A stretch of DNA of 64,000 nt from Thermococcus zilligii AN1 (GTDB lineage: Archaea > Methanobacteriota_B > Thermococci > Thermococcales > Thermococcaceae). Where the stretch lies: assembly GCF_000258515.1 (NCBI RefSeq), contig NZ_AJLF01000001.1:682001-746000 (forward strand). The letters run 5' to 3'. The notes beneath the pieces were generated by a model, which saw only the letters and a program-made list of their open reading frames with translations, did no database searches and was not told the origin of the DNA. Below, piece after piece: positions 1 through 64,000 of the stretch (positions within the stretch are counted from its first letter, which is position 1; each line of letters opens with the position of its first letter). Both the position numbers and the translations under genes were made by a program.

Positions 1-129
1 TGCGTCATCGGGCCCGAGGGGGCGACCGTTGATGCACTGCTCGCGAGCGATATCGTCGTCAAGGACGTGAGAGACGCCATAGCGATGCTCCTCGATGAGA
101 GAAAGCTCATAGCGACGCTGAGGGGATGA
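1..129 (+). CDS. HAD-family soluble P-type ATPase-like phosphatase, C-terminal fragment
   Basis: An open frame enters from the left edge and stops at TGA 127-129, leaving the last 42 residues. The visible part contains VIGPEGATVDALL, then SDIVVKDVRDAI, and ends with LIATLRG. This resembles the C-terminus of small archaeal HAD proteins related to the P domain of P-type ATPases, in which the end is typically a 'DIVVK..DAL.LLL...RLIATLR' segment; that match is from memory and not a search. The catalytic aspartate would lie upstream of the window. The next gene starts 10 bases after the stop, so the two may be co-transcribed. Confidence 0.55.
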   Translation, partial: CVIGPEGATVDALLASDIVVKDVRDAIAMLLDERKLIATLRG

Positions 130-139
130 GGGGAGAGGA

Positions 140-757
140 GTGGGGTACAGGACGCTGAAGGGCCCCGGAACGGCCCGGCTCATCGTCAGGAAGTCGGTCT
201 TCATAGGCTACGCCTCCCCCGCGAACACGGAAGAGGAGGCCAGGGCCTTCATAGCAAAGATAAAGGCCCACCACGGTGACGCGACCCACAACGTTTCCGC
301 TTACCTCATCAACGACGGGAAGAACTTCGCGGTTCGCTATGACGATGACGGCGAACCAAAGGGCTCCGCCGGAAAGCCCGTCCTCAAGGTCATACAGAAC
401 AGGGGCCTGAGCAACGCAGTTGTCGTGGTTACGCGCTACTTCGGTGGCATAAAGCTCGGCTACGGCGGGCTGGTTAAAGCGTACAGCGACGCGGCGAGTT
501 TAGCCATAGAGAACGCGGGAACCGTTGAGGTTTACGAGACGGAGCGCTTTGAGGTGGTCTTCCCTTACAGCCTCTTTCACACGGTCAGGGAGGCCGTTGA
601 GAAGGCCGGGGGAAAGGTGGTAAGCGAGGAGTACGGGGAGCTCGTGAAGTTCACCGTGGAGACCAGAAAGGGCGAAGCCGGGCCCCTCATGGAGCTTTTG
701 GCCGAGAAAACGCGGGGCAGGGCAAGGTTGAGGCCGCTTTTTATGCTGGAATTGTAA
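140..757 (+). CDS. YigZ/IMPACT family protein
   Basis: A 205-aa protein of the YigZ/IMPACT family, whose members are linked to translation control (IMPACT binds GCN1 in eukaryotes) though the archaeal role is not settled. The family core is visible: ATHNVSAYLI, DDDGEPKGSAGKP near residue 75, and VVVVTRYFGGIKLGYGGLV near residue 95, followed by a C-terminal ferredoxin-like half. The start is GTG at 140, preceded by the purine-rich ribosome site GGGAGAGGA. It lies 10 bases behind the HAD fragment, so a two-gene transcript is likely. It is convergent with the helicase gene. Confidence 0.85.
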   Translation: MGYRTLKGPGTARLIVRKSVFIGYASPANTEEEARAFIAKIKAHHGDATHNVSAYLINDGKNFAVRYDDDGEPKGSAGKPVLKVIQNRGLSNAVVVVTRYFGGIKLGYGGLVKAYSDAASLAIENAGTVEVYETERFEVVFPYSLFHTVREAVEKAGGKVVSEEYGELVKFTVETRKGEAGPLMELLAEKTRGRARLRPLFMLEL

Positions 758-792
758 GGAAGGCTTCTGTTCGTGCACCACCTGGCCAGCCC

Positions 793-3456
793 TCAGTTCT
801 TCCCAAAAATCCTCTCCCAGGCCCTTATGGCGCCCCACTTGTCGAGGAACTCGTTGAAGGTTCCGCACTTAGGAGAGAGGACGCAGACGGGACAGCCGTC
901 TTTGCAGGGGCACCCCCTGAGGTGCTCGAGGCTCTTCTCCATGAGCCTCTCGGCGTTTTCGTAGAGGACTTCAGCGAGGCCTGCTCCCCCTTCGTTGCCG
1001 TCGTAGATGAAGACCACCGGCATCCCCGCGTAGGGTTTTCCCGGAAAGGCCGCGTAGCTGTAGCCGCCGAGCTCCCTCGAATCAACATAGGTGAATACCG
1101 GCGCTATCTTGATGAGGTTGTGCTCTATCGCGTGCAGTGCCGGGCCAACCCCGTCTTTGCTGTCAACCATCTTCTTTATCGCGAAGGCCAGCTCCCCGTC
1201 GCTTATGCCCGCCCCCTGGAGGGCGTCGTCTATCGTTTTCCTGATTATAAAGCTCGTGCTCCCGAGGTAGAGCGGGAAGAGCTTTCTCCTGTCGAGGCTC
1301 CCGTAAAGGTGGAGCGCGATGTCTTCGGCTTTCTCCCCCGCTTTCCCGAGGAACTCCCGGAACTCCTCAGCTGGGACGTCCCCTATCGACTCGGGGAAGA
1401 CGAGCCATATCCCCTCGGTCTCGAACTCCCTCACGTGGGGTTCCTCAAACTCGACCCTCGCGAACTTCTCCCAGCTGAGTACCGGGTCTTCCCTCCCCTC
1501 CCCGCTCGCCGGAGAGAAGATCTCGCCCTTTAAAATTCCCGTCTCCTTCAGCTTCGCCAGCTCGGCCACGTAGTTTCCTGTATCGAGGCCCCTAACGGCG
1601 TAGCCTGTGTAGACATGCCTCACCCTGAGCCTCCCGAGGCCCACCGTTACTCCCCTGTATGACTTCTCCCCCCTAACCTCGAGGATTTCAACGTCCTCGC
1701 GCTTGCTAACCAAGGTCTCTACGTCCCAGAGGCGGTTTAACTGCCTCGCGAAGACGAAGTGGAAGTTGCCCGTGCTCAACCTGTCTGCCGCCATGTAGAG
1801 CTCTCCCCTGGAGAAGTAGGCCATCCCGGGCAAAAGCGAGCGGTGGTATTCATCGGTGTCGACCTCCTCTATGACGTAGCCCCTCATCCTTAGCCAGTCG
1901 ATTAAGTTTATTAGCTCGCGCGCTGATGCCTTTTCCATCAGCTTGCCCCTTACCCAGGGCTCGTCCTTCACGAGGAAGAAGCTCTCGTCGCTGGCTGTCC
2001 TGAGAGAGGAGTAGTTGAGGGCCGGCCTCCTGATGCGGAGCTCCAGCTTCCCAGTTATCGGGTTCTTCCCCAGGTCTGCTTTACGGTCGGTGACGAGCTT
2101 CTCGGCTGTTCTCCTCTCGAACCCGTCCAGCTCGTCCCAGTCGAGGACCCCGAGCTCCGTAAGGAGGTAGTGGAGGTGCTTTTCCGCTATGCGCTCGCTG
2201 TCAACCTTAACGGGCATGTACTCTATGGCGCCCTTCTCAAGCCTTTCAACGAGCTCATCGAAGTGCTCGCGGTAATAGTAATCGAGGCCGTCCTTCCTCA
2301 GGACGATGCCGTTCAATGCCTCGCGGTCGGCCTTTCTTCCAGCCCTGCCGAAGCGCTGGATAAGGGAGAAGAGGCCATCCGGCGGGATGCCGTAGTTTAT
2401 CACAGCGTCTAAGTCTCCAATGTCTATCCCCAGCTCGAGGGCGTTGGTGGTGAGCAGGACTGAAAGCCTGCCCTCCCTGAAGTCCCTCTCTATCCCCCAG
2501 CGGACGCTCTTTGGAAGGGTCCCCTTGTAGGTGCTCGCCCTCGAAAAGGCCGGCGAGCTCATGAGGAAGCGGAGGAGCTTTTCGGTTCCCTTTCTGCTGT
2601 CGAAGAAGACGAGGGTCTTGATGCCCTCCTCCGCGAGCCTCTCGACGAGGGCCTTCAGAAGCCCTCTCTCCTCGAGGTTTTCTGGCTCGAAGAGCACCAG
2701 ATACCTCCTCGGGAAGGGGTTGGTCGCCTCAGTTATTGCCTCGAACTTGGCCCTGAAGAGTTTTTCCGCGAACTCCTCGGGGTTCCTCAGCGTTGCGGAG
2801 AGGGCTATTATCTGGGGCCTGACCCCGAGGCGCTTTAACCTGAAGAGCAGGCGCCTGAAAAGCCACGCCGCGTTGCTCCCGAAGATTCCCCTGTAAACGT
2901 GGAGCTCGTCAACGACGAGGTAGCGCAGGTTCCTCAGAAGCCACTCGTAGTCCCCCCAGCGGCGCAGAACATTGTAGTGGAGCATGTCTGGAGTTGTGAA
3001 GACGACCCTCGGCCTCTCGCGGATCAGCTCCCTCCGCTCGCTCCAGGGGACGTCGCCGGTGAGGATCCTCGCGCTCACGCTTTTTCCAGTTACGCGGTAG
3101 AGGGCTAAATTCTGGAGGGAGAACTTCTCGAACTGGTTGTTTATGAGGGCCCTCGTGGGGTAAACGAGGAGGTAAGTCCGCCCCGGGTCAGAGAGGTGGG
3201 AGTCGAAGATGGCCAGCCTGAAAACCTCGCTCTTCCCGCTCGCCGTGGGGGTTGTTACAACGATGTTTTTGCCGGAATAGAGCTTTTCGAGGGCCTCAAC
3301 CTGGTGCCTGTAGAGGGTGAAGCCGAGCTCCCCGAGGAGGGCGTTTATTTCATGGTTCCTGAACCTGAACTCCCCGAACTCGCCCTCGCCCGGCGGGAAG
3401 ACGTGGACTTTGGCTATTTCTGACTTCAGCGGCTTGAGGGCCTCAAGGAGTGACAT
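793..3456 (-). CDS. DEAD/DEAH-box helicase with DUF1998/MZB domain (MrfA/Hrq1-like)
   Basis: An 887-aa superfamily 2 DNA helicase. In order: Walker A TPTASGKSE, motif II VDELH, motif III ALSATLRNPEEF, motif VI QRFGRAGRK, and at the C-terminus a DUF1998-type four-cysteine site (CPCKDGCPVC, then PKC). This architecture is that of YprA/MrfA and Hrq1 helicases, which act in DNA repair. An upstream in-frame extension runs to 3615 but is hydrophobic and unlike the family; ATG at 3456 is chosen because GAAGGAAAG precedes it and MSLLEALKPL is a normal family start. The gene is divergent from the DUF234 ATPase; the intergenic segment around 3528-3545 (TTAAGCTTTTTAAG) could serve as TATA in both directions. 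Confidence 0.9.
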   Translation of the reverse strand: MSLLEALKPLKSEIAKVHVFPPGEGEFGEFRFRNHEINALLGELGFTLYRHQVEALEKLYSGKNIVVTTPTASGKSEVFRLAIFDSHLSDPGRTYLLVYPTRALINNQFEKFSLQNLALYRVTGKSVSARILTGDVPWSERRELIRERPRVVFTTPDMLHYNVLRRWGDYEWLLRNLRYLVVDELHVYRGIFGSNAAWLFRRLLFRLKRLGVRPQIIALSATLRNPEEFAEKLFRAKFEAITEATNPFPRRYLVLFEPENLEERGLLKALVERLAEEGIKTLVFFDSRKGTEKLLRFLMSSPAFSRASTYKGTLPKSVRWGIERDFREGRLSVLLTTNALELGIDIGDLDAVINYGIPPDGLFSLIQRFGRAGRKADREALNGIVLRKDGLDYYYREHFDELVERLEKGAIEYMPVKVDSERIAEKHLHYLLTELGVLDWDELDGFERRTAEKLVTDRKADLGKNPITGKLELRIRRPALNYSSLRTASDESFFLVKDEPWVRGKLMEKASARELINLIDWLRMRGYVIEEVDTDEYHRSLLPGMAYFSRGELYMAADRLSTGNFHFVFARQLNRLWDVETLVSKREDVEILEVRGEKSYRGVTVGLGRLRVRHVYTGYAVRGLDTGNYVAELAKLKETGILKGEIFSPASGEGREDPVLSWEKFARVEFEEPHVREFETEGIWLVFPESIGDVPAEEFREFLGKAGEKAEDIALHLYGSLDRRKLFPLYLGSTSFIIRKTIDDALQGAGISDGELAFAIKKMVDSKDGVGPALHAIEHNLIKIAPVFTYVDSRELGGYSYAAFPGKPYAGMPVVFIYDGNEGGAGLAEVLYENAERLMEKSLEHLRGCPCKDGCPVCVLSPKCGTFNEFLDKWGAIRAWERIFGKN

Positions 3457-3574
3457 GGCCTTTCCTTCGTTGGAACCCTCAAAAAGCTGGCGGTGGCCGT
3501 TTGCCGGGCCCGGGAAGTCCACAAGCGTTAAGCTTTTTAAGATAAGCAACATTAGTATAACGGTGATTATGCTA

Positions 3575-4822
3575 ATGGCAATTATAGAAAGGCCCGACCT
3601 CGATGGGATCCTCAATGTGAAATGGCTGCTCCTCTACGGGAGGAGGAAGACGGGGAAGACTTTCTACGTCAGGGAGCGGGGAAAATACGTGAGATACTTC
3701 ATCGTCACGCGCGGCTCGGAGCTGGTCGACATCGGGAGCGGTGAAAGGCTTTCCCCGAATGAGTTCATACGTCTTCTCCCTCTCCTCCTTAAAGAGGGAA
3801 GGATTGTCATTGACGAGTTCCACAGGCTGGGGGAGCCTTTCTTTTCCTTCCTCCAGGGGCTTTCTGGCAGGGGAGAGCTGACTCTGATAACATCAACGAG
3901 GCACTACTTCAGAAAACTAATGGGTGAGAACAGCCCGCTCCCGGGCCTTTTCCACACCCACGAAGTCGGCCTCATAAAGCCCGGCGATGCACTTAATTTC
4001 CTCAGTTCTCGGGGCTTCGCGGGTAAAACCCTCATCGAGCTGGCAGTCCTCCTCCAGGAACCCCTGGTTGCCCCAATGGTCGAATCCCACGGGGAGAAAG
4101 TCCCCGGCGTCCTCGGCACGGCGCTGAAAGACTATATCCCGGGCCTCGTGGGGGAGATCTTCACTGAGGAGGAACGGGAGCTGACGGGGAGGTACTGGGC
4201 AATCCTTGAGGCCATAGCCGACGGAAAACTCAGCTCGGAGGAAATTACCGGGGAGCTTTTCTCAAAGGGGTTGATAGAGAGCGCGTCTCCCGGGGCGGTC
4301 GCTCCGTACTTAGAAACCCTCGTTGGGATGGGGTTGCTCGAGAGGATCAGCGTTTTTGGGAAGAAGCGGAAAATTTACCGCTACCGCCACGTCTCCCCCC
4401 TGGTTGATTTTGCCTACTACCTGAACGCAAAGTACGGCTTTTTCGAGGCGGGTTTGCCCCCGAAGAAGGTGGAGGAGCTTTTAAGGGAGAGGCTCCCGCA
4501 CTACGTTGAGGTCTTCTTTGAGAGGCTCCTCTCCCAGCACTACGGACTCCAGCCGGTCAGGGTGGAGAGGCCCGAACTTGAGCTTGACGTTGCCCTCGTG
4601 GAGCACAAGAGGCTCAGGCTCGTTGCCGAAGTGAAGTGGAAGAACAAAATCAAGAAGCAGGACATCAGAAAGGCCGAGGACAAGTTTGACAAAGCGGGGG
4701 CGGAAACCAACCTCCTCATAGTCCCGGACAAGGGCCTTCTCCCGGAAAAGCCCGGGAATGCAGTGGCCTTCGACTGGAGGGACGCCCTGGCGTTAGCCGG
4801 GGTGGCAAAAGTTCCCGTATAG
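3575..4822 (+). CDS. Archaeal ATPase family protein with DUF234 nuclease-like C-terminus
   Basis: A 415-aa member of the archaeal AAA-type ATPase/DUF234 family, abundant in Thermococcales and of unknown cellular role. Walker A is GRRKTGKT (residues 22-29) and Walker B is RIVIDEFHRL near residue 75. The C-terminal DUF234 region carries a PD-(D/E)XK-like pattern: ELDVALVEHK, then LVAEVKW. ATG 3575 is preferred over ATG 3569 because GGTGAT at 3562-3567 gives better spacing. A TATA-like AAGCTTTTTAAG lies about 35 bases upstream. It is divergent from the helicase gene. Such genes often sit in mobile or defence neighbourhoods, and this one is followed by three orphan small genes and the CRISPR island. 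Confidence 0.82.
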   Translation: MAIIERPDLDGILNVKWLLLYGRRKTGKTFYVRERGKYVRYFIVTRGSELVDIGSGERLSPNEFIRLLPLLLKEGRIVIDEFHRLGEPFFSFLQGLSGRGELTLITSTRHYFRKLMGENSPLPGLFHTHEVGLIKPGDALNFLSSRGFAGKTLIELAVLLQEPLVAPMVESHGEKVPGVLGTALKDYIPGLVGEIFTEEERELTGRYWAILEAIADGKLSSEEITGELFSKGLIESASPGAVAPYLETLVGMGLLERISVFGKKRKIYRYRHVSPLVDFAYYLNAKYGFFEAGLPPKKVEELLRERLPHYVEVFFERLLSQHYGLQPVRVERPELELDVALVEHKRLRLVAEVKWKNKIKKQDIRKAEDKFDKAGAETNLLIVPDKGLLPEKPGNAVAFDWRDALALAGVAKVPV

Positions 4823-4847
4823 CTCCCCGGGGTGCCTCACCTGCCGG

Positions 4848-4861
4848 GAAAAAAGAAAAAA
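4848..4861 (-). terminator. T-rich terminator of the 78-aa small gene
   Basis: On the minus strand, directly after the TGA stop, the sequence reads TTTTTTCTTTTTTC. Thermococcal transcription ends at oligo-T runs without a hairpin. The same arrangement follows the next two small genes. Confidence 0.55.
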
Positions 4862-5098
4862 TCAGCGGAGGTTTTCGGCCTCCGCGTAAAGTTTTGCCTT
4901 CTCGACGAGAACCTTGAGGAGCTCGAGGAGCTCGCGGGCGTTCTTCTCCGAGTAGGGAAGGAGAAAGTTTATGACCCCGCTGAAGCGGGCGTGGTCGTCG
5001 AGGAGCGTGAGCGAGAGGTCGACCTCTCTCACAGACCTCCCGAAGATGCCGCTGTAGGTGCTCCTCAGATAGACCTCATAACGCTTGCAGGCCTTCAT
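4862..5098 (-). CDS. Small hypothetical protein (78 aa)
   Basis: A 78-aa protein I do not recognise. It is supported by a very strong ribosome site (GGAGGTGGTCCC directly before ATG 5098) and by an oligo-T terminator right after the stop. Its first half looks beta-rich (RYEVYLRSTYSG, VDLSLTLLDDHARF) and the last 30 residues look like an amphipathic helix (ARELLELLKVLVEKAKLYAEAE). The neighbouring 76-aa gene has the same order of strands followed by helix, so the two may be distant paralogues; this is an impression. No TATA is seen between them (46 bases), suggesting one transcript. Confidence 0.65.
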   Translation of the reverse strand: MKACKRYEVYLRSTYSGIFGRSVREVDLSLTLLDDHARFSGVINFLLPYSEKNARELLELLKVLVEKAKLYAEAENLR

Positions 5099-5131
5099 GG
5101 GACCACCTCCCGTGCAGGCCCCAAAGGGGGC

Positions 5132-5142
5132 AAAAAAGAAAA
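5132..5142 (-). terminator. T-rich terminator of the 76-aa small gene
   Basis: Minus strand reads TTCTTTTTTG two bases past the TGA stop at 5145-5147, matching the terminators of the two flanking small genes. Because the next gene lacks an obvious promoter, termination here may be partial. Confidence 0.4.
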
Positions 5143-5144
5143 GG

Positions 5145-5375
5145 TCACCGGAGCAGGGCCCTCATCTCTTCCTCGCCAAGGACCCGCCCGATGTATTTGG
5201 AGAGGATGTAGGCGAGCAGGAAGACGTTTTCAGGGGTCAGGTCGATGAGCTCATAGATGTAGCGGTCGTAGCCGCTGGCGATAACGAAGCGGAAACCACC
5301 AGCCTCGAACTGCACCTCGACCCTGAGGGGCCCGTCCACGCTCTCTAACTCCAGGATGTAGTAATCAAAATCCAT
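5145..5375 (-). CDS. Small hypothetical protein (76 aa)
   Basis: Unrecognised 76-aa protein starting MDFDYYILELESVDG at ATG 5375; GTG codons at 5384 and 5393 are alternative starts, since no strong ribosome site decides between them. A TATA-like TTTATAAACC lies at about 5443-5453 on the minus strand. The N-terminal half alternates hydrophobic residues as in a beta sheet (LRVEVQFEAGGFRFVI) and the C-terminus is helical (NVFLLAYILSKYIGRVLGEEEM). Probable first gene of a two-gene unit with the 78-aa gene downstream. Confidence 0.55.
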   Translation of the reverse strand: MDFDYYILELESVDGPLRVEVQFEAGGFRFVIASGYDRYIYELIDLTPENVFLLAYILSKYIGRVLGEEEMRALLR

Positions 5376-5466
5376 TGCGTACACCGCGACCACCGCGCAG
5401 AAGAGTGCAGGCGCCCTCAGGCGGGGTAACTCGGGCCTTGGGGTTTATAAATTTTCTGGTTCCGGG

Positions 5467-5480
5467 TTAAAAAAGAAAGG
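5467..5480 (-). terminator. T-rich terminator of the 72-aa membrane protein gene
   Basis: Minus strand reads CCTTTCTTTTTTAA one base after the TGA stop at 5482-5484. Third instance of the same terminator design in this small cluster. Confidence 0.5.
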
Positions 5481-5481
5481 G

Positions 5482-5700
5482 TCACCGGCCGGCGGTGCGC
5501 TTTGCTAACTCCTCGGCGGTGAGCTTTGCGTGCTCTTCCATGAGCCTGCAATCCTCCTGCTTTCGGCGTATGGACAACACGTGGTAGTAAAGCAGTACCA
5601 GGCCGAGCCCAAACACCGGAATCAGGAGGGCGTCCAGGACAAGGAGTGCCGCGTAGCCAACCTTCTGGGCGGTTGTGAAGCACCTTATCCCCACGGGCAT
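5482..5700 (-). CDS. Small membrane protein, hypothetical (72 aa)
   Basis: A 72-aa protein with one or two hydrophobic segments (YAALLVLDALLIPVFG, then LGLVLLYYHVLSI; residues about 14-44) followed by a charged cytoplasmic-looking tail (RRKQEDCRLMEEHAKLTAEELAKR). ATG 5700 is preceded by GGGGTGGTG. It is not assigned to a family. It lies between the two other orphan genes and the leader-distal end of CRISPR array 1; no clear TATA is placed at a normal distance, so it could be reached by read-through from array 1, which is transcribed in the same direction. Confidence 0.5.
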   Translation of the reverse strand: MPVGIRCFTTAQKVGYAALLVLDALLIPVFGLGLVLLYYHVLSIRRKQEDCRLMEEHAKLTAEELAKRTAGR

Positions 5701-5783
5701 CACCACCCCTGTATAACCAACCTGCAGTTTTGGAAACTGCCCCCGTGCGGTGGAGAAGTCCATCTAAAACGCGGGGCACCCCC

Positions 5784-6497
5784 GGGCACCGGCCCGCTTG
5801 GGGCGGTTCTGAAACTCGTGTTCGTGGATTTCGACCTTAACCAGGTCGACCCAGTGGCCATGCTCTCAAGCCTGTTTAAGGCGGTTCTGAAACACATGAA
5901 GCCATTTGACAAGTACTTCTTCTACAGGGACGCCGGGTGTTCTCAAGCCTGTTTAAGGCGGTTCTGAAACTGAAAAAAGTACGGAGGGAGGGAAATGGCG
6001 GCAACGATTTCGTTTTCAAGCCTGTTTAAGGCGGTTCTGAAACGCGACATAGAAGCAAGAGAAATTGATCAAGACAGAAGTAAATAGTTTTCAAGCCTGT
6101 TTAAGGCGGTTCTGAAACTAGGATTACGGTAGTGACACCGGATTTGACATGTAGTACCAGTTTTCAAGCCTGTTTAAGGCGGTTCTGAAACCCTCCCTCA
6201 TGGCAGTCATTTCGTTATAACTCCACCGATGATCCGTTTTCAAGCCTGTTTAAGGCGGTTCTGAAACACGTATGGGGGTAGAAGAATGAAGTACGTGACA
6301 ATTGGGAGGCACCGTTTTCAAGCCTGTTTAAGGCGGTTCTGAAACCAAGTAATTATCTCACTACCATACCTCGATGGAGACGAGCCAATACAGTTTTCAA
6401 GCCTGTTTAAGGCGGTTCTGAAACTAAACAAGTCTGGCATGGATATTCTTGAACTGCCGATAGAAGTTTTCAAGCCTGTTTAAGGCGGTTCTGAAAC
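5784..6497 (-). CRISPR. CRISPR array 1 (9 repeats plus one decayed repeat)
   Basis: Nine near-identical 32-bp repeats start at 5862, 5939, 6012, 6087, 6160, 6236, 6314, 6393 and 6466; spacers are 41-47 bp. In the transcribed (minus) sense the repeat begins GTTTCAGAACCGCC and ends AGGCTTGAAAAC. A decayed repeat (GGGGCGGTTCTGAAAC, ending 5815) marks the trailer end, and the two next repeats carry one or two changes (GCTCTCAAG, GTTCTCAAG), as expected far from the leader. The leader with its promoter lies on the right (6498 onward), so transcription runs right to left. Its repeat shares GGTTCTGAAAC with array 2 and differs by one base from the GATTCTGAAAC of array 3. Confidence 0.98.
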
Positions 6498-7230
6498 CAT
6501 ATGCTTTCTCGCCCCCTCGGGCGAATAAAGTAAAGACAAACCCCTATATAAGCTTTTCGCTCCTCTAAGGCCGCAAAAAATCAGCCCCAGGAAAGCTTTT
6601 TCAGGACTAACGCCCGTTGGAAAACACAGAACAGGGGCCTCCTACGGCCCTTCTGGCCACTAAAAGGACAACAAAACGGCCGTTTTTATTTAACCAGTTT
6701 TTACAGGCTTAAAAAGCTGAAACGATAGAACTCCTCTGAGTTTGCTCCACCTATCTCCGGGGAAAAGACTGCTTTTGCCTGGAAAGCCAGCGAAAGTTCC
6801 CCTTCTGACCTGGAACTAAATACCTTTCCGCTTTTCTTCTCCCGGCGAACAAAAGCCTTCCCTACCTTTTTTAGCAGTTTCTGGCTGTCTCCCCCTCCTG
6901 TTTGCAAAAACGCGCACTTGATTACTTCTATGTAACGTAAAAATGGGAAAACCGTTCCGCGGCCCCGTTTTCAGTTTTTCAGCCACCGAAGGAGAAATCA
7001 CTCCACCTATCGCCGAGGTTTCGCCCGCGGTTGCCCAGAAAAGCCACCAAACTCCCGTCCTTCCGGTGCACACTTTTTAAAACCCGGACTTTTTGGGCCT
7101 CTCCCTGTCAAAAACAGCCCTACCGGCCACTTTAGGGCCAAAGACCGCTGGCACACCTGGGTAGCCACCAGAAAAGGGAAAGCTCCTGGGGGTAACGTGC
7201 ACCGTCGCACGTATCCAACCGAAAGGTTTT
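6498..7230 (-). promoter_or_regulatory. Leader block 1 (CRISPR array 1), long non-coding element
   Basis: About 730 bases without a gene between array 1 and cas6. Next to the array is the promoter: on the minus strand GCGAAAAGCTTATATAGG (TATA at 6545-6551), then a short leader with a 6-bp hairpin TCGCCC-GAGG-GGGCGA. Upstream, roughly 550 further bases are recognisably the same sequence as behind arrays 2 and 3: shared stretches include GTTGGAAAACAC, CTCCACCTATC (near 6746 and again near 7002), TTCTATGTAACGTAAAAATG and TTTTTCAGCCACCG. Block 1 is closest to block 3. Frames inside are open only by chance (see rejected list). Confidence 0.85.
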
Positions 7231-7255
7231 TCTTTTCCCCGCCCTCCTTCAACCC

Positions 7256-7990
7256 ATGAGGATAAAGCTCGACCTCAGGTCCGAGGAAAGCTTCCCCGAG
7301 TGGGCCTTTGGTAAGCACGCGATACAGGCCATGATATACACCCACCTCGACTCCACCGAATACGGGAAGCTCCACGATTCCCGGGGGTTCAAGTTCTTCA
7401 CCTTCTCCGACCTCTACCCGAGCGGGCACTTCAGGCCGGGGACGGTGAAGAGCCTCATCATCAGCTCGCCCGACGAGGGGTTTATAGAGACCCTCTACGA
7501 GAAGCTCCTCCCGGACGAAAGGCTCTACTTCGGGGAGCACTCCCTGGAGGTAGTCTCCATCAAGAAGTTCAGGCTGAGGCCCGGGAGGGCTTTCATAACG
7601 GGCTCGCCGGTAGTTGTCGCGGCCAGGCCAGGGGCAGGGAGGTTCTTCACCTTCCACCACGACGGCAGTCTGGACTACTTCATAAGCGCAATAACACGGA
7701 ACGCGGTGGAAAAATACTCCTCCTTCACCGGCGAATACTTCGGGCTCGACGGCCCCCTCTTCACGAGGATGGTGCCGAGGGTCAGGAAGGACGGCTGGGT
7801 GGACGTTTACGTGAGGGTGAACATAAGGGGGAGATACTTCGACGTGCCTGGCTCCACCTGGAAGCTCTTAGAGGCGGAGGTGACCCCGGACAACAGGGAC
7901 TTCTACGCCTTTATAATGGACGCCGGCGTTGGGATCCTCAACTCCCTTGGCTTCGGCTTCATAAACCCCATCAGGCCCACCAGGGGCTGA
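7256..7990 (+). CDS. cas6: Cas6 pre-crRNA endoribonuclease (copy a)
   Basis: A 244-aa Cas6 that cuts pre-crRNA within repeats. The glycine-rich RAMP loop is at residues 224-235 (GVGILNSLGFGF). By alignment from memory with P. furiosus Cas6 (Y31/H46/K52), Y28, H40 and K46 are the likely catalytic residues. ATG 7256 follows a TATA-like GAAAGGTTTTTCTTTT. It lies between leader block 1 and cas1, which is convergent and overlaps its last 20 bases, so it is the natural processor for arrays 1-3. A second cas6 at 28660 is only partly similar and sits with the csm operon. Confidence 0.95.
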   Translation: MRIKLDLRSEESFPEWAFGKHAIQAMIYTHLDSTEYGKLHDSRGFKFFTFSDLYPSGHFRPGTVKSLIISSPDEGFIETLYEKLLPDERLYFGEHSLEVVSIKKFRLRPGRAFITGSPVVVAARPGAGRFFTFHHDGSLDYFISAITRNAVEKYSSFTGEYFGLDGPLFTRMVPRVRKDGWVDVYVRVNIRGRYFDVPGSTWKLLEAEVTPDNRDFYAFIMDAGVGILNSLGFGFINPIRPTRG

Positions 7991-8927
7991 AGGCCCTGTA
8001 GGTGGCCTCCCCGAGGAGGTGCCTTTTCAGTTTTCTCGCCTCATAGTCCATCATGGAGCGGTAGCTCATGTTCCTCTTCCAGGGTTTGTAATAGACAGTC
8101 CTCCTCAGCGTGTCAGTCAGGGCCGCCAGGAGCTTCTTTTTGCCTTCGCGGGACAGGTAGACAGCGTTTCCTTTCCGCGAGAAGTCCTTCTTTGAGAAGA
8201 GGCCGCTGTCCAGGGCTGCCTTTACAGTTGAGAAGACATAGAGGGGCTTGAAAATGTCCGCCAGGTCGAGGGGGAGGGAGTGCCTTCTGTCGTTTACAGC
8301 GTGCAGGAAGCCTATCGACGGGTCGAGGCCGGCCTTAACAGAGGAGGAGAACGCCAGGCCATAGGTTATTGCGTTGGCGTAGCTTATCAGCGCGTTGACC
8401 TCATCCTCCGGAGGCCTCCTCGTCCTTTTAAAGTCCTCCGCACCTATCGCCTCGCCGAAGTAGCTGTAGTAGTGGTTCCAGAGCTCAGCTTCCCTGCCCA
8501 TGACCTCCTCAACGCTCTCCCCGTCGACCCTGACCGAGTTTATTCTGACCGGGTTGATACCCCACCGCGCCAGTGTAAAGGCCATGTTGTTCTGGATGCC
8601 CTTCACGATTTCCCGGGCTATGTAAAGCCTCTTCTCAGGGTCTAAGTGGTGCTCGGCCTGGCCCAGGTGGAGCTTCCCCCTCGGTGAGGCGTCGTTGATG
8701 AAGGAGCCCTTGTAGTCGCCCCCGGTGGTATAGAAGTGCACCGGGATTCCCCTCTCGCTCAGCAGGTCTATGGCCCCGCTTGTCAGCGAGACCCTTGCCA
8801 TACAGTGGATTTCGGCAATCTGGGCCAGGGGGAGGGCCTTCTTAACGAGTTCGCCGACGAAGAAGAGCGAGTTGCCCTCCCTCTCGAGTTTGCCGTGCTG
8901 GGTGATGAAGAGGGGGTACTTCACCAC
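7971..8927 (-). CDS. cas1: Cas1 CRISPR integrase
   Basis: A 318-aa Cas1, the metal-dependent integrase of spacer acquisition, acting with Cas2. Active-site context is present: the glutamate in GREAELWNHYYSYFGEA, and the histidine and aspartate in FLHAVNDRRHSLPLDLADIF. An upstream extension to 9005 exists, but a TATA-like CCTTTTTAAT at about 8958-8968 (minus) places the transcript start just before GTG 8927 (GTG 8924 is possible), so the shorter protein VVKYPLFITQHGKL is used. It is separated from cas2 (10181-10450) by array 2 and its leader, an uncommon arrangement, and no cas4 is nearby. Confidence 0.95.
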   Translation of the reverse strand: MVKYPLFITQHGKLEREGNSLFFVGELVKKALPLAQIAEIHCMARVSLTSGAIDLLSERGIPVHFYTTGGDYKGSFINDASPRGKLHLGQAEHHLDPEKRLYIAREIVKGIQNNMAFTLARWGINPVRINSVRVDGESVEEVMGREAELWNHYYSYFGEAIGAEDFKRTRRPPEDEVNALISYANAITYGLAFSSSVKAGLDPSIGFLHAVNDRRHSLPLDLADIFKPLYVFSTVKAALDSGLFSKKDFSRKGNAVYLSREGKKKLLAALTDTLRRTVYYKPWKRNMSYRSMMDYEARKLKRHLLGEATYRAFSPWWA

Positions 8928-9009
8928 GCGACACCGGAACCCAATAACCCCCCAGGGGATTAAAAAGGTTGCGACTCTGAGACCCCCAACGGGGACGGCC
9001 GGCACGCGC

Positions 9010-9524
9010 CCCCTGAAGTTGCTCCGCCGGTTCTGAAACGGGGGGGCCGTTCCTGTTTTGGGCCTCCCCCCGGTACCCTCGCCTCCCTGTCACTGGAGGC
9101 GGGGAGGTTCCCAAAACTGCAAGCTGGTTCTGAAACGAGGCCGACGAAACGCGCGCGCACGCCCAGATAGTTGAATTCCGGCAGGTTCCCAAAACTGCAA
9201 GCTGGTTCTGAAACAGCAAAAGTAGAGCGTCGTGGGGATGCCTGGGCCCTCACCATTTGGTTCCCAAAACTGCAAGCTGGTTCTGAAACAGAGAAATAAA
9301 GGTCTACGCGGTTTATGGCAACGGGTTCTTCTATGGTTCCCAAAACTGCAAGCTGGTTCTGAAACGAGGGGAGTGACGGTATATACTTTCAAGACTGAGG
9401 CCGTAGGCCTCTTGTTCCCAAAACTGCAAGCTGGTTCTGAAACAAGGAGGGTCTCGAGGGGCTCAAGAAAGCAGCAGAAGAAGTAGCTATCCGCGTTCCC
9501 AAAACTGCAAGCTGGTTCTGAAAC
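9010..9524 (-). CRISPR. CRISPR array 2 (6 repeats plus one decayed repeat)
   Basis: Six identical 30-bp repeats start at 9107, 9185, 9260, 9336, 9414 and 9495; spacers are 45-51 bp. In the transcribed (minus) sense the repeat begins GTTTCAGAACCAGCTTG and ends CAGTTTTGGGAAC. A decayed repeat ends at 9039 (GCTCCGCCGGTTCTGAAAC), marking the trailer end. The leader is on the right from 9525. The array lies between cas1 and cas2. The small size and perfect repeat identity suggest it is young or was recently contracted. Confidence 0.98.
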
Positions 9525-10170
9525 CATAGACTTTTTCGCCCCCTCGGGCGAATAAAGTAAAGACAAACCCCTATATAAGCTTTTCGCTCCTCTAAGGCCG
9601 CGAAAAATCAGCCCTTAAAACACCCCTCCCAGACTAACCCCAGTTGGAAAACACAGAACAGGGGCCTCCGGGGGCACCCCCTGGCGTAAGAAGGCGGTTT
9701 TAGTGGCTGTTCACCAGGATTTAGCCCCTGGAGGGCCGGGCACCCAAAATTCCAGAGGCCCTCTGGGTTTACTCCACCTATCACGAAAGAAAACTCCGGT
9801 TTTTGCCGGAGAAACTACCAAAACGCCCCGTTTTTGGCCCGTGGCTGGCTCTCGTCGTTTTTATCCCCTTTTCGGGCAGGCCCAGCCCTTTGTTTCCAAA
9901 AGCGTTCATCCTGTTACTATTATACAACATAAAAATGCGAAACGGCTTCCCCGCCTTCCTTTTTTGTTTTTCAGCCACCTGAGGAGAAACCGCCCCACCT
10001 ATCGCCCGTGGTTTTCCCCGTTCTCGGCTAAAGAGCTTAAAATGCCCCCTTTGTCAATGCACAGTTTTGGAAACAGGGCCCTTTCAGCTGAGTTGGGGCA
10101 AAAATAAGGGGCCAAAAAGCAATTCCAGCCAAAAGGTGGTGGCGCACCGTGTTAAATCAAAAGCCGCCGT
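9525..10170 (-). promoter_or_regulatory. Leader block 2 (CRISPR array 2), long non-coding element
   Basis: About 650 gene-free bases between array 2 and the 3' end of cas2. The promoter core is nearly identical to that of arrays 1 and 3 (TATA 9572-9578, minus strand; same TCGCCC/GGGCGA hairpin as block 1). Beyond about 100 bases block 2 is the most diverged copy but keeps GTTGGAAAACACAGAACAGGG, CTCCACCTATC near 9773, ACATAAAAATGCGAAACGGC, TTTTTCAGCCACC and CCCCACCTATCGCC near 9992, then CAATGCACAG. No open frame is shared with the other two blocks. Confidence 0.8.
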
Positions 10171-10180
10171 TTTTAGCTTT

Positions 10181-10450
10181 TCATATCACGTTGTCGAACT
10201 CGTCCGGTGGCCGTCCGAGGTGGAAGCTCCTGACCACCCTGTCGCTGGGCAGGGAGTAGAAGAGCACCGAGTCCTCCTCCTCGTTTATCACGGAGTTCAG
10301 CTTCCTCTTCAGCTCCCTCACTTCGTTTCCCTCCAGATAGCCCTCGAAGACGCTCCTCTGTCTCCACTGGAGGTAGGCCCTGAGTATCCTGTGGACCTTA
10401 GCAACCCTCTCCTCGTTGACGTCGTAGACGACTATATAGTAGCGCGCCAT
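10181..10450 (-). CDS. cas2: Cas2 (CRISPR adaptation)
   Basis: An 89-aa Cas2 with the family start MARYYIVVYDVNEERV and the core LRAYLQWRQRSVFEGYL; Cas2 dimers bridge two Cas1 dimers in the adaptation complex. ATG 10450 is chosen over an upstream in-frame ATG at 10474 because GGTG precedes it and the family starts here. It begins 20 bases after the cmr6 stop on the same strand, so it is probably the last gene of the cmr operon, detached from cas1 by array 2. Confidence 0.95.
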   Translation of the reverse strand: MARYYIVVYDVNEERVAKVHRILRAYLQWRQRSVFEGYLEGNEVRELKRKLNSVINEEEDSVLFYSLPSDRVVRSFHLGRPPDEFDNVI

Positions 10451-10470
10451 AGGCACCACAAAGGGAAAAA

Positions 10471-11664
10471 TCATTTGAAGCGGCCGTAGCCGAGGCTCGT
10501 TTTTGCACCGACGCCGTGTTCTTTGAGGGCCTCCTCCAGGATGGCCTTCGCCTTCTCCGCCAGCTCCCCTCTTCCGAGCGGTGCGACCGCGAAGAGGAAC
10601 TCGACGCCAGGTCTGACCGTGAGGTAGATAACCGGCACGGGGTCATGCCAGTCGCCCGGCGCTTCGTCCCCCTGGTAGTACGGCCCGTAGTGGGGGTTCA
10701 TTATGTCAAACTCGAGGGGGGCTTTTAGGCTGTCAGGAGGAACAGGCTCGAGGGAAGCTTTTGAGCTGTCAGGGGAAACGGGGAGCGCGTCGAAGAAGAT
10801 GACCTCCCCGCTCTTCTCAGTCGTGCCAAAGATTTCCACGAGCTCTTTGAAGGAGACCCTGACCTTGCTGTTTTCCCCGAAGGTCGCTTGCAGTTGGGCC
10901 TCGCTGTTTTCCCCTAAGTCTACTTCCAGTTTTCCACCGGATAGCGCCCTTTCGAGCTCCCCGACGATTTCGTAGAAATCGTCCTTCTTGAGTTTGTCTT
11001 TTAGCGTGTCAAAGTTCTCATCGGCGAACTTCTCGAGTGCGTAGGCCCTCGCGATGCCCTTGAGCGCAGTCCCCGGGATGTAGGGGACACCGTAGTTCCG
11101 GAGCAACCTTATGCTGGTCTCATAGACGCTCTCATCGCCGAGGCCGACGACGAGACGGGAGGCCGTTTTTAGGCGGAAGACGTTGTTTTTGGCCAGCGTC
11201 TTAACCATTTCCTCGTAGAGGTCGAAGAATTTCTTGTAAGCCTGCAGGGCCTCATCCCCTATTTCAAGCCCCTTTTCGCCCACCTCCTCCTTGAGCACGC
11301 TCCCGGAGACCTTGGTGGGCACTCCTTTATCATTTTTCCCCCCGGCGTCGTTGTTCGCTATCTTGCCCTGACTGTTACCAGTGGTTGGCACTTCTTTCCA
11401 TTCGTAGGGGGCGAACTTGGCGAGCTTTAAGCTGAGGTTGTCTATCCCTTTCCAGGGATCGTTTTGAAGTGCCTCCAACGTTTTGGCCGGGACGATGTAC
11501 CTTACCTTTTTCCCACTCTTATCCCGATTGTCCCGCTCGTGGTGATTTTTTCCGGGGTTGTTTCTGTTTTTCTCCGGGCCTTTTCCCTTCTGGTGGGGGC
11601 CGTTTTGGTTATTACCCCCTCCCCCGTGGCGGCCTTTCTGGGGCTTTCCCCTGTGAGGCTCCAT
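10471..11664 (-). CDS. cmr6: Cmr6, type III-B RAMP subunit
   Basis: A 397-aa Cmr6, a Cas7-group RAMP capping the crRNA-binding backbone of the Cmr complex. RAMP signatures: VPYIPGTALKGIARAYALE and the C-terminal GAKTSLGYGRFK. ATG 11664 follows GGTGAG. Two oddities: residues 1-62 form a low-complexity basic tail rich in G, N, H, K and R (GRHGGGGNNQNGPHQKGKG and similar), and a 12-residue tandem duplication (SPDSSKASLEP then VPPDSLKAPLE; DNA copies 10747-10782 and 10711-10746) lies just before the conserved DIMNPHYGPYY. It overlaps the end of cmr5. Confidence 0.93.
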   Translation of the reverse strand: MEPHRGKPQKGRHGGGGNNQNGPHQKGKGPEKNRNNPGKNHHERDNRDKSGKKVRYIVPAKTLEALQNDPWKGIDNLSLKLAKFAPYEWKEVPTTGNSQGKIANNDAGGKNDKGVPTKVSGSVLKEEVGEKGLEIGDEALQAYKKFFDLYEEMVKTLAKNNVFRLKTASRLVVGLGDESVYETSIRLLRNYGVPYIPGTALKGIARAYALEKFADENFDTLKDKLKKDDFYEIVGELERALSGGKLEVDLGENSEAQLQATFGENSKVRVSFKELVEIFGTTEKSGEVIFFDALPVSPDSSKASLEPVPPDSLKAPLEFDIMNPHYGPYYQGDEAPGDWHDPVPVIYLTVRPGVEFLFAVAPLGRGELAEKAKAILEEALKEHGVGAKTSLGYGRFK

Positions 11665-11665
11665 A

Positions 11666-12124
11666 TTACTCACCGTTCTCCTCCTTCTCAAGCATCGCCT
11701 CGGCGAAGCGTTTGAGCCAGTTCAGGAGCGCTATGGCTTCATCTGTGAGAATCATGGCCTCAATCCCGTTTGATTTCATGTAATACCTTAGCGGATCCTC
11801 CCCCTTAGTGAGATTTCTTGCCAGCCACTCGGCTATGTGCTTATAGAGATAAGCGTAAGCCCTCTCCTCGGCTTTCTTAAATCCTTTTCCTTCTGTTGAG
11901 AGTAAACGGTTTGAGATTAAATGGTAGTCCACATCCTCCAGGTTTTCCAGCCTTGAGAGGTAAAACGCCAGTGCCTGGCCGAGGCCGTTGGTGAGGATGA
12001 GCACGGGGGCGCTCCTGACGTAGGAGCTGTATCTCTTTTGAACGTCTGAGCTTTCGTTCTTCACCTCGGAGATTTTCTCGTAGGCAAACTCCGCCCTCTC
12101 CTGCTCGAGGCTTTTTAAGTCCAT
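11666..12124 (-). CDS. cmr5: Cmr5, type III-B small subunit (Cas11)
   Basis: A 152-aa helical Cmr5 (Cas11-type), which lines the target-RNA side of the Cmr backbone. The start MDLKSLEQERAEFAYEKISEV and APVLILTNGLGQALAFYLS are typical. ATG 12124 is preceded by GGGGTGAT. It starts 4 bases after the cmr4 stop and its end runs up to the cmr6 start, inside a single operon read right to left. Confidence 0.93.
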   Translation of the reverse strand: MDLKSLEQERAEFAYEKISEVKNESSDVQKRYSSYVRSAPVLILTNGLGQALAFYLSRLENLEDVDYHLISNRLLSTEGKGFKKAEERAYAYLYKHIAEWLARNLTKGEDPLRYYMKSNGIEAMILTDEAIALLNWLKRFAEAMLEKEENGE

Positions 12125-12128
12125 GCTA

Positions 12129-13022
12129 TCACCCCTGGTTTGGCTCCTTGCCGTTGCCGTTTACGGCGGTTAACTTCACCTTTACAAAGCCCTTCCCAAC
12201 GGTCTCATCGCCGCCGACCTGGAGGTAGGGGTTGTTTTTGAAGAACTCTGTGAGCTTCCTCTCGACATCCGCAACCGAATTAAGACCTCCTCCCCTCGGC
12301 TTCCCCACGGCTATCACCGAGTAGAGCACGGTGTCACTCGGCAGGAACTCCTCGTACCAGAGGCCGCCTTTTCTTACGGTTCCAGTTTTGGAGTCTATGG
12401 CGATCCTCGCCACTATCTCCGTGTTCATCCTGACAAAGGCACTGAAGACGTCGTCCGGGACTATGGCGAGCCTTTCCTTTACCGGGACCCCTTCCGGCAG
12501 GATTTCCGAGAGGGCTTTTTCAAGGGATGAGAGATTCTCATTCTTAGCCTTAAGGACAACCTCCTCAAGGATGACATTATCGCCAACGGTCAGGATCGAG
12601 CTTTTGTCCACTATCGCCCCGTCACCGGGGTTCGGTACCGTAAAGTCCACCTTCTTCCCCGCGAGCTCCATGTCCCTCTTGAACCTTTCCAGCACGAGGG
12701 GGCTCGTAACGTAGGCAAAAACTCCCCTGGCGCTCCTGACGGGGAAGAGGAGTATCTTTGCATCGCCGACGCTTATGGCCCCTGCATGCTCGCCTGCCTT
12801 TTCCGTGGGCGGGCCGAAGATTGAGTGCACGATTCCTTCATCATCGTTCCTGTCCTCGAAGGCGTGCCTTAAAACGCCCTTGAGGCTCTGGCCCCATATC
12901 ACCGGAAAGCCGGTGTGCTTCTCCCTCTGTATAGGCAGGTCTATGACGCTGCTTTCGGAGCCGCTGCCCGCGTGCACGGGCGATATCGTGTAGATTCCCA
13001 AAACGAGTTTTTTCGAGTACAT
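12129..13022 (-). CDS. cmr4: Cmr4, type III-B backbone subunit and target-RNA nuclease
   Basis: A 297-aa Cmr4 (Cas7 group), repeated along the crRNA and responsible for cutting target RNA at 6-nt intervals. The catalytic aspartate of the family lies in the loop before DLPIQRE; here it is D28, intact. Other marks: ISPVHAGSGSESSVIDL and VIWGQSLKGVLRHAF. ATG 13022 overlaps the csx1 stop (ATGA/TGATG type coupling) and is preceded by GGAGGTGG within the end of csx1. Confidence 0.95.
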   Translation of the reverse strand: MYSKKLVLGIYTISPVHAGSGSESSVIDLPIQREKHTGFPVIWGQSLKGVLRHAFEDRNDDEGIVHSIFGPPTEKAGEHAGAISVGDAKILLFPVRSARGVFAYVTSPLVLERFKRDMELAGKKVDFTVPNPGDGAIVDKSSILTVGDNVILEEVVLKAKNENLSSLEKALSEILPEGVPVKERLAIVPDDVFSAFVRMNTEIVARIAIDSKTGTVRKGGLWYEEFLPSDTVLYSVIAVGKPRGGGLNSVADVERKLTEFFKNNPYLQVGGDETVGKGFVKVKLTAVNGNGKEPNQG

Positions 13023-14482
13023 CAGACCACCTCCTTTCCATCTTCAGGGAGCCTCATTTTCAGGGCTTCAATCGAAAACTCTATGACTTTTTCTTTATCC
13101 GGGTAAAACCATACCAGTTTGCCATCTTCATACCTGACCCATACAAGGTTGTACTCGAAGCCCGAGTGAGCTATGAAGTTCCTGACTTCTGGCTCGGGGT
13201 TGAGGCTGTCGCCTGAGGAAGAACCCAGCCTTAGGGTTTTTCTCAGTTCACCATAGGAGAGCCCCTTCTTCTTTTTGAGGTCGTTTAACCTTTTGTCCTT
13301 GTCTATTTTGTCGAGGATGCCTGGAATACGTCTCGAAGTACCATCTTCGTAAACCAGCTTGCCTTCCTCAAGCTCAGAAAGTTCGGAGACCTGATCCTCG
13401 ACGACTACTCCTATCCTGGGCATCTTTACAAAGAGTTTTTTCGTTATATCCCTTAGCTCCTTGGTAGTCACGCCGTCCTTGGGGTACTTCCCTCCGAACT
13501 CTCCCTCAAGAACTCTGAGGAGATAGTACAGCTTCACCGCAGTTTTGAAGTCCCTGGTGAACCCCCTTTTCCTCACCACATGGACTTTTGTCTTGCCCAC
13601 TATGTCTGGCTTCATCGAGACCTCTATCGAGTCATCGAACTCCTTAAGGGTGGCCTCTATGATGTCCCCAACAAAATTAATCTTCGGATAGAACGTTGCA
13701 AAGACCAGCGGGAAGCCGTTGGTTACGGAGCTTATGAAGGCGGACCATTCCCTCTTTTTCTTGTCGTTACGATCCCTGAAAATCGAGTACATCGGCTTGG
13801 GTCTTAGCTCCTCGCTCTCGATTAAGTGGATGTTTAAGACCTTGGATTTTGCTATCTCATCTCTCCACTTCGGTTCTCCCCCGGGATAAGGCTCGGAGTT
13901 TATGACATGAAGCCTCACCGTGCGGAGGTAAGCTAAAAGACCAAGCAGGTTCTTGAGGGCCCTGTAAGTCAGGACGGGCATAAAGTTTATGCCATGGGTC
14001 AGGTCAAGGAAGACTTCAGCATCTTCCGTTGGTAACTCCTCGGCGAGGGTTTTGAGGACGAAGTAGTAGAAGTCGAGGACGTCTCCTTCGACGCTCGCGT
14101 TGTCGAACTCTCCTACACCTGGAGCGACTACTATCTTGGCCTCTTTAAGGAGTTCCCGGGTTCTCCCGTCCTCCACCATGGGAAGAACCTTGTTGTCGAT
14201 GAACCAGCGGACTCTTTCCTCAACGTCCTTTTTAACCATCTCGTAGGATCCGAGCTCCTTCTCCGGAACATCGTTACGAAGTGTCAGGTTGGCCAGCGTG
14301 TCGAGAACTAAGATGATGGTTTTCTCCGGATTAAGGGCTTTCAGGAGCACCGGTAGGGTGCTGACGTTCTTCATCTCAACGTCGTTGCACCCTTCAATCC
14401 CCAGATCCCTACAGTTCACCCGGTATCCTATCTCCCCCCACTGGAAGGGGTTACCCCAGGTCGCCACGAGAACCCTCCTCAT
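13022..14482 (-). CDS. csx1: Csx1: CARF-HEPN ribonuclease (copy a)
   Basis: A 486-aa Csx1-type effector: an N-terminal CARF domain that senses cyclic oligoadenylate made by Cas10, and a C-terminal HEPN ribonuclease. CARF marks: VLVATWGNPFQWGEIGY and FLDLTHGINFMPVLTYRAL near residue 170. The HEPN R-x4-H motif is RNFIAH (R434, H439). ATG 14482 is chosen because GGAGGTG is 8 bases upstream; it overlaps cmr3 by 32 bases. It sits inside the cmr operon between cmr3 and cmr4, so it is co-expressed with the III-B complex. Confidence 0.93.
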   Translation of the reverse strand: MRRVLVATWGNPFQWGEIGYRVNCRDLGIEGCNDVEMKNVSTLPVLLKALNPEKTIILVLDTLANLTLRNDVPEKELGSYEMVKKDVEERVRWFIDNKVLPMVEDGRTRELLKEAKIVVAPGVGEFDNASVEGDVLDFYYFVLKTLAEELPTEDAEVFLDLTHGINFMPVLTYRALKNLLGLLAYLRTVRLHVINSEPYPGGEPKWRDEIAKSKVLNIHLIESEELRPKPMYSIFRDRNDKKKREWSAFISSVTNGFPLVFATFYPKINFVGDIIEATLKEFDDSIEVSMKPDIVGKTKVHVVRKRGFTRDFKTAVKLYYLLRVLEGEFGGKYPKDGVTTKELRDITKKLFVKMPRIGVVVEDQVSELSELEEGKLVYEDGTSRRIPGILDKIDKDKRLNDLKKKKGLSYGELRKTLRLGSSSGDSLNPEPEVRNFIAHSGFEYNLVWVRYEDGKLVWFYPDKEKVIEFSIEALKMRLPEDGKEVV

Positions 14483-15551
14483 CCCATCCACCTCCTATTA
14501 ACACCAGCCCGTAACCTGCCCACGTCATCTTCCCGAGCCTGGGCGGGACGGTGAGGTTTTCTTTGGCCTCAAGCCAGAAGACCGTCCCGGCCGGGATAGC
14601 GTAATAGGTCGGCTTTGGCCTCTTCTCCACCTCGTCCCACCCGGTTATCCGGACGAGCCTGTCGGTGAAGGCCTTGACGACGCGGACTTTTTCGACTTTT
14701 TCGTTAAGTTCTCCCTTGTTGAGTTCTTTCTTAATAAAGTCCCCTACCTTGTCACCTTCGAGTATGACGGGCGTTGCGACGTAGAGCCTGAACTTCTGGC
14801 CGGCTTTAACCTCCCCTCCGGCAACCAGAGGTAACTCCCTATCCTCGAATTCGAAGTCAGCGAACCTCGACTCCCCGCCGAGCTTTAAAGTGCCCCTTTC
14901 CCCGACTACGCTCCTTACGGCCTCCTCGTTCTGCTCAAAATAAACCATAATGCTGGCATCTTTCGAGAACCTGAGGGCTGAGACCCTGTAGAGGAGCCCC
15001 TCCTCGGCGGTTTTCCTGTCGTTGAGCCCAATGCCTATTCTCGTCTCCCTCTGGTAGACGCTTCTGGTGTCCACTATAGCGTCCTCCGGGATTTCCCCTT
15101 CGGCGAACTCCCCGGAGAGGTATCCCCTCAAGTGTTCCGCCCTTAGAAAGCCCGCCATCGGGTCGAAGTGAAGGCTCTTCTTTTCTCCGAGTTCCACAAC
15201 AACGACCTCCCTGCCGTCCGGGAGCGAATGTGCCCTGGGAAGGACGGGTTTGCCGTCAATCTTAACGATGTCCATCGGCAGCGGGAAGAGGGGTTCCCCC
15301 TTGAGCCCGAGGAAAGTCCCGAGGAGCGAGAAGCCTGGCTTCCAGCTTTCGGGATCCGGGATTTTCTCAAGTTTGTTGCCGTTCCTCCTCAGGTTCAAAA
15401 GGTCGAGCCTGTCCCTTTCGTAAATGGCCCCCATTATTGCCCCCGCTATCGTGTGCGGCAGGGGCTCGGTGCTCTCTGCAACGTGGTTCTCCCCGGCTGA
15501 AAAGTCCCTGCTCTCCCTGAAAAAGAGGATGTCGTGGGGGAAAATCCGCAT
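14451..15551 (-). CDS. cmr3: Cmr3, type III-B RAMP subunit (Cas5 group)
   Basis: A 366-aa Cmr3, which with Cmr2 holds the 5' tag of the crRNA. Recognisable parts are MRIFPHDILFFRESRDFSAG at the start, PLPHTIAGAIMGAIYER, and the C-terminal TWAGYGLVLIGGGW. ATG 15551 overlaps the cmr2 stop (TGATG). Its last 32 bases are shared with csx1. Confidence 0.94.
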   Translation of the reverse strand: MRIFPHDILFFRESRDFSAGENHVAESTEPLPHTIAGAIMGAIYERDRLDLLNLRRNGNKLEKIPDPESWKPGFSLLGTFLGLKGEPLFPLPMDIVKIDGKPVLPRAHSLPDGREVVVVELGEKKSLHFDPMAGFLRAEHLRGYLSGEFAEGEIPEDAIVDTRSVYQRETRIGIGLNDRKTAEEGLLYRVSALRFSKDASIMVYFEQNEEAVRSVVGERGTLKLGGESRFADFEFEDRELPLVAGGEVKAGQKFRLYVATPVILEGDKVGDFIKKELNKGELNEKVEKVRVVKAFTDRLVRITGWDEVEKRPKPTYYAIPAGTVFWLEAKENLTVPPRLGKMTWAGYGLVLIGGGWDEEGSRGDLG

Positions 15552-18451
15552 CACGCTCCCACCCCCATCTCGAGGAGCACCTTCAAGAGATGCGCCGCGT
15601 CCCTCAGCTGTTTCCTGAGGACGAGGCCGGCTATTTCAGAGGCCTTGTTTTCGCCTACCACTGAAGAGAGCCCTGCCGTGAGGCGCTTAAACCACAGCCC
15701 CTCGCCATTTCCACCATTCATGAAGTTTGCCAGCTCCCTCTCCAGGTCACCAAACCTCTCGTCGGGTTCGCCTCTCACCGGATCGTCCACGATGATCTCC
15801 TCTATCGCCTTGTTGATCTTTGTAGCGGTCTCCCTGTCGTCCTTCAGGCCGAGCTTCCTGAGGTCCTCTCCGCTCACCCTTACCCTCACGTGCCTCGCGA
15901 CCCAGAGGAACTCGGCCAGCCTCCTGAAGACCTGCTCGTCCTTTTTTTCTTTATAGTTCGAGTGCCTCGACAGCTCGTACTTGAGGAGGTTGAGGACGGC
16001 GTCGGGGTCGTTGGGCCACGTATCCACCCCATCGGCTATCTCGTAGATTACCTTGTTGCTCAGTCCCTTTTCATCTTCCTGTAACTCCCTCAGGAGGGAC
16101 TGGAGCGGAGAGCTCTCTTGCCCCTCAAAGAGCCTCCAGTTCACGGCAATCCTGTAGTAGCTACCGCTGTGCTTGAGGTAGCCTATCGCCAGGGCGTTCT
16201 TTCCGCTCTCCTTGGCGAGGTGCTCCAGCTCGTTGACCCTCCTGACGGCGCTGTAGAGGGGTTCCTTGTAGTAGACCACCAGAAGGCCCGCGCTCATGCT
16301 CGTCGTGCGGCCCTGGAGGGGCTCAAACCCGTCCCAGTCAGTCCTGAAGTGCTCTTGAAGGTTGTAAGCGAGCCCGACACTCTTATCCGTCGGAATGAGG
16401 GCGAAAACGTCATCTCCACCCGCGTAGAGCAGTTCTGCCTTCTTCCTCTCGCTCTCAGCGGGCACCTTGTCCACCGCGAACCTGCTGAGGGAGCGGGTTA
16501 TGGCTATGTGTATCGGCGGCGTAACCGGTCTTGAGAGGTTAGGGGCGTCTCCGAGGGCGTACTCTCTGAGGGTCTTCACCGCTCTATCACCGCTTATTAT
16601 CTTGCCCATGTTGTCGCCGTCCATCTTCAGTATGGCGTAGTACTTGGGCGGCTCGCCTATTAACTTGGCCAGCCCGTTCACGGCGTTCCTTATGCTATCT
16701 AAATCAACCCCTGCAAGGGACGGGTCGTTCTCGTCCGTACCGTAAATCTTGGCGAGGGCTTTTATGTCCCGGAGGTTTTCAACGTAGAAGACCTCACTGT
16801 TGGGTGCCAGTTCCTTGAAGAGTGGACGCAAAGAACCCGAAAGGGAATTGAGCAGGGGGGTCAGGTCGGCCGCACGCGACCCGCCGAATTTTAGGGACTT
16901 CGAGTTCTCAATCCCCAGCTTGTGCAGAACCCACCCGTACACATCGGCCCACGTCACCGGCCTTCTTTCGCCGTTTTCCTCGACGTAAAGTTCTCCATTT
17001 TCGTACTTCTCGATGGCCTCTCTGGTTGGTCTTCTCATGGCAACTTCGCTTACCGAGGAGAATGTCATTCCCCGGAGGGCCCTGGCCGTGAAGATGTTCC
17101 TGCCGATTCTTCCAATCTCTTCTCCCGTTAGTGTAACGACTTCAAAGTTGTTCTCCCACAGCGGGTAGAACCTCCTGTAGAACCTCTTGACGAGGCAGAG
17201 CGGGCAGAGGCGCTCGCCGGCCTTTATGTCGTAGATTCCTCCCTTGTGCAGGGCATCAACAAACTTCTTCCACCTTTCTTTAACCGTCGTGTAGTCGGCG
17301 TCACCCCCGATAGCAAGGTGCTCGCCGCACAGGGTGCACTTGAAGCCGGCCTTCTGCTCAGGCCTCACGTGCTCCCTGGACTTGAATTCCGTCAGCTGGT
17401 CGAGGAGGAGGAAAAGCTCTGAATAGGAGTGGATTTCACTCTCTTCCCCGTCGGGAATCCCTTTGAGATACTCGGCCAGGTTTTCGGAGATGACGTTCTC
17501 AGGTTTAAGCTTTTCGAGGGGGATCCCCTCGAGGGTGATCGAGAAATATCTCCTTAAGGTATTTTCGTAGTCCCCGCTCCACTCAAAGTAGGCTCCCATC
17601 CCGTAGAACTCCCAGGCCGCTTCGAAGAGGTGCTCTAAAAAAGACGCTATCCCTTCCCGTATTTCTTTTTCAAGGGCCTCCAGGTCGGCATCGGCCGGGA
17701 CAACCGCGAGCACCTTGTTGGGTATGTTACTTATCAGGAGCTTCCGCTTATCAGTGAGCTCGGAGAGCTCGTGCTCGAAGAAGGGCTGTCCCCTCAAGTG
17801 GGGGAATATAACCGAGTGCGGGCCGTAGTTATTCCAGATTTTGGAGATGGCGAGGTACGTTAAGAGGCTGAGTATGTGGCTGCCAGCCCACAAGTCTCTC
17901 TCGGGCCTCGCGTTTGCGATGAAGCCCTGGATCGGGGAAAGCTTGAAGCGGAGGAGCTTCACTTTTCCTGCCCTGAGGGAGGCGTAAACGTCGAGCCTGC
18001 TGAGCCAGTCGTGGTCCGGAAGCATCGGGTCGGCCGGGAAGTTGACGAGCTCTTCGGCGATTGCGGGGCTGAAACCGTTCTCTTTAAGGACATTTTCGTA
18101 CTTCTCCCTAAGCTCCGCGGGGAGCTTGTCCCAGAGCCTCGCGAACTCTCTAATTGAGCCGGCCTTTTCAAGCTCCCCCGCCACGGTTTCCTCCGCTTTC
18201 CTCAGAGCATCGAGGAACCTCTTTTTTTCTTCATCGTTCGCCGAAGACCAGAACCCGTTGAGGTTTTTGAGCTCCATCTCCCTGGCGCTTATTGGATGTT
18301 TGAGAACGAATTTGTCGGGTTTCCCGCGGATGGGATAGCTGGAGAGGCGCCTCCATTCGGGGGGAAGTACGTCTTTTCCGTCGATGAGGGAGGCGAGAAT
18401 CCTCGAAGGGGCGACTTCGAGAAGGGCCCGGGCATAGGTCTGGGGTATCAT
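15551..18451 (-). CDS. cmr2: Cmr2/Cas10, type III-B large subunit, HD motif lost
   Basis: A 966-aa Cas10 of type III-B. The C-terminal palm carries YAGGDDVFAL with GGDD at residues 678-681, so cyclic oligoadenylate synthesis should be possible. A zinc site (CTLC near 370, CPLC near 415) and ILKMDGDNMGKII of the first palm are present. The N-terminal HD nuclease motif (HDPPDK in many Cmr2 proteins) is replaced by PIRGKPDK near residue 42; the only HD dipeptide (147-148) is in the unrelated LPDHDW segment. DNA cleavage by the HD site is therefore unlikely. ATG 18451 overlaps the cmr1 stop and follows GAGGAGGTG. Confidence 0.95.
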   Translation of the reverse strand: MIPQTYARALLEVAPSRILASLIDGKDVLPPEWRRLSSYPIRGKPDKFVLKHPISAREMELKNLNGFWSSANDEEKKRFLDALRKAEETVAGELEKAGSIREFARLWDKLPAELREKYENVLKENGFSPAIAEELVNFPADPMLPDHDWLSRLDVYASLRAGKVKLLRFKLSPIQGFIANARPERDLWAGSHILSLLTYLAISKIWNNYGPHSVIFPHLRGQPFFEHELSELTDKRKLLISNIPNKVLAVVPADADLEALEKEIREGIASFLEHLFEAAWEFYGMGAYFEWSGDYENTLRRYFSITLEGIPLEKLKPENVISENLAEYLKGIPDGEESEIHSYSELFLLLDQLTEFKSREHVRPEQKAGFKCTLCGEHLAIGGDADYTTVKERWKKFVDALHKGGIYDIKAGERLCPLCLVKRFYRRFYPLWENNFEVVTLTGEEIGRIGRNIFTARALRGMTFSSVSEVAMRRPTREAIEKYENGELYVEENGERRPVTWADVYGWVLHKLGIENSKSLKFGGSRAADLTPLLNSLSGSLRPLFKELAPNSEVFYVENLRDIKALAKIYGTDENDPSLAGVDLDSIRNAVNGLAKLIGEPPKYYAILKMDGDNMGKIISGDRAVKTLREYALGDAPNLSRPVTPPIHIAITRSLSRFAVDKVPAESERKKAELLYAGGDDVFALIPTDKSVGLAYNLQEHFRTDWDGFEPLQGRTTSMSAGLLVVYYKEPLYSAVRRVNELEHLAKESGKNALAIGYLKHSGSYYRIAVNWRLFEGQESSPLQSLLRELQEDEKGLSNKVIYEIADGVDTWPNDPDAVLNLLKYELSRHSNYKEKKDEQVFRRLAEFLWVARHVRVRVSGEDLRKLGLKDDRETATKINKAIEEIIVDDPVRGEPDERFGDLERELANFMNGGNGEGLWFKRLTAGLSSVVGENKASEIAGLVLRKQLRDAAHLLKVLLEMGVGA

Positions 18452-19710
18452 GGATACACCTCCTCAAATCCTCTTCCCTTAAACCCATTAACGACGTGAG
18501 TGGTAACCCACTCCACAAAATCCTCGTTGGTGAAGGCAGTCCCCCGGGAGGTGAGAACCTCGATTTCGACCGTGGTGTTACCCTTCCTGGCCCGGAACTT
18601 ACCCCTGTGCCCGGGGAGATACTGGTAGGGGACTATGACGACCACAGGGTAATAGCTTCCTTTGATCTTCTTGACGGTGAGAATGAGTGACGACGCCCTG
18701 CGCGAGAACTCTCTCTCCCCACCGAGTCCCCTAACTTCAACCTTCCAGTTCGCGTATACGACCGGAGTTCCGAAGTAGTACCGGTATTCTTTTTTCGTTT
18801 TTCCCCCAAGGAGATTTCCAATAGCTTCGGAAGAAAATTCCCTGTCCGCAAACCCAAACCTTACCCCGCCGGTGTATGCTCTTTTATAGGAATTATACCT
18901 GCCGGCATAAGCTTCCTGGAGGGATTTGAGCGCATCCATAGGCCTCTGGTAAGAGTTCTTTGAGACTAAAACCTTGATTTTGGCCAGGTTGGGGAATGAT
19001 GGCACCTGGGGAGGTTGCCCGGAGTTCTTTCCAAACACCCTGCCGGCGGACTCTCTGAGGGTTTCGTTCTTGAGTATTTTTTCGAGGTCGTGTTTGAAGT
19101 CGTCCAGGGTTGCAGTTTCAATGGTTTTTAGAAACCTCCTTATCTCTTCGTCGGTCTCCCCATCGCTGAAGGAGACTTTCGTTATCCTCAAACTTCCCGC
19201 TCCTCTTCTTGCCCTGAACCCAAAGCCACCCAGTGCTGTCGCGAGCCACAGGGAGGCGGAGGCCAGCACGAAGGCGTCCCTGTCGTGGGAGCTTATTGTG
19301 ACCTGGAATTTTGAGCCGTCGGGGTAGTGTGTGGGAACATTTGAAAATTTGTTGAGGCCCATCTTGAGCGAGAAGAACAGGTAACTGACCTCATTGTACA
19401 GGAACTCCCTACGGAAGTTGGAGTCAGCTTTTTTTTCAGCGCCAATCAGGGGCGTTGGTTCTCTGAGGGCCTTCGCGGAAACAGTTACGAGGCTTCTCCT
19501 GCTCCCGCCGCTCCCGGCGGATCCGAAAATCCTTCCTTCAATTTCCTTCAGCTTTCTGACATCGTTCCCGAGGTAAGCCCCGGCAAGGGCCCTGAACCAC
19601 CAGCGCATCACTCCCTTGACGCTTGCGGCACGGAACTCGGCCCTTCCCTGGTCGGCGCCCCTCATGAAGACCGGCGTTACGGCCTCGAGCTCAAAAGTGG
19701 CCCTATACAT
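18448..19710 (-). CDS. cmr1: Cmr1, type III-B RAMP subunit
   Basis: A 420-aa Cmr1 (Cas7 group) at the 3' end of the crRNA in the Cmr complex. Typical: FELEAVTPVFMRGAD at the start and AASVKGVMRWWFRALAGAY near residue 30, with a G-rich C-terminal half (KRAYTGGVRFGF). An open extension to 19845 is rejected; ATG 19710 has GGAGGTGGG upstream. It is the first gene of a seven-gene cmr/csx1 operon, every junction overlapping or within a few bases, followed by cas2. Confidence 0.93.
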   Translation of the reverse strand: MYRATFELEAVTPVFMRGADQGRAEFRAASVKGVMRWWFRALAGAYLGNDVRKLKEIEGRIFGSAGSGGSRRSLVTVSAKALREPTPLIGAEKKADSNFRREFLYNEVSYLFFSLKMGLNKFSNVPTHYPDGSKFQVTISSHDRDAFVLASASLWLATALGGFGFRARRGAGSLRITKVSFSDGETDEEIRRFLKTIETATLDDFKHDLEKILKNETLRESAGRVFGKNSGQPPQVPSFPNLAKIKVLVSKNSYQRPMDALKSLQEAYAGRYNSYKRAYTGGVRFGFADREFSSEAIGNLLGGKTKKEYRYYFGTPVVYANWKVEVRGLGGEREFSRRASSLILTVKKIKGSYYPVVVIVPYQYLPGHRGKFRARKGNTTVEIEVLTSRGTAFTNEDFVEWVTTHVVNGFKGRGFEEVYP

Positions 19711-19800
19711 TAACCCACCTCCAGGGTATAGAACAGCTTCCCTGTCCTGCATCAGGAACGGGGTTAAAGCCAGACATCGTCCACATCTTAATGCACTTAG

Positions 19801-19810
19801 GTATAAAAAT
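19801..19810 (-). promoter_or_regulatory. Probable TATA box of the cmr operon
   Basis: The minus strand reads ATTTTTATAC about 90 bases before cmr1 ATG 19710, implying a 5' untranslated region of about 65 bases. A weaker TATA (GCTTTAAC near 19765) would give a short leader and is an alternative. Confidence 0.4.
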
Positions 19811-19845
19811 GTTTTGGTATGGCAGTGATCTACCGCCCCTGCCAC

Positions 19846-20280
19846 CGTGCCGCCACCGGGTTCCTCACCCGCATGGTAGTACAGGAAAATTCACGACACG
19901 AAAAAGCCCCGTGCTTCCAGAGGCCCGCCGTGCAGGGCCCGGGCGGTGCCGCCGTCGACGGTTATGGAAAACGCCGGTTCGCCCTTTTCATCGAAGGGGG
20001 ATACCACGTAAGCGTTTTGCCGGGCTCTATTTTTGCCTTCTTGGAGACCTTCCGCACCCTCTTTTGACACCCCGTTGGGGTACCCGGCCCCGCAATCAAT
20101 ACCGGCGAGGGAACTATACCACAGGAAGACTTTCCCGGGTCTGCTAAGACCATATCCGGAACTTTGGAAACGGCCGAACGCGCAAAGTTTGAGTGGTGCC
20201 GCCGGGGTTTCAGCTAAGACGGGCCTAAAACCGGAACCCGACCTCGAAGACAAACCGGGGCCCAAACGGGCTGTTGTTAG
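19846..20280. other. Gene-free stretch between cmr promoter and array 3 trailer
   Basis: About 430 bases with open frames on both strands but no ribosome site, no family resemblance and no consistent coding pattern. It contains the upstream part of the cmr promoter region and ends at a decayed repeat (CGCTTAAGGCGGTTCTAAAAC, ending 20311). I see nothing else that can be supported. Confidence 0.5.
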
Positions 20281-22450
20281 CCCCCAGGCCCGCTTAAGGC
20301 GGTTCTAAAACATGAAAAACATATGGAGGGATGGGGTTGAAGTATGTGGTGGGCCGCTTTCCACGCCCCTAAGGCGATTCTGAAACGCAAGTGTTGGACG
20401 ATTTAATGGGGCTTCTCTACGTAAGAGGGGTTTCCACGCCCCTAAGGCGATTCTGAAACTCCAGGTAGAGTTCCCGGAAAAAGTTGGAGCAGAAGTTCTG
20501 GCAGATTTCCAAGCCCCAAGGCTATTCTGAAACGAGCAAAAACTGATGAGAGTGTCCGAATACCTTAGGTGGCTTGCAGATTTCCAAGCCCCAAGGCTAT
20601 TCTGAAACGGCTGCAAACAGCGTTCATTTATACCCAGTGGATGGCAATGGAATTTCCAAGCCCCAAGGCGATTCTGAAACGTTCAGGGTTTTTGAAGTTG
20701 TTACGAGTAGGAGGTTGCACTTATTTCCAAGCCCCAAGGCGATTCTGAAACCTTCGAAATTGAAGTGAACCGGGGTGGGTCTTGTTTTGAAGTTTCCACG
20801 CCCCAAGGCGATTCTGAAACTATGTAGGTACCGCCAAACCCCGGACAACATATACGTGATCGATGACAGATTTCCACGCCCCTAAGGTGATTCTGAAACA
20901 CGCTGCCGCGACGGGGGCCGACGTTTTGGTCCCCAGCATTTCCACGCCCCTAAGGCGGTTCTGAAACGATGGAAAAGGGGTTCATCACTATCGGAAGGCA
21001 TCGGTACACGATTCCACGCCCCAAGGCGATTCTGAAACAGAGAAGCTCGGGCCAGTATTTGAAATAGATACAGGATTCCACGCCCCCAAGGCTGTTCTGA
21101 AACGATTTTGCGAAGCGGCTTTCATTCTTGGACTCGGAGGTCACTACTTGAATTCCACGCCCCTAAGGCGATTCTGAAACCTGAAACTAAAATTTTATAA
21201 GGGACTCAAAACGCCCATCCAACTCGACTTTCCACGCCCCTAAGGCGATTCTGAAACTGAAGCGGGTGTTTGGCAAGTTGTATCCTGATGTGAAGAGCAT
21301 CTTTCCACGCCCCTAAGGCGATTCTGAAACATGGCGTATAAGCCCTGTCTAGAACCTACACAGGTAGGATAGAGTTTCCAAGCCCCAAGGCGATTCTGAA
21401 ACGACCATAAACAAGTACAGGGCAATGGTTGCCGTTTTCCCCACGGACTTTCCACGCCCCTAAGGCGATTCTGAAACGCTTGATAGGTTCTTGAATATCA
21501 GGAACTGCCTTGAAGAGCTACTTTCCACGCCCCTAAGGCGATTCTGAAACTGGAGGTGAAGGGAAATGCATTGGTCGGAGGCGCTAAGGAGGCTATTTCC
21601 ACGCCCCTAAGGCGATTCTGAAACGGGGAGGATCGACAGCAAAGATAAGCATAACACCGAATTACCGTATTTCCACGCCCCTAAGGCGGTTCTGAAACGT
21701 ACCCAGCCAAGGTTCATATAGACCTCATCAGAGGGACCCGGGATTTCCACGCCCCTAAGGCGATTCTGAAACTTGCCATTGGCGAACAGGTTTGCAATCT
21801 ACGAGGTTGCAGGCATTGACTTTCCAAGCCCCTAAGGCGATTCTGAAACTCATCTGAAGGTACTGACCAATGTTTGGGCGAAGGTGGAAGAGGTACTTTC
21901 CACGCCCCTAAGGCGATTCTGAAACTTCCCTCAAAAGAGGCCGCTCTGGCGGCCGGGGCGGATGTTGTTGCTTTCCAAGCCCCAAGGCGATTCTGAAACG
22001 GGAGGATACGTTGTGGGTAGAGGCGCATATTCCAGTCAGAGAGTCTTTCCAAGCCCCAAGGCGATTCTGAAACGACTCCCCCACGCCTATGAGTAGGCGT
22101 AGTGTCGCCCGGGGAGGGGACGGGATTTCCAAGCCCCAAGGCGATTCTGAAACCGGAGGAGCAAGCAGAGAAGTTTGTTAGCCTCTTTCAGGGGCTAAGG
22201 ATTTCCAAGCCCCAAGGCGATTCTGAAACTTGGTAAGAAGTTTGCTGAGAAAAAAGAAGTAAACATTGACGAGTAGATTTCCAAGCCCCAAGGCGATTCT
22301 GAAACCAAGAAATGACGAGCATTTCTATTGTTTCTCACCTCGCTCTCCTCCATATTTCCAAGCCCCAAGGCGATTCTGAAACATCTTCCAAAAGAAAGAG
22401 GATGCCCTTGCAGCGGGGGCTATTTCCAAGCCCCAAGGCGATTCTGAAAC
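20281..22450 (-). CRISPR. CRISPR array 3 (29 repeats plus one decayed repeat)
   Basis: Twenty-nine repeats from 20358 to 22450, plus a decayed repeat ending 20311 at the trailer end; spacers are 36-50 bp. Two repeat alleles are mixed: a 29-bp form, in plus sense TTTCCACGCCCCTAAGG then CGATTCTGAAAC, and a 28-bp form with TTTCCAAGCCCCAAGG. The seven repeats nearest the leader (21972-22450) are all the 28-bp form; repeats 12-22 are mostly the 29-bp form; repeats 3-7 are mainly 28-bp again. The leader is on the right, so transcription is on the minus strand. The trailer abuts the gene-free stretch before cmr1. Confidence 0.98.
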
Positions 22451-23060
22451 CATATGCTTTTTCGCCCTTTCTGACAGATAAAGTAGAGAGAAACCCCTAT
22501 ATAAGCTTTTCGCTCCTCTAAGGCCGCGAAAAATCAGCCCCAGGAAAGCTTTTTCAGGACTAACGCCCGTTGGAAAACACCGGACAGAGGGCTCCCACGG
22601 CCCCCCAGGCCGTTGAAAGGGCTACAAAACGGCCGTCTTTATCAAAGCGACTTATAAAGGTCTAAAAAGCTGAGACGACAGGCCCCCTCTGAGTTTGCTC
22701 CACCTATCTCCAGGAAAAAGGCTGCTTTAACCAAAAAAGCTGGCGAAAGTTCCCCTTCTGGCCTGGAACTAAATACCTTTCCGCTTTTCTTCTCCCGGCT
22801 AACAAAAGCCGTTCCAGCCGTTTTTAGCGGTTTCTGGCTGTCTCCCCCTTCTGTTTGCAAAAACGCGCACCTGGTTACTTCTATGTAGCGTAAAAATGCG
22901 AAACGGCTTCTCCGCCTCTCTTTTTTGTTTTTCAGCCACCGGAGGAGAAACCGCCCCACCTATCTCGCCTGGACTTCCCCCAAAACGCTAAAAACACCTT
23001 CTCCTGCCCCCTTTTTCAATGCACGGGTCTGGAAACGGGGCTGGCCTGTGCTTTTAATAC
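22451..23060 (-). promoter_or_regulatory. Leader block 3 (CRISPR array 3), long non-coding element
   Basis: About 610 gene-free bases between array 3 and the CARF-PIN gene. The promoter is the same as for arrays 1 and 2 (TATA 22498-22504 on the minus strand), but the hairpin next to the first repeat is not kept. Farther on, the sequence matches block 1 closely: CAGCCCCAGGAAAGC, CTAACGCCCGTTGGAAAAC, TTTGCTCCACCTATCTCC near 22694, CCGCTTTTCTTCTCCCGGC, CTTCTATGTAGCGTAAAAATG, TTTTTCAGCCACCGG and GCCCCACCTATC near 22954. Confidence 0.85.
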
Positions 23061-23061
23061 T

Positions 23062-24654
23062 CTAAAAAAGGCCTTGAGAGGTCTTTTCTGCCCGGGAGCC
23101 GCTGGCCCGCCGGTGCAAACGAAAAAACGGGAAAGGCAAAGGAAGAAACGCACCCTTGAGGGCCTTAAGCACCCTCCCGTACTCGAAACCGCTCAGGTAG
23201 ACCAGCTCTCTGACCCAGTCGCTGGAACCCTTGCCCCTCCATACCCCGGTCAGCTTGTACCTCCCGAGCCAGACCTCCCCGAGGACGACCGTGAGGGTGT
23301 AGAGCGTGTCCCTCAGCGCTTCCCAGCTCCCCGGGTATGCCTTCCCCGGTTCGACCCTCGCCTCGAGCTTGAAGGGGACCAGGCCGCTCCCCTTCATGGC
23401 GTCCATCTGTGAGTAGGCCCTGTCGTCCGCCGTCAGAACCACGACGTTCGCTTTCTTCTCCTCGGCGAAGGCCTTGTAGTCGAGGGCTATCTTCGTGTCG
23501 CCGTGGAAGGTCTCCCTCGAGCCCGCCCTCTCGGCGCCAAGTTTCCTCATGCTCTCAAGCTCGACCTTCGCCAGCTCCGCGAGTCTGGCCCTCGGCGTCG
23601 GCTGGTTGGAGAATTCGCCGAGTTCCTGGGAGTAGGGGAGCTTGTGGTTTGCTATTTGGCCGACCTCAAGGGCCACCTCGTCCGAGTAAACGAAGTCAAC
23701 TATCAGGTTCCCCCTCTCCTTCAGCCCCTCCTCGGCGAGAACCCTCGAGAAGGCCCTCTGCATGAGCGCGTTGGTGTCGAAGCCTATGTAGACTGGCCTC
23801 CCGCTGGCCTTGAGGGTTTTGATGAGGGAGACCAGCCCGCCCCAGTTCTCGAAGGGGACCATCCCCCCGGCTATGAGGGCCTGCCTGAAGACCCCGAAGT
23901 CGCCGTGGAGCTCATCGTTGAGGTTCACGAGGGCCGGCACCCTGTAGAGCGCCTCTTTATCGAGGCGGACGGTGCCGAGGATTACCTCGTTCCTCCCGGA
24001 GTCCGGGGGCTCGGTTTGGTCTGCCATGGAGGGGGCCGCCCTGGTCTTTACGGTCAGGGATGTCTCCCCGTCAAGGTAGAGGGAATCGAGGAGCGCCATC
24101 AGGTGCTCTCTCCTCACCGGGAGCTTTTCCGGCGACCCCTTTTTTCTCCCGCCGAAGCTGGCAGTCCCCTTCTTCCCGGTCAGCTCCTCCGTGAAGAAGA
24201 GCCTCTGCTTTACCATCGGGACCTCAAAGAGTAGCTTCCCAATGTACCTCGTCCAGTCCTCGAGGTGGAGGTAGGTAACCTCGTCCGCCCCGCCGGCCAG
24301 GGCCGCCCCGAGGAGGAGGGCACTCATGAACTTCCTGCCCGGAGTTATGTCCACGACCACCTCGTAGCCGAGTGCCTTGAGGGACTTGATTGTGCTGAGG
24401 ACCTTGTCCCTGAACTCGACCGGGTCTTCCTCCGTGAAGAGCTTCTCTTCGTCGGCTATGGCCCTGATCTCCACGCCGTACGCTTTCCCGAGCTTTTCCA
24501 AAAGCCGCTCAGTCTTCTCGAGCTGTTCTTTAACCTTTTCGTTCCAGAGCAGGTGCACTTCATCTGGAACCCAGCCCCTTACCTCCATGAGGTACCAGAG
24601 GGGGTTGAAAACGGCCTCAGGCGATGTCCCAACGGTGGTCACGTAGGCCCTCAT
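23062..24654 (-). CDS. CARF-PIN fusion protein, candidate cOA-activated ribonuclease
   Basis: A 530-aa two-domain protein. Residues 1-150 form a CARF-like domain (YVTTVGTSPEAVF at the start, VVDITPGRKFMSALLLGAA at 100-118). Residues about 285-420 form a PIN nuclease with a full acidic set: D293 (IGFDTNALM), E326 (YSDEVALE), D386 (GDTKIALDY) and D410/D411 (VLTADDRAYS). CARF domains bind cyclic oligoadenylates from Cas10 and PIN domains cut RNA, so a signal-activated RNase is the natural reading; activity is inferred. ATG 24654 has GGGTGAT upstream. It is divergent from the TM-CARF operon, sharing one promoter region. Confidence 0.85.
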   Translation of the reverse strand: MRAYVTTVGTSPEAVFNPLWYLMEVRGWVPDEVHLLWNEKVKEQLEKTERLLEKLGKAYGVEIRAIADEEKLFTEEDPVEFRDKVLSTIKSLKALGYEVVVDITPGRKFMSALLLGAALAGGADEVTYLHLEDWTRYIGKLLFEVPMVKQRLFFTEELTGKKGTASFGGRKKGSPEKLPVRREHLMALLDSLYLDGETSLTVKTRAAPSMADQTEPPDSGRNEVILGTVRLDKEALYRVPALVNLNDELHGDFGVFRQALIAGGMVPFENWGGLVSLIKTLKASGRPVYIGFDTNALMQRAFSRVLAEEGLKERGNLIVDFVYSDEVALEVGQIANHKLPYSQELGEFSNQPTPRARLAELAKVELESMRKLGAERAGSRETFHGDTKIALDYKAFAEEKKANVVVLTADDRAYSQMDAMKGSGLVPFKLEARVEPGKAYPGSWEALRDTLYTLTVVLGEVWLGRYKLTGVWRGKGSSDWVRELVYLSGFEYGRVLKALKGAFLPLPFPFFRLHRRASGSRAEKTSQGLF

Positions 24655-24684
24655 TGTATCACCCGTGGGGTTTAGTGCTCGGGG

Positions 24685-24715
24685 TATAAAGTCCTTTCCG
24701 CGGAAAGGTTATAAG
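24685..24715. promoter_or_regulatory. Bidirectional promoter with perfect 16-bp palindrome
   Basis: Between the divergent CARF-PIN and TM-CARF genes the sequence CCTTTCCGCGGAAAGG (24693-24708) is a perfect palindrome. On its right lies TTATAAG (plus-strand TATA) and on its left TATAAAG (minus-strand TATA, read CTTTATACC). Each half, GGAAAGG, stands where the BRE element of each promoter belongs. It can therefore be two back-to-back BREs, an operator for a dimeric regulator, or both. Either way the two genes are likely fired together. Confidence 0.6.
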
Positions 24716-24746
24716 TCCCTTTTGTTTAACCACGCGGGGGATACCC

Positions 24747-25952
24747 ATGGGTGCGCCTGGAAACGGCAAAAGAAAGGTCGTCGCATCCACCTTGCTGATC
24801 GCTGTTCCAGCGCTGATGTTCGTCCGCAGGCCCGTCCCGCTCCTCCAGTGGGGTTTCTTCCAGGACCAGGAGTTCGCGGTTTTCACGATAGCGGCTTTCG
24901 TCTTTCTGGTAATCTCTGCTATCCTGGCCTTCGCTCACGCCGGGTGGAAAATAAGGGAACCCGGAATAACGGTATGGGACTTCGTGCGGCTTTTCCTGTC
25001 GAGGTACTTCGTCGGCGAGATGATCACTTCCCTCTACGGGCTGCTCCTCTTTGTGATCTTTGCGGTCATACTCACCGCGTGGCTCCCGGAGAGCATTATG
25101 GATAGGAATCCCCTTTTAACCGCGGGGTTCATCGCTTACTTCATAGGAACCATACTGATAACGGCCTGGGTCTTCCCACCGAAGGTCGAGAACGAGCCCG
25201 ACGATGACAGGCCGGCGCCCGTCGACTACCTTGTTTACGCACTCAGCCTTCCCGGAAACTGGAGCAGGGTCAGGGAGATTGAATGCGAGAGGCTAAAGAA
25301 AAACCCGCAGCTGAACTCCGGGCCCATAAACATACTCCCCCTGTATGTTTCAATGTACTACCACCTAAACCCACATGGAAAGCTCAGGGGTGTTTACCTC
25401 CTCACCACGGAGAAGCACACGGAAAACACCGGGGAAACCGGTAAGGATCAAACCAGCCCCCGCCCGCTGAAAAAGGAGGTTAGAGAGGAGCTCAGGAGTT
25501 TTCTTGAAAAGGCCTCGGAATGCCTCGGTGTCAGGTTCATAGTCCACTGGCCCTTGGATAGACCGGAATCGATCGGGAACGGTGAGAGGGAGGTTTTCAT
25601 CAAGTTCGTCCACGTGGGGGACGGGAACATCGTCAAAGAAGTCTACCAGAGCATAGCCAGCTCGGAGATAGAGGAGAGGATAAAAGAAAGCCTTGAGGGA
25701 AAGGGGGAGGTTTCCTTCAACATCACAGGGGGTACCGCGGTCATGAGCTCGGCCATGATACTCCATGCCATTAGAGGGTCTGTCCACGCCGAGTACGTGA
25801 AGCAAGGCGCCTTTGACATGGAACCGGCCGAGCTCCTCCAGAAGATAGACCTCAACATCTTCGACCTCGACACGCTGGTCAGGGAGCTCAGGGACTACTT
25901 TGAGAGGCAGTACCAGAGAGAGCTCACAAAACAGAAGCGTGGTGGCGCCTGA
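24747..25952 (+). CDS. Membrane protein with C-terminal CARF-like domain (TM-CARF)
   Basis: A 401-aa protein. Four predicted membrane helices cover residues 11-28, 42-65, 90-112 and 123-143. From about 160 onward is a soluble alpha/beta domain with VYLLTTEKH near 217 and NITGGTAVMSSAMILHAI at 325-342, matching the (D/N)xTGGTxxM signature of CARF domains. A SAVED-type domain is a less likely reading. It therefore looks like a membrane effector gated by cyclic oligoadenylate, comparable in principle to Cam1 but with four helices instead of one. ATG 24747 is 6 bases after GGGGGAT. It is followed after 27 bases by a polytopic membrane protein gene. Confidence 0.75.
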   Translation: MGAPGNGKRKVVASTLLIAVPALMFVRRPVPLLQWGFFQDQEFAVFTIAAFVFLVISAILAFAHAGWKIREPGITVWDFVRLFLSRYFVGEMITSLYGLLLFVIFAVILTAWLPESIMDRNPLLTAGFIAYFIGTILITAWVFPPKVENEPDDDRPAPVDYLVYALSLPGNWSRVREIECERLKKNPQLNSGPINILPLYVSMYYHLNPHGKLRGVYLLTTEKHTENTGETGKDQTSPRPLKKEVREELRSFLEKASECLGVRFIVHWPLDRPESIGNGEREVFIKFVHVGDGNIVKEVYQSIASSEIEERIKESLEGKGEVSFNITGGTAVMSSAMILHAIRGSVHAEYVKQGAFDMEPAELLQKIDLNIFDLDTLVRELRDYFERQYQRELTKQKRGGA

Positions 25953-25979
25953 AGCTGATAAAAATCTGGAGGGGTGGCC

Positions 25980-27266
25980 ATGGGGAAAGTCCTGGGCGAT
26001 ATCCTGGGCTTCATACTCTTAGCCTCGGCCAGCTGGTGGTTTTTGGTCGGCACCGGTTATGGGAATGATATGAACTTCGCCATTGCCATAGGTTACGTTC
26101 TCCTCCTCTACGCGTGGACCGATTACATCCAGTTAATCATTCACAACCCATTCGGCTTTGCGGCTATGCTGGGCTTTTTCCTCGGCAACATCGAGGGTAT
26201 CTTCTACGCCGTCCCCATTGAACTTGTTTTTCTGCTCTTTGCCTCCCTGATGAGGCTCAACCGCGAGAAGGCCGCCACGCTGACCTTTGTCGCATCCCTG
26301 CCCGTTGCACTGGTGAATTCCTATTATTACCCGATTGCAAGCCCCATGGCCTGGGCGCTCGTGGGCCTTATGGCTGCGGTAATAGAACACGCGGCCATCG
26401 AAGAAATGGCAGAGGGTGACGTCTTCATTATTCCGCTCTACTTCATGGCCCTGGGCCCGATTGCGTTCATCCCCCTCGCCTTCCAGAACTTCACGGGGGC
26501 AGGACTTTACTCAAGGAAGGATGAGGACAGGAACATCGAGTACTACCCCGTCGGCCCGGCGATGTTCGTGGTTTCGGTTCCGCTCTTCCTTATGCTCAAC
26601 AACCTCGTAGAGTCCCAAAGTTTACCGGAATGGCTCTTTTATGCGCACTTCCACGGGATCGAACACCGCACCCTCAGCGCCATTGGTGCCCTCGCCGGGT
26701 TGTACCTTATGCCAAGGGTGATTTATGGGATGTACCAGCTGGAAAAGAATGAAAAAGATAGTTCAACCAGCCGGTTCACATCGGCGGGGGCCGTTATGGG
26801 GCTTGCCGTGGGGGTCATCGCGGGGCTGCTCTCGATGGCCGTCCTGGCACTCATAGGGATTTACTTCCAAAATCACGGGTACATTTACCTCGCATACTTA
26901 TTTGTACTCATGGCCTTTGGCGCGCTGTTCATTGGAGGTTTTGCAGCGTTCTTCCTGTTTTCCGAGCTGCACTACGAGGGCAAAAGCTCGATAAACTGGG
27001 CATTGTGGCTCTGGGGGCTGACACTGGTGGCGATTCTCCAGTCGCTCTTCCTCCTGCCAACGGCATGGGGGGCTTTTCCCGACGGGAGAGCTCCCGCCAT
27101 CCTAACCGGCCTCGCTATGGTGCCCCTTTTCTACCTGCAAATAGGGAAATGGGAAAACCCGACCCTTATCGAGAGGCTGTGGATAGCAACGCTCCTGGTC
27201 TCGGCTTTCCTCGCCGGCGTCTGGGCTGGCTTCAGCCTCTGGTGGATACTCTACAGAGCCACGTGA
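25980..27266 (+). CDS. Polytopic membrane protein, unknown, in operon with TM-CARF
   Basis: A 428-aa very hydrophobic protein with roughly 12-14 membrane segments (for example ILGFILLASASWWFLVG near 10, IPLYFMALGPIAFIPLAF near 155, MGLAVGVIAGLLSMAVLAL near 275 and LWIATLLVSAFLAGVWAGF near 400). I do not recognise a family. Polar spots between helices include FHGIEHRTLSAIG near 230 and LYSRKDEDRN near 180. ATG 25980 follows GGAGGGGTGG. Only 27 bases separate it from TM-CARF and it has no own promoter, so the two form an operon and may act as one membrane complex; this is inference. Confidence 0.7.
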   Translation: MGKVLGDILGFILLASASWWFLVGTGYGNDMNFAIAIGYVLLLYAWTDYIQLIIHNPFGFAAMLGFFLGNIEGIFYAVPIELVFLLFASLMRLNREKAATLTFVASLPVALVNSYYYPIASPMAWALVGLMAAVIEHAAIEEMAEGDVFIIPLYFMALGPIAFIPLAFQNFTGAGLYSRKDEDRNIEYYPVGPAMFVVSVPLFLMLNNLVESQSLPEWLFYAHFHGIEHRTLSAIGALAGLYLMPRVIYGMYQLEKNEKDSSTSRFTSAGAVMGLAVGVIAGLLSMAVLALIGIYFQNHGYIYLAYLFVLMAFGALFIGGFAAFFLFSELHYEGKSSINWALWLWGLTLVAILQSLFLLPTAWGAFPDGRAPAILTGLAMVPLFYLQIGKWENPTLIERLWIATLLVSAFLAGVWAGFSLWWILYRAT

Positions 27267-27271
27267 GAAGG

Positions 27272-27284
27272 CTTTTATTTTTTA
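27272..27284 (+). terminator. T-rich terminator after the TM-CARF operon
   Basis: CTTTTATTTTTTA a few bases past the stop at 27266 fits a thermococcal oligo-T terminator on the plus strand. Confidence 0.45.
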
Positions 27285-27291
27285 CAATTGG

Positions 27292-27420
27292 AAAGAAGAG
27301 CCATGGCTGAGGAGCATCGCCCCCCTAAAGGTGCCCCAAAAGGCGAAGCTCGGCGTGCCGATATTCGAAGGGGCCCCGCTGAGGAACATCTACTTCCGCG
27401 GCCTTCTCCGCTGTCAGACC
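27292..27420 (+). pseudogene. Possible gene remnant upstream of taw2
   Basis: The frame through 27307 (CTG AGG AGC ...) reads EEPWLRSIAPLKVP, then KLGVPIFEGAPLRNIYFRGLL, with codon use like a real gene, but has no start and simply runs into the taw2 promoter. It could be the 3' remains of a gene that was cut when the CRISPR-associated block was inserted. No family is assigned and it may be chance. Confidence 0.22.
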
Positions 27421-27458
27421 CGGGAAGGCTTTTTAAATCCATCCCCAAAGCAGGGCCG

Positions 27459-28295
27459 ATGAGGACTCAGACCATAAAGCCGAGGATAAGGGAGATACTC
27501 TCGAGGGAGCTTCCTCCAGAGCTGGTCGAACTCCTCCCAAAACACTGGGTCAGGATAGGCGACGTCATAATCCTGCCCCTCAGGAGGGAGCTTGAGCCCT
27601 ACAGGGGGAGGATAGCCGAAGTTTACGCCGGAGTCCTCGGGGCTAAGGCTGTCCTCAGGAAGGGCCACATCCACGGGGAGACGAGAAACCCCGACTACGA
27701 GCTCCTCTACGGGACGGACACCATAACGGTTCACGTGGAAAACGGCGTCAAGTACAAGCTCGACGTGGCTAAAATAATGTTCTCCCCCGCAAACGTCAAG
27801 GAGCGCGTGAGGATGGGCAAAGTTGCAAGACCTGGCGAGCTGGTGGTGGACATGTTCGCCGGGATCGGCCACCTAAGCCTGCCGATGGCAGTCCACGGGA
27901 AGGCGAGGGTAATAGCGATAGAAAAGAGCCCCTACACATTCCGCTTTCTGGTTGAGAACATCGAGCTCAATAATGTCCAGGACAGGGTGACGGCCTACAA
28001 CATTGACAACCGCGACTTTCCGGGGGAAAACATTGCCGACAGGATCCTCATGGGCTACGTATCAACGACACACGAGTTCATACCGAAAGCCCTGAGCATA
28101 GCCAGGGACGGGGCGATAATCCACTACCACAACACCGTCCCGGAGAGGCTCATGCCCGAGGAGCCCTTCGCAACCTTCCTAAGGATAGCTAAGGAGCACG
28201 GTTATGAGGCGGAAAAGCTCAACGAGCTGGTGATAAAGCGCTACGCACCCGGCGTCTGGCACGTGGTGGTCGATGTCAGGGTTTACAGGAGGTAG
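27459..28295 (+). CDS. taw2: tRNA(Phe) wybutosine biosynthesis enzyme Taw2 (TYW2)
   Basis: A 278-aa class I SAM-dependent enzyme that moves the 3-amino-3-carboxypropyl group of SAM onto the modified guanosine 37 of tRNA-Phe in the archaeal wyosine pathway. The SAM site is DMFAGIGHLSLPMA near residue 130, followed by IAIEKSPYTFRFL; the catalytic-region TYW2/TRM5 marks GETRNPDYELLYG and IIHYHNTVPE are present. The length equals that known for Pyrococcus TYW2. A longer open frame begins at 27288, but a TATA (GGCTTTTTAAATCC, 27427-27440) lies 20-30 bases before ATG 27459, indicating a leaderless transcript. Housekeeping gene, apparently an old boundary inside the island. Confidence 0.92.
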   Translation: MRTQTIKPRIREILSRELPPELVELLPKHWVRIGDVIILPLRRELEPYRGRIAEVYAGVLGAKAVLRKGHIHGETRNPDYELLYGTDTITVHVENGVKYKLDVAKIMFSPANVKERVRMGKVARPGELVVDMFAGIGHLSLPMAVHGKARVIAIEKSPYTFRFLVENIELNNVQDRVTAYNIDNRDFPGENIADRILMGYVSTTHEFIPKALSIARDGAIIHYHNTVPERLMPEEPFATFLRIAKEHGYEAEKLNELVIKRYAPGVWHVVVDVRVYRR

Positions 28296-28340
28296 GGAGA
28301 GCAAAGCTTATAAAACCCCTTCCCATACCAGAGCCGGGAT

Positions 28341-28418
28341 GGGCCGGTAGCTCAGCCTGGTTAGAGCGCGGGGCTTTTAACCCCGTGGCCGCGGGTTCGA
28401 ATCCCGTCCGGCCCGCCA
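28341..28418 (+). tRNA. tRNA-Lys (TTT)
   Basis: Complete cloverleaf: acceptor stem GGGCCGG pairs with CCGGCCC (28408-28414), discriminator G, and CCA encoded at 28416-28418. The anticodon loop CTTTTAA gives anticodon TTT (Lys). The T-loop is GGTTCGAATCC. No intron. tRNA 3' ends are frequent integration targets in Thermococcales, and the csm block starts just downstream. Confidence 0.97.
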
Positions 28419-28432
28419 GGGTCTTCTTCACT

Positions 28433-28519
28433 TCTGCTGGAGCAAAGTTCCCGTGGGGTAATTCTCCCCATCTATCGCGCCGTGTGTACTCAAACGGGTT
28501 TGGAGCCTTCTCCAGCAGA
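28433..28519 (+). ncRNA. Candidate structured RNA element downstream of tRNA-Lys
   Basis: TCTGCTGGAG (28433-28442) pairs perfectly with CTCCAGCAGA (28510-28519); directly inside, CAAA pairs with TTTG and CCCGT with ACGGG, and the apical part holds a GGGG/CCCC hairpin (28455-28469). That is at least 23 base pairs in 87 bases. It starts 15 bases after the tRNA CCA, so it would be released by tRNA 3' processing or act on its own. The stem-internal-loop-stem form recalls archaeal H/ACA guides, but I see no convincing ACA box. The rest of the 28419-28659 gap holds the cas6 promoter (ATTTATAACC near 28590). Confidence 0.35.
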
Positions 28520-28659
28520 TGCCGGGTTCGTTCTATGCTCAATTCGGGGTTCCGCTGGTAAATTAGACCACTCTATGGCACCAAGCGAAACATTTATAAC
28601 CTAAAATTGGAACAGATTTTATTGGGCCCTTCCCAATAAACACCTTGAGTTGATGGGTA

Positions 28660-29373
28660 ATGAGGCTTAAAATCTCCTTGGAGCCCCTGAACAGGAACTT
28701 TGAGAGACCCAATAAGCACGCCGTTCAGGGGTTTATCTATAACATGCTTAAGGACTCGGAGTACGGGGAAAGGCACGATGAACCAAAGTTTAAGTTCTTC
28801 ACGTTCTCCGACTTCTTTACCGACCCCGCCGGGAGGCCGACGCTCCTGATATCTTCACCTGAAAGAGGCTTCATTAATACCCTCCACAGCACTATCCGGG
28901 AGAGGGAAACCGTCCACATCGGCCAGCAGGAGCTGAGGGTTGTCGAGCTCAAGAAGTTCAGGCTCCCCCTGAGAAGGGCCTTCCAGACGGGCTCCCCGAT
29001 AGTCCTTTATAGAAACGCCGAGGAAAACGAGTACTTCAAGCTCCACCAGCACAGGGACCTGCGCTTCTTCCTCGAGAGGCTCAAGGAGAACGCGGAGAAG
29101 AAGTACGGCGCGTTTTACGGGGACGAGTTCACCCTTGAGGGGCCCATCTTCGACAGGCTTATCCCGAAGCTCAGGAACAACGGGAAACTGGACGTTTACG
29201 TAAAGGTCGTCAAGAACGGCGTCCCCTTCCCGGTCATAGGCTCCAACTGGGAGCTCCTTGAGAAGGAGCGCATAAAGCCGGAGGAAAGGCGCTTCTACCG
29301 CTTTATAATGGACGCCGGCCTCGGGGAGAAGAACAGCCTCGGCTTTGGGTTTTTGAACCCTGTCAGGAGGTGA
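28660..29373 (+). CDS. cas6: Cas6 pre-crRNA endoribonuclease (copy b)
   Basis: A 237-aa Cas6. The G-rich loop is GLGEKNSLGFGF near the C-terminus; Y27, H39 and K45 occupy the expected catalytic positions by comparison with P. furiosus Cas6. It is clearly a paralogue of the 7256 gene (KFKFFTFSD, LISSP..GFI and FRFIMDAG-type segments are shared) but diverged, fitting a different repeat substrate. It heads the csm operon: its TGA is embedded in AGGAGGTGA, which is the csm1 ribosome site. TATA candidates are ATTTATAACC near 28590 and GATTTTATTGG near 28615. It probably serves array 4. Confidence 0.95.
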   Translation: MRLKISLEPLNRNFERPNKHAVQGFIYNMLKDSEYGERHDEPKFKFFTFSDFFTDPAGRPTLLISSPERGFINTLHSTIRERETVHIGQQELRVVELKKFRLPLRRAFQTGSPIVLYRNAEENEYFKLHQHRDLRFFLERLKENAEKKYGAFYGDEFTLEGPIFDRLIPKLRNNGKLDVYVKVVKNGVPFPVIGSNWELLEKERIKPEERRFYRFIMDAGLGEKNSLGFGFLNPVRR

Positions 29374-29377
29374 AAAA

Positions 29378-31729
29378 TTGGAGTTGAGGGAGTTGGTTAG
29401 CCTCGGCGGGCTCCTCCACGACATTGGGAAGCCCGTCCAGAGGGCAGGCTTTTATTCGGGTGATCATCCGAAACAGGGGGCGGAGTTCCTCAGGGAACTC
29501 GCGAGGAGTACCGGCAGGGAGGAATACAAACTTCTGGCCCTGTTCTCAGAGTTCCACCACCAGGGCTATATGAACGAAACGGAGATGAGAAAAAAGATCA
29601 GCGAAGTCCGCCCTGAACGCTTTGGGCTCGGTGAAGAGGACGTCCTCAGGGCGCTGTGGATCGTCTATGAGGCGGACAACCTTTCCTCCGCCGAGAGGGA
29701 GGAAGGAAAGCCGGAGCAGATAAGGCCGCTCTACTCAATATTCAACAGGGAAAAGGGCTATCCACCGGTTACCCTCGAATTCGGCAGGGAGTTGCCGGTT
29801 CCGGGTGATATCGAGAGCTTAGAAAAATCGAACTACGAGCGCGTGGTGAACGGCCTCAGGGAAGACCTCAAAAAGGTCGAACTCAGAGTTGACAGGATCC
29901 TCCCGGTTCTTGAGAAGCACCTCACCTTTGTAAGCTCCGCAACAGCTAAGGGAAACGTCATCTCGCTCTACGACCACATGAGGATGACCTCTGCCATCGC
30001 ACTGGCGATGCTGAACGCCGGCTGCACCGCTGAAGACGTGGCAACTGGAAGGTGCAAAAGGGAGAAGAGGTTCCTCCTGATCGAGGGCGACTTGTCAGGT
30101 ATACAGGACTTCATTTATGAAGTCAGTGGAAAGGGAACCCTCAAGTACCTCCGCGCGAGGAGCGCCTACCTCGAGCTTATCTCATGGGACATCATCTTAG
30201 AAGTCCTCAACAGGCTTGGCCTGACGAGGGCCAACGTCATCTTCAACGCCGGCGGCCACTTCCTCATACTCGCCCAGAACACGGAAGGTGCCAGAAAGGA
30301 GCTCGAAAGCATCAGGAAGCACGTTGTGGAGTGGCTCTACCGCGAATTTGACGGGAAGCTTTACCTTGCTTTAGACTGGGAGGCAGTGGGCGGTGAAGAG
30401 CTCGGACGGAAGGGCGACAAGAACCTCTTCGCCGAGGCGAGGAAGAGGCTGAAGGAAAAGCTGAACATCAGGAAGCTGAGGCGCTTCTGTGAAGTTGAAG
30501 ACCCCTTCAGGGGGCCAGAAGCAGGTGAAAGGCTCGAAGAGTGCGCCGTCTGCGGAAAGGAAGTGCCCGAGAGCGAACTTGAGCCCTTCAGGCTGGGCGA
30601 CGACCCAAGTGTGAAGGTCTGCAGGACGTGCAACGAACTCGTGGAACTTGGCAAAGAACTGCCCAAGGTTAAGGGGTTTATACTCGACAGAAAGGCCCGC
30701 GAGGGCGAGGGAATAACGAAAGGCCCCTTCAGGCATTTCATACCCTACGTCGGGGAACAGATGCCGATGGGGGAAATCCTTCTCCTTAAGAACACCCTCG
30801 ACGTCCCCGGGAACCTTCCGGGGGGCATTGAGTTCGTGCCCTACCTTGTGGCTGACTACTTTAAGCCGAGTGCTGAGGATAAGTACGCGGTTGCAGACTT
30901 CGAGGAACTGGCGGAAAACTCCACAGGAACGAGGAGGCTCGGCGTCCTCAAGGGCGACGTGGACAACCTCGGGCTGTTCTTCATGGACATGGACAGCCCC
31001 TCAAAGCTCGCCACAGCCTCACGCTTCATGGACTACTTCTTCAAGGCCTACCTGAACGAGGTTATCAAGGGCAAGTTTGAATATTTGATGGGAGAAATCC
31101 CTTCGCTCGGGGACTGGCCAAAAGAACCGGACGTCGTGGTTGTTTACGCCGGCGGGGACGACCTCTTCATAGTTGGCGCCTGGGACCAGGTCTTTGAGCT
31201 GGCCTTTAGGATTAGGGAAGCCTTCAGGGCCTACACGGGAAACGGGAGAAGCCTATCGGCCGCCCTGGGTTATTTCCACCCCAAGACCCCAATCTACAGG
31301 ATGGCGGATGCCGTCTCCGGGAGGCTTGAGAAGGCAAAAAGAGAGGGGAGAGACAAGGACAGGGTCTTCGTGATAGAGAGGACAGCCCCCAGAGGATTCC
31401 CAGTCGCTTACCGCTGGAAGCAGTACGAGGAACTCTGGAAGGCCTACAAACCGAGGGTCTACGCCGGAAACGGCAGACTGGCTAAGGAACTTGAGTCAAA
31501 GAAAAGCCTGCTCTGGCGCGTTCTTGAGCTCAGGGAGCTCTACGTTAGAGACCCGAAGGGCGTGAAGTGGGCCTATCTGATAGCCTACCTCCTCGGCAGG
31601 CACAAGCTTTCCAGTCTCTTCCCCGAGCTCGTCGGGATAGATGCCGGGGCCGCCCTGAAGGGTGAGCCCCAGCCGATTTACTGGGTTGATGGTGTATTGA
31701 AGGTTGTCTTGATGGCCGTTAGGGGGTGA
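29378..31729 (+). CDS. csm1: Csm1/Cas10, type III-A large subunit
   Basis: A 783-aa Cas10 of type III-A. The HD nuclease motif is intact (LLHDIGKPVQ, H14-D15), as is the palm YAGGDDLFIV (GGDD 592-595), so both ssDNA cleavage and cyclic oligoadenylate synthesis are expected. Zinc-binding cysteines CAVC near 390 and CRTC near 416 lie between. The start is TTG at 29378, supported by AGGAGGTGA five bases upstream; an ATG start is not available nearby. It contrasts with the III-B Cmr2 of this island, which lacks the HD motif. Confidence 0.95.
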   Translation: MELRELVSLGGLLHDIGKPVQRAGFYSGDHPKQGAEFLRELARSTGREEYKLLALFSEFHHQGYMNETEMRKKISEVRPERFGLGEEDVLRALWIVYEADNLSSAEREEGKPEQIRPLYSIFNREKGYPPVTLEFGRELPVPGDIESLEKSNYERVVNGLREDLKKVELRVDRILPVLEKHLTFVSSATAKGNVISLYDHMRMTSAIALAMLNAGCTAEDVATGRCKREKRFLLIEGDLSGIQDFIYEVSGKGTLKYLRARSAYLELISWDIILEVLNRLGLTRANVIFNAGGHFLILAQNTEGARKELESIRKHVVEWLYREFDGKLYLALDWEAVGGEELGRKGDKNLFAEARKRLKEKLNIRKLRRFCEVEDPFRGPEAGERLEECAVCGKEVPESELEPFRLGDDPSVKVCRTCNELVELGKELPKVKGFILDRKAREGEGITKGPFRHFIPYVGEQMPMGEILLLKNTLDVPGNLPGGIEFVPYLVADYFKPSAEDKYAVADFEELAENSTGTRRLGVLKGDVDNLGLFFMDMDSPSKLATASRFMDYFFKAYLNEVIKGKFEYLMGEIPSLGDWPKEPDVVVVYAGGDDLFIVGAWDQVFELAFRIREAFRAYTGNGRSLSAALGYFHPKTPIYRMADAVSGRLEKAKREGRDKDRVFVIERTAPRGFPVAYRWKQYEELWKAYKPRVYAGNGRLAKELESKKSLLWRVLELRELYVRDPKGVKWAYLIAYLLGRHKLSSLFPELVGIDAGAALKGEPQPIYWVDGVLKVVLMAVRG

Positions 31730-31733
31730 TTCG

Positions 31734-32303
31734 ATGAGTGATAGATACTCAAGCCGCGGTATGGAGAAACCCCAAGGGGAGGCCCAGAGAAGCGACGTCA
31801 GTAAACTCTTCGGGGACAACCCCGATGTGATAGGAATACGCGAAGCCTTCGAAAAGAACAGGATATCAAGGAACGACATTGAGCCATACTTCAAAAAGAT
31901 AGCGGAGGAGCTGGAAAAGAGCAGGAGAGATGGGACTTTTCCCGGCTGGAGTCCGGAGAAGAGGCTTGCAAACGCCATTGTGGTGGCGGCTTATCTCAGG
32001 GCCCAGAACCTCAAAACCAACCAGGTAAGGAAAGTCCTTGAGATGGCGCGGACAATCGAGCTGAAGCTGAAGAAGGGTGACACGGACATAAAGGACGACG
32101 TTGTGAAGACCCGCTACCTGCTGGCGTATACCGTTGGTAGGGCCACGGGAGGGGCAAAGTATGCCCTCGATGCGTTCCACAGAATCCTCGACCCAATGCT
32201 GGCCCTTCTAACGGAAAACACCGATGTTAGTCGCTTTGAGGAGGTTTATGACTTCCTCCAGGCTGTTGTTGCGTACCACAGGTTCTTTGGAGGTGGTGAA
32301 TGA
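31734..32303 (+). CDS. csm2: Csm2, type III-A small subunit (Cas11)
   Basis: A 189-aa mostly helical protein in the csm2 position between csm1 and csm3. The C-terminal half fits the family (VKTRYLLAYTVGRATGGAKYA, DAFHRILDPML, FLQAVVAYHRFFGG). ATG 31734 follows GGGGGTGAT, which overlaps the csm1 stop. Its stop overlaps the csm3 start. The first 25 residues are polar and probably flexible. Confidence 0.92.
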   Translation: MSDRYSSRGMEKPQGEAQRSDVSKLFGDNPDVIGIREAFEKNRISRNDIEPYFKKIAEELEKSRRDGTFPGWSPEKRLANAIVVAAYLRAQNLKTNQVRKVLEMARTIELKLKKGDTDIKDDVVKTRYLLAYTVGRATGGAKYALDAFHRILDPMLALLTENTDVSRFEEVYDFLQAVVAYHRFFGGGE

Positions 32304-33208
32304 TGGACAGGCGCTTTTACGGGAAAGTTGTTATCAGGGGCAGAATTAAGGCCCTCACCGGCCTCCACATAGGTTCCCAGAGGGATGTCTCGGAGATAGG
32401 CGGCATTGACAACCCCGTCATAAAGGACCCCCACACGGGCCTGCCCTACATCCCGGGCTCTTCCCTGAAGGGAAAGCTGAGGAGCCTGTTCGAGGTGTTC
32501 ACGAACTCCAAGCTCAATGAGTGGAAGGAAAAACATCCCACCCTGAAGAACTATTCCCCGGGCAGTTGCAGGGAAGAAGGTAAGGAAAACTGTGGGAAGT
32601 TCTTTAACAGGAGAATCCACAACGGCTGGATCCACGTCTGCCCCAGCTACTCTTCGGCTATCAACTGCCCTGTCTGCCGCCTCTTCGGCGCGAGCGGGAA
32701 TGATAGCAACTTCCCCTCAAGGCTCATCGTCAGGGACGCCTTCCTCACGAAGGAGTGGGAGGACAAATGGAGGGCCGGAGAGGACATAACCGAGGCAAAA
32801 ATCGAAGTTGGCATTGACAGGGTGACCTCTCAGGCAAATCCAAGGACCAACGAGCGCGTCGTCGCTGGGGCCGAGTTCGACTTCGAGATAATCTACAACG
32901 TTGAAGAGCTAAGCCAGTGGGAGGACGACATAAAGAACCTCCTCACAGCGATGGCCCTCCTTGAGGACAGCTACCTCGGCGGTTCCGGTTCCAGGGGCTA
33001 CGGTAAGGTGAAGTTCGTCTTCAATACCTTCGAGTTCAGAAGTGCTGACTACTACCGCACCGGCAATGAAGGGGAGAAGAGGGCCATACCCGTTGGGGAG
33101 AAGCCGGTCGTTGACATCCTCAAGGACTTTGATAAGCTGTTCTCGGGGGTGAAAGGGAAGCTGGAGGGGATGCAATGCCCCTACTCAAGTTCAAAGCAGT
33201 TAAGCTGA
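32303..33208 (+). CDS. csm3: Csm3, type III-A backbone subunit and target-RNA nuclease
   Basis: A 301-aa Csm3 (Cas7 group). The catalytic aspartate in IGGIDNPVIKDP is D36, intact, so target RNA cutting is expected. RAMP marks: GLHIGSQRDVSEIGG, PYIPGSSLKGKLRSLFE and GGSGSRGYGKVKF. Cysteines in CPSYSSAINCPVCRLFG may bind zinc. ATG 32303 is preferred over ATG 32300 for spacing from GGAGGTG (32289-32295); both overlap the csm2 stop. Confidence 0.95.
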   Translation: MDRRFYGKVVIRGRIKALTGLHIGSQRDVSEIGGIDNPVIKDPHTGLPYIPGSSLKGKLRSLFEVFTNSKLNEWKEKHPTLKNYSPGSCREEGKENCGKFFNRRIHNGWIHVCPSYSSAINCPVCRLFGASGNDSNFPSRLIVRDAFLTKEWEDKWRAGEDITEAKIEVGIDRVTSQANPRTNERVVAGAEFDFEIIYNVEELSQWEDDIKNLLTAMALLEDSYLGGSGSRGYGKVKFVFNTFEFRSADYYRTGNEGEKRAIPVGEKPVVDILKDFDKLFSGVKGKLEGMQCPYSSSKQLS

Positions 33209-34071
33209 TTCCCAGAGGGCCGGTAAGGGGGCTCCCCAGGGCCGACACGATATTCGGCGCTATCGGTAATGCCATAGCCACGCTCTTTGGCGCCAGGGCA
33301 GTTGACGAGCTGGTTGAGGGGTTCGAGAGGGGTGCAAGGATCAGCTCGGCCTTCCCCTTTGAGGGGGACACCTATTACTTTCCCAGGCCACTGAGCGCCG
33401 GTGCCCTCGACTTCGGAGAGCTTTTGAAAGACCTTCCCAGGGAGGAACGCTACGCCCTGGGGAAGGCCATGAAAAAAGTGGCGTACATCGACCTTGAGAA
33501 CTTCGAGAAAGCCCTTAGGCTTGAGCCCTTTGACGTCCCCTCTGCCTTGCCCTTCAGGAGGGTGGACGTCCCCAGGGTGGCCCTCGACAGGGTAACCAGC
33601 GACTCCAGCCTCTATTTCTGGGACGAGGTGAGGTTCAAAGAGAACTCCGGCCTCTATTTCCTCTACTCCGGGGACGAGGGTATTTTCAAAGACTACGTCC
33701 TCCCGGCGCTCCGCTATCTCTCCGACACCGGAATCGGCGGGAAGGCGACCTGGGGCTTTGGCCTCTTCGACTTTCAGGTCGGCGAGCTTGGGATAAACGC
33801 CCCTGAAAGCCCTTACAGTGCAACGCTTTCAAACGCCCTTCCGACGAAAACTCCCGTGCTCTGGAACGTCCTGAAGAAGGGTGGCTGGAGCTTTGGAAGA
33901 AGAAAGCCTAAGGTGAACTTCATCGCCGAGGGCTCCATCGTGGCGGACGACCCGGGGAGGATAATCCCCCTCGACCTCGGACTGCAGTGTAAGGTTCACG
34001 TCTACGGCTTAGTCTTCCCTGTCCCGGCCAGGGTTCCGGAAGAGGCTCTGGGAGGGGTGAACTGCCCATGA
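33175..34071 (+). CDS. csm4: Csm4, type III-A RAMP subunit (Cas5 group)
   Basis: A 298-aa Csm4, which binds the crRNA 5' tag and contacts Csm1. Characteristic are LPRADTIFGAIGNAIATLFG near residue 20, ISSAFPFEGDTYYFPRP and GIGGKATWGFGLF near 180. ATG 33175 is inside the csm3 end (34-base overlap) and follows GGAGGGGATGC. Its stop overlaps the csm5 ATG. Confidence 0.93.
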   Translation: MPLLKFKAVKLIPRGPVRGLPRADTIFGAIGNAIATLFGARAVDELVEGFERGARISSAFPFEGDTYYFPRPLSAGALDFGELLKDLPREERYALGKAMKKVAYIDLENFEKALRLEPFDVPSALPFRRVDVPRVALDRVTSDSSLYFWDEVRFKENSGLYFLYSGDEGIFKDYVLPALRYLSDTGIGGKATWGFGLFDFQVGELGINAPESPYSATLSNALPTKTPVLWNVLKKGGWSFGRRKPKVNFIAEGSIVADDPGRIIPLDLGLQCKVHVYGLVFPVPARVPEEALGGVNCP

Positions 34072-35264
34072 GGCTGGAGGTTCTCTCCCCGCTCCACATA
34101 GGGAACGGGAACAGGCTAACTCCGGTTGACATCTACCCCAGCAAGGACAGGGTCTACGTCCTCGACGTGGAAAAGCTTTTCAACGACCTCCAAAAGCTGG
34201 GCGTTGATATTGAGGAAATCCTCACGCTCCTGAAAAGCCCTCCCGGGGAGCACTACGTGTGGAAAGGCTACATCGAGGAGTACAACCTTAACCCATCCGA
34301 CTACGCCCTCTACTCCCTCCCGGTGTTTGGTGAGCCCGGAAAAACCAGCATGCAGATAAACGAGTTCATAAAGTCCAGCGGGAGGCCCTACATCCCCGGC
34401 TCCTCCATCAAGGGGGCGATAAGGACGGCCGTGTTCTATAAAGCGCTTAAGGAGTGCGGCGATTCTGGAACGGCGATGAACCTCGTTGCGAACTTCTCGT
34501 CAAACCTCGCGAGAGAAATAGGCTACAGTGAAAGTCTGATTGACTATTACGTTGATTACCTCAACAGGGAAACAGCTGAAAAGAGAAAGTTCGACGAGAG
34601 AAGGGCAGACGACCTGCTTGAGGCCATAGTTTTCGGGATGGAGAAGGGTGGATACCCAGAAGTGCGATACGAGCCCAAGCGCGACCCGATGAGGGCGTTA
34701 ATCATAAGGGACAGCCCGGCCATAGGCAGGAAGCACCTTGCCGTTTACCGCGTCGAAGCCGTGGGGAACCCTTCACCGATACCAGTGTGGGTGGAGGCGC
34801 TCCAGCCGGGGACGGAGATCGAAGTTGAACTCAGGTTTGACGAAGAGCTCCTCAGGGTGAACTCCAGCTACTTCAACGGCCTCCTCTGGGAGTGCCTGAA
34901 GGACAGGGGAAAGCCCTGGGAAGTTTTTGAGGACTTCGTCTGGGAGGCCGTCAAGGAGTTTTACAACTCCATAGTAGAGCACGAGCTCAGGAGCCTTTCA
35001 AAGTTCGGAAGCCGGAGGGAGTCAGTCCGCTCGTTCTACGGAAGCATTAAGGGGAAAGAAAAAATCCTGAGGCTCGGCTGGGGGAGCGGGTGGATAAGCA
35101 CCACAATCGGCCTCCTTCTGGTCGAAAGGGGCGGGAAGTGGGAGCAGGTCAGGAGAAAACTCGGGCTGGGCAGGAACCCGTCGGGGAGGGGTTTCTCGAA
35201 GGACTTCCCGAAGACGAGGCGTTTGGCCGAGGGCAAACCAATGGGCTGGGTGGTGCTGAAATGA
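34068..35264 (+). CDS. csm5: Csm5, type III-A RAMP subunit
   Basis: A 398-aa Csm5, the Cas7-group subunit at the crRNA 3' end, also implicated in crRNA maturation. It begins MRLEVLSPLHIGNGNRLTP and carries RPYIPGSSIKGAIRTAVFYK near 110 and a late glycine-rich LGWGSGWISTTIG. ATG 34068 overlaps the csm4 stop (ATGA). The csx1 gene overlaps its own stop in the same way. Confidence 0.93.
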   Translation: MRLEVLSPLHIGNGNRLTPVDIYPSKDRVYVLDVEKLFNDLQKLGVDIEEILTLLKSPPGEHYVWKGYIEEYNLNPSDYALYSLPVFGEPGKTSMQINEFIKSSGRPYIPGSSIKGAIRTAVFYKALKECGDSGTAMNLVANFSSNLAREIGYSESLIDYYVDYLNRETAEKRKFDERRADDLLEAIVFGMEKGGYPEVRYEPKRDPMRALIIRDSPAIGRKHLAVYRVEAVGNPSPIPVWVEALQPGTEIEVELRFDEELLRVNSSYFNGLLWECLKDRGKPWEVFEDFVWEAVKEFYNSIVEHELRSLSKFGSRRESVRSFYGSIKGKEKILRLGWGSGWISTTIGLLLVERGGKWEQVRRKLGLGRNPSGRGFSKDFPKTRRLAEGKPMGWVVLK

Positions 35265-36553
35265 AGCTCCTCATAGCCTCGTGGGGGGACTTTGAGAACT
35301 GGAGGGAGGTCAAATACCGCTTTGGGGAGGAAGTCAGCGTTGGCCCCTCGACCCTCCCCATCCTCCAGAAGGCCATAAAACCCGACTGGACGGTAATAGT
35401 CCTCTCTGAGACCCTCGGGAAGGACTTTTCCTCGCTGGAAGCCCTGAGGGAAGAGTTGAGGAGCAGGGTCCAGGAGTTCCTTGAAAGGATAGGCGCCGGC
35501 AGGGAGGTGGACGTCCTCATAGTGCCGGGCATAGGGAAGTTCGGGCACGGAACCTTCGAGGGGAGCGCGATGGACGTCTATTACTATGCGCTTCACGGCC
35601 TCTCCCAGGTGATTCCCCTCGAGGGGGAGCTCGAGGTGCACTTCGATATAACCCACGGGCTGAACTACATAACCTTCCTCGTCCACAGGGCCCTCAGGGA
35701 ACTCCTGGGGGTAAGGACGCTCCTCAGCGAGACCCGCTTCAGGGCCTACAACTCGGACCCCTTCGTCCCAAAGCTCAGCTCCGAACTCGGTATAAACGTC
35801 ATCGAGGACATCCAAGTAGAGCCCCACCCCTTAACCGGGAGGCTCCCAGGCCTTGATGGATACATAATCCCTTACCTCACCGAGAAGAAGGTTCTGGGGG
35901 AACTCAAGAGGGAGCTGGATACCTTCAAGCTGATAAGGTCAGAGAAGAGGAAGCTTGAGGCCTGGGTGGGGTCGGTCGTCTTAGGCTTACCCCTCCTCTT
36001 CGCCGAGGACTTCCCCGAGGTGGAGCCAATAGAGGAGGCTGTTGACGAGCTGATGGATACATGGGAAGGCCACGTCGAGGTCTCCGAGAAATCCGTCAGG
36101 AGGAAACTGGCCTTCGGGGAGGGCTTTGGTGCCCTGGTGAAGCTGGCCTTTCAGGTTAAAGCCCTGGGGAAGTTCAAGCTTACCCTCCCCCCGAGCATCG
36201 ACGACCTCTACAGAATTTCCCAGGAAGTCTTCAGGGGTGCTAACAGGGAGAGGGCAAACGTCGAGCTGGGAAAGATAGAGGACAGGGCAATAGCCTACGC
36301 TTCATCGGGCGTTTTCCCGGACTGGATGCCCCTGAGGGACTTTTTGGGCTTTGAGAGAGCCAACAAAGAGATATCGCCCCGCAACTTCCTGGCGCACGCC
36401 GGCCTTGAGGCCAACGTGACCGAGGTTAAGATGGAACGCTGGGAAGCTGGGGACGTCAGGAGGGAGGCGAGAAAGCACACCTTCCTCAGGTATTCTCAGG
36501 AAGCCAGGAGGCGCGTCGAGGAGATGACGGCAAATGCCCTCGGGGGTGTCTGA
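35261..36553 (+). CDS. csx1: Csx1: CARF-HEPN ribonuclease (copy b)
   Basis: A 430-aa Csx1. The CARF part starts LLIASWGDFENWREVKYRF and has EVHFDITHGLNYITFLVHRAL near 130; the HEPN motif is RNFLAH (R374, H379). ATG 35261 overlaps the csm5 stop (ATGA), so the longer open frame beginning at 35090 is rejected. It is translationally coupled to the csm operon, as copy a is to the cmr operon, giving each complex its own Csx1. Confidence 0.93.
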   Translation: MKLLIASWGDFENWREVKYRFGEEVSVGPSTLPILQKAIKPDWTVIVLSETLGKDFSSLEALREELRSRVQEFLERIGAGREVDVLIVPGIGKFGHGTFEGSAMDVYYYALHGLSQVIPLEGELEVHFDITHGLNYITFLVHRALRELLGVRTLLSETRFRAYNSDPFVPKLSSELGINVIEDIQVEPHPLTGRLPGLDGYIIPYLTEKKVLGELKRELDTFKLIRSEKRKLEAWVGSVVLGLPLLFAEDFPEVEPIEEAVDELMDTWEGHVEVSEKSVRRKLAFGEGFGALVKLAFQVKALGKFKLTLPPSIDDLYRISQEVFRGANRERANVELGKIEDRAIAYASSGVFPDWMPLRDFLGFERANKEISPRNFLAHAGLEANVTEVKMERWEAGDVRREARKHTFLRYSQEARRRVEEMTANALGGV

Positions 36554-37210
36554 ATGCTCGACGCTTACCTGAAGAACGGTGAGCTCTTTCTAAGGGACAG
36601 GGGAATAACGGAGATCACGGAGGAGACGATAAGGCAGACCTACCTGTGGCCGGTCGAGGAAATGAGCGGGCTGAGCTTGGAGAGCGAGGAGGAGGCGGTT
36701 GCGATACTCAGAAAGTTCGGTTTCGAGCTGTCGGGCAAGACCTCCGAGTTGCTCCCCTCCTTCACGAAGACCTCCAGGGGAACCTGCTCCGTCTGCGGCA
36801 AGGCCGGGCGAGTGGTGAGCAACAAGGCCTTCATCTTTCCCCTCGAGAGGAAGATAGACTCCATAGTGAACGACGACAACAGGCTGGCCTTCTGCCAGGG
36901 GCACGCCTTCACGCTCTATTCAGCGATGGCCAACCTGTTCACGGTCCCGACCGGGGAGAAAACGCTCAAGTTCTTCTTTGCCGGGCCGGAGAAGGATTTA
37001 AGGAGGTTTCTGCTGGCCTTCAAGTCCTTCTGGAGGGAGAGGTTCGAGGTGGCTGTCAAGGAAAGCAACGGGAAGAAGAAATACTCCCTCAGGGTGAACC
37101 TGACGCTCTCGAAAAACCACCCGGACGAGGCCTTCTTCGCAGTCCTCCACGAGTCCGTCAAATTAAGGAGGGCCTTGAGGTTCCGAAGCTTGAGGGGCTT
37201 GAGGTCATGA
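36554..37210 (+). pseudogene. Truncated type I Cas8/Cst1-like gene (5' part)
   Basis: A 218-aa frame starting directly at the csx1 stop (TGAATG). Residues 77-135 hold a zinc-finger-like CSVCGKAGRVVSN and AFCQGHAFTLYSAMANLF, which resemble the CXXC-type Cst1/Cas8 large subunit of type I-B systems. The frame looks genuine up to about LHESV (37157), then turns into arginine-rich text KLRRALRFRSLRGLRS and stops. At that point the neighbouring frame begins to read sensible Cas7-like protein, so I infer a deletion that joined cas8 out of frame to cas7. It may still be translated as a truncated protein. Confidence 0.6.
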
Positions 37211-37638
37211 AAGTTGAAGACGCCACCGGAAAGGAGGCCACCCTCTCCGTTTTGCCGTATGAGGAGAGGGTAAGGAGGCTCAGGGCAATCCTGGAGGCGA
37301 TAATGCAGTACCACGGCGGAGCGAAGCTGAGCAACTTCTTCACGAAGGTCTACCCGGAGGTCATGGTGGTGGCACTGCTGAAGCGCAAGATACCTGTTAT
37401 AGGGGATGCACTCAGGGTCAAGCAGGGCTACGTTGACGGGAAGCTCGTCCTCGACGTGGAGAGGCTGAAGGAAACCGTGGAGACCTTCGGCGACAGCATA
37501 GAAAAGCTCTACATCGGCCTCTTCGAGAGCCGCTTCGCCAACGTGGAGGAGCTGAGGGAAGCTTTCAGGGGCGTGGAGAACGTCGAGGTACTGGGCATGA
37601 AGGAGCTCAGGGAGAAGATAGCGGGGCTCGGTGAGTGA
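37207..37638 (+). pseudogene. Truncated type I Cas7/Cst2-like gene (3' part)
   Basis: A 143-aa frame from ATG 37207, overlapping the previous stop (ATGA). It reads RLRAILEAIMQYHGGAKLSN near residue 25 and ends with MKELREKIAGLGE; it resembles only the C-terminal part of Cas7/Cst2 (DevR) backbone proteins, which are normally about 300 aa or more. The same frame continues sensibly upstream of the ATG (GLEVPKLEGLEV), i.e. the real cas7 start has been lost. RNA-binding N-terminal parts are missing, so a working Cascade backbone is unlikely. Confidence 0.6.
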
Positions 37639-38323
37639 CGTGCTCGGGCTCGTGGTGGAGGTAAAGCCTATACAGGCCCACTTCAGGATCCCATACAACT
37701 CCCTCCTCATGGACAGCTACCCGTTCCCACCGAGGACAACGGCGATAGGCATGCTCGCCGGGGCGATGGGGTTACCGGAGGAGGGCTTCAGGGGACTGCT
37801 CAACGAGCTTCGCTATGGGGTCATCGTCGAGGAGGCCGGCTCAAGGGTGGAAGAGACCGCGGTAATCTTCAAGAAGGAGGACTCCCCGATATACCCCATA
37901 ACCAAAGTCCTGTACCACAAGCCCCACTACAGGCTCTTCTTCGCCGGGGAGGATAGGCTAATCGAGAGGGCCTACGAGGCCCTGCTGGACCCGGTTTTCA
38001 CGCCCTACCTCGGCGACAGCGAGAGCCTCCTTTATCCGGCAAGGAAGGACTACGTCAGGCTTGTGGGGGTGGAGGAAGGCAGAGAAACGACGCTCAGGAG
38101 CGTCATTCCGGAGGAGGCCTACTCATCCGGCGCGAGGTTCTTCGTCCTCAGGGGGAGCAACCTGACACCGAGGGACTACAGGATGCCCGTCGGCTTCACT
38201 TACAGCGGAAAGAAGAGGAGGGCGGTCTTCAGGAGGGTGGTGGCCTTTGCGGGTGGCTACGTCGAGCTGGCGAGCCCCGTTGAAGTTTTCCTCTTCGACG
38301 GCGAGCCGGTCTTCACCTTTTGA
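37631..38323 (+). CDS. cas5: Cas5, type I (Cst-like) subunit
   Basis: A 230-aa Cas5 of the type I-B/Cst kind. It starts at GTG 37631, overlapping the truncated cas7 stop (GTG 37640 is an alternative). Typical are PIQAHFRIPYNSLLMDSYPFPPRTT (read in parts: IQAHFRIPYNS, then YPFPPRTTAIGMLAGAMG) and the C-terminal EVFLFDGEPVF. The gene appears full length, but the partners it needs (cas8, cas7) are truncated and cas3 is absent from the window, so it is likely an orphan survivor of a lost type I system. Confidence 0.88.
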   Translation: MSDVLGLVVEVKPIQAHFRIPYNSLLMDSYPFPPRTTAIGMLAGAMGLPEEGFRGLLNELRYGVIVEEAGSRVEETAVIFKKEDSPIYPITKVLYHKPHYRLFFAGEDRLIERAYEALLDPVFTPYLGDSESLLYPARKDYVRLVGVEEGRETTLRSVIPEEAYSSGARFFVLRGSNLTPRDYRMPVGFTYSGKKRRAVFRRVVAFAGGYVELASPVEVFLFDGEPVFTF

Positions 38324-38798
38324 GTAGCACCGGCCTTTCGGTTTTTCAGGTTTTCGGCTTCTTCTTTTTAGAAAAAGGGGGCCAACGTCCGGATCCCAGA
38401 GCATGGCCGGGGGAGCCCTTTAAAGGGGCAGAGAACCCCTCAGGCGGTCGTTCAGGGCATGCGTGAGGAACCCATCGAAAGGTTTTATGGACGTGAAATA
38501 GAACTGCCATCCGGGGGAGAGGAAGGCCTTAAATCCAGAGAGAACGTTAGGGCTGGGAGCCCGAAGGGTCAAGAAAGGTGGGTAAAACATTAAAGCAAAT
38601 TTTAACCTGATACCACCGAAAGTTTTTTACAGGCGGCCCTTTGATTTTCCAGTTTTCTGTCAGTGGCCAGGGGATTTCTCTGCACCGCCAGCAAAGGCTT
38701 CGGAGGAGGTTTTATTTTTTGCGCTGGATTTATAAATGCGATGCGTTGCCACGGGTTTCCATGATAAAGCTTAAATAGGAGTTTTGACATCCCTTATT
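38324..38798. other. Gap between cas5 and array 4
   Basis: About 475 bases. A 44-codon frame (ATG 38460 to TAA 38594, MREEPIERFYGREIELPSGG ...) has plausible codons but no clear ribosome site or family and may be a relic, for example of lost cas3/cas4; I cannot show this. From about 38595 the sequence becomes T-rich and AT-rich and is the leader of array 4. Confidence 0.4.
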
Positions 38799-38825
38799 TT
38801 CGGGAAAGGTGGAAATTTCCCGAAG
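38600..38825 (+). promoter_or_regulatory. Leader and promoter of CRISPR array 4
   Basis: AT-rich leader with TATA-like GCTTAAATAGG (38769-38779), about 50 bases before the first repeat. Immediately before the repeat is a perfect 9-bp hairpin: TTCGGGAAA (38799-38807), 8-base loop, TTTCCCGAA (38816-38824). This leader is unrelated to the blocks behind arrays 1-3. Confidence 0.75.
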
Positions 38826-40154
38826 GTTTCCGTAGGACAGGATTGTGTGGAAAGGCGGAGTAAGTGGTGTTGACGCCAGCCCCACGCACTGTGAGTTTCC
38901 GTAGGACAGAATTGTGTGGAAAGCTATTCCTGGGTATATTGCATTGACGTAGTCCCTTGAGTTGTGTTTCCGTAGGACAGAATTGTGTGGAAAGATCCTT
39001 GCCCACACATTATATAGAACATCAATGAAATCCCGTTTCCGTAGGACAGAATTGTGTGGAAAGGCCAACCGGAGCGCGGCCTCTTCCGCGGCCTCTTCCG
39101 CGGTGTTTCCGTAGGACAGGATTGTGTGGAAACACAATCATAGACTCTAAATCATACCCAAGAACACATGTGTTTCCGTAGAACAGGGTTGTGTGGAAAC
39201 ATCCCAAAGGAGTCACTGGGCACGAACCGTACAGGGGTTTTGTTTCCGTAGAACAGGGTTGTGTGGAAACGTCCAAACCGGTTCAAGAACGACTCTGTTC
39301 CATTTGGTTTCCGTAGAACAGGGTTGTGTGGAAACAACGATTGGCGGATAAGGACAACCTTGACCTCCTTATCCGGTTTCCGTAGGACAGGATTGTGTGG
39401 AAACCATATAAATCCACATCGCAAACTTCTCCAACTGCTTCTTGTGTTTCCGTAGGACAGGGTTGTGTGGAAACGCCTTACTCACCTTCATTGGGTCACC
39501 CCCAAGAAATGCTGGGTTTCCGTAGAACAGGATTGTGTGGAAACATGAATGGTTTGGGGAGTTACAGGAGCGGATAAGGAAAAGTTTCCGTAGAACAGGA
39601 TTGTGTGGAAACGTGGCATACGGGAGATACAACTTTATCCTCCCATTCTCCACGTTTCCGTAGGACAGGATTGTGTGGAAACCCACATCCTTGACTTGCT
39701 TGTCCGTCCTGACGACCCGTGTTTCCGTAGAACAGGATTGTGTGGAAATATAACAACCTTGTCAAAAATATAAGTGTCATCATCTAGTTTCCGTAGAACA
39801 GGGTTGTGTGGAAACACATTACCCCTAAAGACGCTAATTCGCTCTTTTTCACCGTTTCCGTAGAACAGGATTGTGTGGAAACTTGGTGTATTTGTTGGGG
39901 TGTTTGTGGGTGTTTTTGTGGGTGTTTCCGTAGAACAGGGTTGTGTGGAAACCCCTGCACCGCTGCAAGAAGGAGAAGTGGGATCTGCTTCGTTTCCGTA
40001 GAACAGGGTTGTGTGGAAAGAGAGCCTCTTCGACAACCCTTCTGAACTCCTCATCCGTAAGTTTCCGTAGAACAGGATTGTGCGGAAACCGCTCCCAGAA
40101 GATCAAAAACTTCCTCTCTTCCGGGGGTTCCCGCAGAACGGTTTTGGTGGGGAC
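38826..40154 (+). CRISPR. CRISPR array 4 (19 repeats plus one decayed repeat)
   Basis: Nineteen 29-bp repeats from 38826 to 40089 and a decayed one at 40127-40154 (GTTCCCGCAGAACGG...). Spacers are 36-42 bp. The repeat begins GTTTCCGTAG and ends TTGTGTGGAAAC or -AAAG, of the family common in Thermococcales. The leader is on the left, so transcription is on the plus strand, in line with the csm operon. The first four repeats have GGACAG..ATTG and end AAAG; most later ones have AGAACAGG and end AAAC. The decayed copies are at the right, as expected for the trailer end. Confidence 0.98.
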
Positions 40155-40328
40155 ATTACGGAGGCGCGGGACAGTGCTGCGTGGGAGCGCCGGCTCCCCT
40201 TCGGGGTTCCCCCTGTTTTTGCCGCAGTTTTCGTGGAAGGGTGTCGCACGGGGACAGCCAGAGCCCCACAGAGGAAGGTGCCGGCGGTTAGCCCCCGCAA
40301 CCTCCGGATCGAAAGGCTTATAAGTGAC
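40155..40328. other. Gene-free spacer between array 4 and padR
   Basis: About 170 GC-rich bases without ORF or repeat, ending in the padR promoter (GGCTTATAAG at 40315-40324). Confidence 0.5.
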
Positions 40329-40342
40329 ATGTCGTTCGATAT
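40329..40342. promoter_or_regulatory. Possible PadR operator
   Basis: ATGTCGTTCGATAT is a palindrome with one mismatch lying between the TATA (GGCTTATAAG) and the start of the padR gene. PadR proteins typically bind ATGT/ACAT-like palindromes in front of their own operon, so autoregulation is plausible; this is inference from position. Confidence 0.35.
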
Positions 40343-40354
40343 ATTGGTGGTATC

Positions 40355-40823
40355 ATGGAGCGCTCTGACTTCAGGGGGGGCCTCAAACTGCTCGTGCTGA
40401 AGATTCTCGCAGAGAGGCCCATGCACGGCTACGGCATAATGGCCGAGCTCGAGAGAACCTACGGTATTCCGCACCCCAGCCCGGGGACGGTTTACCCGAT
40501 GCTGAACTCCCTGAGGAGGGCCGGGCTCATCGAGTTTGCCGGCGAGGGCAAGAGGGACAAGAGGCTTTACAGGGCCACGGAAAAGGGGAAGGAATACCTC
40601 AGGGAGCACGGGGCGGAGATTAAAAAGGCGGAGGAGCTCACCTACAGGTTCAGGGAGTTCGCGAGGCTCGGGGGCAGGGGGCCGCTTGAAGTGATGAAGG
40701 AGGTCTTCAGCTCCCTCGACACCCTAACGGAGGAGCAGAAGGAGGCCCTCGCGGGGGAGTTCGGGGAGTTCACCAGGAGGGTGAGGCTGATCCTTCTCGG
40801 CAGGGTTGAAAGGGGTGAGGGAA

Positions 40824-40831
<8 letters not shown>
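40355..40831 (+). CDS. PadR-family transcriptional regulator
   Basis: A 158-aa winged-helix PadR repressor: LLVLKILAERPMHGYGIMAEL (read as LVLKILAERPMHGYGIM), PSPGTVYPMLNSLRRAGLIE and RLYRATEKGKEYLRE are the family core, followed by a C-terminal dimerisation helix. ATG 40355 has GGTGGTATC upstream. Its stop overlaps the start of the ABC ATPase gene, and the pattern PadR-ATPase-permease is a common self-regulated exporter operon. Confidence 0.93.
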
Positions 40832-41801
<970 letters not shown>

Positions 41802-41805
41802 GATA

Positions 41806-42573
41806 ATGAGGACGTTCACCACGATGATATACCGCGAGCTGAAGCGCTTTTCCCGTTCCCGCGCGAGGGTAGCCGGGAGCCTGATAAACCCGCTCATCTG
41901 GCTCGTGTTCTTCGGGATGGGCTGGAGCGGGGTGTTCAACAACCCGATGGCGAAGGGGATCTTCGGCGGCGTTGACTACCTAACCTACCTCGTCCCGGGT
42001 GTCTTCGCCATGACTGTCTTCAACATGAGCTTCATGCAGGGCGTTACGATAATATGGGACAAGCAGTTCGGCTTCCTCAAGGAGATACTCGTTGCCCCGG
42101 CGAGCAGGGCCGAGGCGATACTCGGCAGGATAACCGGGGGCTCCCTGATGGCCCTGATACAGGGGATAATCCTGCTGACCCTGAGCTTCGCGTTTGCAGA
42201 CCTCAAATTGAGCGGCGTTCTTCCGGCCCTGGGGCTTGGCTTCCTCGTCGGGGTTGCCATAGCGGGCATGGGAGTGGCCATAGCACTCAGAATGACCAGC
42301 ATGGAGGGCTTCCAGATGGTTGTCACGATGATAATGATGCCCATGACCTTCCTGAGCGGCGCGATATACCCGATAGACGCCATGCCCGGCTGGATGAAGG
42401 CGCTCGCCTACGTTAATCCCCTCACCTACGCCGTTGACGGGACAAGGCGCTACCTCGTGGGCGGTGCCATAGCGAAGTTTTCACCGGCTGTGGAGTGGGG
42501 CCTGCTGGCGCTCCTGGCGCTTGCCTTCTCGGCCATTGCCGTGCTCGAGTTTGAGAAGGCCACCATCGATTGA
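41806..42573 (+). CDS. ABC-2 type transporter permease
   Basis: A 255-aa ABC-2 permease with six membrane helices and the ABC-2 signature region (MMPMTFLSGAIYPIDAMPGW then VNPLTYAVDGTRRYL near the C-terminus). ATG 41806 follows AGGAGGTGAGATA. Third gene of the padR operon. The T-rich CTATTTCTTTTACC at 42597-42610 probably ends the transcript. Confidence 0.93.
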   Translation: MRTFTTMIYRELKRFSRSRARVAGSLINPLIWLVFFGMGWSGVFNNPMAKGIFGGVDYLTYLVPGVFAMTVFNMSFMQGVTIIWDKQFGFLKEILVAPASRAEAILGRITGGSLMALIQGIILLTLSFAFADLKLSGVLPALGLGFLVGVAIAGMGVAIALRMTSMEGFQMVVTMIMMPMTFLSGAIYPIDAMPGWMKALAYVNPLTYAVDGTRRYLVGGAIAKFSPAVEWGLLALLALAFSAIAVLEFEKATID

Positions 42574-42662
42574 CACGGGCCCCCGCGGCCCGGGTTCTAT
42601 TTCTTTTACCTTCCCCCGCGAAGGAAAAGGGCCTAAAAAGAGGGCAAAAACAGAAAGGGAAA

Positions 42663-43949
42663 TCATCCCCTGAGTGGCAGTCCGTGGTCGAAGGAGTAGT
42701 AGACTTTCTGGAACTCGGCGCGGAAGCCGTAGACGTCCTTCTTAACCTTCTTCGGGTCTTCCCTGTCGAGGAGGACGCGCCTCATGAAGCGGGCAATCTC
42801 CCTCATCTCGTCCTCCATCATGCCAACCCTGGTCATCTCCTGGACACCTATCCTGAGGCCGCTCGGCTCGTTGACCTTCTCAAGCGGGTCCCACGGGAGG
42901 AGGTTCTTGTTGAGGATTATGCCGGCCTCTTCCAAAAGCGGGGCCGCCCAGCCGCCCGCCGCCGGGTGGAGGTCTGAGACGTCCACAATAACCTGGTGGC
43001 TCTCGGTGTAGCCTTTGTCCTCACCGATGACCTTGAAGCCCTCCTCCGCCAGAGCCCCGGCGAGGGCCTTCGCGTTCCTGACTATCTGGGCGGCGTACTT
43101 TTCACCGTACTCGAGCATCTCCGCCGCGGTGATGGTCTTACCTGCCATGTGGTGGAGGTGGTGGTTGCTGAGGACACCCGGGAAGATGGCCCACTGGAGC
43201 CTTGCTATCTCCTCGGTTTCACCGAAGCGCTTGTAGATTATCACTCCACCCTGCGGCCCAGGGAAGGTCTTGTGGGTCGAGGCGGTGATTACGTCGGCCC
43301 CCTCCCTGAGCGGGTCCTGGAACTTCTTTCCTGCTATGAGGCCAAGGACGTGGGCACCGTCGTACATGACGTAGGCTCCGACTTCCTTTGCAACGGGCGC
43401 GAGCTCCTTGACCGGGTGCGGGAACGGGAAGAGCGAGCCGCCGAATACCACTATCTTTGGCTCAAGCTCGCGGATGAGCTTTTCGGCCCTGTCAACGTCT
43501 ATGTTGAACTCCTCGTTGTCGAAGGGCCAGGTGTGGACTTCAAGGCCGCGCATTCCGGCGGCACCGAAGGGCATGTGGCTTATGTGGCCTCCATGGCTGG
43601 TGTGGAGGACTATGGCCTTGTCCCCGGGCTGGGTTAGTCCAAAGAAGACGGCCTGGTTGGCGTTGGTTCCTGAGACGGGCCTCAAATCGGCGAAGTCGCT
43701 CTGGAAGAGCTTCGTGAAGAGCTCCACTCCAATGAGCTCGACCTCGTCAACGTATTTGCACCCCTGGTAGTAGCGCTGTTTCGGCCAGCCTTCGGCGTAC
43801 TTGTGCATGAAGCCGCTGGCGACTGCCCTCGTAACGCTCGGAGAAGTCACGTTTTCGCTTGCTATGAGGTTTATCGTGTGGCTCCTCCAGTTCTCGTGGT
43901 CCTCGATGAAGTTCAAAACCCTGTCCCGGTATTCCCTGTATCCGGCCAT
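42663..43949 (-). CDS. glyA: Serine hydroxymethyltransferase
   Basis: A 428-aa PLP enzyme that interconverts serine and glycine, in Thermococcales using a modified tetrahydropterin as C1 carrier. The PLP lysine is in ITASTHKTFPGPQGG; the N-terminal INLIASENVTSPSV and MYDGAHVLGLIAGK are conserved. A longer open frame begins at 44027, but ATG 43949 (MAGYREYRDRVLNFI) has GAGGTG upstream and a TATA (GATTTATATTCC) 30-45 bases before it. A symmetrical palindrome lies just upstream of this promoter. Confidence 0.95.
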   Translation of the reverse strand: MAGYREYRDRVLNFIEDHENWRSHTINLIASENVTSPSVTRAVASGFMHKYAEGWPKQRYYQGCKYVDEVELIGVELFTKLFQSDFADLRPVSGTNANQAVFFGLTQPGDKAIVLHTSHGGHISHMPFGAAGMRGLEVHTWPFDNEEFNIDVDRAEKLIRELEPKIVVFGGSLFPFPHPVKELAPVAKEVGAYVMYDGAHVLGLIAGKKFQDPLREGADVITASTHKTFPGPQGGVIIYKRFGETEEIARLQWAIFPGVLSNHHLHHMAGKTITAAEMLEYGEKYAAQIVRNAKALAGALAEEGFKVIGEDKGYTESHQVIVDVSDLHPAAGGWAAPLLEEAGIILNKNLLPWDPLEKVNEPSGLRIGVQEMTRVGMMEDEMREIARFMRRVLLDREDPKKVKKDVYGFRAEFQKVYYSFDHGLPLRG

Positions 43950-44001
43950 CCCAAACACCTCGGTGGGGATTTGGGCGGGGGGAATATAAATCTTACCGAA
44001 G

Positions 44002-44027
44002 GTGTGCACGTGCACAGGAATGCACAC
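44002..44027. promoter_or_regulatory. Palindrome cluster upstream of glyA
   Basis: TGTGCACGTGCACA (44003-44016) is a perfect 14-bp palindrome, and GTGTGCA (44002-44008) is repeated inverted as TGCACAC (44021-44027). It lies just upstream of the glyA TATA and 28 bases beyond the permease stop. Two alternative hairpins or two half-site arrangements are possible. The position fits an activator/repressor site for glyA better than a terminator, since there is no T-run. Confidence 0.4.
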
Positions 44028-44054
44028 TGCAGTATGGGAAAAGGGGGTAAGGCG

Positions 44055-45235
44055 TCACTTCCGGAGCTTCGTCGCGAGCCACATGAGCAGGGGGAGCACA
44101 ATGAAGGCCATCATGTCTCCGGTGTCGCCGGCGAAGGCGAGCACGTCGGCAAAGTTCCTGACGCCGGCGAGGTAAGCAAGCACCGGGGGAACCACCGTGA
44201 GGGCCCAGGCCACGGGCCTCCTGAGCTTTATGAACTCCTCGCTGTTGCTCTGCTGTGCCAGGGCTATGCCTACGTAGGCCGTCGTTATGGTGAACAGCGG
44301 GATGAGGTTGCCCACGAGCCAGCCGGTCCTGCCATAGAGGGACTCAAGGCCCTGCGTGGCCACCTGGGGGTTTCCCTGCCGAAGACGAGGAGGAACGAGG
44401 CCATGAACGCCGCGTAGATGGCGGTAGGTATGAGGAAAGCTAACACGACCAGTTTCTTCGTTTTCTCGTAGCTCCCGAGCCCCTTGTAAATGTCTGGAAT
44501 GATGGTGTGGCCGCCGAGGGCGAATATGGCAACGCCCGTTATGCTCAGGATTCCGGACAGGTCGGCGTAGAGCCCGTTCTCCAGCTTCGCGTGGGGGGCG
44601 AGCATGAAGATGACGCCAACAAAGAGGGTGAGCACGATGTAGCTTATCACAAGCTCCGTCTTTCCGCTCACTTCGAGGCCTTTGTAGACGACCAGCGACG
44701 CCAGGGCCCAGAATATTAAACTGCCGGCGACCTCGCCGGTGCCGAAGAGGCTCGCGAATACCTTTCCCATCCCGGCAGTGTAGGCCAGCAGGGCCCCGAA
44801 GCTCATCAGCGTTATACTGAGGTACATGAGCCAGCCGCCGGCTTTACCGAGGGTTTTGCCCGCTATGGTGCTCATCTGGGCACCGCCCATCTCGGCCGAG
44901 AGCTTCAGAACTATGAGGGCCGTTCCGAGGAGGAGAAGCATTACCCCGGTGAGGACTCCCAAGGCCGGGATAAGGCCGACCTTGCTGGCCGCGTAGGGCA
45001 GGCCAAGGACCCCAGCCCCGATCTGGGTTCCAATGAGGACAGCCAGGGCCTCCCTCTCGCTTATTCTTGCTTTGATAGTTATCGGGCTCGTCCTGATGCC
45101 CCTCACTGCCTTCCTCGTCCTGATGTTCTGGATGACTATGAGCTTTTTCCTCCTATGGGCCGCTATTCTCGCCGAATAATACCTTCCGTGGGATGTGGCG
45201 ACCTTTTTTCTCTCAATTCCCCCCGAAACCGGCAT
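44055..45235 (-). pseudogene. Amino-acid permease (aromatic/serine type), frameshifted
   Basis: The reading frame starts at ATG 45235 (GGTGAG upstream) with a 60-residue basic cytoplasmic tail, then a permease of the COG0814 type: VLIGTQIGAGVLGLPYAAS and IFALGGHTIIPDIYKGL. At the G run 44366-44370 (C run on the coding strand) the frame breaks: the first frame continues as nonsense after FGRETP, while the correct continuation QVATQGLESLYGRTGWLVGN is in the next frame and ends at 44055. One missing C explains it. Either a real pseudogene or a homopolymer error; the rest is intact over about 395 codons. Confidence 0.82.
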
Positions 45236-45380
45236 TTCTCTCACCGCCCCGATACTCAGATGAACACATTTAAACCCTTCTACGGAAGTGTGAAGCGCCT
45301 TTCAAAAAATATTCAGGGGTGCCCGGGATTGGCCTAAAGGGAGGGGCACGGTTTTTAAAGCCCGGCGAGTAGAAGATACC

Positions 45381-46142
45381 ATGATCGAGGAAGCCGCTAA
45401 ACTGCTGGCGCGCTCGAGGTTTGCGATTGCTTTTACCGGTGCGGGAATAAGCGCCGAGAGCGGGGTGCCGACCTTCAGGGGAAAGGACGGCCTCTGGGGG
45501 CATTATAAGCCTGAGGAGTTAGCAACCCCGGAGGCCTTTGAGAGGAACCCGGCGTTGGTCTGGGATTTTTACCGGTGGAGAACGCGAAAAATTCTTGGGG
45601 CAAAGCCTAATCCAGCTCATTATGCCCTCGCAGAGCTTGAAAGGCTCGGAATCCTCAGGGCGGTGATAACGCAAAACGTCGATGACCTTCACCGCGAAGC
45701 CGGAAGCGGGAACGTTGTCGAACTCCACGGGAACATATTCCGGGTCAGGTGCGCCTCATGCTCCTATCGGGAGAACCTGAAGGAGAACGGCAGGGTCCGG
45801 GAGTTCGTTAACTCAAAGGATCTCCCGAGATGCCCGCAGTGCGGCTCTCTCCTCAGGCCGGACGTGGTCTGGTTCGGGGAGGCACTGCCGAGGGCTACAC
45901 TCGAGAGGGCCTTTAAGCTGGCCGAAAAAAGCGACGTTGTTCTCGTCATAGGGACGAGCGGGCTGGTTTATCCGGCCGCGTACATCCCATACATCGTTAA
46001 GGAACACGGGGGAAAAGTTATAGAGGTGAACGTTGGGAGTAGCGGGATAACGCCGATAGCTGACATCTTCCTGCGGGGAAAGGCAGGCGAGGTGATGGCT
46101 AAGATACTCAACGGGGTCAGGAGGGAAGTTAAAGGCCTCTAA
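45381..46142 (+). CDS. cobB: NAD-dependent protein deacylase, Sir2 family
   Basis: A 253-aa class III sirtuin. NAD site: [17 protein letters not shown]; catalytic core [21 protein letters not shown] with the active histidine; zinc cysteines CASC and CPQCG; then [12 protein letters not shown] and [29 protein letters not shown] lies at 45351-45360, 20-30 bases before ATG 45381, indicating a leaderless mRNA. Acts on acyl-lysine, for example of chromatin protein Alba in other archaea. Confidence 0.94.
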
Positions 46143-46149
46143 AAACGTC

Positions 46150-46256
46150 TGGTGCCGGGGCGGGGCTTTGAACCCCGGACCTCTCGGTTTCTCAGGCTCC
46201 CCGAAGGGGAGCGGCCCTATGAGCCGAGCGCTCTGACCAGGCTGAGCTACCCCGGC
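46150..46256 (-). tRNA. Elongator tRNA-Met (CAT) with intron
   Basis: On the minus strand the acceptor stem GCCGGGG (from 46256) pairs with CCCCGGC, discriminator A, CCA encoded at 46150-46152. The anticodon stem CTCGG/CCGAG encloses CTCATA...A, giving anticodon CAT. An intron of about 29 bases (46189-46217, centred on a CTCCCC-TTCG-GGGGAG hairpin) follows position 37, the canonical archaeal site cut by the splicing endonuclease. Introns in tRNA-Met and tRNA-Trp are usual in Thermococcales. Confidence 0.95.
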
Positions 46257-46318
46257 ACTGCCCGAGCGCCCGACCTATACCTCCAGCGGGGTATTTTTAA
46301 ATCTTTCGATAGAGAAAG

Positions 46319-47062
46319 CTAAATGAGCCCGAGAACCCAGAGGCCGATGGCAACCAGGAGGACTCCGGCAACCACGGAGAGCTCGGCCGAGTGCCTCACC
46401 ATCGCCCTTGAGAACTCCTTGCTGTCCCTTAAACCGCCCATGGCAAACAGGATGACCAGCAGGGGGAGGACGAATATTACGTTGTAGAGGGCCAGCAGGA
46501 GGAACACCAGAGCCATGGAGGAGCGGGCTATGATTGCCGCATAGACAACGTACGGCCCCGCAGAGCACGGCAGGAGCGTCGTTGAGACGCCTATACCAAG
46601 TACCAGAGCACCTATGACAGTCGTGTCGGCCGAGAACATCTTCTTCCTCAGCGCCTTCTTGTCCCCCGTCCTTGAGCGCTCCGCTATTCCCGTTGCTATG
46701 GTGTAAACTCCAAAGGCTATGGCAAAATAGCCGGCCCACTCGAGGGGGATTCTCCCGGCTATAAACGTCAGACCCAGGCCGAGCGTGTAGTAGGAGACGT
46801 AGACAGCCCCCACAAAGGAGAGACCAACGATGTAAAGTCTCTTCTTGTCGACACCCTTGGCGGAGAGCGCTATGAGGAAGAGGGTGTAAACCGCGAATGT
46901 GCAGGGATTTACAGAGTCCGCCATGGCCAGCGTGAAGAACTGGGGGATGAAGTTAGACATGCCCAGCAGGGAGAGCACCGCGGCGCTTATTCCAAAGGAC
47001 AGGAGGACTATGAGAAGTAGGTACCTGAATTCCCTGCTCTCCAGGAGTTTTCTGGCCCTCAT
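46319..47062 (-). CDS. CcdA/DsbD-like membrane thiol-redox protein
   Basis: A 247-aa protein with about seven membrane segments. The CcdA/DsbD cysteines are visible: ADSVNPCTFAVYTLFL near residue 53 and TTLLPCSAGPYVVYAA near 165. Such proteins pass reducing equivalents across the membrane to thioredoxin-like partners. ATG 47060-47062 has no ribosome site; CTAATATCC about 25 bases upstream suggests a leaderless transcript. No thioredoxin partner is adjacent. Confidence 0.85.
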   Translation of the reverse strand: MRARKLLESREFRYLLLIVLLSFGISAAVLSLLGMSNFIPQFFTLAMADSVNPCTFAVYTLFLIALSAKGVDKKRLYIVGLSFVGAVYVSYYTLGLGLTFIAGRIPLEWAGYFAIAFGVYTIATGIAERSRTGDKKALRKKMFSADTTVIGALVLGIGVSTTLLPCSAGPYVVYAAIIARSSMALVFLLLALYNVIFVLPLLVILFAMGGLRDSKEFSRAMVRHSAELSVVAGVLLVAIGLWVLGLI

Positions 47063-47189
47063 GTGGCGAACTTGACGCGGGCGGGATATTAGGTTTTCCT
47101 AAACCTTCGGTTATAAACCTTCGGGGGAGTTCAGAATGCCGGGGAAACCTATAAATTCCCCGGGGGAAAGTTTCTCCGGGTGAGAGGTG

Positions 47190-47483
47190 ATGATGATAGC
47201 AAAGCCCTGCACGACCATGAAGGGTGTAGTGATCAGTGCCTACTCCTGGGAGAGGCCGGTAAAGATAGACCTGACGAAGACCGCGCAGTGCCTCAAGGAG
47301 AGGGGCTACACCGTCAAGAAGCTCCTCCCGGAGATGATGCTCATCCTCGAGATGGAGGGCTATGAGGTGAGCCTCTACCCGAGCGGAAAGATAATAATCA
47401 AGCTCCTCGAAGATGCAAGCAAGGGCAGGGAGATGGCGACCGTTGTTTACGACTGCGCCGGGGTTCTGGAGGTGGTATCATGA
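47190..47483 (+). CDS. Conserved small protein preceding cysteine desulfurase
   Basis: A 97-aa protein of unknown role. The C-terminal half (YEVSLYPSGKIIIKLLEDAS) reminds of the TBP-like fold strand-helix pattern, but this is weak. GTG 47187, ATG 47190 and ATG 47193 are all possible starts behind GAGAGGTG. Its stop overlaps the ATG of the cysteine desulfurase gene (ATGA), so the two are translationally coupled, suggesting a part in sulfur mobilisation. Confidence 0.7.
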   Translation: MMIAKPCTTMKGVVISAYSWERPVKIDLTKTAQCLKERGYTVKKLLPEMMLILEMEGYEVSLYPSGKIIIKLLEDASKGREMATVVYDCAGVLEVVS

Positions 47484-48679
47484 AGATCCCGGACGACGTA
47501 AGGAAGGACATCCCGCTGACAAGTGAGGTCATCTACTTCGACAGCACTGCCACCTCGCTAACCCCAAAGCCGGTCGTGGAGGCCATGGAAGAGTATTACC
47601 TGAGATACCGCGCCAACGTCCACCGCGGGGTTCATCGCCTTTCTCAGATCGCGACGCACAGGTATGAGGAGAGCAGGAAGGTGGTGGCGGAGTTCATCAA
47701 CGCAAAGTTCGAGGAGATAGTTTTCACCAGGAACACGAGCGAGAGCCTCAACTTGGTTGCCCTGGGACTGGAGCACATCTTCAGGCCGGGGGATAAGATA
47801 GTCACGACGCCCTACGAGCACCACTCGGACTTGCTCCCCTGGCAGAGGCTTGCGAAGAGGAAGGGCCTGAAGCTGGAGTTCATAGAGGGAGATGACGAGG
47901 GCAACCTCGATCTGGGCGATGCGGAGAGGAAGATAAGGGGGGCCAGGCTCGTCGCAGTTCAGCATGTCTCAAACGCTCTCGGCGTTATCCACGAGGTTGA
48001 AGAGCTCGGAAAGCTCGCTGAGGAGGAAGGGGCTATATTCGTCGTTGACGCGGCCCAAAGCGCCGGCCACATGGAGGTCGACGTTAAAAAGCTCCACGCC
48101 GACTTTTTGGCCTTCTCCGGCCACAAGGGGCCGATGGGGCCGACCGGAATAGGCGTTCTCTACATCAGTGAGGAGTTCTTTGAGGCCTTCGAGCCGCCGC
48201 TCATAGGGGGCGGGACGATCGAGGATGTCAGCCTCGACGATTACAAACTGACGGAGCCGCCCGAGCGCTTTGAAGCCGGGACGCCGAACATAGGCGGGGC
48301 AATAGGCCTGGCCGCCGGAATACGCTACGTCCAGAGGATTGGGTTAGACAAAATCGAGGAGCAGGAGCGCAAGCTCGTGAAGCGCATCACCGAAGGCTTA
48401 GACGAGCTTGAGATTCCGTGGTACGGGCCGAGGGACCTGAAGAAGCACGCAGGGGTTGTAAGCTTCAACGTCCCACCGCTCCACCCCCATGACGTCGCTG
48501 CTGTACTCGATGAGCACAACATCATGGTCCGCTCCGGCCACCACTGCGCCCTGCCGGTCATGAAGAAGCTCGGGATAAACGGCACTGTCAGGGCCTCCTT
48601 CCACGTCTACAACAGCGTTGAGGAGGTTGAGACCTTCTTAGGGGTGATGGAGGAGCTCGTGAAAAGTTTGAGGGGTTAG
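47480..48679 (+). CDS. Cysteine desulfurase (SufS-like)
   Basis: A 399-aa group II cysteine desulfurase, taking sulfur from cysteine for Fe-S clusters and thiolation. The PLP lysine lies in LAFSGHKGPMGPTGIGVLY; the substrate-cysteine loop is MVRSGHHCALPVM near residue 355; RNTSESLNLVA and VVDAAQSAGHM are typical. ATG 47480 overlaps the preceding stop. No scaffold gene is next to it. Confidence 0.93.
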   Translation: MKIPDDVRKDIPLTSEVIYFDSTATSLTPKPVVEAMEEYYLRYRANVHRGVHRLSQIATHRYEESRKVVAEFINAKFEEIVFTRNTSESLNLVALGLEHIFRPGDKIVTTPYEHHSDLLPWQRLAKRKGLKLEFIEGDDEGNLDLGDAERKIRGARLVAVQHVSNALGVIHEVEELGKLAEEEGAIFVVDAAQSAGHMEVDVKKLHADFLAFSGHKGPMGPTGIGVLYISEEFFEAFEPPLIGGGTIEDVSLDDYKLTEPPERFEAGTPNIGGAIGLAAGIRYVQRIGLDKIEEQERKLVKRITEGLDELEIPWYGPRDLKKHAGVVSFNVPPLHPHDVAAVLDEHNIMVRSGHHCALPVMKKLGINGTVRASFHVYNSVEEVETFLGVMEELVKSLRG

Positions 48680-49587
48680 AGGGGAATCTCCCCCCATTTC
48701 ACCTCCATGGTCTCGGGCGTGCGGTAGATGAAGGCCCCCTGGCCCTTGCAGACGTGCTTCCTCATCGGGCCGGGTGGAACTCCACTCGCTTCGTAGATTA
48801 GGCTCTGCACATCCGGGTCGTGGTAGAGGAGCAGAACCGGGCCTGCCATGTTCAGCAGGGAATCCAGGGCGTACTCGCTGGCGACCACCGTTACCCTCCT
48901 CAGGGCCGGATTTGTCAGGAGGGGAAGTCCTGCGCTTCCGGCACTGGTATAGGTCAGAACGGCCGCATCGTTGAGGCCTACCATCACCTTTCTCCTCTTC
49001 TCGACGGCCGCGGCTAAGATGAGGAAAGCGTTCCCGACGAGGGTTATGCTATGGGCATCCCCAAAGTTCACGAGGATGCTTTGCCCGAGTTCCGGCACTT
49101 CACCCGAGTAGAGAAGCTGGTCCAGGGCAGTGTAGCTCTCCGCGATTACCTCCGAATATTTTTGCCCTGCCTTTAGCGCCTCCGGAACACTCCCAACTTT
49201 TCCCGCCAGTATATCCGAGTAGAGCATCTCCGTTAGCGTCCTGTCGAGGCCATAAATCGTCTGGACTATCGTGGCGGCGGTGTAGAAGTCGAAGTGGCCT
49301 TCACCCGCGAGCTTTATGGGGTCCAGCCCGCCGGGCTTCGTGTCCTGAATTCTGAGAACTGTATCAAAGCCCCCTTCACCGAAACTTCCCTTCGTGTCGA
49401 AGATGATCCTGGAGTAGTCTTTCTCCGCGTATTTCCCCGCTAAATGTCCCAGGGCCCTGCCCGGCCACTCGTCCATGCCGAAGACCTTCAGCGTCCTGCC
49501 GTGGTAGGCCGGGTCGTAGAAGACTTCCTCGCCTTCCCTTTCAAAAAGTTTGACGGCTATGCCGCTATATTTCACGGCTCTCACCAT
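48676..49587 (-). CDS. Conserved hypothetical protein (303 aa)
   Basis: I do not recognise this 303-aa protein. It has no signal peptide, no membrane helix and no Walker motif. Regular alpha/beta pattern; notable segments are FDTKGSFGEGGFDTVLRIQ near 65, GEGHFDFYTAATIVQTIYG near 95 and TYTSAGSAGLPLLTNPALR near 210. GTTTATACC at about 49606-49614 is a TATA 20-25 bases upstream of ATG 49587, so a leaderless mRNA is likely. It is convergent with the cysteine desulfurase gene (4-base overlap). Confidence 0.75.
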   Translation of the reverse strand: MVRAVKYSGIAVKLFEREGEEVFYDPAYHGRTLKVFGMDEWPGRALGHLAGKYAEKDYSRIIFDTKGSFGEGGFDTVLRIQDTKPGGLDPIKLAGEGHFDFYTAATIVQTIYGLDRTLTEMLYSDILAGKVGSVPEALKAGQKYSEVIAESYTALDQLLYSGEVPELGQSILVNFGDAHSITLVGNAFLILAAAVEKRRKVMVGLNDAAVLTYTSAGSAGLPLLTNPALRRVTVVASEYALDSLLNMAGPVLLLYHDPDVQSLIYEASGVPPGPMRKHVCKGQGAFIYRTPETMEVKWGEIPL

Positions 49588-49622
49588 TAAGAATGGGAGG
49601 TGGAGGTATAAACGGGTTCCGC

Positions 49623-50759
49623 TCAGACAACCTTCACCAGCCTCTCCATCCAGGGGCTCACCCTGACCTTTATGTATCCCCTGAGCTTTTCGTCCACACC
49701 TCTGTCGCCGGTGTAGACCCTGATGAAGCCATTCTGAACTTTTGAGGGCGTGGCGACGACTGTTATGTTCTCCTTCGGGATGTGCCTCAGCACTTCAGCC
49801 GAGAACTGCTGGTTTCCCCTGCCGAAGAGGAAGTTGAGGCCGCCGATGACGGTGACGACGATTTTCGGGTTCCGGTCAACGAACCTGAGAAGGTCTTTCT
49901 CCGTCGCGTCCTTTACGAGGAGCCTGGCCCTTCCACCCTTAACCTCAACGACGTCTACACCGAGCAGGGTTCCATCTATTCCAAGCGCGTCCTTTATCCT
50001 CTTTATCGTTGAGCCGGAGCCGAGGAAGTAAACCCCGTCGCTCCCGAGTATCTCCTCCGCAAGGGCCCCGACTATGGCTTCAAGCTCTTCCTCCTCATCG
50101 AGGGGAACTCCCTCCTTGCTCCCCTGAACGAGGGTCTCAACGACCGGGACGATGGCCTTCCCGTAGGTTCTGGCCCTGACCTCGTCTTTCCTGTAGGCTT
50201 CCTCGTCCATGTCCCTGACCTCCCTCTCCTCAAGTCCTGCCCTCCCCCGGATGAACTCCACTAAAACCCTCGCCGCGTCCTCCGGAGATGCGGCAAAGAC
50301 CCCGGAGTACATCTTGACGCCAGTGGGTATTCCCAGGATTGGAACTTTCTTATCCACCGCTTCAACAACATCCCTGGCAGTTCCGTCGCCGCCTGCGAAG
50401 AGGAGCAGCTCAACCTTTTCAGCCATGCCTCTCGCGAGTCCCTTCGTGTCCTCTGAAGTTGTGTCCGGGATTCTTATGCCTCCAACGGGACGGTAGCTTA
50501 TCTCCCTGTGCCTGATAACCTCGCGGGGAAAATCGAACTCCCTGAGAACATCCTCCCCGAGCGGCCCCGGGCCGGTCAGGAACTCAATTTTTCGGGCCTC
50601 CTCATAGTGGGACAACTCGTCGAGAAACAGCCTCACGAGGTCGGCGGCTATTGGCTTAGCCCCGCGTTTTATGGCCTCCTCCACAACTCCATCTGTGCCC
50701 TTGAGGGCAACTTTTCCTCCCATTCCTGCTATCGGGTTGATTATGAGTCCAACGCGCAT
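49623..50759 (-). CDS. ATP-NAD kinase-like protein (COG3199)
   Basis: A 378-aa member of the ATP-NAD/diacylglycerol kinase superfamily. It starts MRVGLIINPIAGMGGKVALKG and carries the GGDGTARDVVEAV nucleotide motif near residue 125, then GIPTGVKMYSGVFA. The family is predicted to phosphorylate NAD or a related substrate; the exact one is not shown. ATG 50759 follows GAGGTGAAAAC. A tiny ORF and the GNAT gene lie just upstream on the same strand. Confidence 0.88.
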   Translation of the reverse strand: MRVGLIINPIAGMGGKVALKGTDGVVEEAIKRGAKPIAADLVRLFLDELSHYEEARKIEFLTGPGPLGEDVLREFDFPREVIRHREISYRPVGGIRIPDTTSEDTKGLARGMAEKVELLLFAGGDGTARDVVEAVDKKVPILGIPTGVKMYSGVFAASPEDAARVLVEFIRGRAGLEEREVRDMDEEAYRKDEVRARTYGKAIVPVVETLVQGSKEGVPLDEEEELEAIVGALAEEILGSDGVYFLGSGSTIKRIKDALGIDGTLLGVDVVEVKGGRARLLVKDATEKDLLRFVDRNPKIVVTVIGGLNFLFGRGNQQFSAEVLRHIPKENITVVATPSKVQNGFIRVYTGDRGVDEKLRGYIKVRVSPWMERLVKVV

Positions 50760-50763
50760 GTTT

Positions 50764-50865
50764 TCACCTCATGTACTTCCTCGCGAAGACCGTCAGGAAG
50801 ACTGCCCACATGAACATTCCGAGCTTCCCGTTACTTCTCTGCCTCGCCGTAGGCTTTCTCCTCAC
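50764..50865 (-). CDS. Possible 33-aa basic membrane-type peptide
   Basis: GTG 50865 to TGA 50764: a basic N-terminus (RRKPTARQRSNGK) followed by a hydrophobic segment (LGMFMWAVFLTVFARKYM). It exactly fills the gap between GNAT and the NAD kinase gene, and its stop is 4 bases before the latter's ATG, which is typical of operon genes. There is no strong ribosome site and no family match, so it remains doubtful. Confidence 0.3.
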   Translation of the reverse strand: MRRKPTARQRSNGKLGMFMWAVFLTVFARKYMR

Positions 50866-50878
50866 CTTCGCACATGGG

Positions 50879-51412
50879 TTACTCCCCCGAGAGCTTTTCA
50901 TATATCAGAACGTCCACAAAGCCCTCCTCCGGGATGAACTGGTGTTTTCTTAACCTCCCCGCGAGCTTAAAACCGTTCTTTTCCAGTACCCTTATCGAAG
51001 CCACGTTGGGCTCGAAAACCCTCGCGTAGACTTTAAGGAGGTTGAGCCAGTCGAAGGCGTACTCCAGGATTAGCTTAACTGCTTCGCTTGCGTAACCCCT
51101 CCCCCAGTGTTCTGGGCCAATAATGTAGCCGACCTCCGCATTTCTGTTCATGAAGTCTATCCCGTGAAGGCCGATTACTCCGGCCAGTCTCCACTCACCG
51201 CTCGTTATGATCGCGAAAACCTTTTCTTTCTCCCGGTTCCGTCTGATGGTCTCATACCATTCCAGCTCGTTTTCATAGAAGAAGACCTCGTGGGGCTTTG
51301 AGAGGTACCGCCTGACGTTTCTGTCGTTGTACCACTTCCACAGGGTGGGCAAATCGTCCCGAAGAAGAACTCCGAGTGACACCCTGTGGCCCTCCAGGAC
51401 TACAGGTCTCAT
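50879..51412 (-). CDS. GNAT N-acetyltransferase (RimJ/RimL type)
   Basis: A 177-aa GNAT protein; acetyl-CoA loop region IIGPEHWGRGYASEAVKLIL near 95 and the C-terminal NVASIRVLEKNGFKLAGRLR are typical of RimJ/RimL-type enzymes, which acetylate protein N-termini or small molecules. ATG 51412 has GTGAGGC upstream. It is divergent from the HTH regulator (44-base gap) and probably co-transcribed with the genes to its left. Confidence 0.9.
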   Translation of the reverse strand: MRPVVLEGHRVSLGVLLRDDLPTLWKWYNDRNVRRYLSKPHEVFFYENELEWYETIRRNREKEKVFAIITSGEWRLAGVIGLHGIDFMNRNAEVGYIIGPEHWGRGYASEAVKLILEYAFDWLNLLKVYARVFEPNVASIRVLEKNGFKLAGRLRKHQFIPEEGFVDVLIYEKLSGE

Positions 51413-51456
51413 TGCCTCACCGTAAGTTTAAAAGCACGCACACGTATTTAACTTTG

Positions 51457-52428
51457 ATGGAGAGGGAAAAACTCATCAAAACGGTCTCGGCCATATTCCG
51501 TGCGGCCGGCTTTAAGACCGCCCACATCGAGCTCAGAGAGAGTTGCTTTGATATAGTCGCGGGTAGGCTGCTCTTTCTTCTATTCGTAAAGGTCGTGGGG
51601 AACATCGATACCGTTAGCGAGGAGCAGGCCAGCGACTTGAAGAGGCTTTCCAAGGTCTTTGGAGCGTCCCCCCTGATAGTGGGCCTGAGGACGAAGGGAG
51701 GGGAACTTGAAGAGGGTGTTGTTTACGAGAGGTTCGGGATAAACGCCCTCAGGCCCGAAACCCTCTACCAGGTTCTCCTTGAGGGAGAACTGCCGGTAAT
51801 TTTCGCTGAGAGAGGCGGGTTTTACGTCAGGATCAATGGGGAGCTTTTGAGGGCTTTAAGGGAGAAGCACGGCTATTCCATAAACGAACTCGCCCAGCTC
51901 CTCGGAATTTCGAGAAAAAGCCTCCAGAACTATGAGAAGGGGGAGCAGGCCGCTTCCCTCGACGTTGCCATCAGGATGGAGGAAATCTTCGACGAGGCGA
52001 TAGCAGAGCCCATAGACATCCTGCGGGCCAGGGTGGAGGCCAATCTCTCCTCGGAGCCCGAAACACCCCTCGAAAGGGAAATATTTGAAAAGCTGAAGAA
52101 GCTTGGCATGGGGGTCGTCAAGATAAAGCGGGCCCCCTTCAACGCGCTTTCCAGAGAGGAGGAGTTCACGATTCTAACCGGGATAGACGAGAGAAAAACC
52201 AAGTCCACCGTGAAGAGGGCAGAAATGGTGGCGGAGGTCGGTAAGGTGATAGACAGCGAAAGTTTCTTCGTTCTTGAGCGGGCCAGGGCGGAGGTCGTCT
52301 CCGAAGTGCCGCTGATACCGAAGGAGAGCCTGAACACCATCAGGGATGTCGATGAGCTGATAGGCATGATCGAAGAACTGAAAAAAAGCCTGAAGCAGGC
52401 AGTTGCCAGGGATCTCAGCCGAAGATGA
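51457..52428 (+). CDS. Putative HTH-type transcriptional regulator, archaeal
   Basis: A 323-aa archaeal regulator with an N-terminal nuclease-like alpha/beta region (LRESCFDIVAGRLLFLLFVKVV) and a central Cro/C1-type helix-turn-helix (LREKHGYSINELAQLLGISR and KSLQNYEKGEQAAS, residues 137-165). An upstream ATG at 51376 overlaps the GNAT gene; ATG 51457 is chosen because CGTATTTAACTT stands as TATA close by. The 3' end overlaps the convergent HD gene by 14 bases. Confidence 0.85.
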   Translation: MEREKLIKTVSAIFRAAGFKTAHIELRESCFDIVAGRLLFLLFVKVVGNIDTVSEEQASDLKRLSKVFGASPLIVGLRTKGGELEEGVVYERFGINALRPETLYQVLLEGELPVIFAERGGFYVRINGELLRALREKHGYSINELAQLLGISRKSLQNYEKGEQAASLDVAIRMEEIFDEAIAEPIDILRARVEANLSSEPETPLEREIFEKLKKLGMGVVKIKRAPFNALSREEEFTILTGIDERKTKSTVKRAEMVAEVGKVIDSESFFVLERARAEVVSEVPLIPKESLNTIRDVDELIGMIEELKKSLKQAVARDLSRR

Positions 52429-53659
52429 CCCTCTTCCAGACCCCCCTCAGGGCGCTGACGTACTTGGCAGGTGAGGCTATCATAACCGCCCACCTCGGTG
52501 TCTGGCGCCTCTTAAGGGCGTTGGCCAGAGGTGTAACCTTCGCCAGCGGCTGGACATCGCCGTTCTCAAGGAGAACCCCTATTTCAGTCGCCTTAAGCCT
52601 TGGTTCGCTCAGCATCAGGTCGGCTACACTGAACTCAAGGATAACCTCCCCCTCTTTAGCCCCAACAGCGTCTGCCAGGGCTCTTTCAATTTCCTGGCGC
52701 TTCTTAACGTCTCTATAGGCCGACAACAGGGTTCTCTTTTCTTCCTGATCGAGGGACTCCGCACTCTCAAGAACGGCTGCTTTGTAGAGGTCGCGGTATT
52801 TTATCCTCTTTACAATCTCCGAGGGGAATCCTTCGAGGTCCTCCAGCTCTACCAGGACTCTGCAGTCTACCATCTTCCAGAAGTCCCAGAGGTTGCCCTC
52901 CTCAAGGGCAAACTCCAGGGCCCTGGTCAGCATTCCCTCGGCTATCTTCACTGTATGGTGGAAGTAGACGCGGGAATACATGAGGGAGCGCGCCACCATC
53001 ATTCCCTCAACGGCCTCAAGGCCCTTCTCTTCAACCACAAGTTCTCCGTTATGAACCGTGAGAACCTTGAGGAGTCTCTCCATGTCAATTATCCCGTGGG
53101 CAACGCCTGTGTAGTGGGCATCGCGGATGAGGTAATCTATCTGGTCGACATCGACGTCGCCGTGGAGGGCCTGGCCGAGATATCTCTTCGGGTGCTTTCC
53201 GAGTATCAGGCTGGAAACCTCCTCCGGTGAGATTCCGTTTTCTTCGAGGATCCCGGGTATCCTCCCGCCGCCATTCCCATCGGTTATGTCGATTTTGCCG
53301 AGGATTATGTCCTGGCCCAGGTGCATGTGGTCGTGCTCCTTTACGTAGTGCTGGTAGATGCTCTCAAAGGTGTGGCTGAATGGCCCGTGCCCGATGTCGT
53401 GGAGGAGGGCGGCTATCTCAAGGATCAGCCCTTCGTCCTTCTCCAGGTTCAGCTCACCGCTTAGCCTTTTAGCAACGTTCCAGGCTCCGAGGGAGTGCTC
53501 GAAACGGGTGTGGTTTGCCCCGGGGTAAACCAGATAGGCAAGGCCAAGCTGTTTTATGTGTCTCAGCCTCTGGAACTCAGGCGTTTTAACGAGATCAAGG
53601 ATGACGCCCGAGATCTTCATGCTCCCGTGAATCCCGTCATGGACTATTTTTCCTTCCAT
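52415..53659 (-). CDS. HD-domain phosphohydrolase (SAMHD1/dGTPase-like)
   Basis: A 414-aa HD hydrolase. The metal site is spread over NHTRFEHSLGAWNVA (H), EIAALLHDIGHGPFSH (HD) and DVDQIDYLIRDAHYTG (D). The layout matches dNTP triphosphohydrolases of the SAMHD1 type. Two starts are possible: ATG 53710, which overlaps the upstream stop (ATGA), or ATG 53659, which has AGGTGGGCGGG and an own TATA (ATAAATTAAATCC at 53689-53701); the second fits the usual family start MEGKIVHDGIHG. Confidence 0.9.
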   Translation of the reverse strand: MEGKIVHDGIHGSMKISGVILDLVKTPEFQRLRHIKQLGLAYLVYPGANHTRFEHSLGAWNVAKRLSGELNLEKDEGLILEIAALLHDIGHGPFSHTFESIYQHYVKEHDHMHLGQDIILGKIDITDGNGGGRIPGILEENGISPEEVSSLILGKHPKRYLGQALHGDVDVDQIDYLIRDAHYTGVAHGIIDMERLLKVLTVHNGELVVEEKGLEAVEGMMVARSLMYSRVYFHHTVKIAEGMLTRALEFALEEGNLWDFWKMVDCRVLVELEDLEGFPSEIVKRIKYRDLYKAAVLESAESLDQEEKRTLLSAYRDVKKRQEIERALADAVGAKEGEVILEFSVADLMLSEPRLKATEIGVLLENGDVQPLAKVTPLANALKRRQTPRWAVMIASPAKYVSALRGVWKRVIFG

Positions 53660-53706
53660 CCCGCCCACCTGGAAAAGCTTGGAAAGGGGATTTAATTTAT
53701 TTTCGG

Positions 53707-55842
53707 TCATTTGTACTTCCCCTCAAGCTGCATCTGCTTTATCCTGGCCGTCAGTCCTTTCTTGGGCACTCTGTCCTCTTCTATGGTTTCTCCGGTTTTT
53801 GTGTCCAGCCTGGCGTAGTAGATGTACTCACCGCCCGATACCTTTATGTTCATGTAACCCCTGTCCTTGTAGTGGGTTATTCTCTCCGTGTTCAGGTTAT
53901 CCTCACCGTACTTTCCCCGGAGATGCCTGTGGTACAGATCCTCAAGGGCCCTCTCAGTGAACCTGGCCTCTACCTTTAAAATCCGTCCGGTGCTCCTCTC
54001 GAGGGTCAGCGTTCCAACCTTCGTCACCCCGGTGAACTCTGCCGTCCAATTATCCGAGAGCACGAGGGGTTCCACCTTGGCCTCAGGGTCGATTTTTTTG
54101 GCTTCTTCCTCCGCTATTTTTTCGGCGAGTTCTCTCTTCAGAACCCTGTCCTTTTCCTTCAGCATCTTACCATCCTTGCTTATTAACACTTTAACCTCTC
54201 TCTCGTTGTCCTCTATTTCCACAACGTAGTTGTCATTTTCCTCGGAAATGTTCTTTATAGTGTACCCGGGATACCTCCCGAGAACGAGCTCCCCGGCTCT
54301 CCCGGGGGATACAACAACGTAGTAGTCAAGAACATCCCCGGTTGCGCCGTCTATTTTAACCTTTGCAACCCCAGCTTCTCCCGCAAGGGTTATCTCCAGG
54401 CATTTGTGCTCGATAACCCTGTATTCCTTAGGTTCAAGGCCTGAAACCGGAAAGTTGCCCTCCACAAACTTCTTGGCCCTTTCAAAGGCTTCAGCGGGTG
54501 ATGGAAGGCTCCTGACTTCCCTGGCCTCCCCGTTCCTCAGATTTACCCCGACGACAACTATTCCCCCCTCTACGAGTAGGTCTGCAACGGCTTCTTTTTT
54601 GGTTTTTTCAAGGGACAGAACTTTTCCGGATGGATAAAGAGACTTTAGAAGCTCTTCCAGGGCCTCATCGCTCATTAAAGTTTCAAGTCCAACCAGCTTT
54701 CCTGTGTAGGGATTGAAAATAACCTCAAATGAAAAGCGTCTCGTCCTGCCCAGGACTTTAAGTTTTCTCTCGCCAGTTTTGACGTTGATCTCTTCAGGCT
54801 TTTCTCCGGTTTCTTTCTCAACGATATCCCTCGCCTTTTCCAGAAAGTATTCTTGAGGTAGCGGTTCCAGTGAAACGTCTATCCCGCCGGTTCTGAGGTT
54901 CACCCTGACCTCTCCCCTGTTTTCTCCGATCCTGAGCTCCATAAGGGCCATTGCCGGCAGATAAACCTTCCTTCTGTCGGCTATTGATACGTGATTTTCT
55001 GAAACTCCCCTCTTTTCGGCCACGAGGCCTTTCAGGATCAGGGCAACTTCGCCGGGACTTACCGGGTTCTGTATCCGTCTCTCGGTGGCTCTTATTACCG
55101 CTCTCCCGTCGAGAAGGGCTTTTTTCAGCGGTGTGGAAAGTTCCCTGTCCTCCTCGGCGTTCAGCACGACATCGTCCTTTGAGAAGATTATGGCCTTTCC
55201 ACTCTCTTTTTCCGCCCCCGTGAGCTCCCAGGAGACAATGTAAGCGGTGGAAAGTTCCAGCGAAAGGGAAACGAGTTCTATCTCATCCGGTGAAACCGGG
55301 TAATTCCTGGTCAGATGCTCTGAAACTCTCTTCATGAGTTCTGAATGTGAGAAATCGTAGAGCAGGGGCGCATCAAGTTCGAATTCCTCCAGTGTCTCCT
55401 CCTTCTCTTCCTTCTCAGGAGTAAAAAACTTTTCAGCCCCCTCAGGGACGTTAACACTGTAATTGTTCAGCAGGGATGCAAGTTTTTCTCCATCCCAGGG
55501 GATGATCCTGCCGAGGTAGTCCTGTGATATCAGGAGTTTGGCGTCCTTGGTGAACCCAGCGGGCGAAACCAGGACTCCTTTGTGGGCCTTGTGTCTCTCG
55601 ATGCTCTGAGCGAAAACGTTGACATCTTTGGAGCTTGCGAGTCCCCTGTCATGCACCAGGAGGATAAGCTTCTCTGTCCCCGCTATTGGGTCTTCTCTGA
55701 TGGCCACTATGTCTGCGCCCCACTCACTTTCATTTGAGACCTTCTCGTAGTTCTTAAACCCCATTCTCCCCAGAAGCTCCGAAATGGAGTTTAACAGGAG
55801 GTCTTTTGGGAGTCTCACGATGAGATCCGCGCTCCACGGCAT
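53707..55842 (-). CDS. Mrr-like nuclease domain fused to PepSY-like repeats
   Basis: A 711-aa protein with an unusual make-up. Residues 1-125 look like an Mrr-type PD-(D/E)XK domain: LLGRMGFKNYEKVSNESEWG, GADIVAIRE, LILLVHDRG and VLVSPAGFTKDAKLL. After an acidic linker, four or more repeats of about 80-100 residues follow, each ending in a PepSY-like hairpin (NPYTGKLVGLE, DGATGDVLDYYVV, ERSTGRILKVEARF, DTKTGETIEED). There is no signal peptide or membrane helix. ATG 55842 follows GGTGAGG. Substrate unknown. It overlaps the HD hydrolase start, so the two may be co-expressed. Confidence 0.7.
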   Translation of the reverse strand: MPWSADLIVRLPKDLLLNSISELLGRMGFKNYEKVSNESEWGADIVAIREDPIAGTEKLILLVHDRGLASSKDVNVFAQSIERHKAHKGVLVSPAGFTKDAKLLISQDYLGRIIPWDGEKLASLLNNYSVNVPEGAEKFFTPEKEEKEETLEEFELDAPLLYDFSHSELMKRVSEHLTRNYPVSPDEIELVSLSLELSTAYIVSWELTGAEKESGKAIIFSKDDVVLNAEEDRELSTPLKKALLDGRAVIRATERRIQNPVSPGEVALILKGLVAEKRGVSENHVSIADRRKVYLPAMALMELRIGENRGEVRVNLRTGGIDVSLEPLPQEYFLEKARDIVEKETGEKPEEINVKTGERKLKVLGRTRRFSFEVIFNPYTGKLVGLETLMSDEALEELLKSLYPSGKVLSLEKTKKEAVADLLVEGGIVVVGVNLRNGEAREVRSLPSPAEAFERAKKFVEGNFPVSGLEPKEYRVIEHKCLEITLAGEAGVAKVKIDGATGDVLDYYVVVSPGRAGELVLGRYPGYTIKNISEENDNYVVEIEDNEREVKVLISKDGKMLKEKDRVLKRELAEKIAEEEAKKIDPEAKVEPLVLSDNWTAEFTGVTKVGTLTLERSTGRILKVEARFTERALEDLYHRHLRGKYGEDNLNTERITHYKDRGYMNIKVSGGEYIYYARLDTKTGETIEEDRVPKKGLTARIKQMQLEGKYK

Positions 55843-55981
55843 CGTCCTCACCGGACACTAATAAATCGGCACAGTATTATAAATCCCTTTCCGTTCCGCC
55901 TGTTATCACCCCCAGTGTTTAGAATACTTTTTAACATGAACGAGTGCATTGAACGTTGACAAGGTTACACCGGTGAGCGAG

Positions 55982-57214
55982 ATGTTCAGGTTAGGTGATC
56001 TCCCTCACGGGGAACGAACCGTGTTTCTGAGGGTCGATCTGAACTCGCCAGTCGAAGGCGGGAAGATAACCAGTGATGCCCGCTTCCGTGAAGTCATTCC
56101 AACGATTAAACACCTCCTGAATGAGGGAGCAAAGCTTGTCATAGCCACCCACCAGGGCAGGCCTTACGACGGAGATTACACGACGACGGAAGAGCACGCC
56201 GAAATACTGGGCAAGCTTCTGGGAGGGGAGGTGGAATACGTTGAGGACATCTTTGGGAGATACGCCCGCGAGCGTATAAGCTCACTGAAGGCGGGAGAAG
56301 CGCTTATGCTCGAAAACCTCAGGTTCGCCGCGGAGGAGGCCTTCTACAAGCCGCTCGAAGAGTGCGAGAGAACGTTCTTTGTAAAAAAACTGGCCCCACT
56401 GATTGACAATGTGGTAAACGATGCCTTCGCCTCCGCCCACAGGAGTCAGCCCTCCCTGGTGGGCTTTGCCCGCCTAAAACCAATGGCCATGGGGCTTTTG
56501 ATGGAAAGGGAGGTAACGGCCCTCGGGAAAGCCTACGAAACGGGGGAAAGGCCAAGGGTGTACGTCCTCGGAGGGGCTAAGGTTGACGATTCGCTTAAGG
56601 TTGCGGAAAACGTCCTCAGAAGTGGAAGGGCCGACCTTATTTTGACCGGAGGGCTTGTGGGCCAGGTCTTCACCCTGGCAAAGGGCTTCAATCTCGGCAA
56701 CGCGAACATTGAGTTCCTGGCAAAGAAGGGCCTTCTCGAGCTCGTCGATTGGGCCGAGAGAATACTCAATGAGTTTTACCCCCTGATAAGAACCCCGGTC
56801 GATTTTGCAATTGACCATAGGGGGGAGAGACTTGAAGTCGACCTGCTGAGCGAGGAAATGAGACTGCTTGACCACTACCCCATCATGGACATCGGCTCCA
56901 GAACCGTTGAGAAGTACAGGGAGATACTGCTTAACGCAGGAACCATCGTGGCAAACGGGCCCATGGGAGTGTTTGAGAGGGAGGAATTTGCTGTGGGAAC
57001 CGTCGGAGTTTTCCGTTCCATTGGAGAGAGCAGGGCCTTCAGTGTCGTGGGAGGCGGCCACAGCATAACTGGCATTCAAAAGTACGGAATAGAGGGGATA
57101 AGCCATATCTCGACGGGAGGGGGTGCGATGCTAAGCTTCTTTGCTGGTGAAAAACTCCCGGTTCTGGAGGCGTTGAGAATAAGCTACGACAAGTTCAGGG
57201 AAAAAGGCCATTAG
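55982..57214 (+). CDS. pgk: Phosphoglycerate kinase
   Basis: A 410-aa archaeal PGK, transferring phosphate between 1,3-bisphosphoglycerate and ADP; in Thermococcales it works mainly in gluconeogenesis because glycolysis bypasses this step. Substrate site FLRVDLNSPVEGG and HAILG-type loop IATHQGRPY, nucleotide site YVLGGAKVDDSLKV and VANGPMGVFEREEF, then SVVGGGHSI and STGGGAML. A TTG at 55949 would extend it, but ATG 55982 has GGTGAG and equals the known Pyrococcus start MFRL. TATA ACTTTTTAAC at 55926-55935. Confidence 0.95.
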   Translation: MFRLGDLPHGERTVFLRVDLNSPVEGGKITSDARFREVIPTIKHLLNEGAKLVIATHQGRPYDGDYTTTEEHAEILGKLLGGEVEYVEDIFGRYARERISSLKAGEALMLENLRFAAEEAFYKPLEECERTFFVKKLAPLIDNVVNDAFASAHRSQPSLVGFARLKPMAMGLLMEREVTALGKAYETGERPRVYVLGGAKVDDSLKVAENVLRSGRADLILTGGLVGQVFTLAKGFNLGNANIEFLAKKGLLELVDWAERILNEFYPLIRTPVDFAIDHRGERLEVDLLSEEMRLLDHYPIMDIGSRTVEKYREILLNAGTIVANGPMGVFEREEFAVGTVGVFRSIGESRAFSVVGGGHSITGIQKYGIEGISHISTGGGAMLSFFAGEKLPVLEALRISYDKFREKGH

Positions 57215-57341
57215 TTTTCGCCTGTTCACCATTTCCCTTTAATCTCTCAGGAGAATCGACTTCCCCATATTGGGGCCTTTCCACAGGCAGGTTTCCGGAA
57301 AGTTGAAAGCCTTCTGCCGTTATATGAAGGCGGTGAAGGAC

Positions 57342-57770
57342 ATGAAGGTTGTGTTGAGGCCGCTCTTTAATGTCGAGCTCCCGGCCGGATTCGAAGAAAT
57401 ACTCCGGTCAAAGCTTATGAGGAGAGAACTCAGAACCGGGGAAACCGTGGAGGTTGACCTGCTTGGAAAGCCGCTTCAGTTCAAGGTTCTCCTGGCCGAA
57501 CCATCCCCGTTGAAAGTTGACAGCTCGACGAGAATCGAGATCTCGACGGGTGAGATAAGTGAGATAACGCTGGATCTCGGATTTGATGTCCAGGACGCGA
57601 TTCCCTTTGAAGGCGGCATTGTGGTCGTCCTCCGCAACGAAGTTCGAATATTGAACTGGAAAGGGCAAAAAGTTTATAGCAGGGAGTTTGAGAACTTGAA
57701 GAAAGTTAGGGTGGCCGAAGGAAAGGTGGTGGTAGTTCATGGTGAGGGAATCACGATCGTTGAGCCTTGA
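57342..57770 (+). CDS. Conserved hypothetical protein preceding nth (142 aa)
   Basis: A 142-aa protein, first half with a pattern similar to the Cdc48-N/VCP-like double-psi barrel (GETVEVDLLGKPLQFKVLLAEP, read as GETVEVDLLG then LQFKVLLAEPSPLKV), second half WD/beta-propeller-like strands (VVLRNEVRILNWKGQKVYS). Function unknown. ATG 57342 follows GGCGGTGAAGG; ATG 57324 is an alternative. Its last 32 bases overlap nth, so the two are one transcript, suggesting a link to DNA repair that cannot be tested here. Confidence 0.7.
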   Translation: MKVVLRPLFNVELPAGFEEILRSKLMRRELRTGETVEVDLLGKPLQFKVLLAEPSPLKVDSSTRIEISTGEISEITLDLGFDVQDAIPFEGGIVVVLRNEVRILNWKGQKVYSREFENLKKVRVAEGKVVVVHGEGITIVEP

Positions 57771-58488
57771 GGGCTTCACATTCGATGAAACCTGGGGGGA
57801 GAAGAGGGAGCGGGCGAAGAGGATAGTTGAAATCCTCATGGAGGTCCACCCCAGGGAGAAGCTCCTCATAGGCGACCCCTACAGGACTCTAATCCACTGC
57901 ATCATTTCCCAGCGCATGCGCGATGAAGTGACGTATAAGGTCTGGGAGGAGCTCTTCAGGAAATACGGGGACATAGAGACGATAGCGGCAACTCCGATCG
58001 AAGAAATGCAGGAGTTCCTCCGAAAGCAGGGGGTCGGCCTCTGGAAGACGAAGGGCGAGTGGATTGTCAGAGCTTCCCAAATACTCCTCGAGAAATACAA
58101 CGGTAAGGTTCCGGAGGATATAAACGAGCTCATGAAGCTTCCGGGGATAGGGAGAAAGTGCGCCAACATCGTCCTCGCTTACGGGTTTGGAAAGCAGGCA
58201 ATACCGGTTGATACCCACGTCAACAGAATAAGCAAGCGCCTTGGCCTGGCCCCTCCGGGGGTCGCTCCCGAGAAGGTTGAGGAGTACCTCGCCGGGCTTA
58301 TCCCGGAGGATAAGTGGATTTACGTCAACCACGCAATGGTAGACCACGGGAGAAGTATCTGCAGGCCAATAAAGCCAAAATGCGACGAATGCCCGCTGAG
58401 AGAGCTGTGCCCCTATGCAAAAGGCCTAATAACGGACGGGGACATAAAAGGAGAGAACCGCTCCCGGCGGGCTGAACGGGTATTTTAA
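57739..58488 (+). CDS. nth: Endonuclease III (DNA glycosylase/AP lyase)
   Basis: A 249-aa Nth protein removing oxidised pyrimidines. Helix-hairpin-helix LMKLPGIGRKCANIVLAYGF (K catalytic region), aspartate in IPVDTHVNRISKRLGL, and the [4Fe-4S] cysteines C-x6-C-x2-C-x5-C in CRPIKPKCDECPLRELC. ATG 57739 lies inside the preceding gene and follows GGTGGTGG. It is convergent with the DUF434 gene (5-base gap). Confidence 0.95.
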   Translation: MVRESRSLSLEGFTFDETWGEKRERAKRIVEILMEVHPREKLLIGDPYRTLIHCIISQRMRDEVTYKVWEELFRKYGDIETIAATPIEEMQEFLRKQGVGLWKTKGEWIVRASQILLEKYNGKVPEDINELMKLPGIGRKCANIVLAYGFGKQAIPVDTHVNRISKRLGLAPPGVAPEKVEEYLAGLIPEDKWIYVNHAMVDHGRSICRPIKPKCDECPLRELCPYAKGLITDGDIKGENRSRRAERVF

Positions 58489-58493
58489 CGGCC

Positions 58494-59138
58494 TTACTGG
58501 ATGACCTCAAAAAACGGCTCAATTGTTTTTTGGGACAAACCGGCAACGTATCCCGGAAGGTCGAAAACATGGCCAACTTTGGAGATTATTCCCACGTCTG
58601 CCGTTGCCACGGCCTCAAAGCCCTTCAGCTCGAAGTCCGGGCTCTTCACGAGGTGAACCTCCCCGGGGAGACCCGACTTTTTCAAAGCCTCCTCGGTGAG
58701 GGCTTTCACGATGCCGCTCTTCGGGACGTTCTTTCCGTAGAAGAAGACGGCCTTCGCGACCCCGAGCTCTCCCAGGGCTCCCGTTATTTCGGTTAGAAGT
58801 TTTTCTGTGTTCTCGTTGAGCCTATACCTCCCCTGGTACTTCAGGTCCCTAACCAGGCCGTCCTCGCAGAGTATCGCCTTCCCCTCCACGATGGACTCCA
58901 AGGTTATTAAGACGTTGAAGCCATCTATTGCGAGGACTCTGCCGGCGAGCTCCCCCGGTTTTAGAAGCTTTCTCCTGACTTCTTCGATCCAGGGGTCGGG
59001 GAAGACGCACCTCGCGAGAAGGTGCCTCTCCTCTATGGTGAGACGGTGATGGTCGGCGACGAACTTCAGGGCGACCTTCTTCCTGTAGCCCCTGTTGAGG
59101 AGGTACTTGAGGTCTTGATACGCCTCACAGAGGGACAT
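58494..59138 (-). CDS. DUF434/DUF5616 protein (COG2454)
   Basis: A 214-aa archaeal family protein with a helical DUF434 N-terminus (LKYLLNRGYRKKVALKFVADH, read as LKYLLNRGYRKKVAL then HHRLTIEERHLLARC) and a PIN-like alpha/beta C-terminal part (VLAIDGFNVLITLESIV and AVATADVGIISKV). Function unknown. CCTTTTAACC about 25 bases before ATG 59138 suggests a leaderless transcript. Confidence 0.82.
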   Translation of the reverse strand: MSLCEAYQDLKYLLNRGYRKKVALKFVADHHRLTIEERHLLARCVFPDPWIEEVRRKLLKPGELAGRVLAIDGFNVLITLESIVEGKAILCEDGLVRDLKYQGRYRLNENTEKLLTEITGALGELGVAKAVFFYGKNVPKSGIVKALTEEALKKSGLPGEVHLVKSPDFELKGFEAVATADVGIISKVGHVFDLPGYVAGLSQKTIEPFFEVIQ

Positions 59139-59170
59139 GGAAGGGGGTGGGAAGAACCGGTTAAAAGGGT

Positions 59171-59947
59171 TTAGACCACCTTTTCTACCACTTCTTCGTC
59201 AGTGCCTGTGTGTATCCTCAGCCTGACCTTTCCGCTGAGGAGCGAGCTCTTGACTTTCTTCGTCAGTATCTCGTCAACCTGGAAGATTCCAGCGGGATGC
59301 TTCATCCATATCTCGATGAGTATCGGCTGTTCCTCGTCCCCTTCCCTTATCTCGACCTTCTCCACGGCCAGGGCCGAAACCGCGTGGATGTCCACCTTGT
59401 CCTTCCTGTGGACGAGCCTGCTCCTCCCAGCTTCCATGTCGCAGCCGTCCGCTATGGTGACCAAAGAGCCCTCGATGGTGGTGCACGGGACCGCTTCGTC
59501 GTGGGTGTAGATGGCGTTTAAGGTGAGGGCCTTGAGGAGGGCCGGATCGTCGGTTCCGAACTCTGAAACCAGCTTTTCAATTATCGGCTCGGCCAGGAAG
59601 ACGCTGAACATGTAGTGGTTTATCCTGTGTATCATGTTGCCGATGTCGTGGAAAAGGGCTCCAAAGGCGACGATGAACTTGCTCCAGCGGAGGGGCTTTC
59701 CGAGCTTTTCGGCAGTTGTCTGCATGCCGAACTTTTCAATGATTCCGAGCAGTTCCAGGGCCCTCCTCGTCGTCAGGAGAACATGCACAGGCCCGTGGTC
59801 GTTGAAGTTGTAAACGTTGAGGGCTATGGAGTTAGTGACATCGAAGTAGTGGTGGTACTCCCTGAAGGTTCTCTCGTACATTTTGAAGAGCTCCTCGTCG
59901 CCCATCAGCTCCCTTATCTGCTCAAGCAGTCCTTCCTCGGTGTACAT
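59171..59947 (-). CDS. HD-domain metal-dependent phosphohydrolase
   Basis: A 258-aa HD protein: NFNDHGPVHVLLTTRRALELL (read NFNDHGPVHVLLTT), FGALFHDIGNMIHRINHYMF and IADGCDMEAGRSRLVHRKDK supply the metal ligands. It is of the COG3481-like archaeal type with unknown substrate, distinct from the SAMHD1-like protein at 52415. ATG 59947 has GGTGAGAG directly upstream. Same direction as the DUF434 gene, 33 bases apart. Confidence 0.88.
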   Translation of the reverse strand: MYTEEGLLEQIRELMGDEELFKMYERTFREYHHYFDVTNSIALNVYNFNDHGPVHVLLTTRRALELLGIIEKFGMQTTAEKLGKPLRWSKFIVAFGALFHDIGNMIHRINHYMFSVFLAEPIIEKLVSEFGTDDPALLKALTLNAIYTHDEAVPCTTIEGSLVTIADGCDMEAGRSRLVHRKDKVDIHAVSALAVEKVEIREGDEEQPILIEIWMKHPAGIFQVDEILTKKVKSSLLSGKVRLRIHTGTDEEVVEKVV

Positions 59948-60051
59948 TCTCTCACCCTGGAGCCAAACGGTGGGGAGAATTTAAGGGTTTTGAACTGAAA
60001 ACGGTAAAAAGAGCCGGTCTTTACAGGGCCTTTTTGACGCTTCAAAAGCTC

Positions 60052-60465
60052 CTATTCCAGCATCCCCTCGAGCTCGAGGATCTTCTTCGAGCGGAGGTAG
60101 ACCACGGGGATACCCTTTTCCCTGAGCCTCTTCTTGAGCCCCTTATCGTTGGTGCAGACTATGACACGTTCGTTTTTCACGGCGAACTCAAAAATCTGGT
60201 CGTCTATGGGCCCTTTCCCGAACTCTCCAATATCGACCTTCTCGAAGCGTTCCGCCAGCTTCTTCGCCATCCTCACGGCCAGGAGGTCTCTCCCCCTCGA
60301 TTTTCTCTCTATGACCTCCAGCTCCTGGAGGACGACGTTCGGGATGAGGAGCCTGAAGCGGACGTCGAGAATCCTGTTGAGCTCACTTACGATGTCCACC
60401 TCAAACTGCCCCGGGACGAGGAGAAAGTTGGTGTCCGGAATGACCAGCCACTCCTTCTTTTCCAT
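60052..60465 (-). CDS. PIN-domain nuclease (Fcf1/VapC9-like)
   Basis: A 137-aa PIN protein: D in VIPDTNFLLVPGQF, E in VVLQELEVIERK, D in IDDQIFEFAV and D in VIVCTNDKGLKKRL make a full acidic site. The family (COG1412) is related to the 18S rRNA nuclease Fcf1/Utp24. ATG 60465 follows GGTGGTTCCC. It starts 33 bases after the aIF2-gamma stop in the same direction, a neighbourhood conserved in Thermococcales, which supports a ribosome-linked role and not a toxin role. Confidence 0.88.
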   Translation of the reverse strand: MEKKEWLVIPDTNFLLVPGQFEVDIVSELNRILDVRFRLLIPNVVLQELEVIERKSRGRDLLAVRMAKKLAERFEKVDIGEFGKGPIDDQIFEFAVKNERVIVCTNDKGLKKRLREKGIPVVYLRSKKILELEGMLE

Positions 60466-60498
60466 GGGAACCACCAACGGAAGAAAAGGGGAAGGGGC

Positions 60499-61731
60499 TC
60501 ACTCCCGTATGAAGCCGTAGCCTATGAGGCGCCACCTGCTTCCCACCTGCCTGCTTATGGCGACGCGGTCCCCAGGCTCAGCACAGACGGGTATCTGGAG
60601 CTTCACCTCGACCGTGTCCTTTCCGAGGCCTGTGACGAGGCCCGTCGTTCTGGCTGTTCCAACGTTGAGCATGAGAACCTCCTTCCTCTTTATTGGCTCC
60701 ACTTTGAGCTCCTCCTCTGTTCCGACGACCCTTTCAAGGAGGTGAACTTCCAGGGTCAGGCTCTCCCACACGGGTGGGAGTTTGCCCGGCTTCCCGACGA
60801 CGTTTCCCACCATGAGGTCTCCCTTGGTCAGATAGGGGTCAAGTTTGGTCCCAACTCCAACGAGACCCCCCGGATAGGCCTCCTCGACGAAGTTCCCCCC
60901 GGCCTGGAGGGATACTATCTCGGTCGTAATCGGTTCGTACTTTATCCTCCCGTGCTCCTCGTAGGGGACACCGGGCCTGATTTCTATCTCATCGCCCACT
61001 TTCAGCTTACCCTGGACTATGGAACCGCCCACGACTCCCCCGACGAGCTTCTCGGGAGGAGTCCCTGGTTTGTTCACGTCAAAGCTCCTCAGGACGAGCA
61101 TCTTGGGCGGCTTCCTGAGGTCGTGCTTTGGGGTGGGTACGAACTCTTCCAGGGCCGCCAGCAATACGTCAATGTTTGCCCCGTGGAGCGCCGAAATCGG
61201 GATTATCGGAGCGTTCTCGGCGACGGTGCCCTTGACGAACTCCTTTACCTCTTCGTAGCGCTTCATTACAGTCTCCCTGTCGACGAGCTCTATCTTGTTG
61301 AGGGCTATGACGATGTTCCTGTTTCCGATTATGTGGAGGGCCATCAGGTGCTCCCTCGTCTGGGGCATGATGCCTTCGTTGGCCGCTATGACGAGGATTG
61401 CCCCGTCCATAAGGGAAGCGCCGGCGAGCATCGTGGTCATCAGCGCCTCGTGGCCGGGAGAGTCTATGAAGGAAACCCTCCTCTCAAATTTGGTTTCATG
61501 GCCGCAGTAGGGGCATACCGGTGAGGTGGAGTACCTGCCGCAGTTCGGGCACACCCTTACCTCGGCGTCGGCGAAGCCTATCTTCAGGGTAATTCCCCTC
61601 CTCAGCTCCTCGCTGTGCGTATCAGTCCAGATTCCGGTTAAAGCCTTCGTGAGTGTCGTTTTGCCGTGATCAACGTGACCTGCGGTGCCAATGTTAACCT
61701 CGGCCTGCTTAAACTCCTTCTTCTTTGTCAT
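60499..61731 (-). CDS. eif2g: Translation initiation factor aIF2 gamma subunit
   Basis: A 410-aa GTPase that, with alpha and beta subunits, brings initiator tRNA to the ribosome. G1 GTAGHVDHGKTTLTKALTG, zinc knuckle CPNCGRYSTSPVCPYCG, G3 FIDSPGHEAL, G4 IALNKIEL and domains 2-3 follow (VGVGTKLDPYLTKGD). ATG 61731 (MTKKKEFKQ) has GGTGAGAG upstream; TATA CCTTAATAAAC is at about 61766-61776. The promoter and first 33 codons are duplicated 660 bases upstream. Confidence 0.97.
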   Translation of the reverse strand: MTKKKEFKQAEVNIGTAGHVDHGKTTLTKALTGIWTDTHSEELRRGITLKIGFADAEVRVCPNCGRYSTSPVCPYCGHETKFERRVSFIDSPGHEALMTTMLAGASLMDGAILVIAANEGIMPQTREHLMALHIIGNRNIVIALNKIELVDRETVMKRYEEVKEFVKGTVAENAPIIPISALHGANIDVLLAALEEFVPTPKHDLRKPPKMLVLRSFDVNKPGTPPEKLVGGVVGGSIVQGKLKVGDEIEIRPGVPYEEHGRIKYEPITTEIVSLQAGGNFVEEAYPGGLVGVGTKLDPYLTKGDLMVGNVVGKPGKLPPVWESLTLEVHLLERVVGTEEELKVEPIKRKEVLMLNVGTARTTGLVTGLGKDTVEVKLQIPVCAEPGDRVAISRQVGSRWRLIGYGFIRE

Positions 61732-61776
61732 CTCTCTCACCCTTAACCATAGAAAGCGGGGCCGTTTATTAAGGTT
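61631..61776 (-). repeat. Direct repeat, original copy: promoter and 5' end of eif2g
   Basis: This 146-bp segment, covering the eif2g TATA box, ribosome site and first 33 codons, is repeated at 62291-62433 with only about six differences and one 3-bp deletion. It ends abruptly on both sides (ATTCCGGTTAAAGCC at one end, TTTATTAAGGTT at the other). Confidence 0.92.
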
Positions 61777-61860
61777 TCTTCATCGCGCTCTCTTGCGGTT
61801 TTGGGTTGAGTGCGTCTCGGATTATCCCTATTATGGAGATGGAGTAAACAAGCGGATGAC

Positions 61861-62397
61861 TCACAGGGCATTATGCTCCATAGTGGCTCTAAGGAGATTT
61901 GTCTTTTCCTCCTTACTAAGGGGATATCCCGCATCTGTAAGGAGTTTGGCCTCTATCAGTGCAAATAGTAACCCCAGCAGCCCTAAGATGGCAAGGTTGC
62001 CACCCGACCAGCGTCCCAAAAGGGAAGCAGCTATCGGTATAATCCCTATTATGTAGCGGGAAACTAAGAGGTTGTTGGCCACCCTGTCGGCTTTCTCTTT
62101 AGAGTAAACCTTTGATAACGTTTTCCACTCTTCCCTGTAGATGCTGAGGATTATGGGGGTCATTGCGATTAGCCAGAGTATTCCAAACTTTACACCAACC
62201 TCCACCCCATACTTCCCGAAAATAACGACCAAGACCTCACCCGCAACCAGGCGTGTGAGGAAATTGTGTACGAACTTTTTCCGGTCATTGATTCCGGTTA
62301 AAGCCTTTGTGAGTGTCGTTTTGCCGTGATCAACGTGACCTGCGGTGCCAATGTTAACCTCATCCTGCTTAAACTCCTTCTTTGTCAGCTCTCTCAC
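61861..62397 (-). CDS. Chimeric protein: aIF2-gamma N-terminus fused to a membrane protein
   Basis: A 178-aa open frame. Residues 1-35 are the aIF2-gamma N-terminus including the intact P-loop (VNIGTAGHVDHGKTTLTKAL then TGI); the rest is unrelated, with two or three hydrophobic segments (VAGEVLVVIFGKYG, FGILWLIAMTPIILSIY, then YIIGIIPIAASLLG and LAILGLLGLLFALIEAKLL). The ATG of eif2g has become CTG here, so GTG 62397 would be used. The duplicated eif2g promoter should drive it. Base composition of 61861-62290 is richer in A+T than its surroundings. It may be a captured or integrated gene; whether the fusion is translated is unknown. Confidence 0.6.
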   Translation of the reverse strand: MRELTKKEFKQDEVNIGTAGHVDHGKTTLTKALTGINDRKKFVHNFLTRLVAGEVLVVIFGKYGVEVGVKFGILWLIAMTPIILSIYREEWKTLSKVYSKEKADRVANNLLVSRYIIGIIPIAASLLGRWSGGNLAILGLLGLLFALIEAKLLTDAGYPLSKEEKTNLLRATMEHNAL

Positions 62398-62433
62398 CCT
62401 TAACCATAGAAAGCGGGGCCGTTTATTAAGGTT
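62291..62433 (-). repeat. Direct repeat, second copy of the eif2g 5' end
   Basis: 143 bp matching 61631-61776 including the TATA (CCTTAATAAAC), but with ATG changed to CTG and one AAG codon lost. The interval between copies is 514 bases and holds the membrane-protein part of the chimeric gene. Confidence 0.92.
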
Positions 62434-62471
62434 ATCATGCCCGGAAGAAGAGACAAAAGGAGAGGGCGACA

Positions 62472-63210
62472 TCACCAGGTCACTTCGTACTCAAACGTTA
62501 CGGCCCTGGATTCCCCGGCCGGGACGTTAAGAACAAACTCCACGTGCCACTTTTCCCTCGGCGACCGTATATATGTACCTTGGGGAGACCTCCTGATAGA
62601 GCTGGACATCCCCCGAAACCAAAACGACTTTGGCGTTGTCGTACTTCCGTGTGTACCTGCTTCCCCAGCTCATGCCGGAAACGCGGTAGGTTATTTCGAC
62701 CGAGTACTTTCCGTCCTTCTCAGCCAGAAAGCTGGCGTAAACGCCGCCCTTCTTCTCTATCCGTGAGGCCTTGAAGTAAACCAGCTCACCCGGGTTCACA
62801 GCGCACAGGCCGTCCCCGCTCTGGGTCACGAGCTTTCCGTCCTTCAGGCCCAGGAACTTCCCTTTGATAATATCCCCGTTCGTCGTCTTGACCTCAACGT
62901 CGCTGCCAACGTTGGAATCGTATATGTTTTCGCTCGACTGGGCGCTGTAGAGCCCCAAAAACTGGACGCTCGAGTTCAGTGGTCTGACCGTTATTTCCCC
63001 GACGTCAAGCCCGGCCAGTTCTTCCAGCGGGATCCTGTTTATTCCCTTTTCAAGGCTCAGGTTGAGAACCCTGCTCACAACACCCAGGTTCGCGGAGTCG
63101 TAGAGAGCAACCGCAGTATCCGCCCGGGCCGCTCTCGTTCGCCCCGTCCCCGAAAAAATCACCATAATTATCACGACCGCTCCGGCGACCACCTTCCACA
63201 GCTTTTTCAT
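62472..63210 (-). pseudogene. Secreted DUF4139-like protein, frameshifted near the 3' end
   Basis: From ATG 63210 (GGTGATCC upstream): a signal peptide KKLWKVVAGAVVIIMVIFSG, then a beta-rich domain (VALYDSANLGVVSRVLNLSL, VEVKTTNGDIIKGKFLGLKD, YRVSGMSWGSRY) resembling the DUF4139 family. In the run TTTTCCC at 62551-62557 the frame breaks: the open frame ends in a short nonsense tail (ARGVCS), while the next frame continues EKWHVEFVLNVPAGESRAV and FEYEVTW to TGA 62472-62474. One base too few in the run is enough. Either a recent pseudogene or a sequencing slip. Confidence 0.72.
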
Positions 63211-63349
63211 CCGGATCACCGTGTTTGCTGTATCGCCCCCTACAACCCCACCATGGCTTCGAACCTGGTTGAAGTGATGGGTTGGCAAATGGAAACCCTT
63301 TTAACTGTCTGGGGGGATTGAGCACTGTCAAGCTGATGAGGTGGTTGGC

Positions 63350-64000
63350 ATGGACAGGATTGAAAAGGCCAGGAGGATAATCGAGAAGGCCAAGGCCGAG
63401 AACAGGCCGCTCGTTGAACCCGAGGCCAAGGAGATACTCAGGCTCTACGGCGTTCCGGTTCCGGAGTTTAAGGTTGCCACCAACGAGGAGGAGGCCGTTC
63501 AGTTCGCCAGGGAGCTCGGTTACCCTGTCGTTATGAAGATCGTTTCCCCGCAGATCATCCACAAGAGCGACGCCGGTGGAGTCAAGGTCAACATAAAGAG
63601 CGACGAAGATGCAAGAAAGGCCTTCAAAACCATCATGGAGAACGCGAGGAACTACAAGCCGGACGCAGACCTCTGGGGAGTTATCATATACAAGATGCTC
63701 CCGCTCGGCAAGGAGGTCATAGTCGGCATGATCCGCGACCCGCAGTTCGGCCCAGCCGTAATGTTCGGTCTCGGCGGAATCTTCGTCGAGATACTCAAGG
63801 ACGTTTCCTTCCGCGTCGCCCCGATAAGCAGGGACGAGGCCATCGACATGATCAAGGAGATCAAGGCCTACCCGATTTTAGCTGGAGCACGTGGCGAGAA
63901 ACCCGTTGACATAAACGCCTTAGCCGACATAATCGTCAAGGTCGGCGAGCTCGCCCTCGAGCTTCCGGAGATCAGGGAGCTCGACATCAACCCGATCTTC
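63350..64000 (+). CDS. acdB: Acetyl-CoA synthetase (ADP-forming) beta subunit, 3' truncated by the window
   Basis: The first 217 codons of an ATP-grasp beta subunit that makes ATP from acyl-CoA, ADP and phosphate, the main energy-conserving step of peptide and sugar fermentation in Thermococcales. It starts MDRIEKARRIIEKAKAENR and has LLRLYGVPVPEF-type text (EILRLYGVPVPEFKVA), GYPVVMKIVSPQIIHKSDAGG, FGLGGIFVEILKDVSFRVAP and ELDINPIF at the edge. ATG 63350 follows GAGGTGG; TATA CCCTTTTAACTG near 63297. Family beta subunits are about 230 aa, so only a few residues are missing. Confidence 0.95.
   Translation, partial: MDRIEKARRIIEKAKAENRPLVEPEAKEILRLYGVPVPEFKVATNEEEAVQFARELGYPVVMKIVSPQIIHKSDAGGVKVNIKSDEDARKAFKTIMENARNYKPDADLWGVIIYKMLPLGKEVIVGMIRDPQFGPAVMFGLGGIFVEILKDVSFRVAPISRDEAIDMIKEIKAYPILAGARGEKPVDINALADIIVKVGELALELPEIRELDINPIF

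Follow-up and report, generated by a model that had tools for sequence, protein, structure and literature searches.

Long CRISPR leaders of Thermococcus zilligii AN1 keep fixed module spacing and paired boxes, consistent with a docking platform for spacer integration

Three CRISPR arrays in the window, the 64,000-nucleotide stretch of Thermococcus zilligii AN1 that was analysed (C1:682001-746000), are followed by copies of one long block, and what the interior of this block keeps across species is its length, not its sequence. We consider it likely, at a probability of roughly 0.7, that these blocks are long CRISPR leaders acting as a docking platform for Cas1-Cas2, in which paired sites would fold about 250 bp of DNA.

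The blocks follow without a gap on the final repeats of arrays 1 (5784..6497, about 10 repeats), 2 (9092..9524, about 6-7 repeats) and 3 (20280..22450, about 30 repeats), at positions 6498, 9525 and 22451, respectively. As the leader side is the right-hand one in window coordinates, the leaders are on the minus strand, like the arrays. Leader 1 has a conserved core, defined by alignment, at 6498..7020, leader 2 lies at 9525..10015 and leader 3 at 22451..23153. Over 300 bp, block 2 is 70% and block 3 84% identical to block 1, and alignment revealed homology to about +520 in all three, well past the first 100-150 bp, as expected from the initial annotation, which had described the same long sequence beside each array; the islands that it named were all found, in identical order. 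Its extent for block 1 (6498-7230) was right at the start and too long at the other end, with the conserved core finishing near 7020 and giving way to DNA upstream of cas6 (7256..7990, plus strand, TIGR01877). Its count of three copies holds for the window and rises to four in the genome. A genome-wide search detected exactly these four, all of them abutting CRISPR arrays and none far from one, the fourth being located at C1:496683, 185 kb away, next to an array whose repeat differs again. Block 3 resembles this fourth copy to about +700 (window position 23153), giving a homology length of ~500-700 bp among the four copies, well beyond the promoter. The repeats of the arrays, which had been reported as different, do differ inside but are common at their ends (GTTTCAGRAY on the leader side and a TTGRRAA-like sequence at the other). 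In arrays 1-3 and in most relatives the repeats next to the leader are intact and those at the far end degenerate, which identifies the growing end; in array 1 the leader-proximal copies are identical. The GC content of the leader modules in the window is about 0.44-0.49. At its distal end, leader 3 is entered by a 530-aa ORF (23062-24654, no NCBIfam match), the stop of which has seemingly been lost here, as the homologous frame in a relative (L020) ends about 30 codons earlier.

We screened 94 Thermococcaceae genomes by DNA search and with two profile models built from sequence only, one for the distal module (R1, 117 nt) and one for the proximal module (R2, 77 nt). R1 detected the leader in 11 of them, all from one genus, and two named leader-bearing relatives are Thermococcus MAGs. 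Confident matches in relatives had an array adjoining on the correct side wherever the flank was readable, and leaders outside the set used for model building (G017d, G022, G032, G042, G066 and G069) were also found beside arrays. A second copy in G059 sits at a contig end, with the array out of view, and has its ACCTATC boxes 256 bp apart. A weak match at G042:C3 (E 0.0014) had no array beside it and is probably due to chance. Genome G066 was considered as a candidate array-free relic and rejected when its contig ends were read, revealing arrays at both copies. The exact distal-box pattern, sought in 84,980 genomes, retrieved loci of Thermococcus and a few bacterial matches, the latter at about chance level by our estimate, and had no copies in viral contigs. 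R2 additionally detected leaders shortened by the loss of their distal module (G016, G040c and G069b), and the short or decayed arrays behind them fit our hypothesis but are too few and too confounded to serve as evidence.

Two interrupted leaders were also observed. One, G042c (L100, G042:C1:344618), was also picked up by R2; an inserted ~1.9 kb with transposase-like neighbours separates its proximal module from the distal one, and the array retains 8 identical repeats. In L071 (G069:C36:6830) the leader breaks off at about +110, where a toxin-antitoxin-like gene pair has been inserted, and a single decayed repeat remains; this amounts to a natural knock-out of the distal leader.

The distance between proximal and distal modules was taken from independent profile matches in 23 leaders. 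Measured to the start of the distal module, it was 399-403 bp in 17 of these (399 or 400 bp in 15, 403 bp in two), 411 bp in five (G017 and one of G040), and 365 bp in a single leader, block 2 of the window. Mean identity of the interior between clades was 61.6%, compared with 59.9 ± 3.1% for shuffled sequences in the same aligner, showing that the interior is saturated; between-clade leader pairs had accumulated 141-167 observed substitutions with merely 0-2 gap openings. In six leader-cas2 loci, the segment from the second box to the cas2 stop ranged from 177 to 228 bp.

The box CTCCACCTATC is present twice per leader. Of the 23 leaders, 18 have the two copies at an interval of 253-256 bp; the first copy is at +246 in 14 leaders and at +257 in five. 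In leader 1, boxes B1 (6745..6758; CTCCACCTATCTCC when read on the plus strand) and B2 (7001..7014) are 256 bp apart, and box A2 (6922..6945), an imperfect palindrome TTAC-N6-GTAA followed by CGTAAAAATG, lies between them. The same interval separates B1 (22698..22711) and B2 (22954..22967) in leader 3, where A2 is at 22875..22898; all of these boxes are assigned to the minus strand, as are those of leader 2. The latter, 35 bp shorter between B1 (9772..9785) and A2 (9914..9942, diverged), has its B2 (9993..10006) at 221 bp from B1. Block 2 departs from the usual spacing in both measures (221/365 bp), and its array is of similar quality, only short. Genome G022 has no clear B boxes and G066 no second B box. 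An unbiased self-comparison of the leaders gave a peak at 254-256 bp.

Sister leaders in genomes G023 and G045, which belong with the same Cas1 clade as that of the window, have unrelated boxes, TCAAGCGCYTTAC and RTAATCGGGATYCC, each of which likewise occurs twice, at an interval of exactly 256 bp; in G045a the second of these boxes (RTAATCGGGATYCC) carries identical alterations in its two copies. The value of 256 bp was picked independently by both leader families, and in a block-shuffle control on the single best offset it was equalled in 0/300 shuffles for the sister family and 4/300 for this one. Within a subfamily (L098 of G032 and L099 of G042), TAGTTGGATT occurs at +324 and +578 in 4/4 leaders, exactly 254 bp apart and in register with the first duplicated box. 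We take these patterns to mean that a single module of about 75-100 bp is probably present twice in the leader. With a helical repeat near 10.7 bp at growth temperature, 256 bp corresponds to about 24 helical turns. A bolder proposal, which we offer tentatively and at less than even odds, is that the leader works as a molecular ruler, with one binding module present in duplicate ~256 bp apart; the box sequence would be exchangeable provided that the two copies change in concert and their distance is preserved, and this would imply a hitherto undescribed archaeal leader-folding factor in the place of IHF.

Cas1 proteins of the Thermococcaceae fall into three identity classes. The class of the window (clade A; cas1 at 7971..9005, minus strand), counted with a fragment in G040, and the leader family each occur in 11 genomes and have seven in common, a co-occurrence with a hypergeometric p of 9e-6 when shared ancestry is ignored. 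Four leader genomes (G020, G059, G066 and G069) have no clade-A Cas1 in the assembly, and four genomes with this Cas1 have no leader of the family. The leader family and its sister family are both in one Cas1 clade, and in several loci the leader adjoins cas2, cas1 or cas6, as in the window, where cas2 (10181..10474, minus strand, TIGR01573) stands beside leader 2. The earlier proposal of an adaptation element is supported by the position of the block, found only beside arrays and on the integration side, by its co-occurrence with a Cas1 clade and by the spacing conserved across species.

The near-constant spacing across species suggests a folded DNA docking platform, and we infer protein binding to the boxes, folding of the DNA and dependence of integration on both. 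The array-adjacent ~60 bp would provide the promoter and a hairpin, and the remaining ~450-600 bp would be the platform on which Cas1-Cas2 integrates spacers. The duplicated boxes ~256 bp apart would bind the same putative factor, which may loop or wrap ~250 bp of leader and so place Cas1-Cas2 on the leader-repeat junction. If the leader, and not the repeat, defines the integration target, four arrays with different repeat interiors could share one leader and one Cas1.

Several elements of this scheme have precedents. Long archaeal leaders, co-evolution of Cas1 with leaders and distal motifs are already known (PMC4390879, PMC9456107 and PMC5815122). The closest likeness is to the type I-A leader of Saccharolobus solfataricus, which also extends for hundreds of bp beside its array and, at 531 bp, exceeds the 100-500 bp that had been taken as typical of leaders; site-specific integration in vitro takes at least 400 bp of this leader, ATP and an unpurified host factor are needed as well, and the A-type Cas1-Cas2 makes specific use of a chimera of leader A with repeat C (PMC5815122). 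Cas1 specificity in that organism depends on the leader and not on the repeat, and we propose the same for the Thermococcus leader; the duplicated box at a fixed distance, present in Thermococcus, is not described for the S. solfataricus leader in the accessible part of PMC5815122. The Csa3a leader of S. islandicus is similar in combining a distal motif with a leader-end stem-loop, which is bound there by Cas1 (PMC9456107), and differs in its Csa3, as this protein was over the family cut-off in only 3/11 genomes with the Thermococcus leader. As it does not co-occur with the leader, Csa3 was rejected as the protein that generally binds the distal box. By analogy with the IHF-bent leaders of types I-E and I-F, a host factor may fold the leader to present the junction, although those leaders need only about 60 bp, and archaea are without IHF, as stated in PMC5815122. 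In the literature searched, which was that open without subscription, we found neither boxes duplicated at a constant ~256 bp nor leaders locked in length described. What is new here is the geometry of the leader, with its fixed module spacing and paired boxes.

The alternative that fares best, which we nevertheless regard as unlikely, is that the distal part serves transcriptional control, its boxes being sites for a regulator or an insulator through which pre-crRNA output is set or antisense transcription silenced, and that it plays no part in integration. The proximal module does contain a conserved putative promoter, a BRE/TATA-like sequence at a fixed place (putative array promoter of leader 1 at 6545..6559, minus strand, a TATA box with a BRE-like purine-rich stretch recognised by inspection of the conserved TATATAAGCTTTTCG). 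The boxes, however, are 200-530 bp upstream of the TATA box, which is far for archaeal regulators. In this genome exact matches to the boxes occurred only in leaders (4/4 for B, 3/3 for A2), with none at cas gene promoters, and leader type tracks the Cas1 clade. A precedent for such control is the Csa3a of Sulfolobus, which activates arrays from a leader-distal motif and also aids adaptation (PMC9456107).

It is considerably less probable that the block is a homology tract that keeps arrays recombining and owes its conservation to gene conversion between copies. The four leaders of this genome are indeed mosaics, with W1/W3 (leaders 1 and 3) 100% and W2/W4 (leader 2 and the fourth copy) 96% identical at columns 80-140, W1/W4 95% at columns 120-180, and W3/W4 95-100% beyond column 520. 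Gene conversion between arrays would be the simplest reading of these mosaics, and the copies do therefore exchange sequence, which supports the earlier suggestion of a recombination site only in the sense of gene conversion between copies. Islands and spacing persist across species with saturated interiors, and conversion within a genome cannot yield a base-exact spacing between species.

That the block encodes a non-coding RNA gene or a small protein is highly improbable: it is conserved and intergenic and its 16-18-nt leader-end hairpin covaries, but full-length leaders folded no better than shuffles on either strand (z -0.42 and 0.03), the distal module had no compensatory change, Rfam had no match to the block, stop-free runs were no longer than in shuffles for 9 of the 10 leaders examined (block 2 exceeded the shuffle range), and length changes among leaders are not multiples of three. 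The block is a DNA element, with no conserved reading frame, as had been noted, and no RNA fold of its body; of the earlier "DNA or RNA element" the first half stands, and an RNA element is rejected with the exception of the hairpin. This hairpin, TTYGCCC-N4-GGGCRAA, lies 10-27 bp from the first repeat (6508..6525, minus strand, in leader 1) and has compensatory changes at two pairs (10 cells, reached in 1/500 shuffles; covariation score, 0/500). It may act as the 5' end of the pre-crRNA or as DNA, given that leader-end stem-loops are bound by the Cas1 proteins of S. islandicus and P. furiosus (PMC9456107).

A second family of Thermococcaceae leaders (L061, L108, L109 and L149-L159; repeats like GTTTCCGTAGAAC...) is comparable with the leaders described above in being long and having boxes at fixed places, and differs from them in the boxes themselves and, by inspection, in mostly going with another Cas1 clade. 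In 27 leaders from two or more genera, a box sits at exactly +114 from a proximal element, and 21 of these leaders also have the palindrome TTACCAC..GTGGTAA, placed at +277 to +280, genomes of a second genus being included; a 256-bp duplication was sought in this family and not found. A fourth array in the window (38300-40100, plus strand, repeats GTTTCCGTAGRACAGGATTGTGTGGAAAS) has a leader of this second family, with the proximal 110 bp and the +114 box matching those of other Thermococcus and of the second genus, and a variant distal part. This leader (array at 38.8 kb) was rejected as a decayed natural negative control, as its variant distal sequence is common to G060, G017 and G051. The retention of the boxes at +114 and at +277 to +280 suggests that leaders of fixed length may be general in Thermococcaceae.

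These observations bear on how archaea, lacking IHF, recognise the end of a CRISPR array at which the leader lies. The exact positions of the boxes, the natural spacing variants (+11, -35 and -2 bp) and the box-swapped sister leaders make the folding idea testable base by base, and the box sequence could serve to fish for the folding factor.

Follow-up and report, generated by a model that had tools for sequence, protein, structure and literature searches.

A decayed integrase fragment as the probable origin of a strongly folding stretch beside tRNA-Lys in Thermococcus zilligii AN1

The 87-nt stretch that follows the tRNA-Lys gene of Thermococcus zilligii AN1 is most probably the decayed scar of int(N), the N-terminal fragment of an integrase gene, with a fortuitous fold, and not an RNA gene; we put the probability of this reading at about 0.8. 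The window analyzed here is a 64,000-nt stretch of contig NZ_AJLF01000001.1 (positions 682,001 to 746,000), belonging to a genome of 1.76 Mb which is referred to as G000. We infer a history of integration and loss and a fold devoid of function. An old mobile element would have integrated into tRNA-Lys and, as its attachment site lay within its own integrase gene, integration would have left behind int(N), in antisense orientation, at the 3′ end of the tRNA. Later losses would have removed the bulk of the element and of its int(N), leaving about 42 nt of int(N) (28419-28460) fused to some 60 nt of distal DNA. The fold would be a by-product, one arm consisting of leftover integrase codons and the other being complementary to it by chance. 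The firmer part of this verdict is that the first 42 nt derive from an integrase; the absence of an RNA function is suggested by one homologue and by absence elsewhere in the searched genomes. The features discussed are collected in Table 1.

Table 1. Features of the tRNA-Lys region, in coordinates of the window.
Feature	Position	Strand	Evidence
tRNA-Lys (anticodon TTT), putative attachment-site gene	28341..28418	+	ARAGORN; Rfam RF00005, 72.5 bits
Antisense open frame of 88 aa, spanning the tRNA and the int(N) remnant	28276..28542	-	ORF reading
Probable remains of int(N) (N-terminal part of an archaeal suicidal integrase gene), as antisense codons, adjoining the tRNA 3′ end	28419..28460	-	In-register similarity to 7 fossils
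87-nt foldable stretch singled out by the original prediction	28433..28519	+	-38.1 kcal/mol, z -4.57
Left arm of the 10-bp outer stem, within the int(N) remnant	28433..28442	+	Fold, register match, inverted-repeat count
Hairpin A of the predicted three-way junction	28453..28471	+	Fold prediction
Hairpin B of the predicted three-way junction	28477..28499	+	Fold prediction
Right arm of the outer stem; G020 counterpart just 5′ of two CRISPR repeats	28510..28519	+	
Distal part, matched in G020 only among 83 flanks, no int(N) similarity detected	28461..28519	.	Sequence comparison

The gene content of the window fits its assignment to the Thermococcales. A Taw2 gene (NCBIfam NF047823, over the cut-off) is located upstream of the tRNA-Lys region, and the element is followed downstream by a cas6, csm1-csm5 operon and then CRISPR repeats. 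Comparison covered the tRNA-Lys(TTT) 3′ flanks of 83 of the 94 family genomes, the 11 genomes with no usable tRNA-Lys(TTT) match being omitted (G003, G036, G039, G047, G053, G054, G062, G082, G088, G090, and G091). In G051, G056, G085, G060, G007, G009, and G011 the antisense strand of the same flank encodes or once encoded a small protein, the frames of these fossils extending into the tRNA shadow and some of them bearing stops or frame shifts. G010, whose flank is cut off by the contig end, was grouped with them by sequence, and likewise the truncated G046. Altogether, int(N) or a remnant of it is found at 11 of the 83 flanks, namely in the eight reference fossils, the truncated G046, G000, and one further genome, G020.

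With seven fossils as reference and the eighth (G010) set aside, the first 42 nt after the CCA are similar to them in register both in G000 (z = 7.0) and in G020 (z = 7.9), none of 20,000 letter shuffles doing as well in either case. When the 75 non-reference flanks were ranked, G020 scored 8.0, the G046 fossil 6.3, and G000 5.7, with the next flank at 0.6, which sets these three apart from the other 72. The 75 real flanks have a mean of -3.4 (sd 3.2), placing G000 at +2.8 sd and G020 at +3.5 sd, and our confidence in the scar reading was reduced somewhat because this comparison is less extreme than the one with shuffles. Concerning nhmmer, the matches are in register but weak (E-values of 0.37, for the G000 remnant, and 2.4), and it is position together with register that points to the int(N) likeness. 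Past 28460 the similarity drops to shuffle level (28461-28540 in G000, P = 0.90; P = 0.61 in G020), and for this reason the sequence is called a remnant and not an int(N) gene; the N-terminal start and the full int(N) length are absent from it. Since the first 42 nt are int(N)-like, the left arm, together with the inner helix's 5′ strand, would on this reading consist of old integrase codons. The original prediction had offered the remains of an integrated element as one of three possible identities of the stretch, and it is this one that agrees with the position of 28419-28460, in register and antisense, with int(N) fossils at the same tRNA.

The 88-aa antisense frame has no NCBIfam match, and its sequence gives no sign of a present-day gene. 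A translated match in G000 (G000:C1:710342-710464, minus strand, query positions 28-68 of 68) is mostly tRNA shadow. Beyond the tRNA, the frame probably represents gene remains and is more than a tRNA shadow. The earlier remark that this DNA is easily mis-annotated as a protein was apt; its description as an extension of the shadow falls short of the gene remains that appear to lie past the tRNA.

An intact relative is present in the family. Contig G044:C4, with a length of 3,370 bases, codes for a 398-aa integrase relative, whose N-terminal part has a 52% identity with the int(N) of G051 and which contains the archaeal phage integrase domain PF16795 (E-value = 7e-57). In the six genomes checked, int(N) pieces of the G044:C4 kind overlap tRNA-Glu, and G046 and G056 have an int(N) at tRNA-Glu and also figure among the tRNA-Lys fossils. 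Likeness to a frame in G030 suggests that the G044:C4 gene holds the tRNA-Glu site, no whole tRNA having been found in the gene. The gene of this suicidal-type integrase seems to contain a tRNA-Glu shadow, and the 3370-base contig (locus L083) is possibly a free plasmid. Searches of plasmid and phage collections with the int(N) protein gave no relative at an E-value of 0.01. In suicidal integrases the attachment site lies within the gene, which is split on integration, and PF16795 is given for the pTN3-like, pT26-2-like, and SSV families (excerpt of PMC8371274). The words “tRNA Lys” do not occur in an excerpt of a further paper (PMC6972569).

The remnant is like the int(N) of the SSV-type, pTN3-like, and pT26-2-like suicidal tyrosine integrases in being antisense at a tRNA 3′ end with its frame running into the tRNA, in resembling better-preserved int(N) at the same tRNA and in having an intact relative with PF16795. 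It differs from them in that G000 keeps only about 42 nt, the start region being lost, and in that G000 yielded no int(C) by a search with the C-terminal part of the G044:C4 integrase, run without a positive control, and no second attachment site, a further copy of the tRNA-Lys 3′ end having been sought within the window. A 30-nt inverted tRNA match at 46222-46251 was rejected as an attachment site, as it belongs to an apparent intron-containing tRNA. By eye, this tRNA occupies approximately 46150-46256 of the minus strand and is probably a tRNA-Met; it was reported neither by ARAGORN nor by Rfam at the gathering threshold. Large antisense frames at tRNA-Lys, suggestive of a whole integrase, were also seen in G067 and G069; the latter was discarded as a whole integrase, as it continues into a 359-aa frame in which no int-like sequence was recognized by eye.

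Concerning the fold, the original prediction of a highly structured 87-nt element was accurate in several respects. The tRNA ends at 28418 and the element starts 15 bases after it, at 28433; the outer stem (28433-28442/28510-28519) is perfect over its 10 bp; and the folding energy of the stretch is -38.1 kcal/mol (z = -4.57), a value that none of 200 shuffles matched. Its architecture had been described as one nested stack with an apical hairpin, in place of which the predicted shape is a three-way junction, where the closing stem, lengthened by two pairs, carries two hairpins and an inner helix is formed by 28447-28451/28502-28506. Chance formation had been called unlikely, which is true in part only. 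Specifically, GC-adjusted stability as extreme was reached by five of the 12,784 87-nt stretches sampled every 10 bases on both strands, and -38.1 kcal/mol outright by 95 of them. Perfect 10-bp inverted repeats with a gap of 3-70 nt, on the other hand, occur 6 times in the window, while 100 shuffles average 5.8 (sd 3.0), i.e., the outer stem by itself occurs at chance frequency. Among the 81 tRNA-Lys flanks of testable length (the other two of the 83 are too short), the G000 flank ranks third by best z. The fold is exceptional, not singular, and the rarity figures flatter it because the boundaries of the element were picked after the fold had been seen.

The only strong BLAST match of 28419-28600 over the 94 family genomes was G000 itself, the second best having an E-value of 0.007. 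The G020 copy was missed by this flank-only search and emerged when the tRNA was included in the query, the match then reaching 28502; the 83 tRNA-Lys flanks were therefore inspected individually. Among them the whole stretch is common to G000 and G020 only, with a local score of 80 for G020, the next best scores (30-38) coming from int(N) flanks and unrelated flanks alike. In G020 the match of a sequence-only model extends to model position 94. A gapped DNA pattern had no match over a collection of genome contigs, which may omit the G000 genome and those near it.

Both G000 and G020 have a Taw2-like gene before the locus and, by eye, padR, ABC-transporter, and glyA frames after it. Two CRISPR repeats come after the stretch in G020 and have CCCCGAAG before them, and the G000 array at 38826 is preceded by TTTCCCGAAG, which is much like it. 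These approximately 8 shared bases before the repeat, together with the gene order, suggest that in G020 (L003/L138) a deletion with one end close to the right arm removed the cas6-csm operon, which lies after tRNA-Lys and before the array (28520-38826 of the window in G000), and brought two repeats up against the tRNA flank. The right arm of G020 may for this reason be non-homologous, which lowers the weight of the hand-made pairing described below and of G020 as evidence. We also considered whether the distal part derives from CRISPR; no array repeat was reported there, and this origin is unsupported. Two further observations concern the defence genes of the window. After the csm operon, type I-B pieces are located at 36554-38323, comprising a 218-aa protein with part of Cas8b only, a 135-aa match to the C-terminal part of Cas7 and a 230-aa Cas5, and they look like a degraded cascade. 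A 530-aa CARF-PIN protein (PADLOC, E-value = 8e-203) is encoded at 23062-24654 on the minus strand and is likely a type III signalling effector.

The G020 copy, the only homologue found, has no stable structure. It folds no better than shuffles (z = +0.29), and a longer cut gave a z of 0.0 with the outer stem absent. A structure model scored 13.0 bits on it (E-value = 0.4), no better than on an unrelated place in the same G020 locus (13.9 bits), versus 32.0 bits (E-value = 3e-9) with the sequence-only model, a gap that is indicative and not strictly comparable, as weighting and alignment mode are not the same in the two models. Over the 94 genomes, under strict filters, the structure model reported G000 and one place at an E-value of 0.28, and G020 was not reported. 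In the sequence-based alignment of G000 and G020, 22 of 31 pairs are kept against a neutral expectation of 21.3 (P = 0.45), and the SCI is 0.29 versus a null of 0.38. Compensatory changes among homologues had been proposed as the check on the structure; with one homologue and this alignment they amount to 2 double changes (P = 0.25) and do not bear it out. When the right arm of G020 was shifted by hand in favour of pairing, 25 of the 31 pairs were retained (P = 0.07), with 4 double changes (nominal P = 0.009), an SCI of 0.57 (P = 0.06) and an alifold P of 0.01. This is the main result opposing the reading as a decayed int(N) with a chance fold, and it was not credited because the alignment was built for the structure and the null had no such freedom. 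Cut exactly at the arm ends, the G020 arms can form 7 pairs, two of them G-U. The best partner for the left-arm position within 120 nt reaches at most 7 of 10 Watson-Crick pairs in the eight reference fossils (the G010 flank having only 78 nt) and in G020, versus 10 in G000; with G-U allowed, the G020 partner reaches 9, at a site within a CRISPR repeat. Judging from one homologue, a conserved RNA structure is not supported.

These data bear on several other explanations. A lineage-specific structured RNA, co-transcribed with tRNA-Lys, freed by RNase Z and acting as a guide or regulator, would account for the strong fold (z = -4.57) and for the 4 double changes of the hand-fitted alignment, but we consider it very unlikely, as on the sole homologue the structure model stays below the sequence-only one and no convincing second copy occurs across the 94 genomes. 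The guide RNA of the original prediction fares no better in its motifs: neither a C box (RTGATGA) nor a D box (CTGA), ACA or UGA is present on the plus strand of 28419-28545, and none of the 7 Rfam matches in 28300-28700, with E-values up to 10, falls on the plus strand of the element. One of the Rfam families, TCL6_1, spans the element on the other strand with 14.5 bits versus a gathering score of 60. With archaeal H/ACA guide RNAs the element shares, by eye, a stem with internal junctions; it differs from them in lacking ACA in 28419-28545 and an Rfam match, and its predicted fold has no sign of a kink-turn by eye. An archaeal precedent for a tRNA-linked sRNA is Tko-sR44 of T. kodakarensis, which the element resembles in lying directly downstream of a tRNA gene and from which it differs in having no C or D box, no family match and no support for a conserved structure (excerpt of PMC4247193).

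A cis element in the tRNA-Lys precursor, i.e., a 3′ trailer structure or a terminator that aids processing, is very unlikely in our view. Its position 15 nt after the tRNA would suit such a role, and 17 of the 83 tRNA-Lys flanks have an exact hairpin with AAACTT arms in their first 60 nt, so hairpins there may matter generally; yet these hairpins differ in sequence (arms of 8-11 bp, loops of 3-8 nt) and are missing in G000 and G020. The tRNA-processing element of the original prediction is further opposed by the restriction of the stretch to G020 among the other flanks of the 83, and by the lack of a stable fold in that copy, which folds like its shuffles. Against the terminator reading we also counted that archaeal termination is not known to depend on a hairpin. 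The AAACTT-type hairpin (flanks L011, L012, and L024, for example) appears to be a dispersed palindrome. The pattern AAACTTTNGC..GCNAAAGTTT was found in 39 of 61 genus genomes, at 1 to 8 places each, and the reversed control in none. Alternatively, the stretch may be a quasi-palindrome, in which a weak inverted repeat between int(N) and downstream DNA was made perfect by template switching in this lineage, again with no function. The 7 pairs (two G-U) of the G020 arms against the perfect 10 of G000 would fit such a correction, but the stem is absent from the minimum-energy fold of G020 with flanks, the G020 right arm may be non-homologous, and two sequences cannot reveal a mechanism; we regard it as highly improbable, and it is a variant of the preferred view as regards the origin of the fold. 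The boldest proposal, that a dying integrase fragment became a new structured RNA, released with tRNA-Lys just upstream of the cas6-csm operon in one lineage, could hold at very long odds at best.

The probable int(N) scar carries a warning for annotation: next to a tRNA, a sequence that folds strongly when examined singly may consist of codons left over from a mobile element. Recognizing the stretch as a probable scar reduces the risk that its antisense frame is taken for a protein, or its sense strand for an RNA gene. Across the family, scars of int(N) next to tRNA-Lys(TTT) were seen in 11 of the 83 genomes read, which helps in the interpretation of past integrations.
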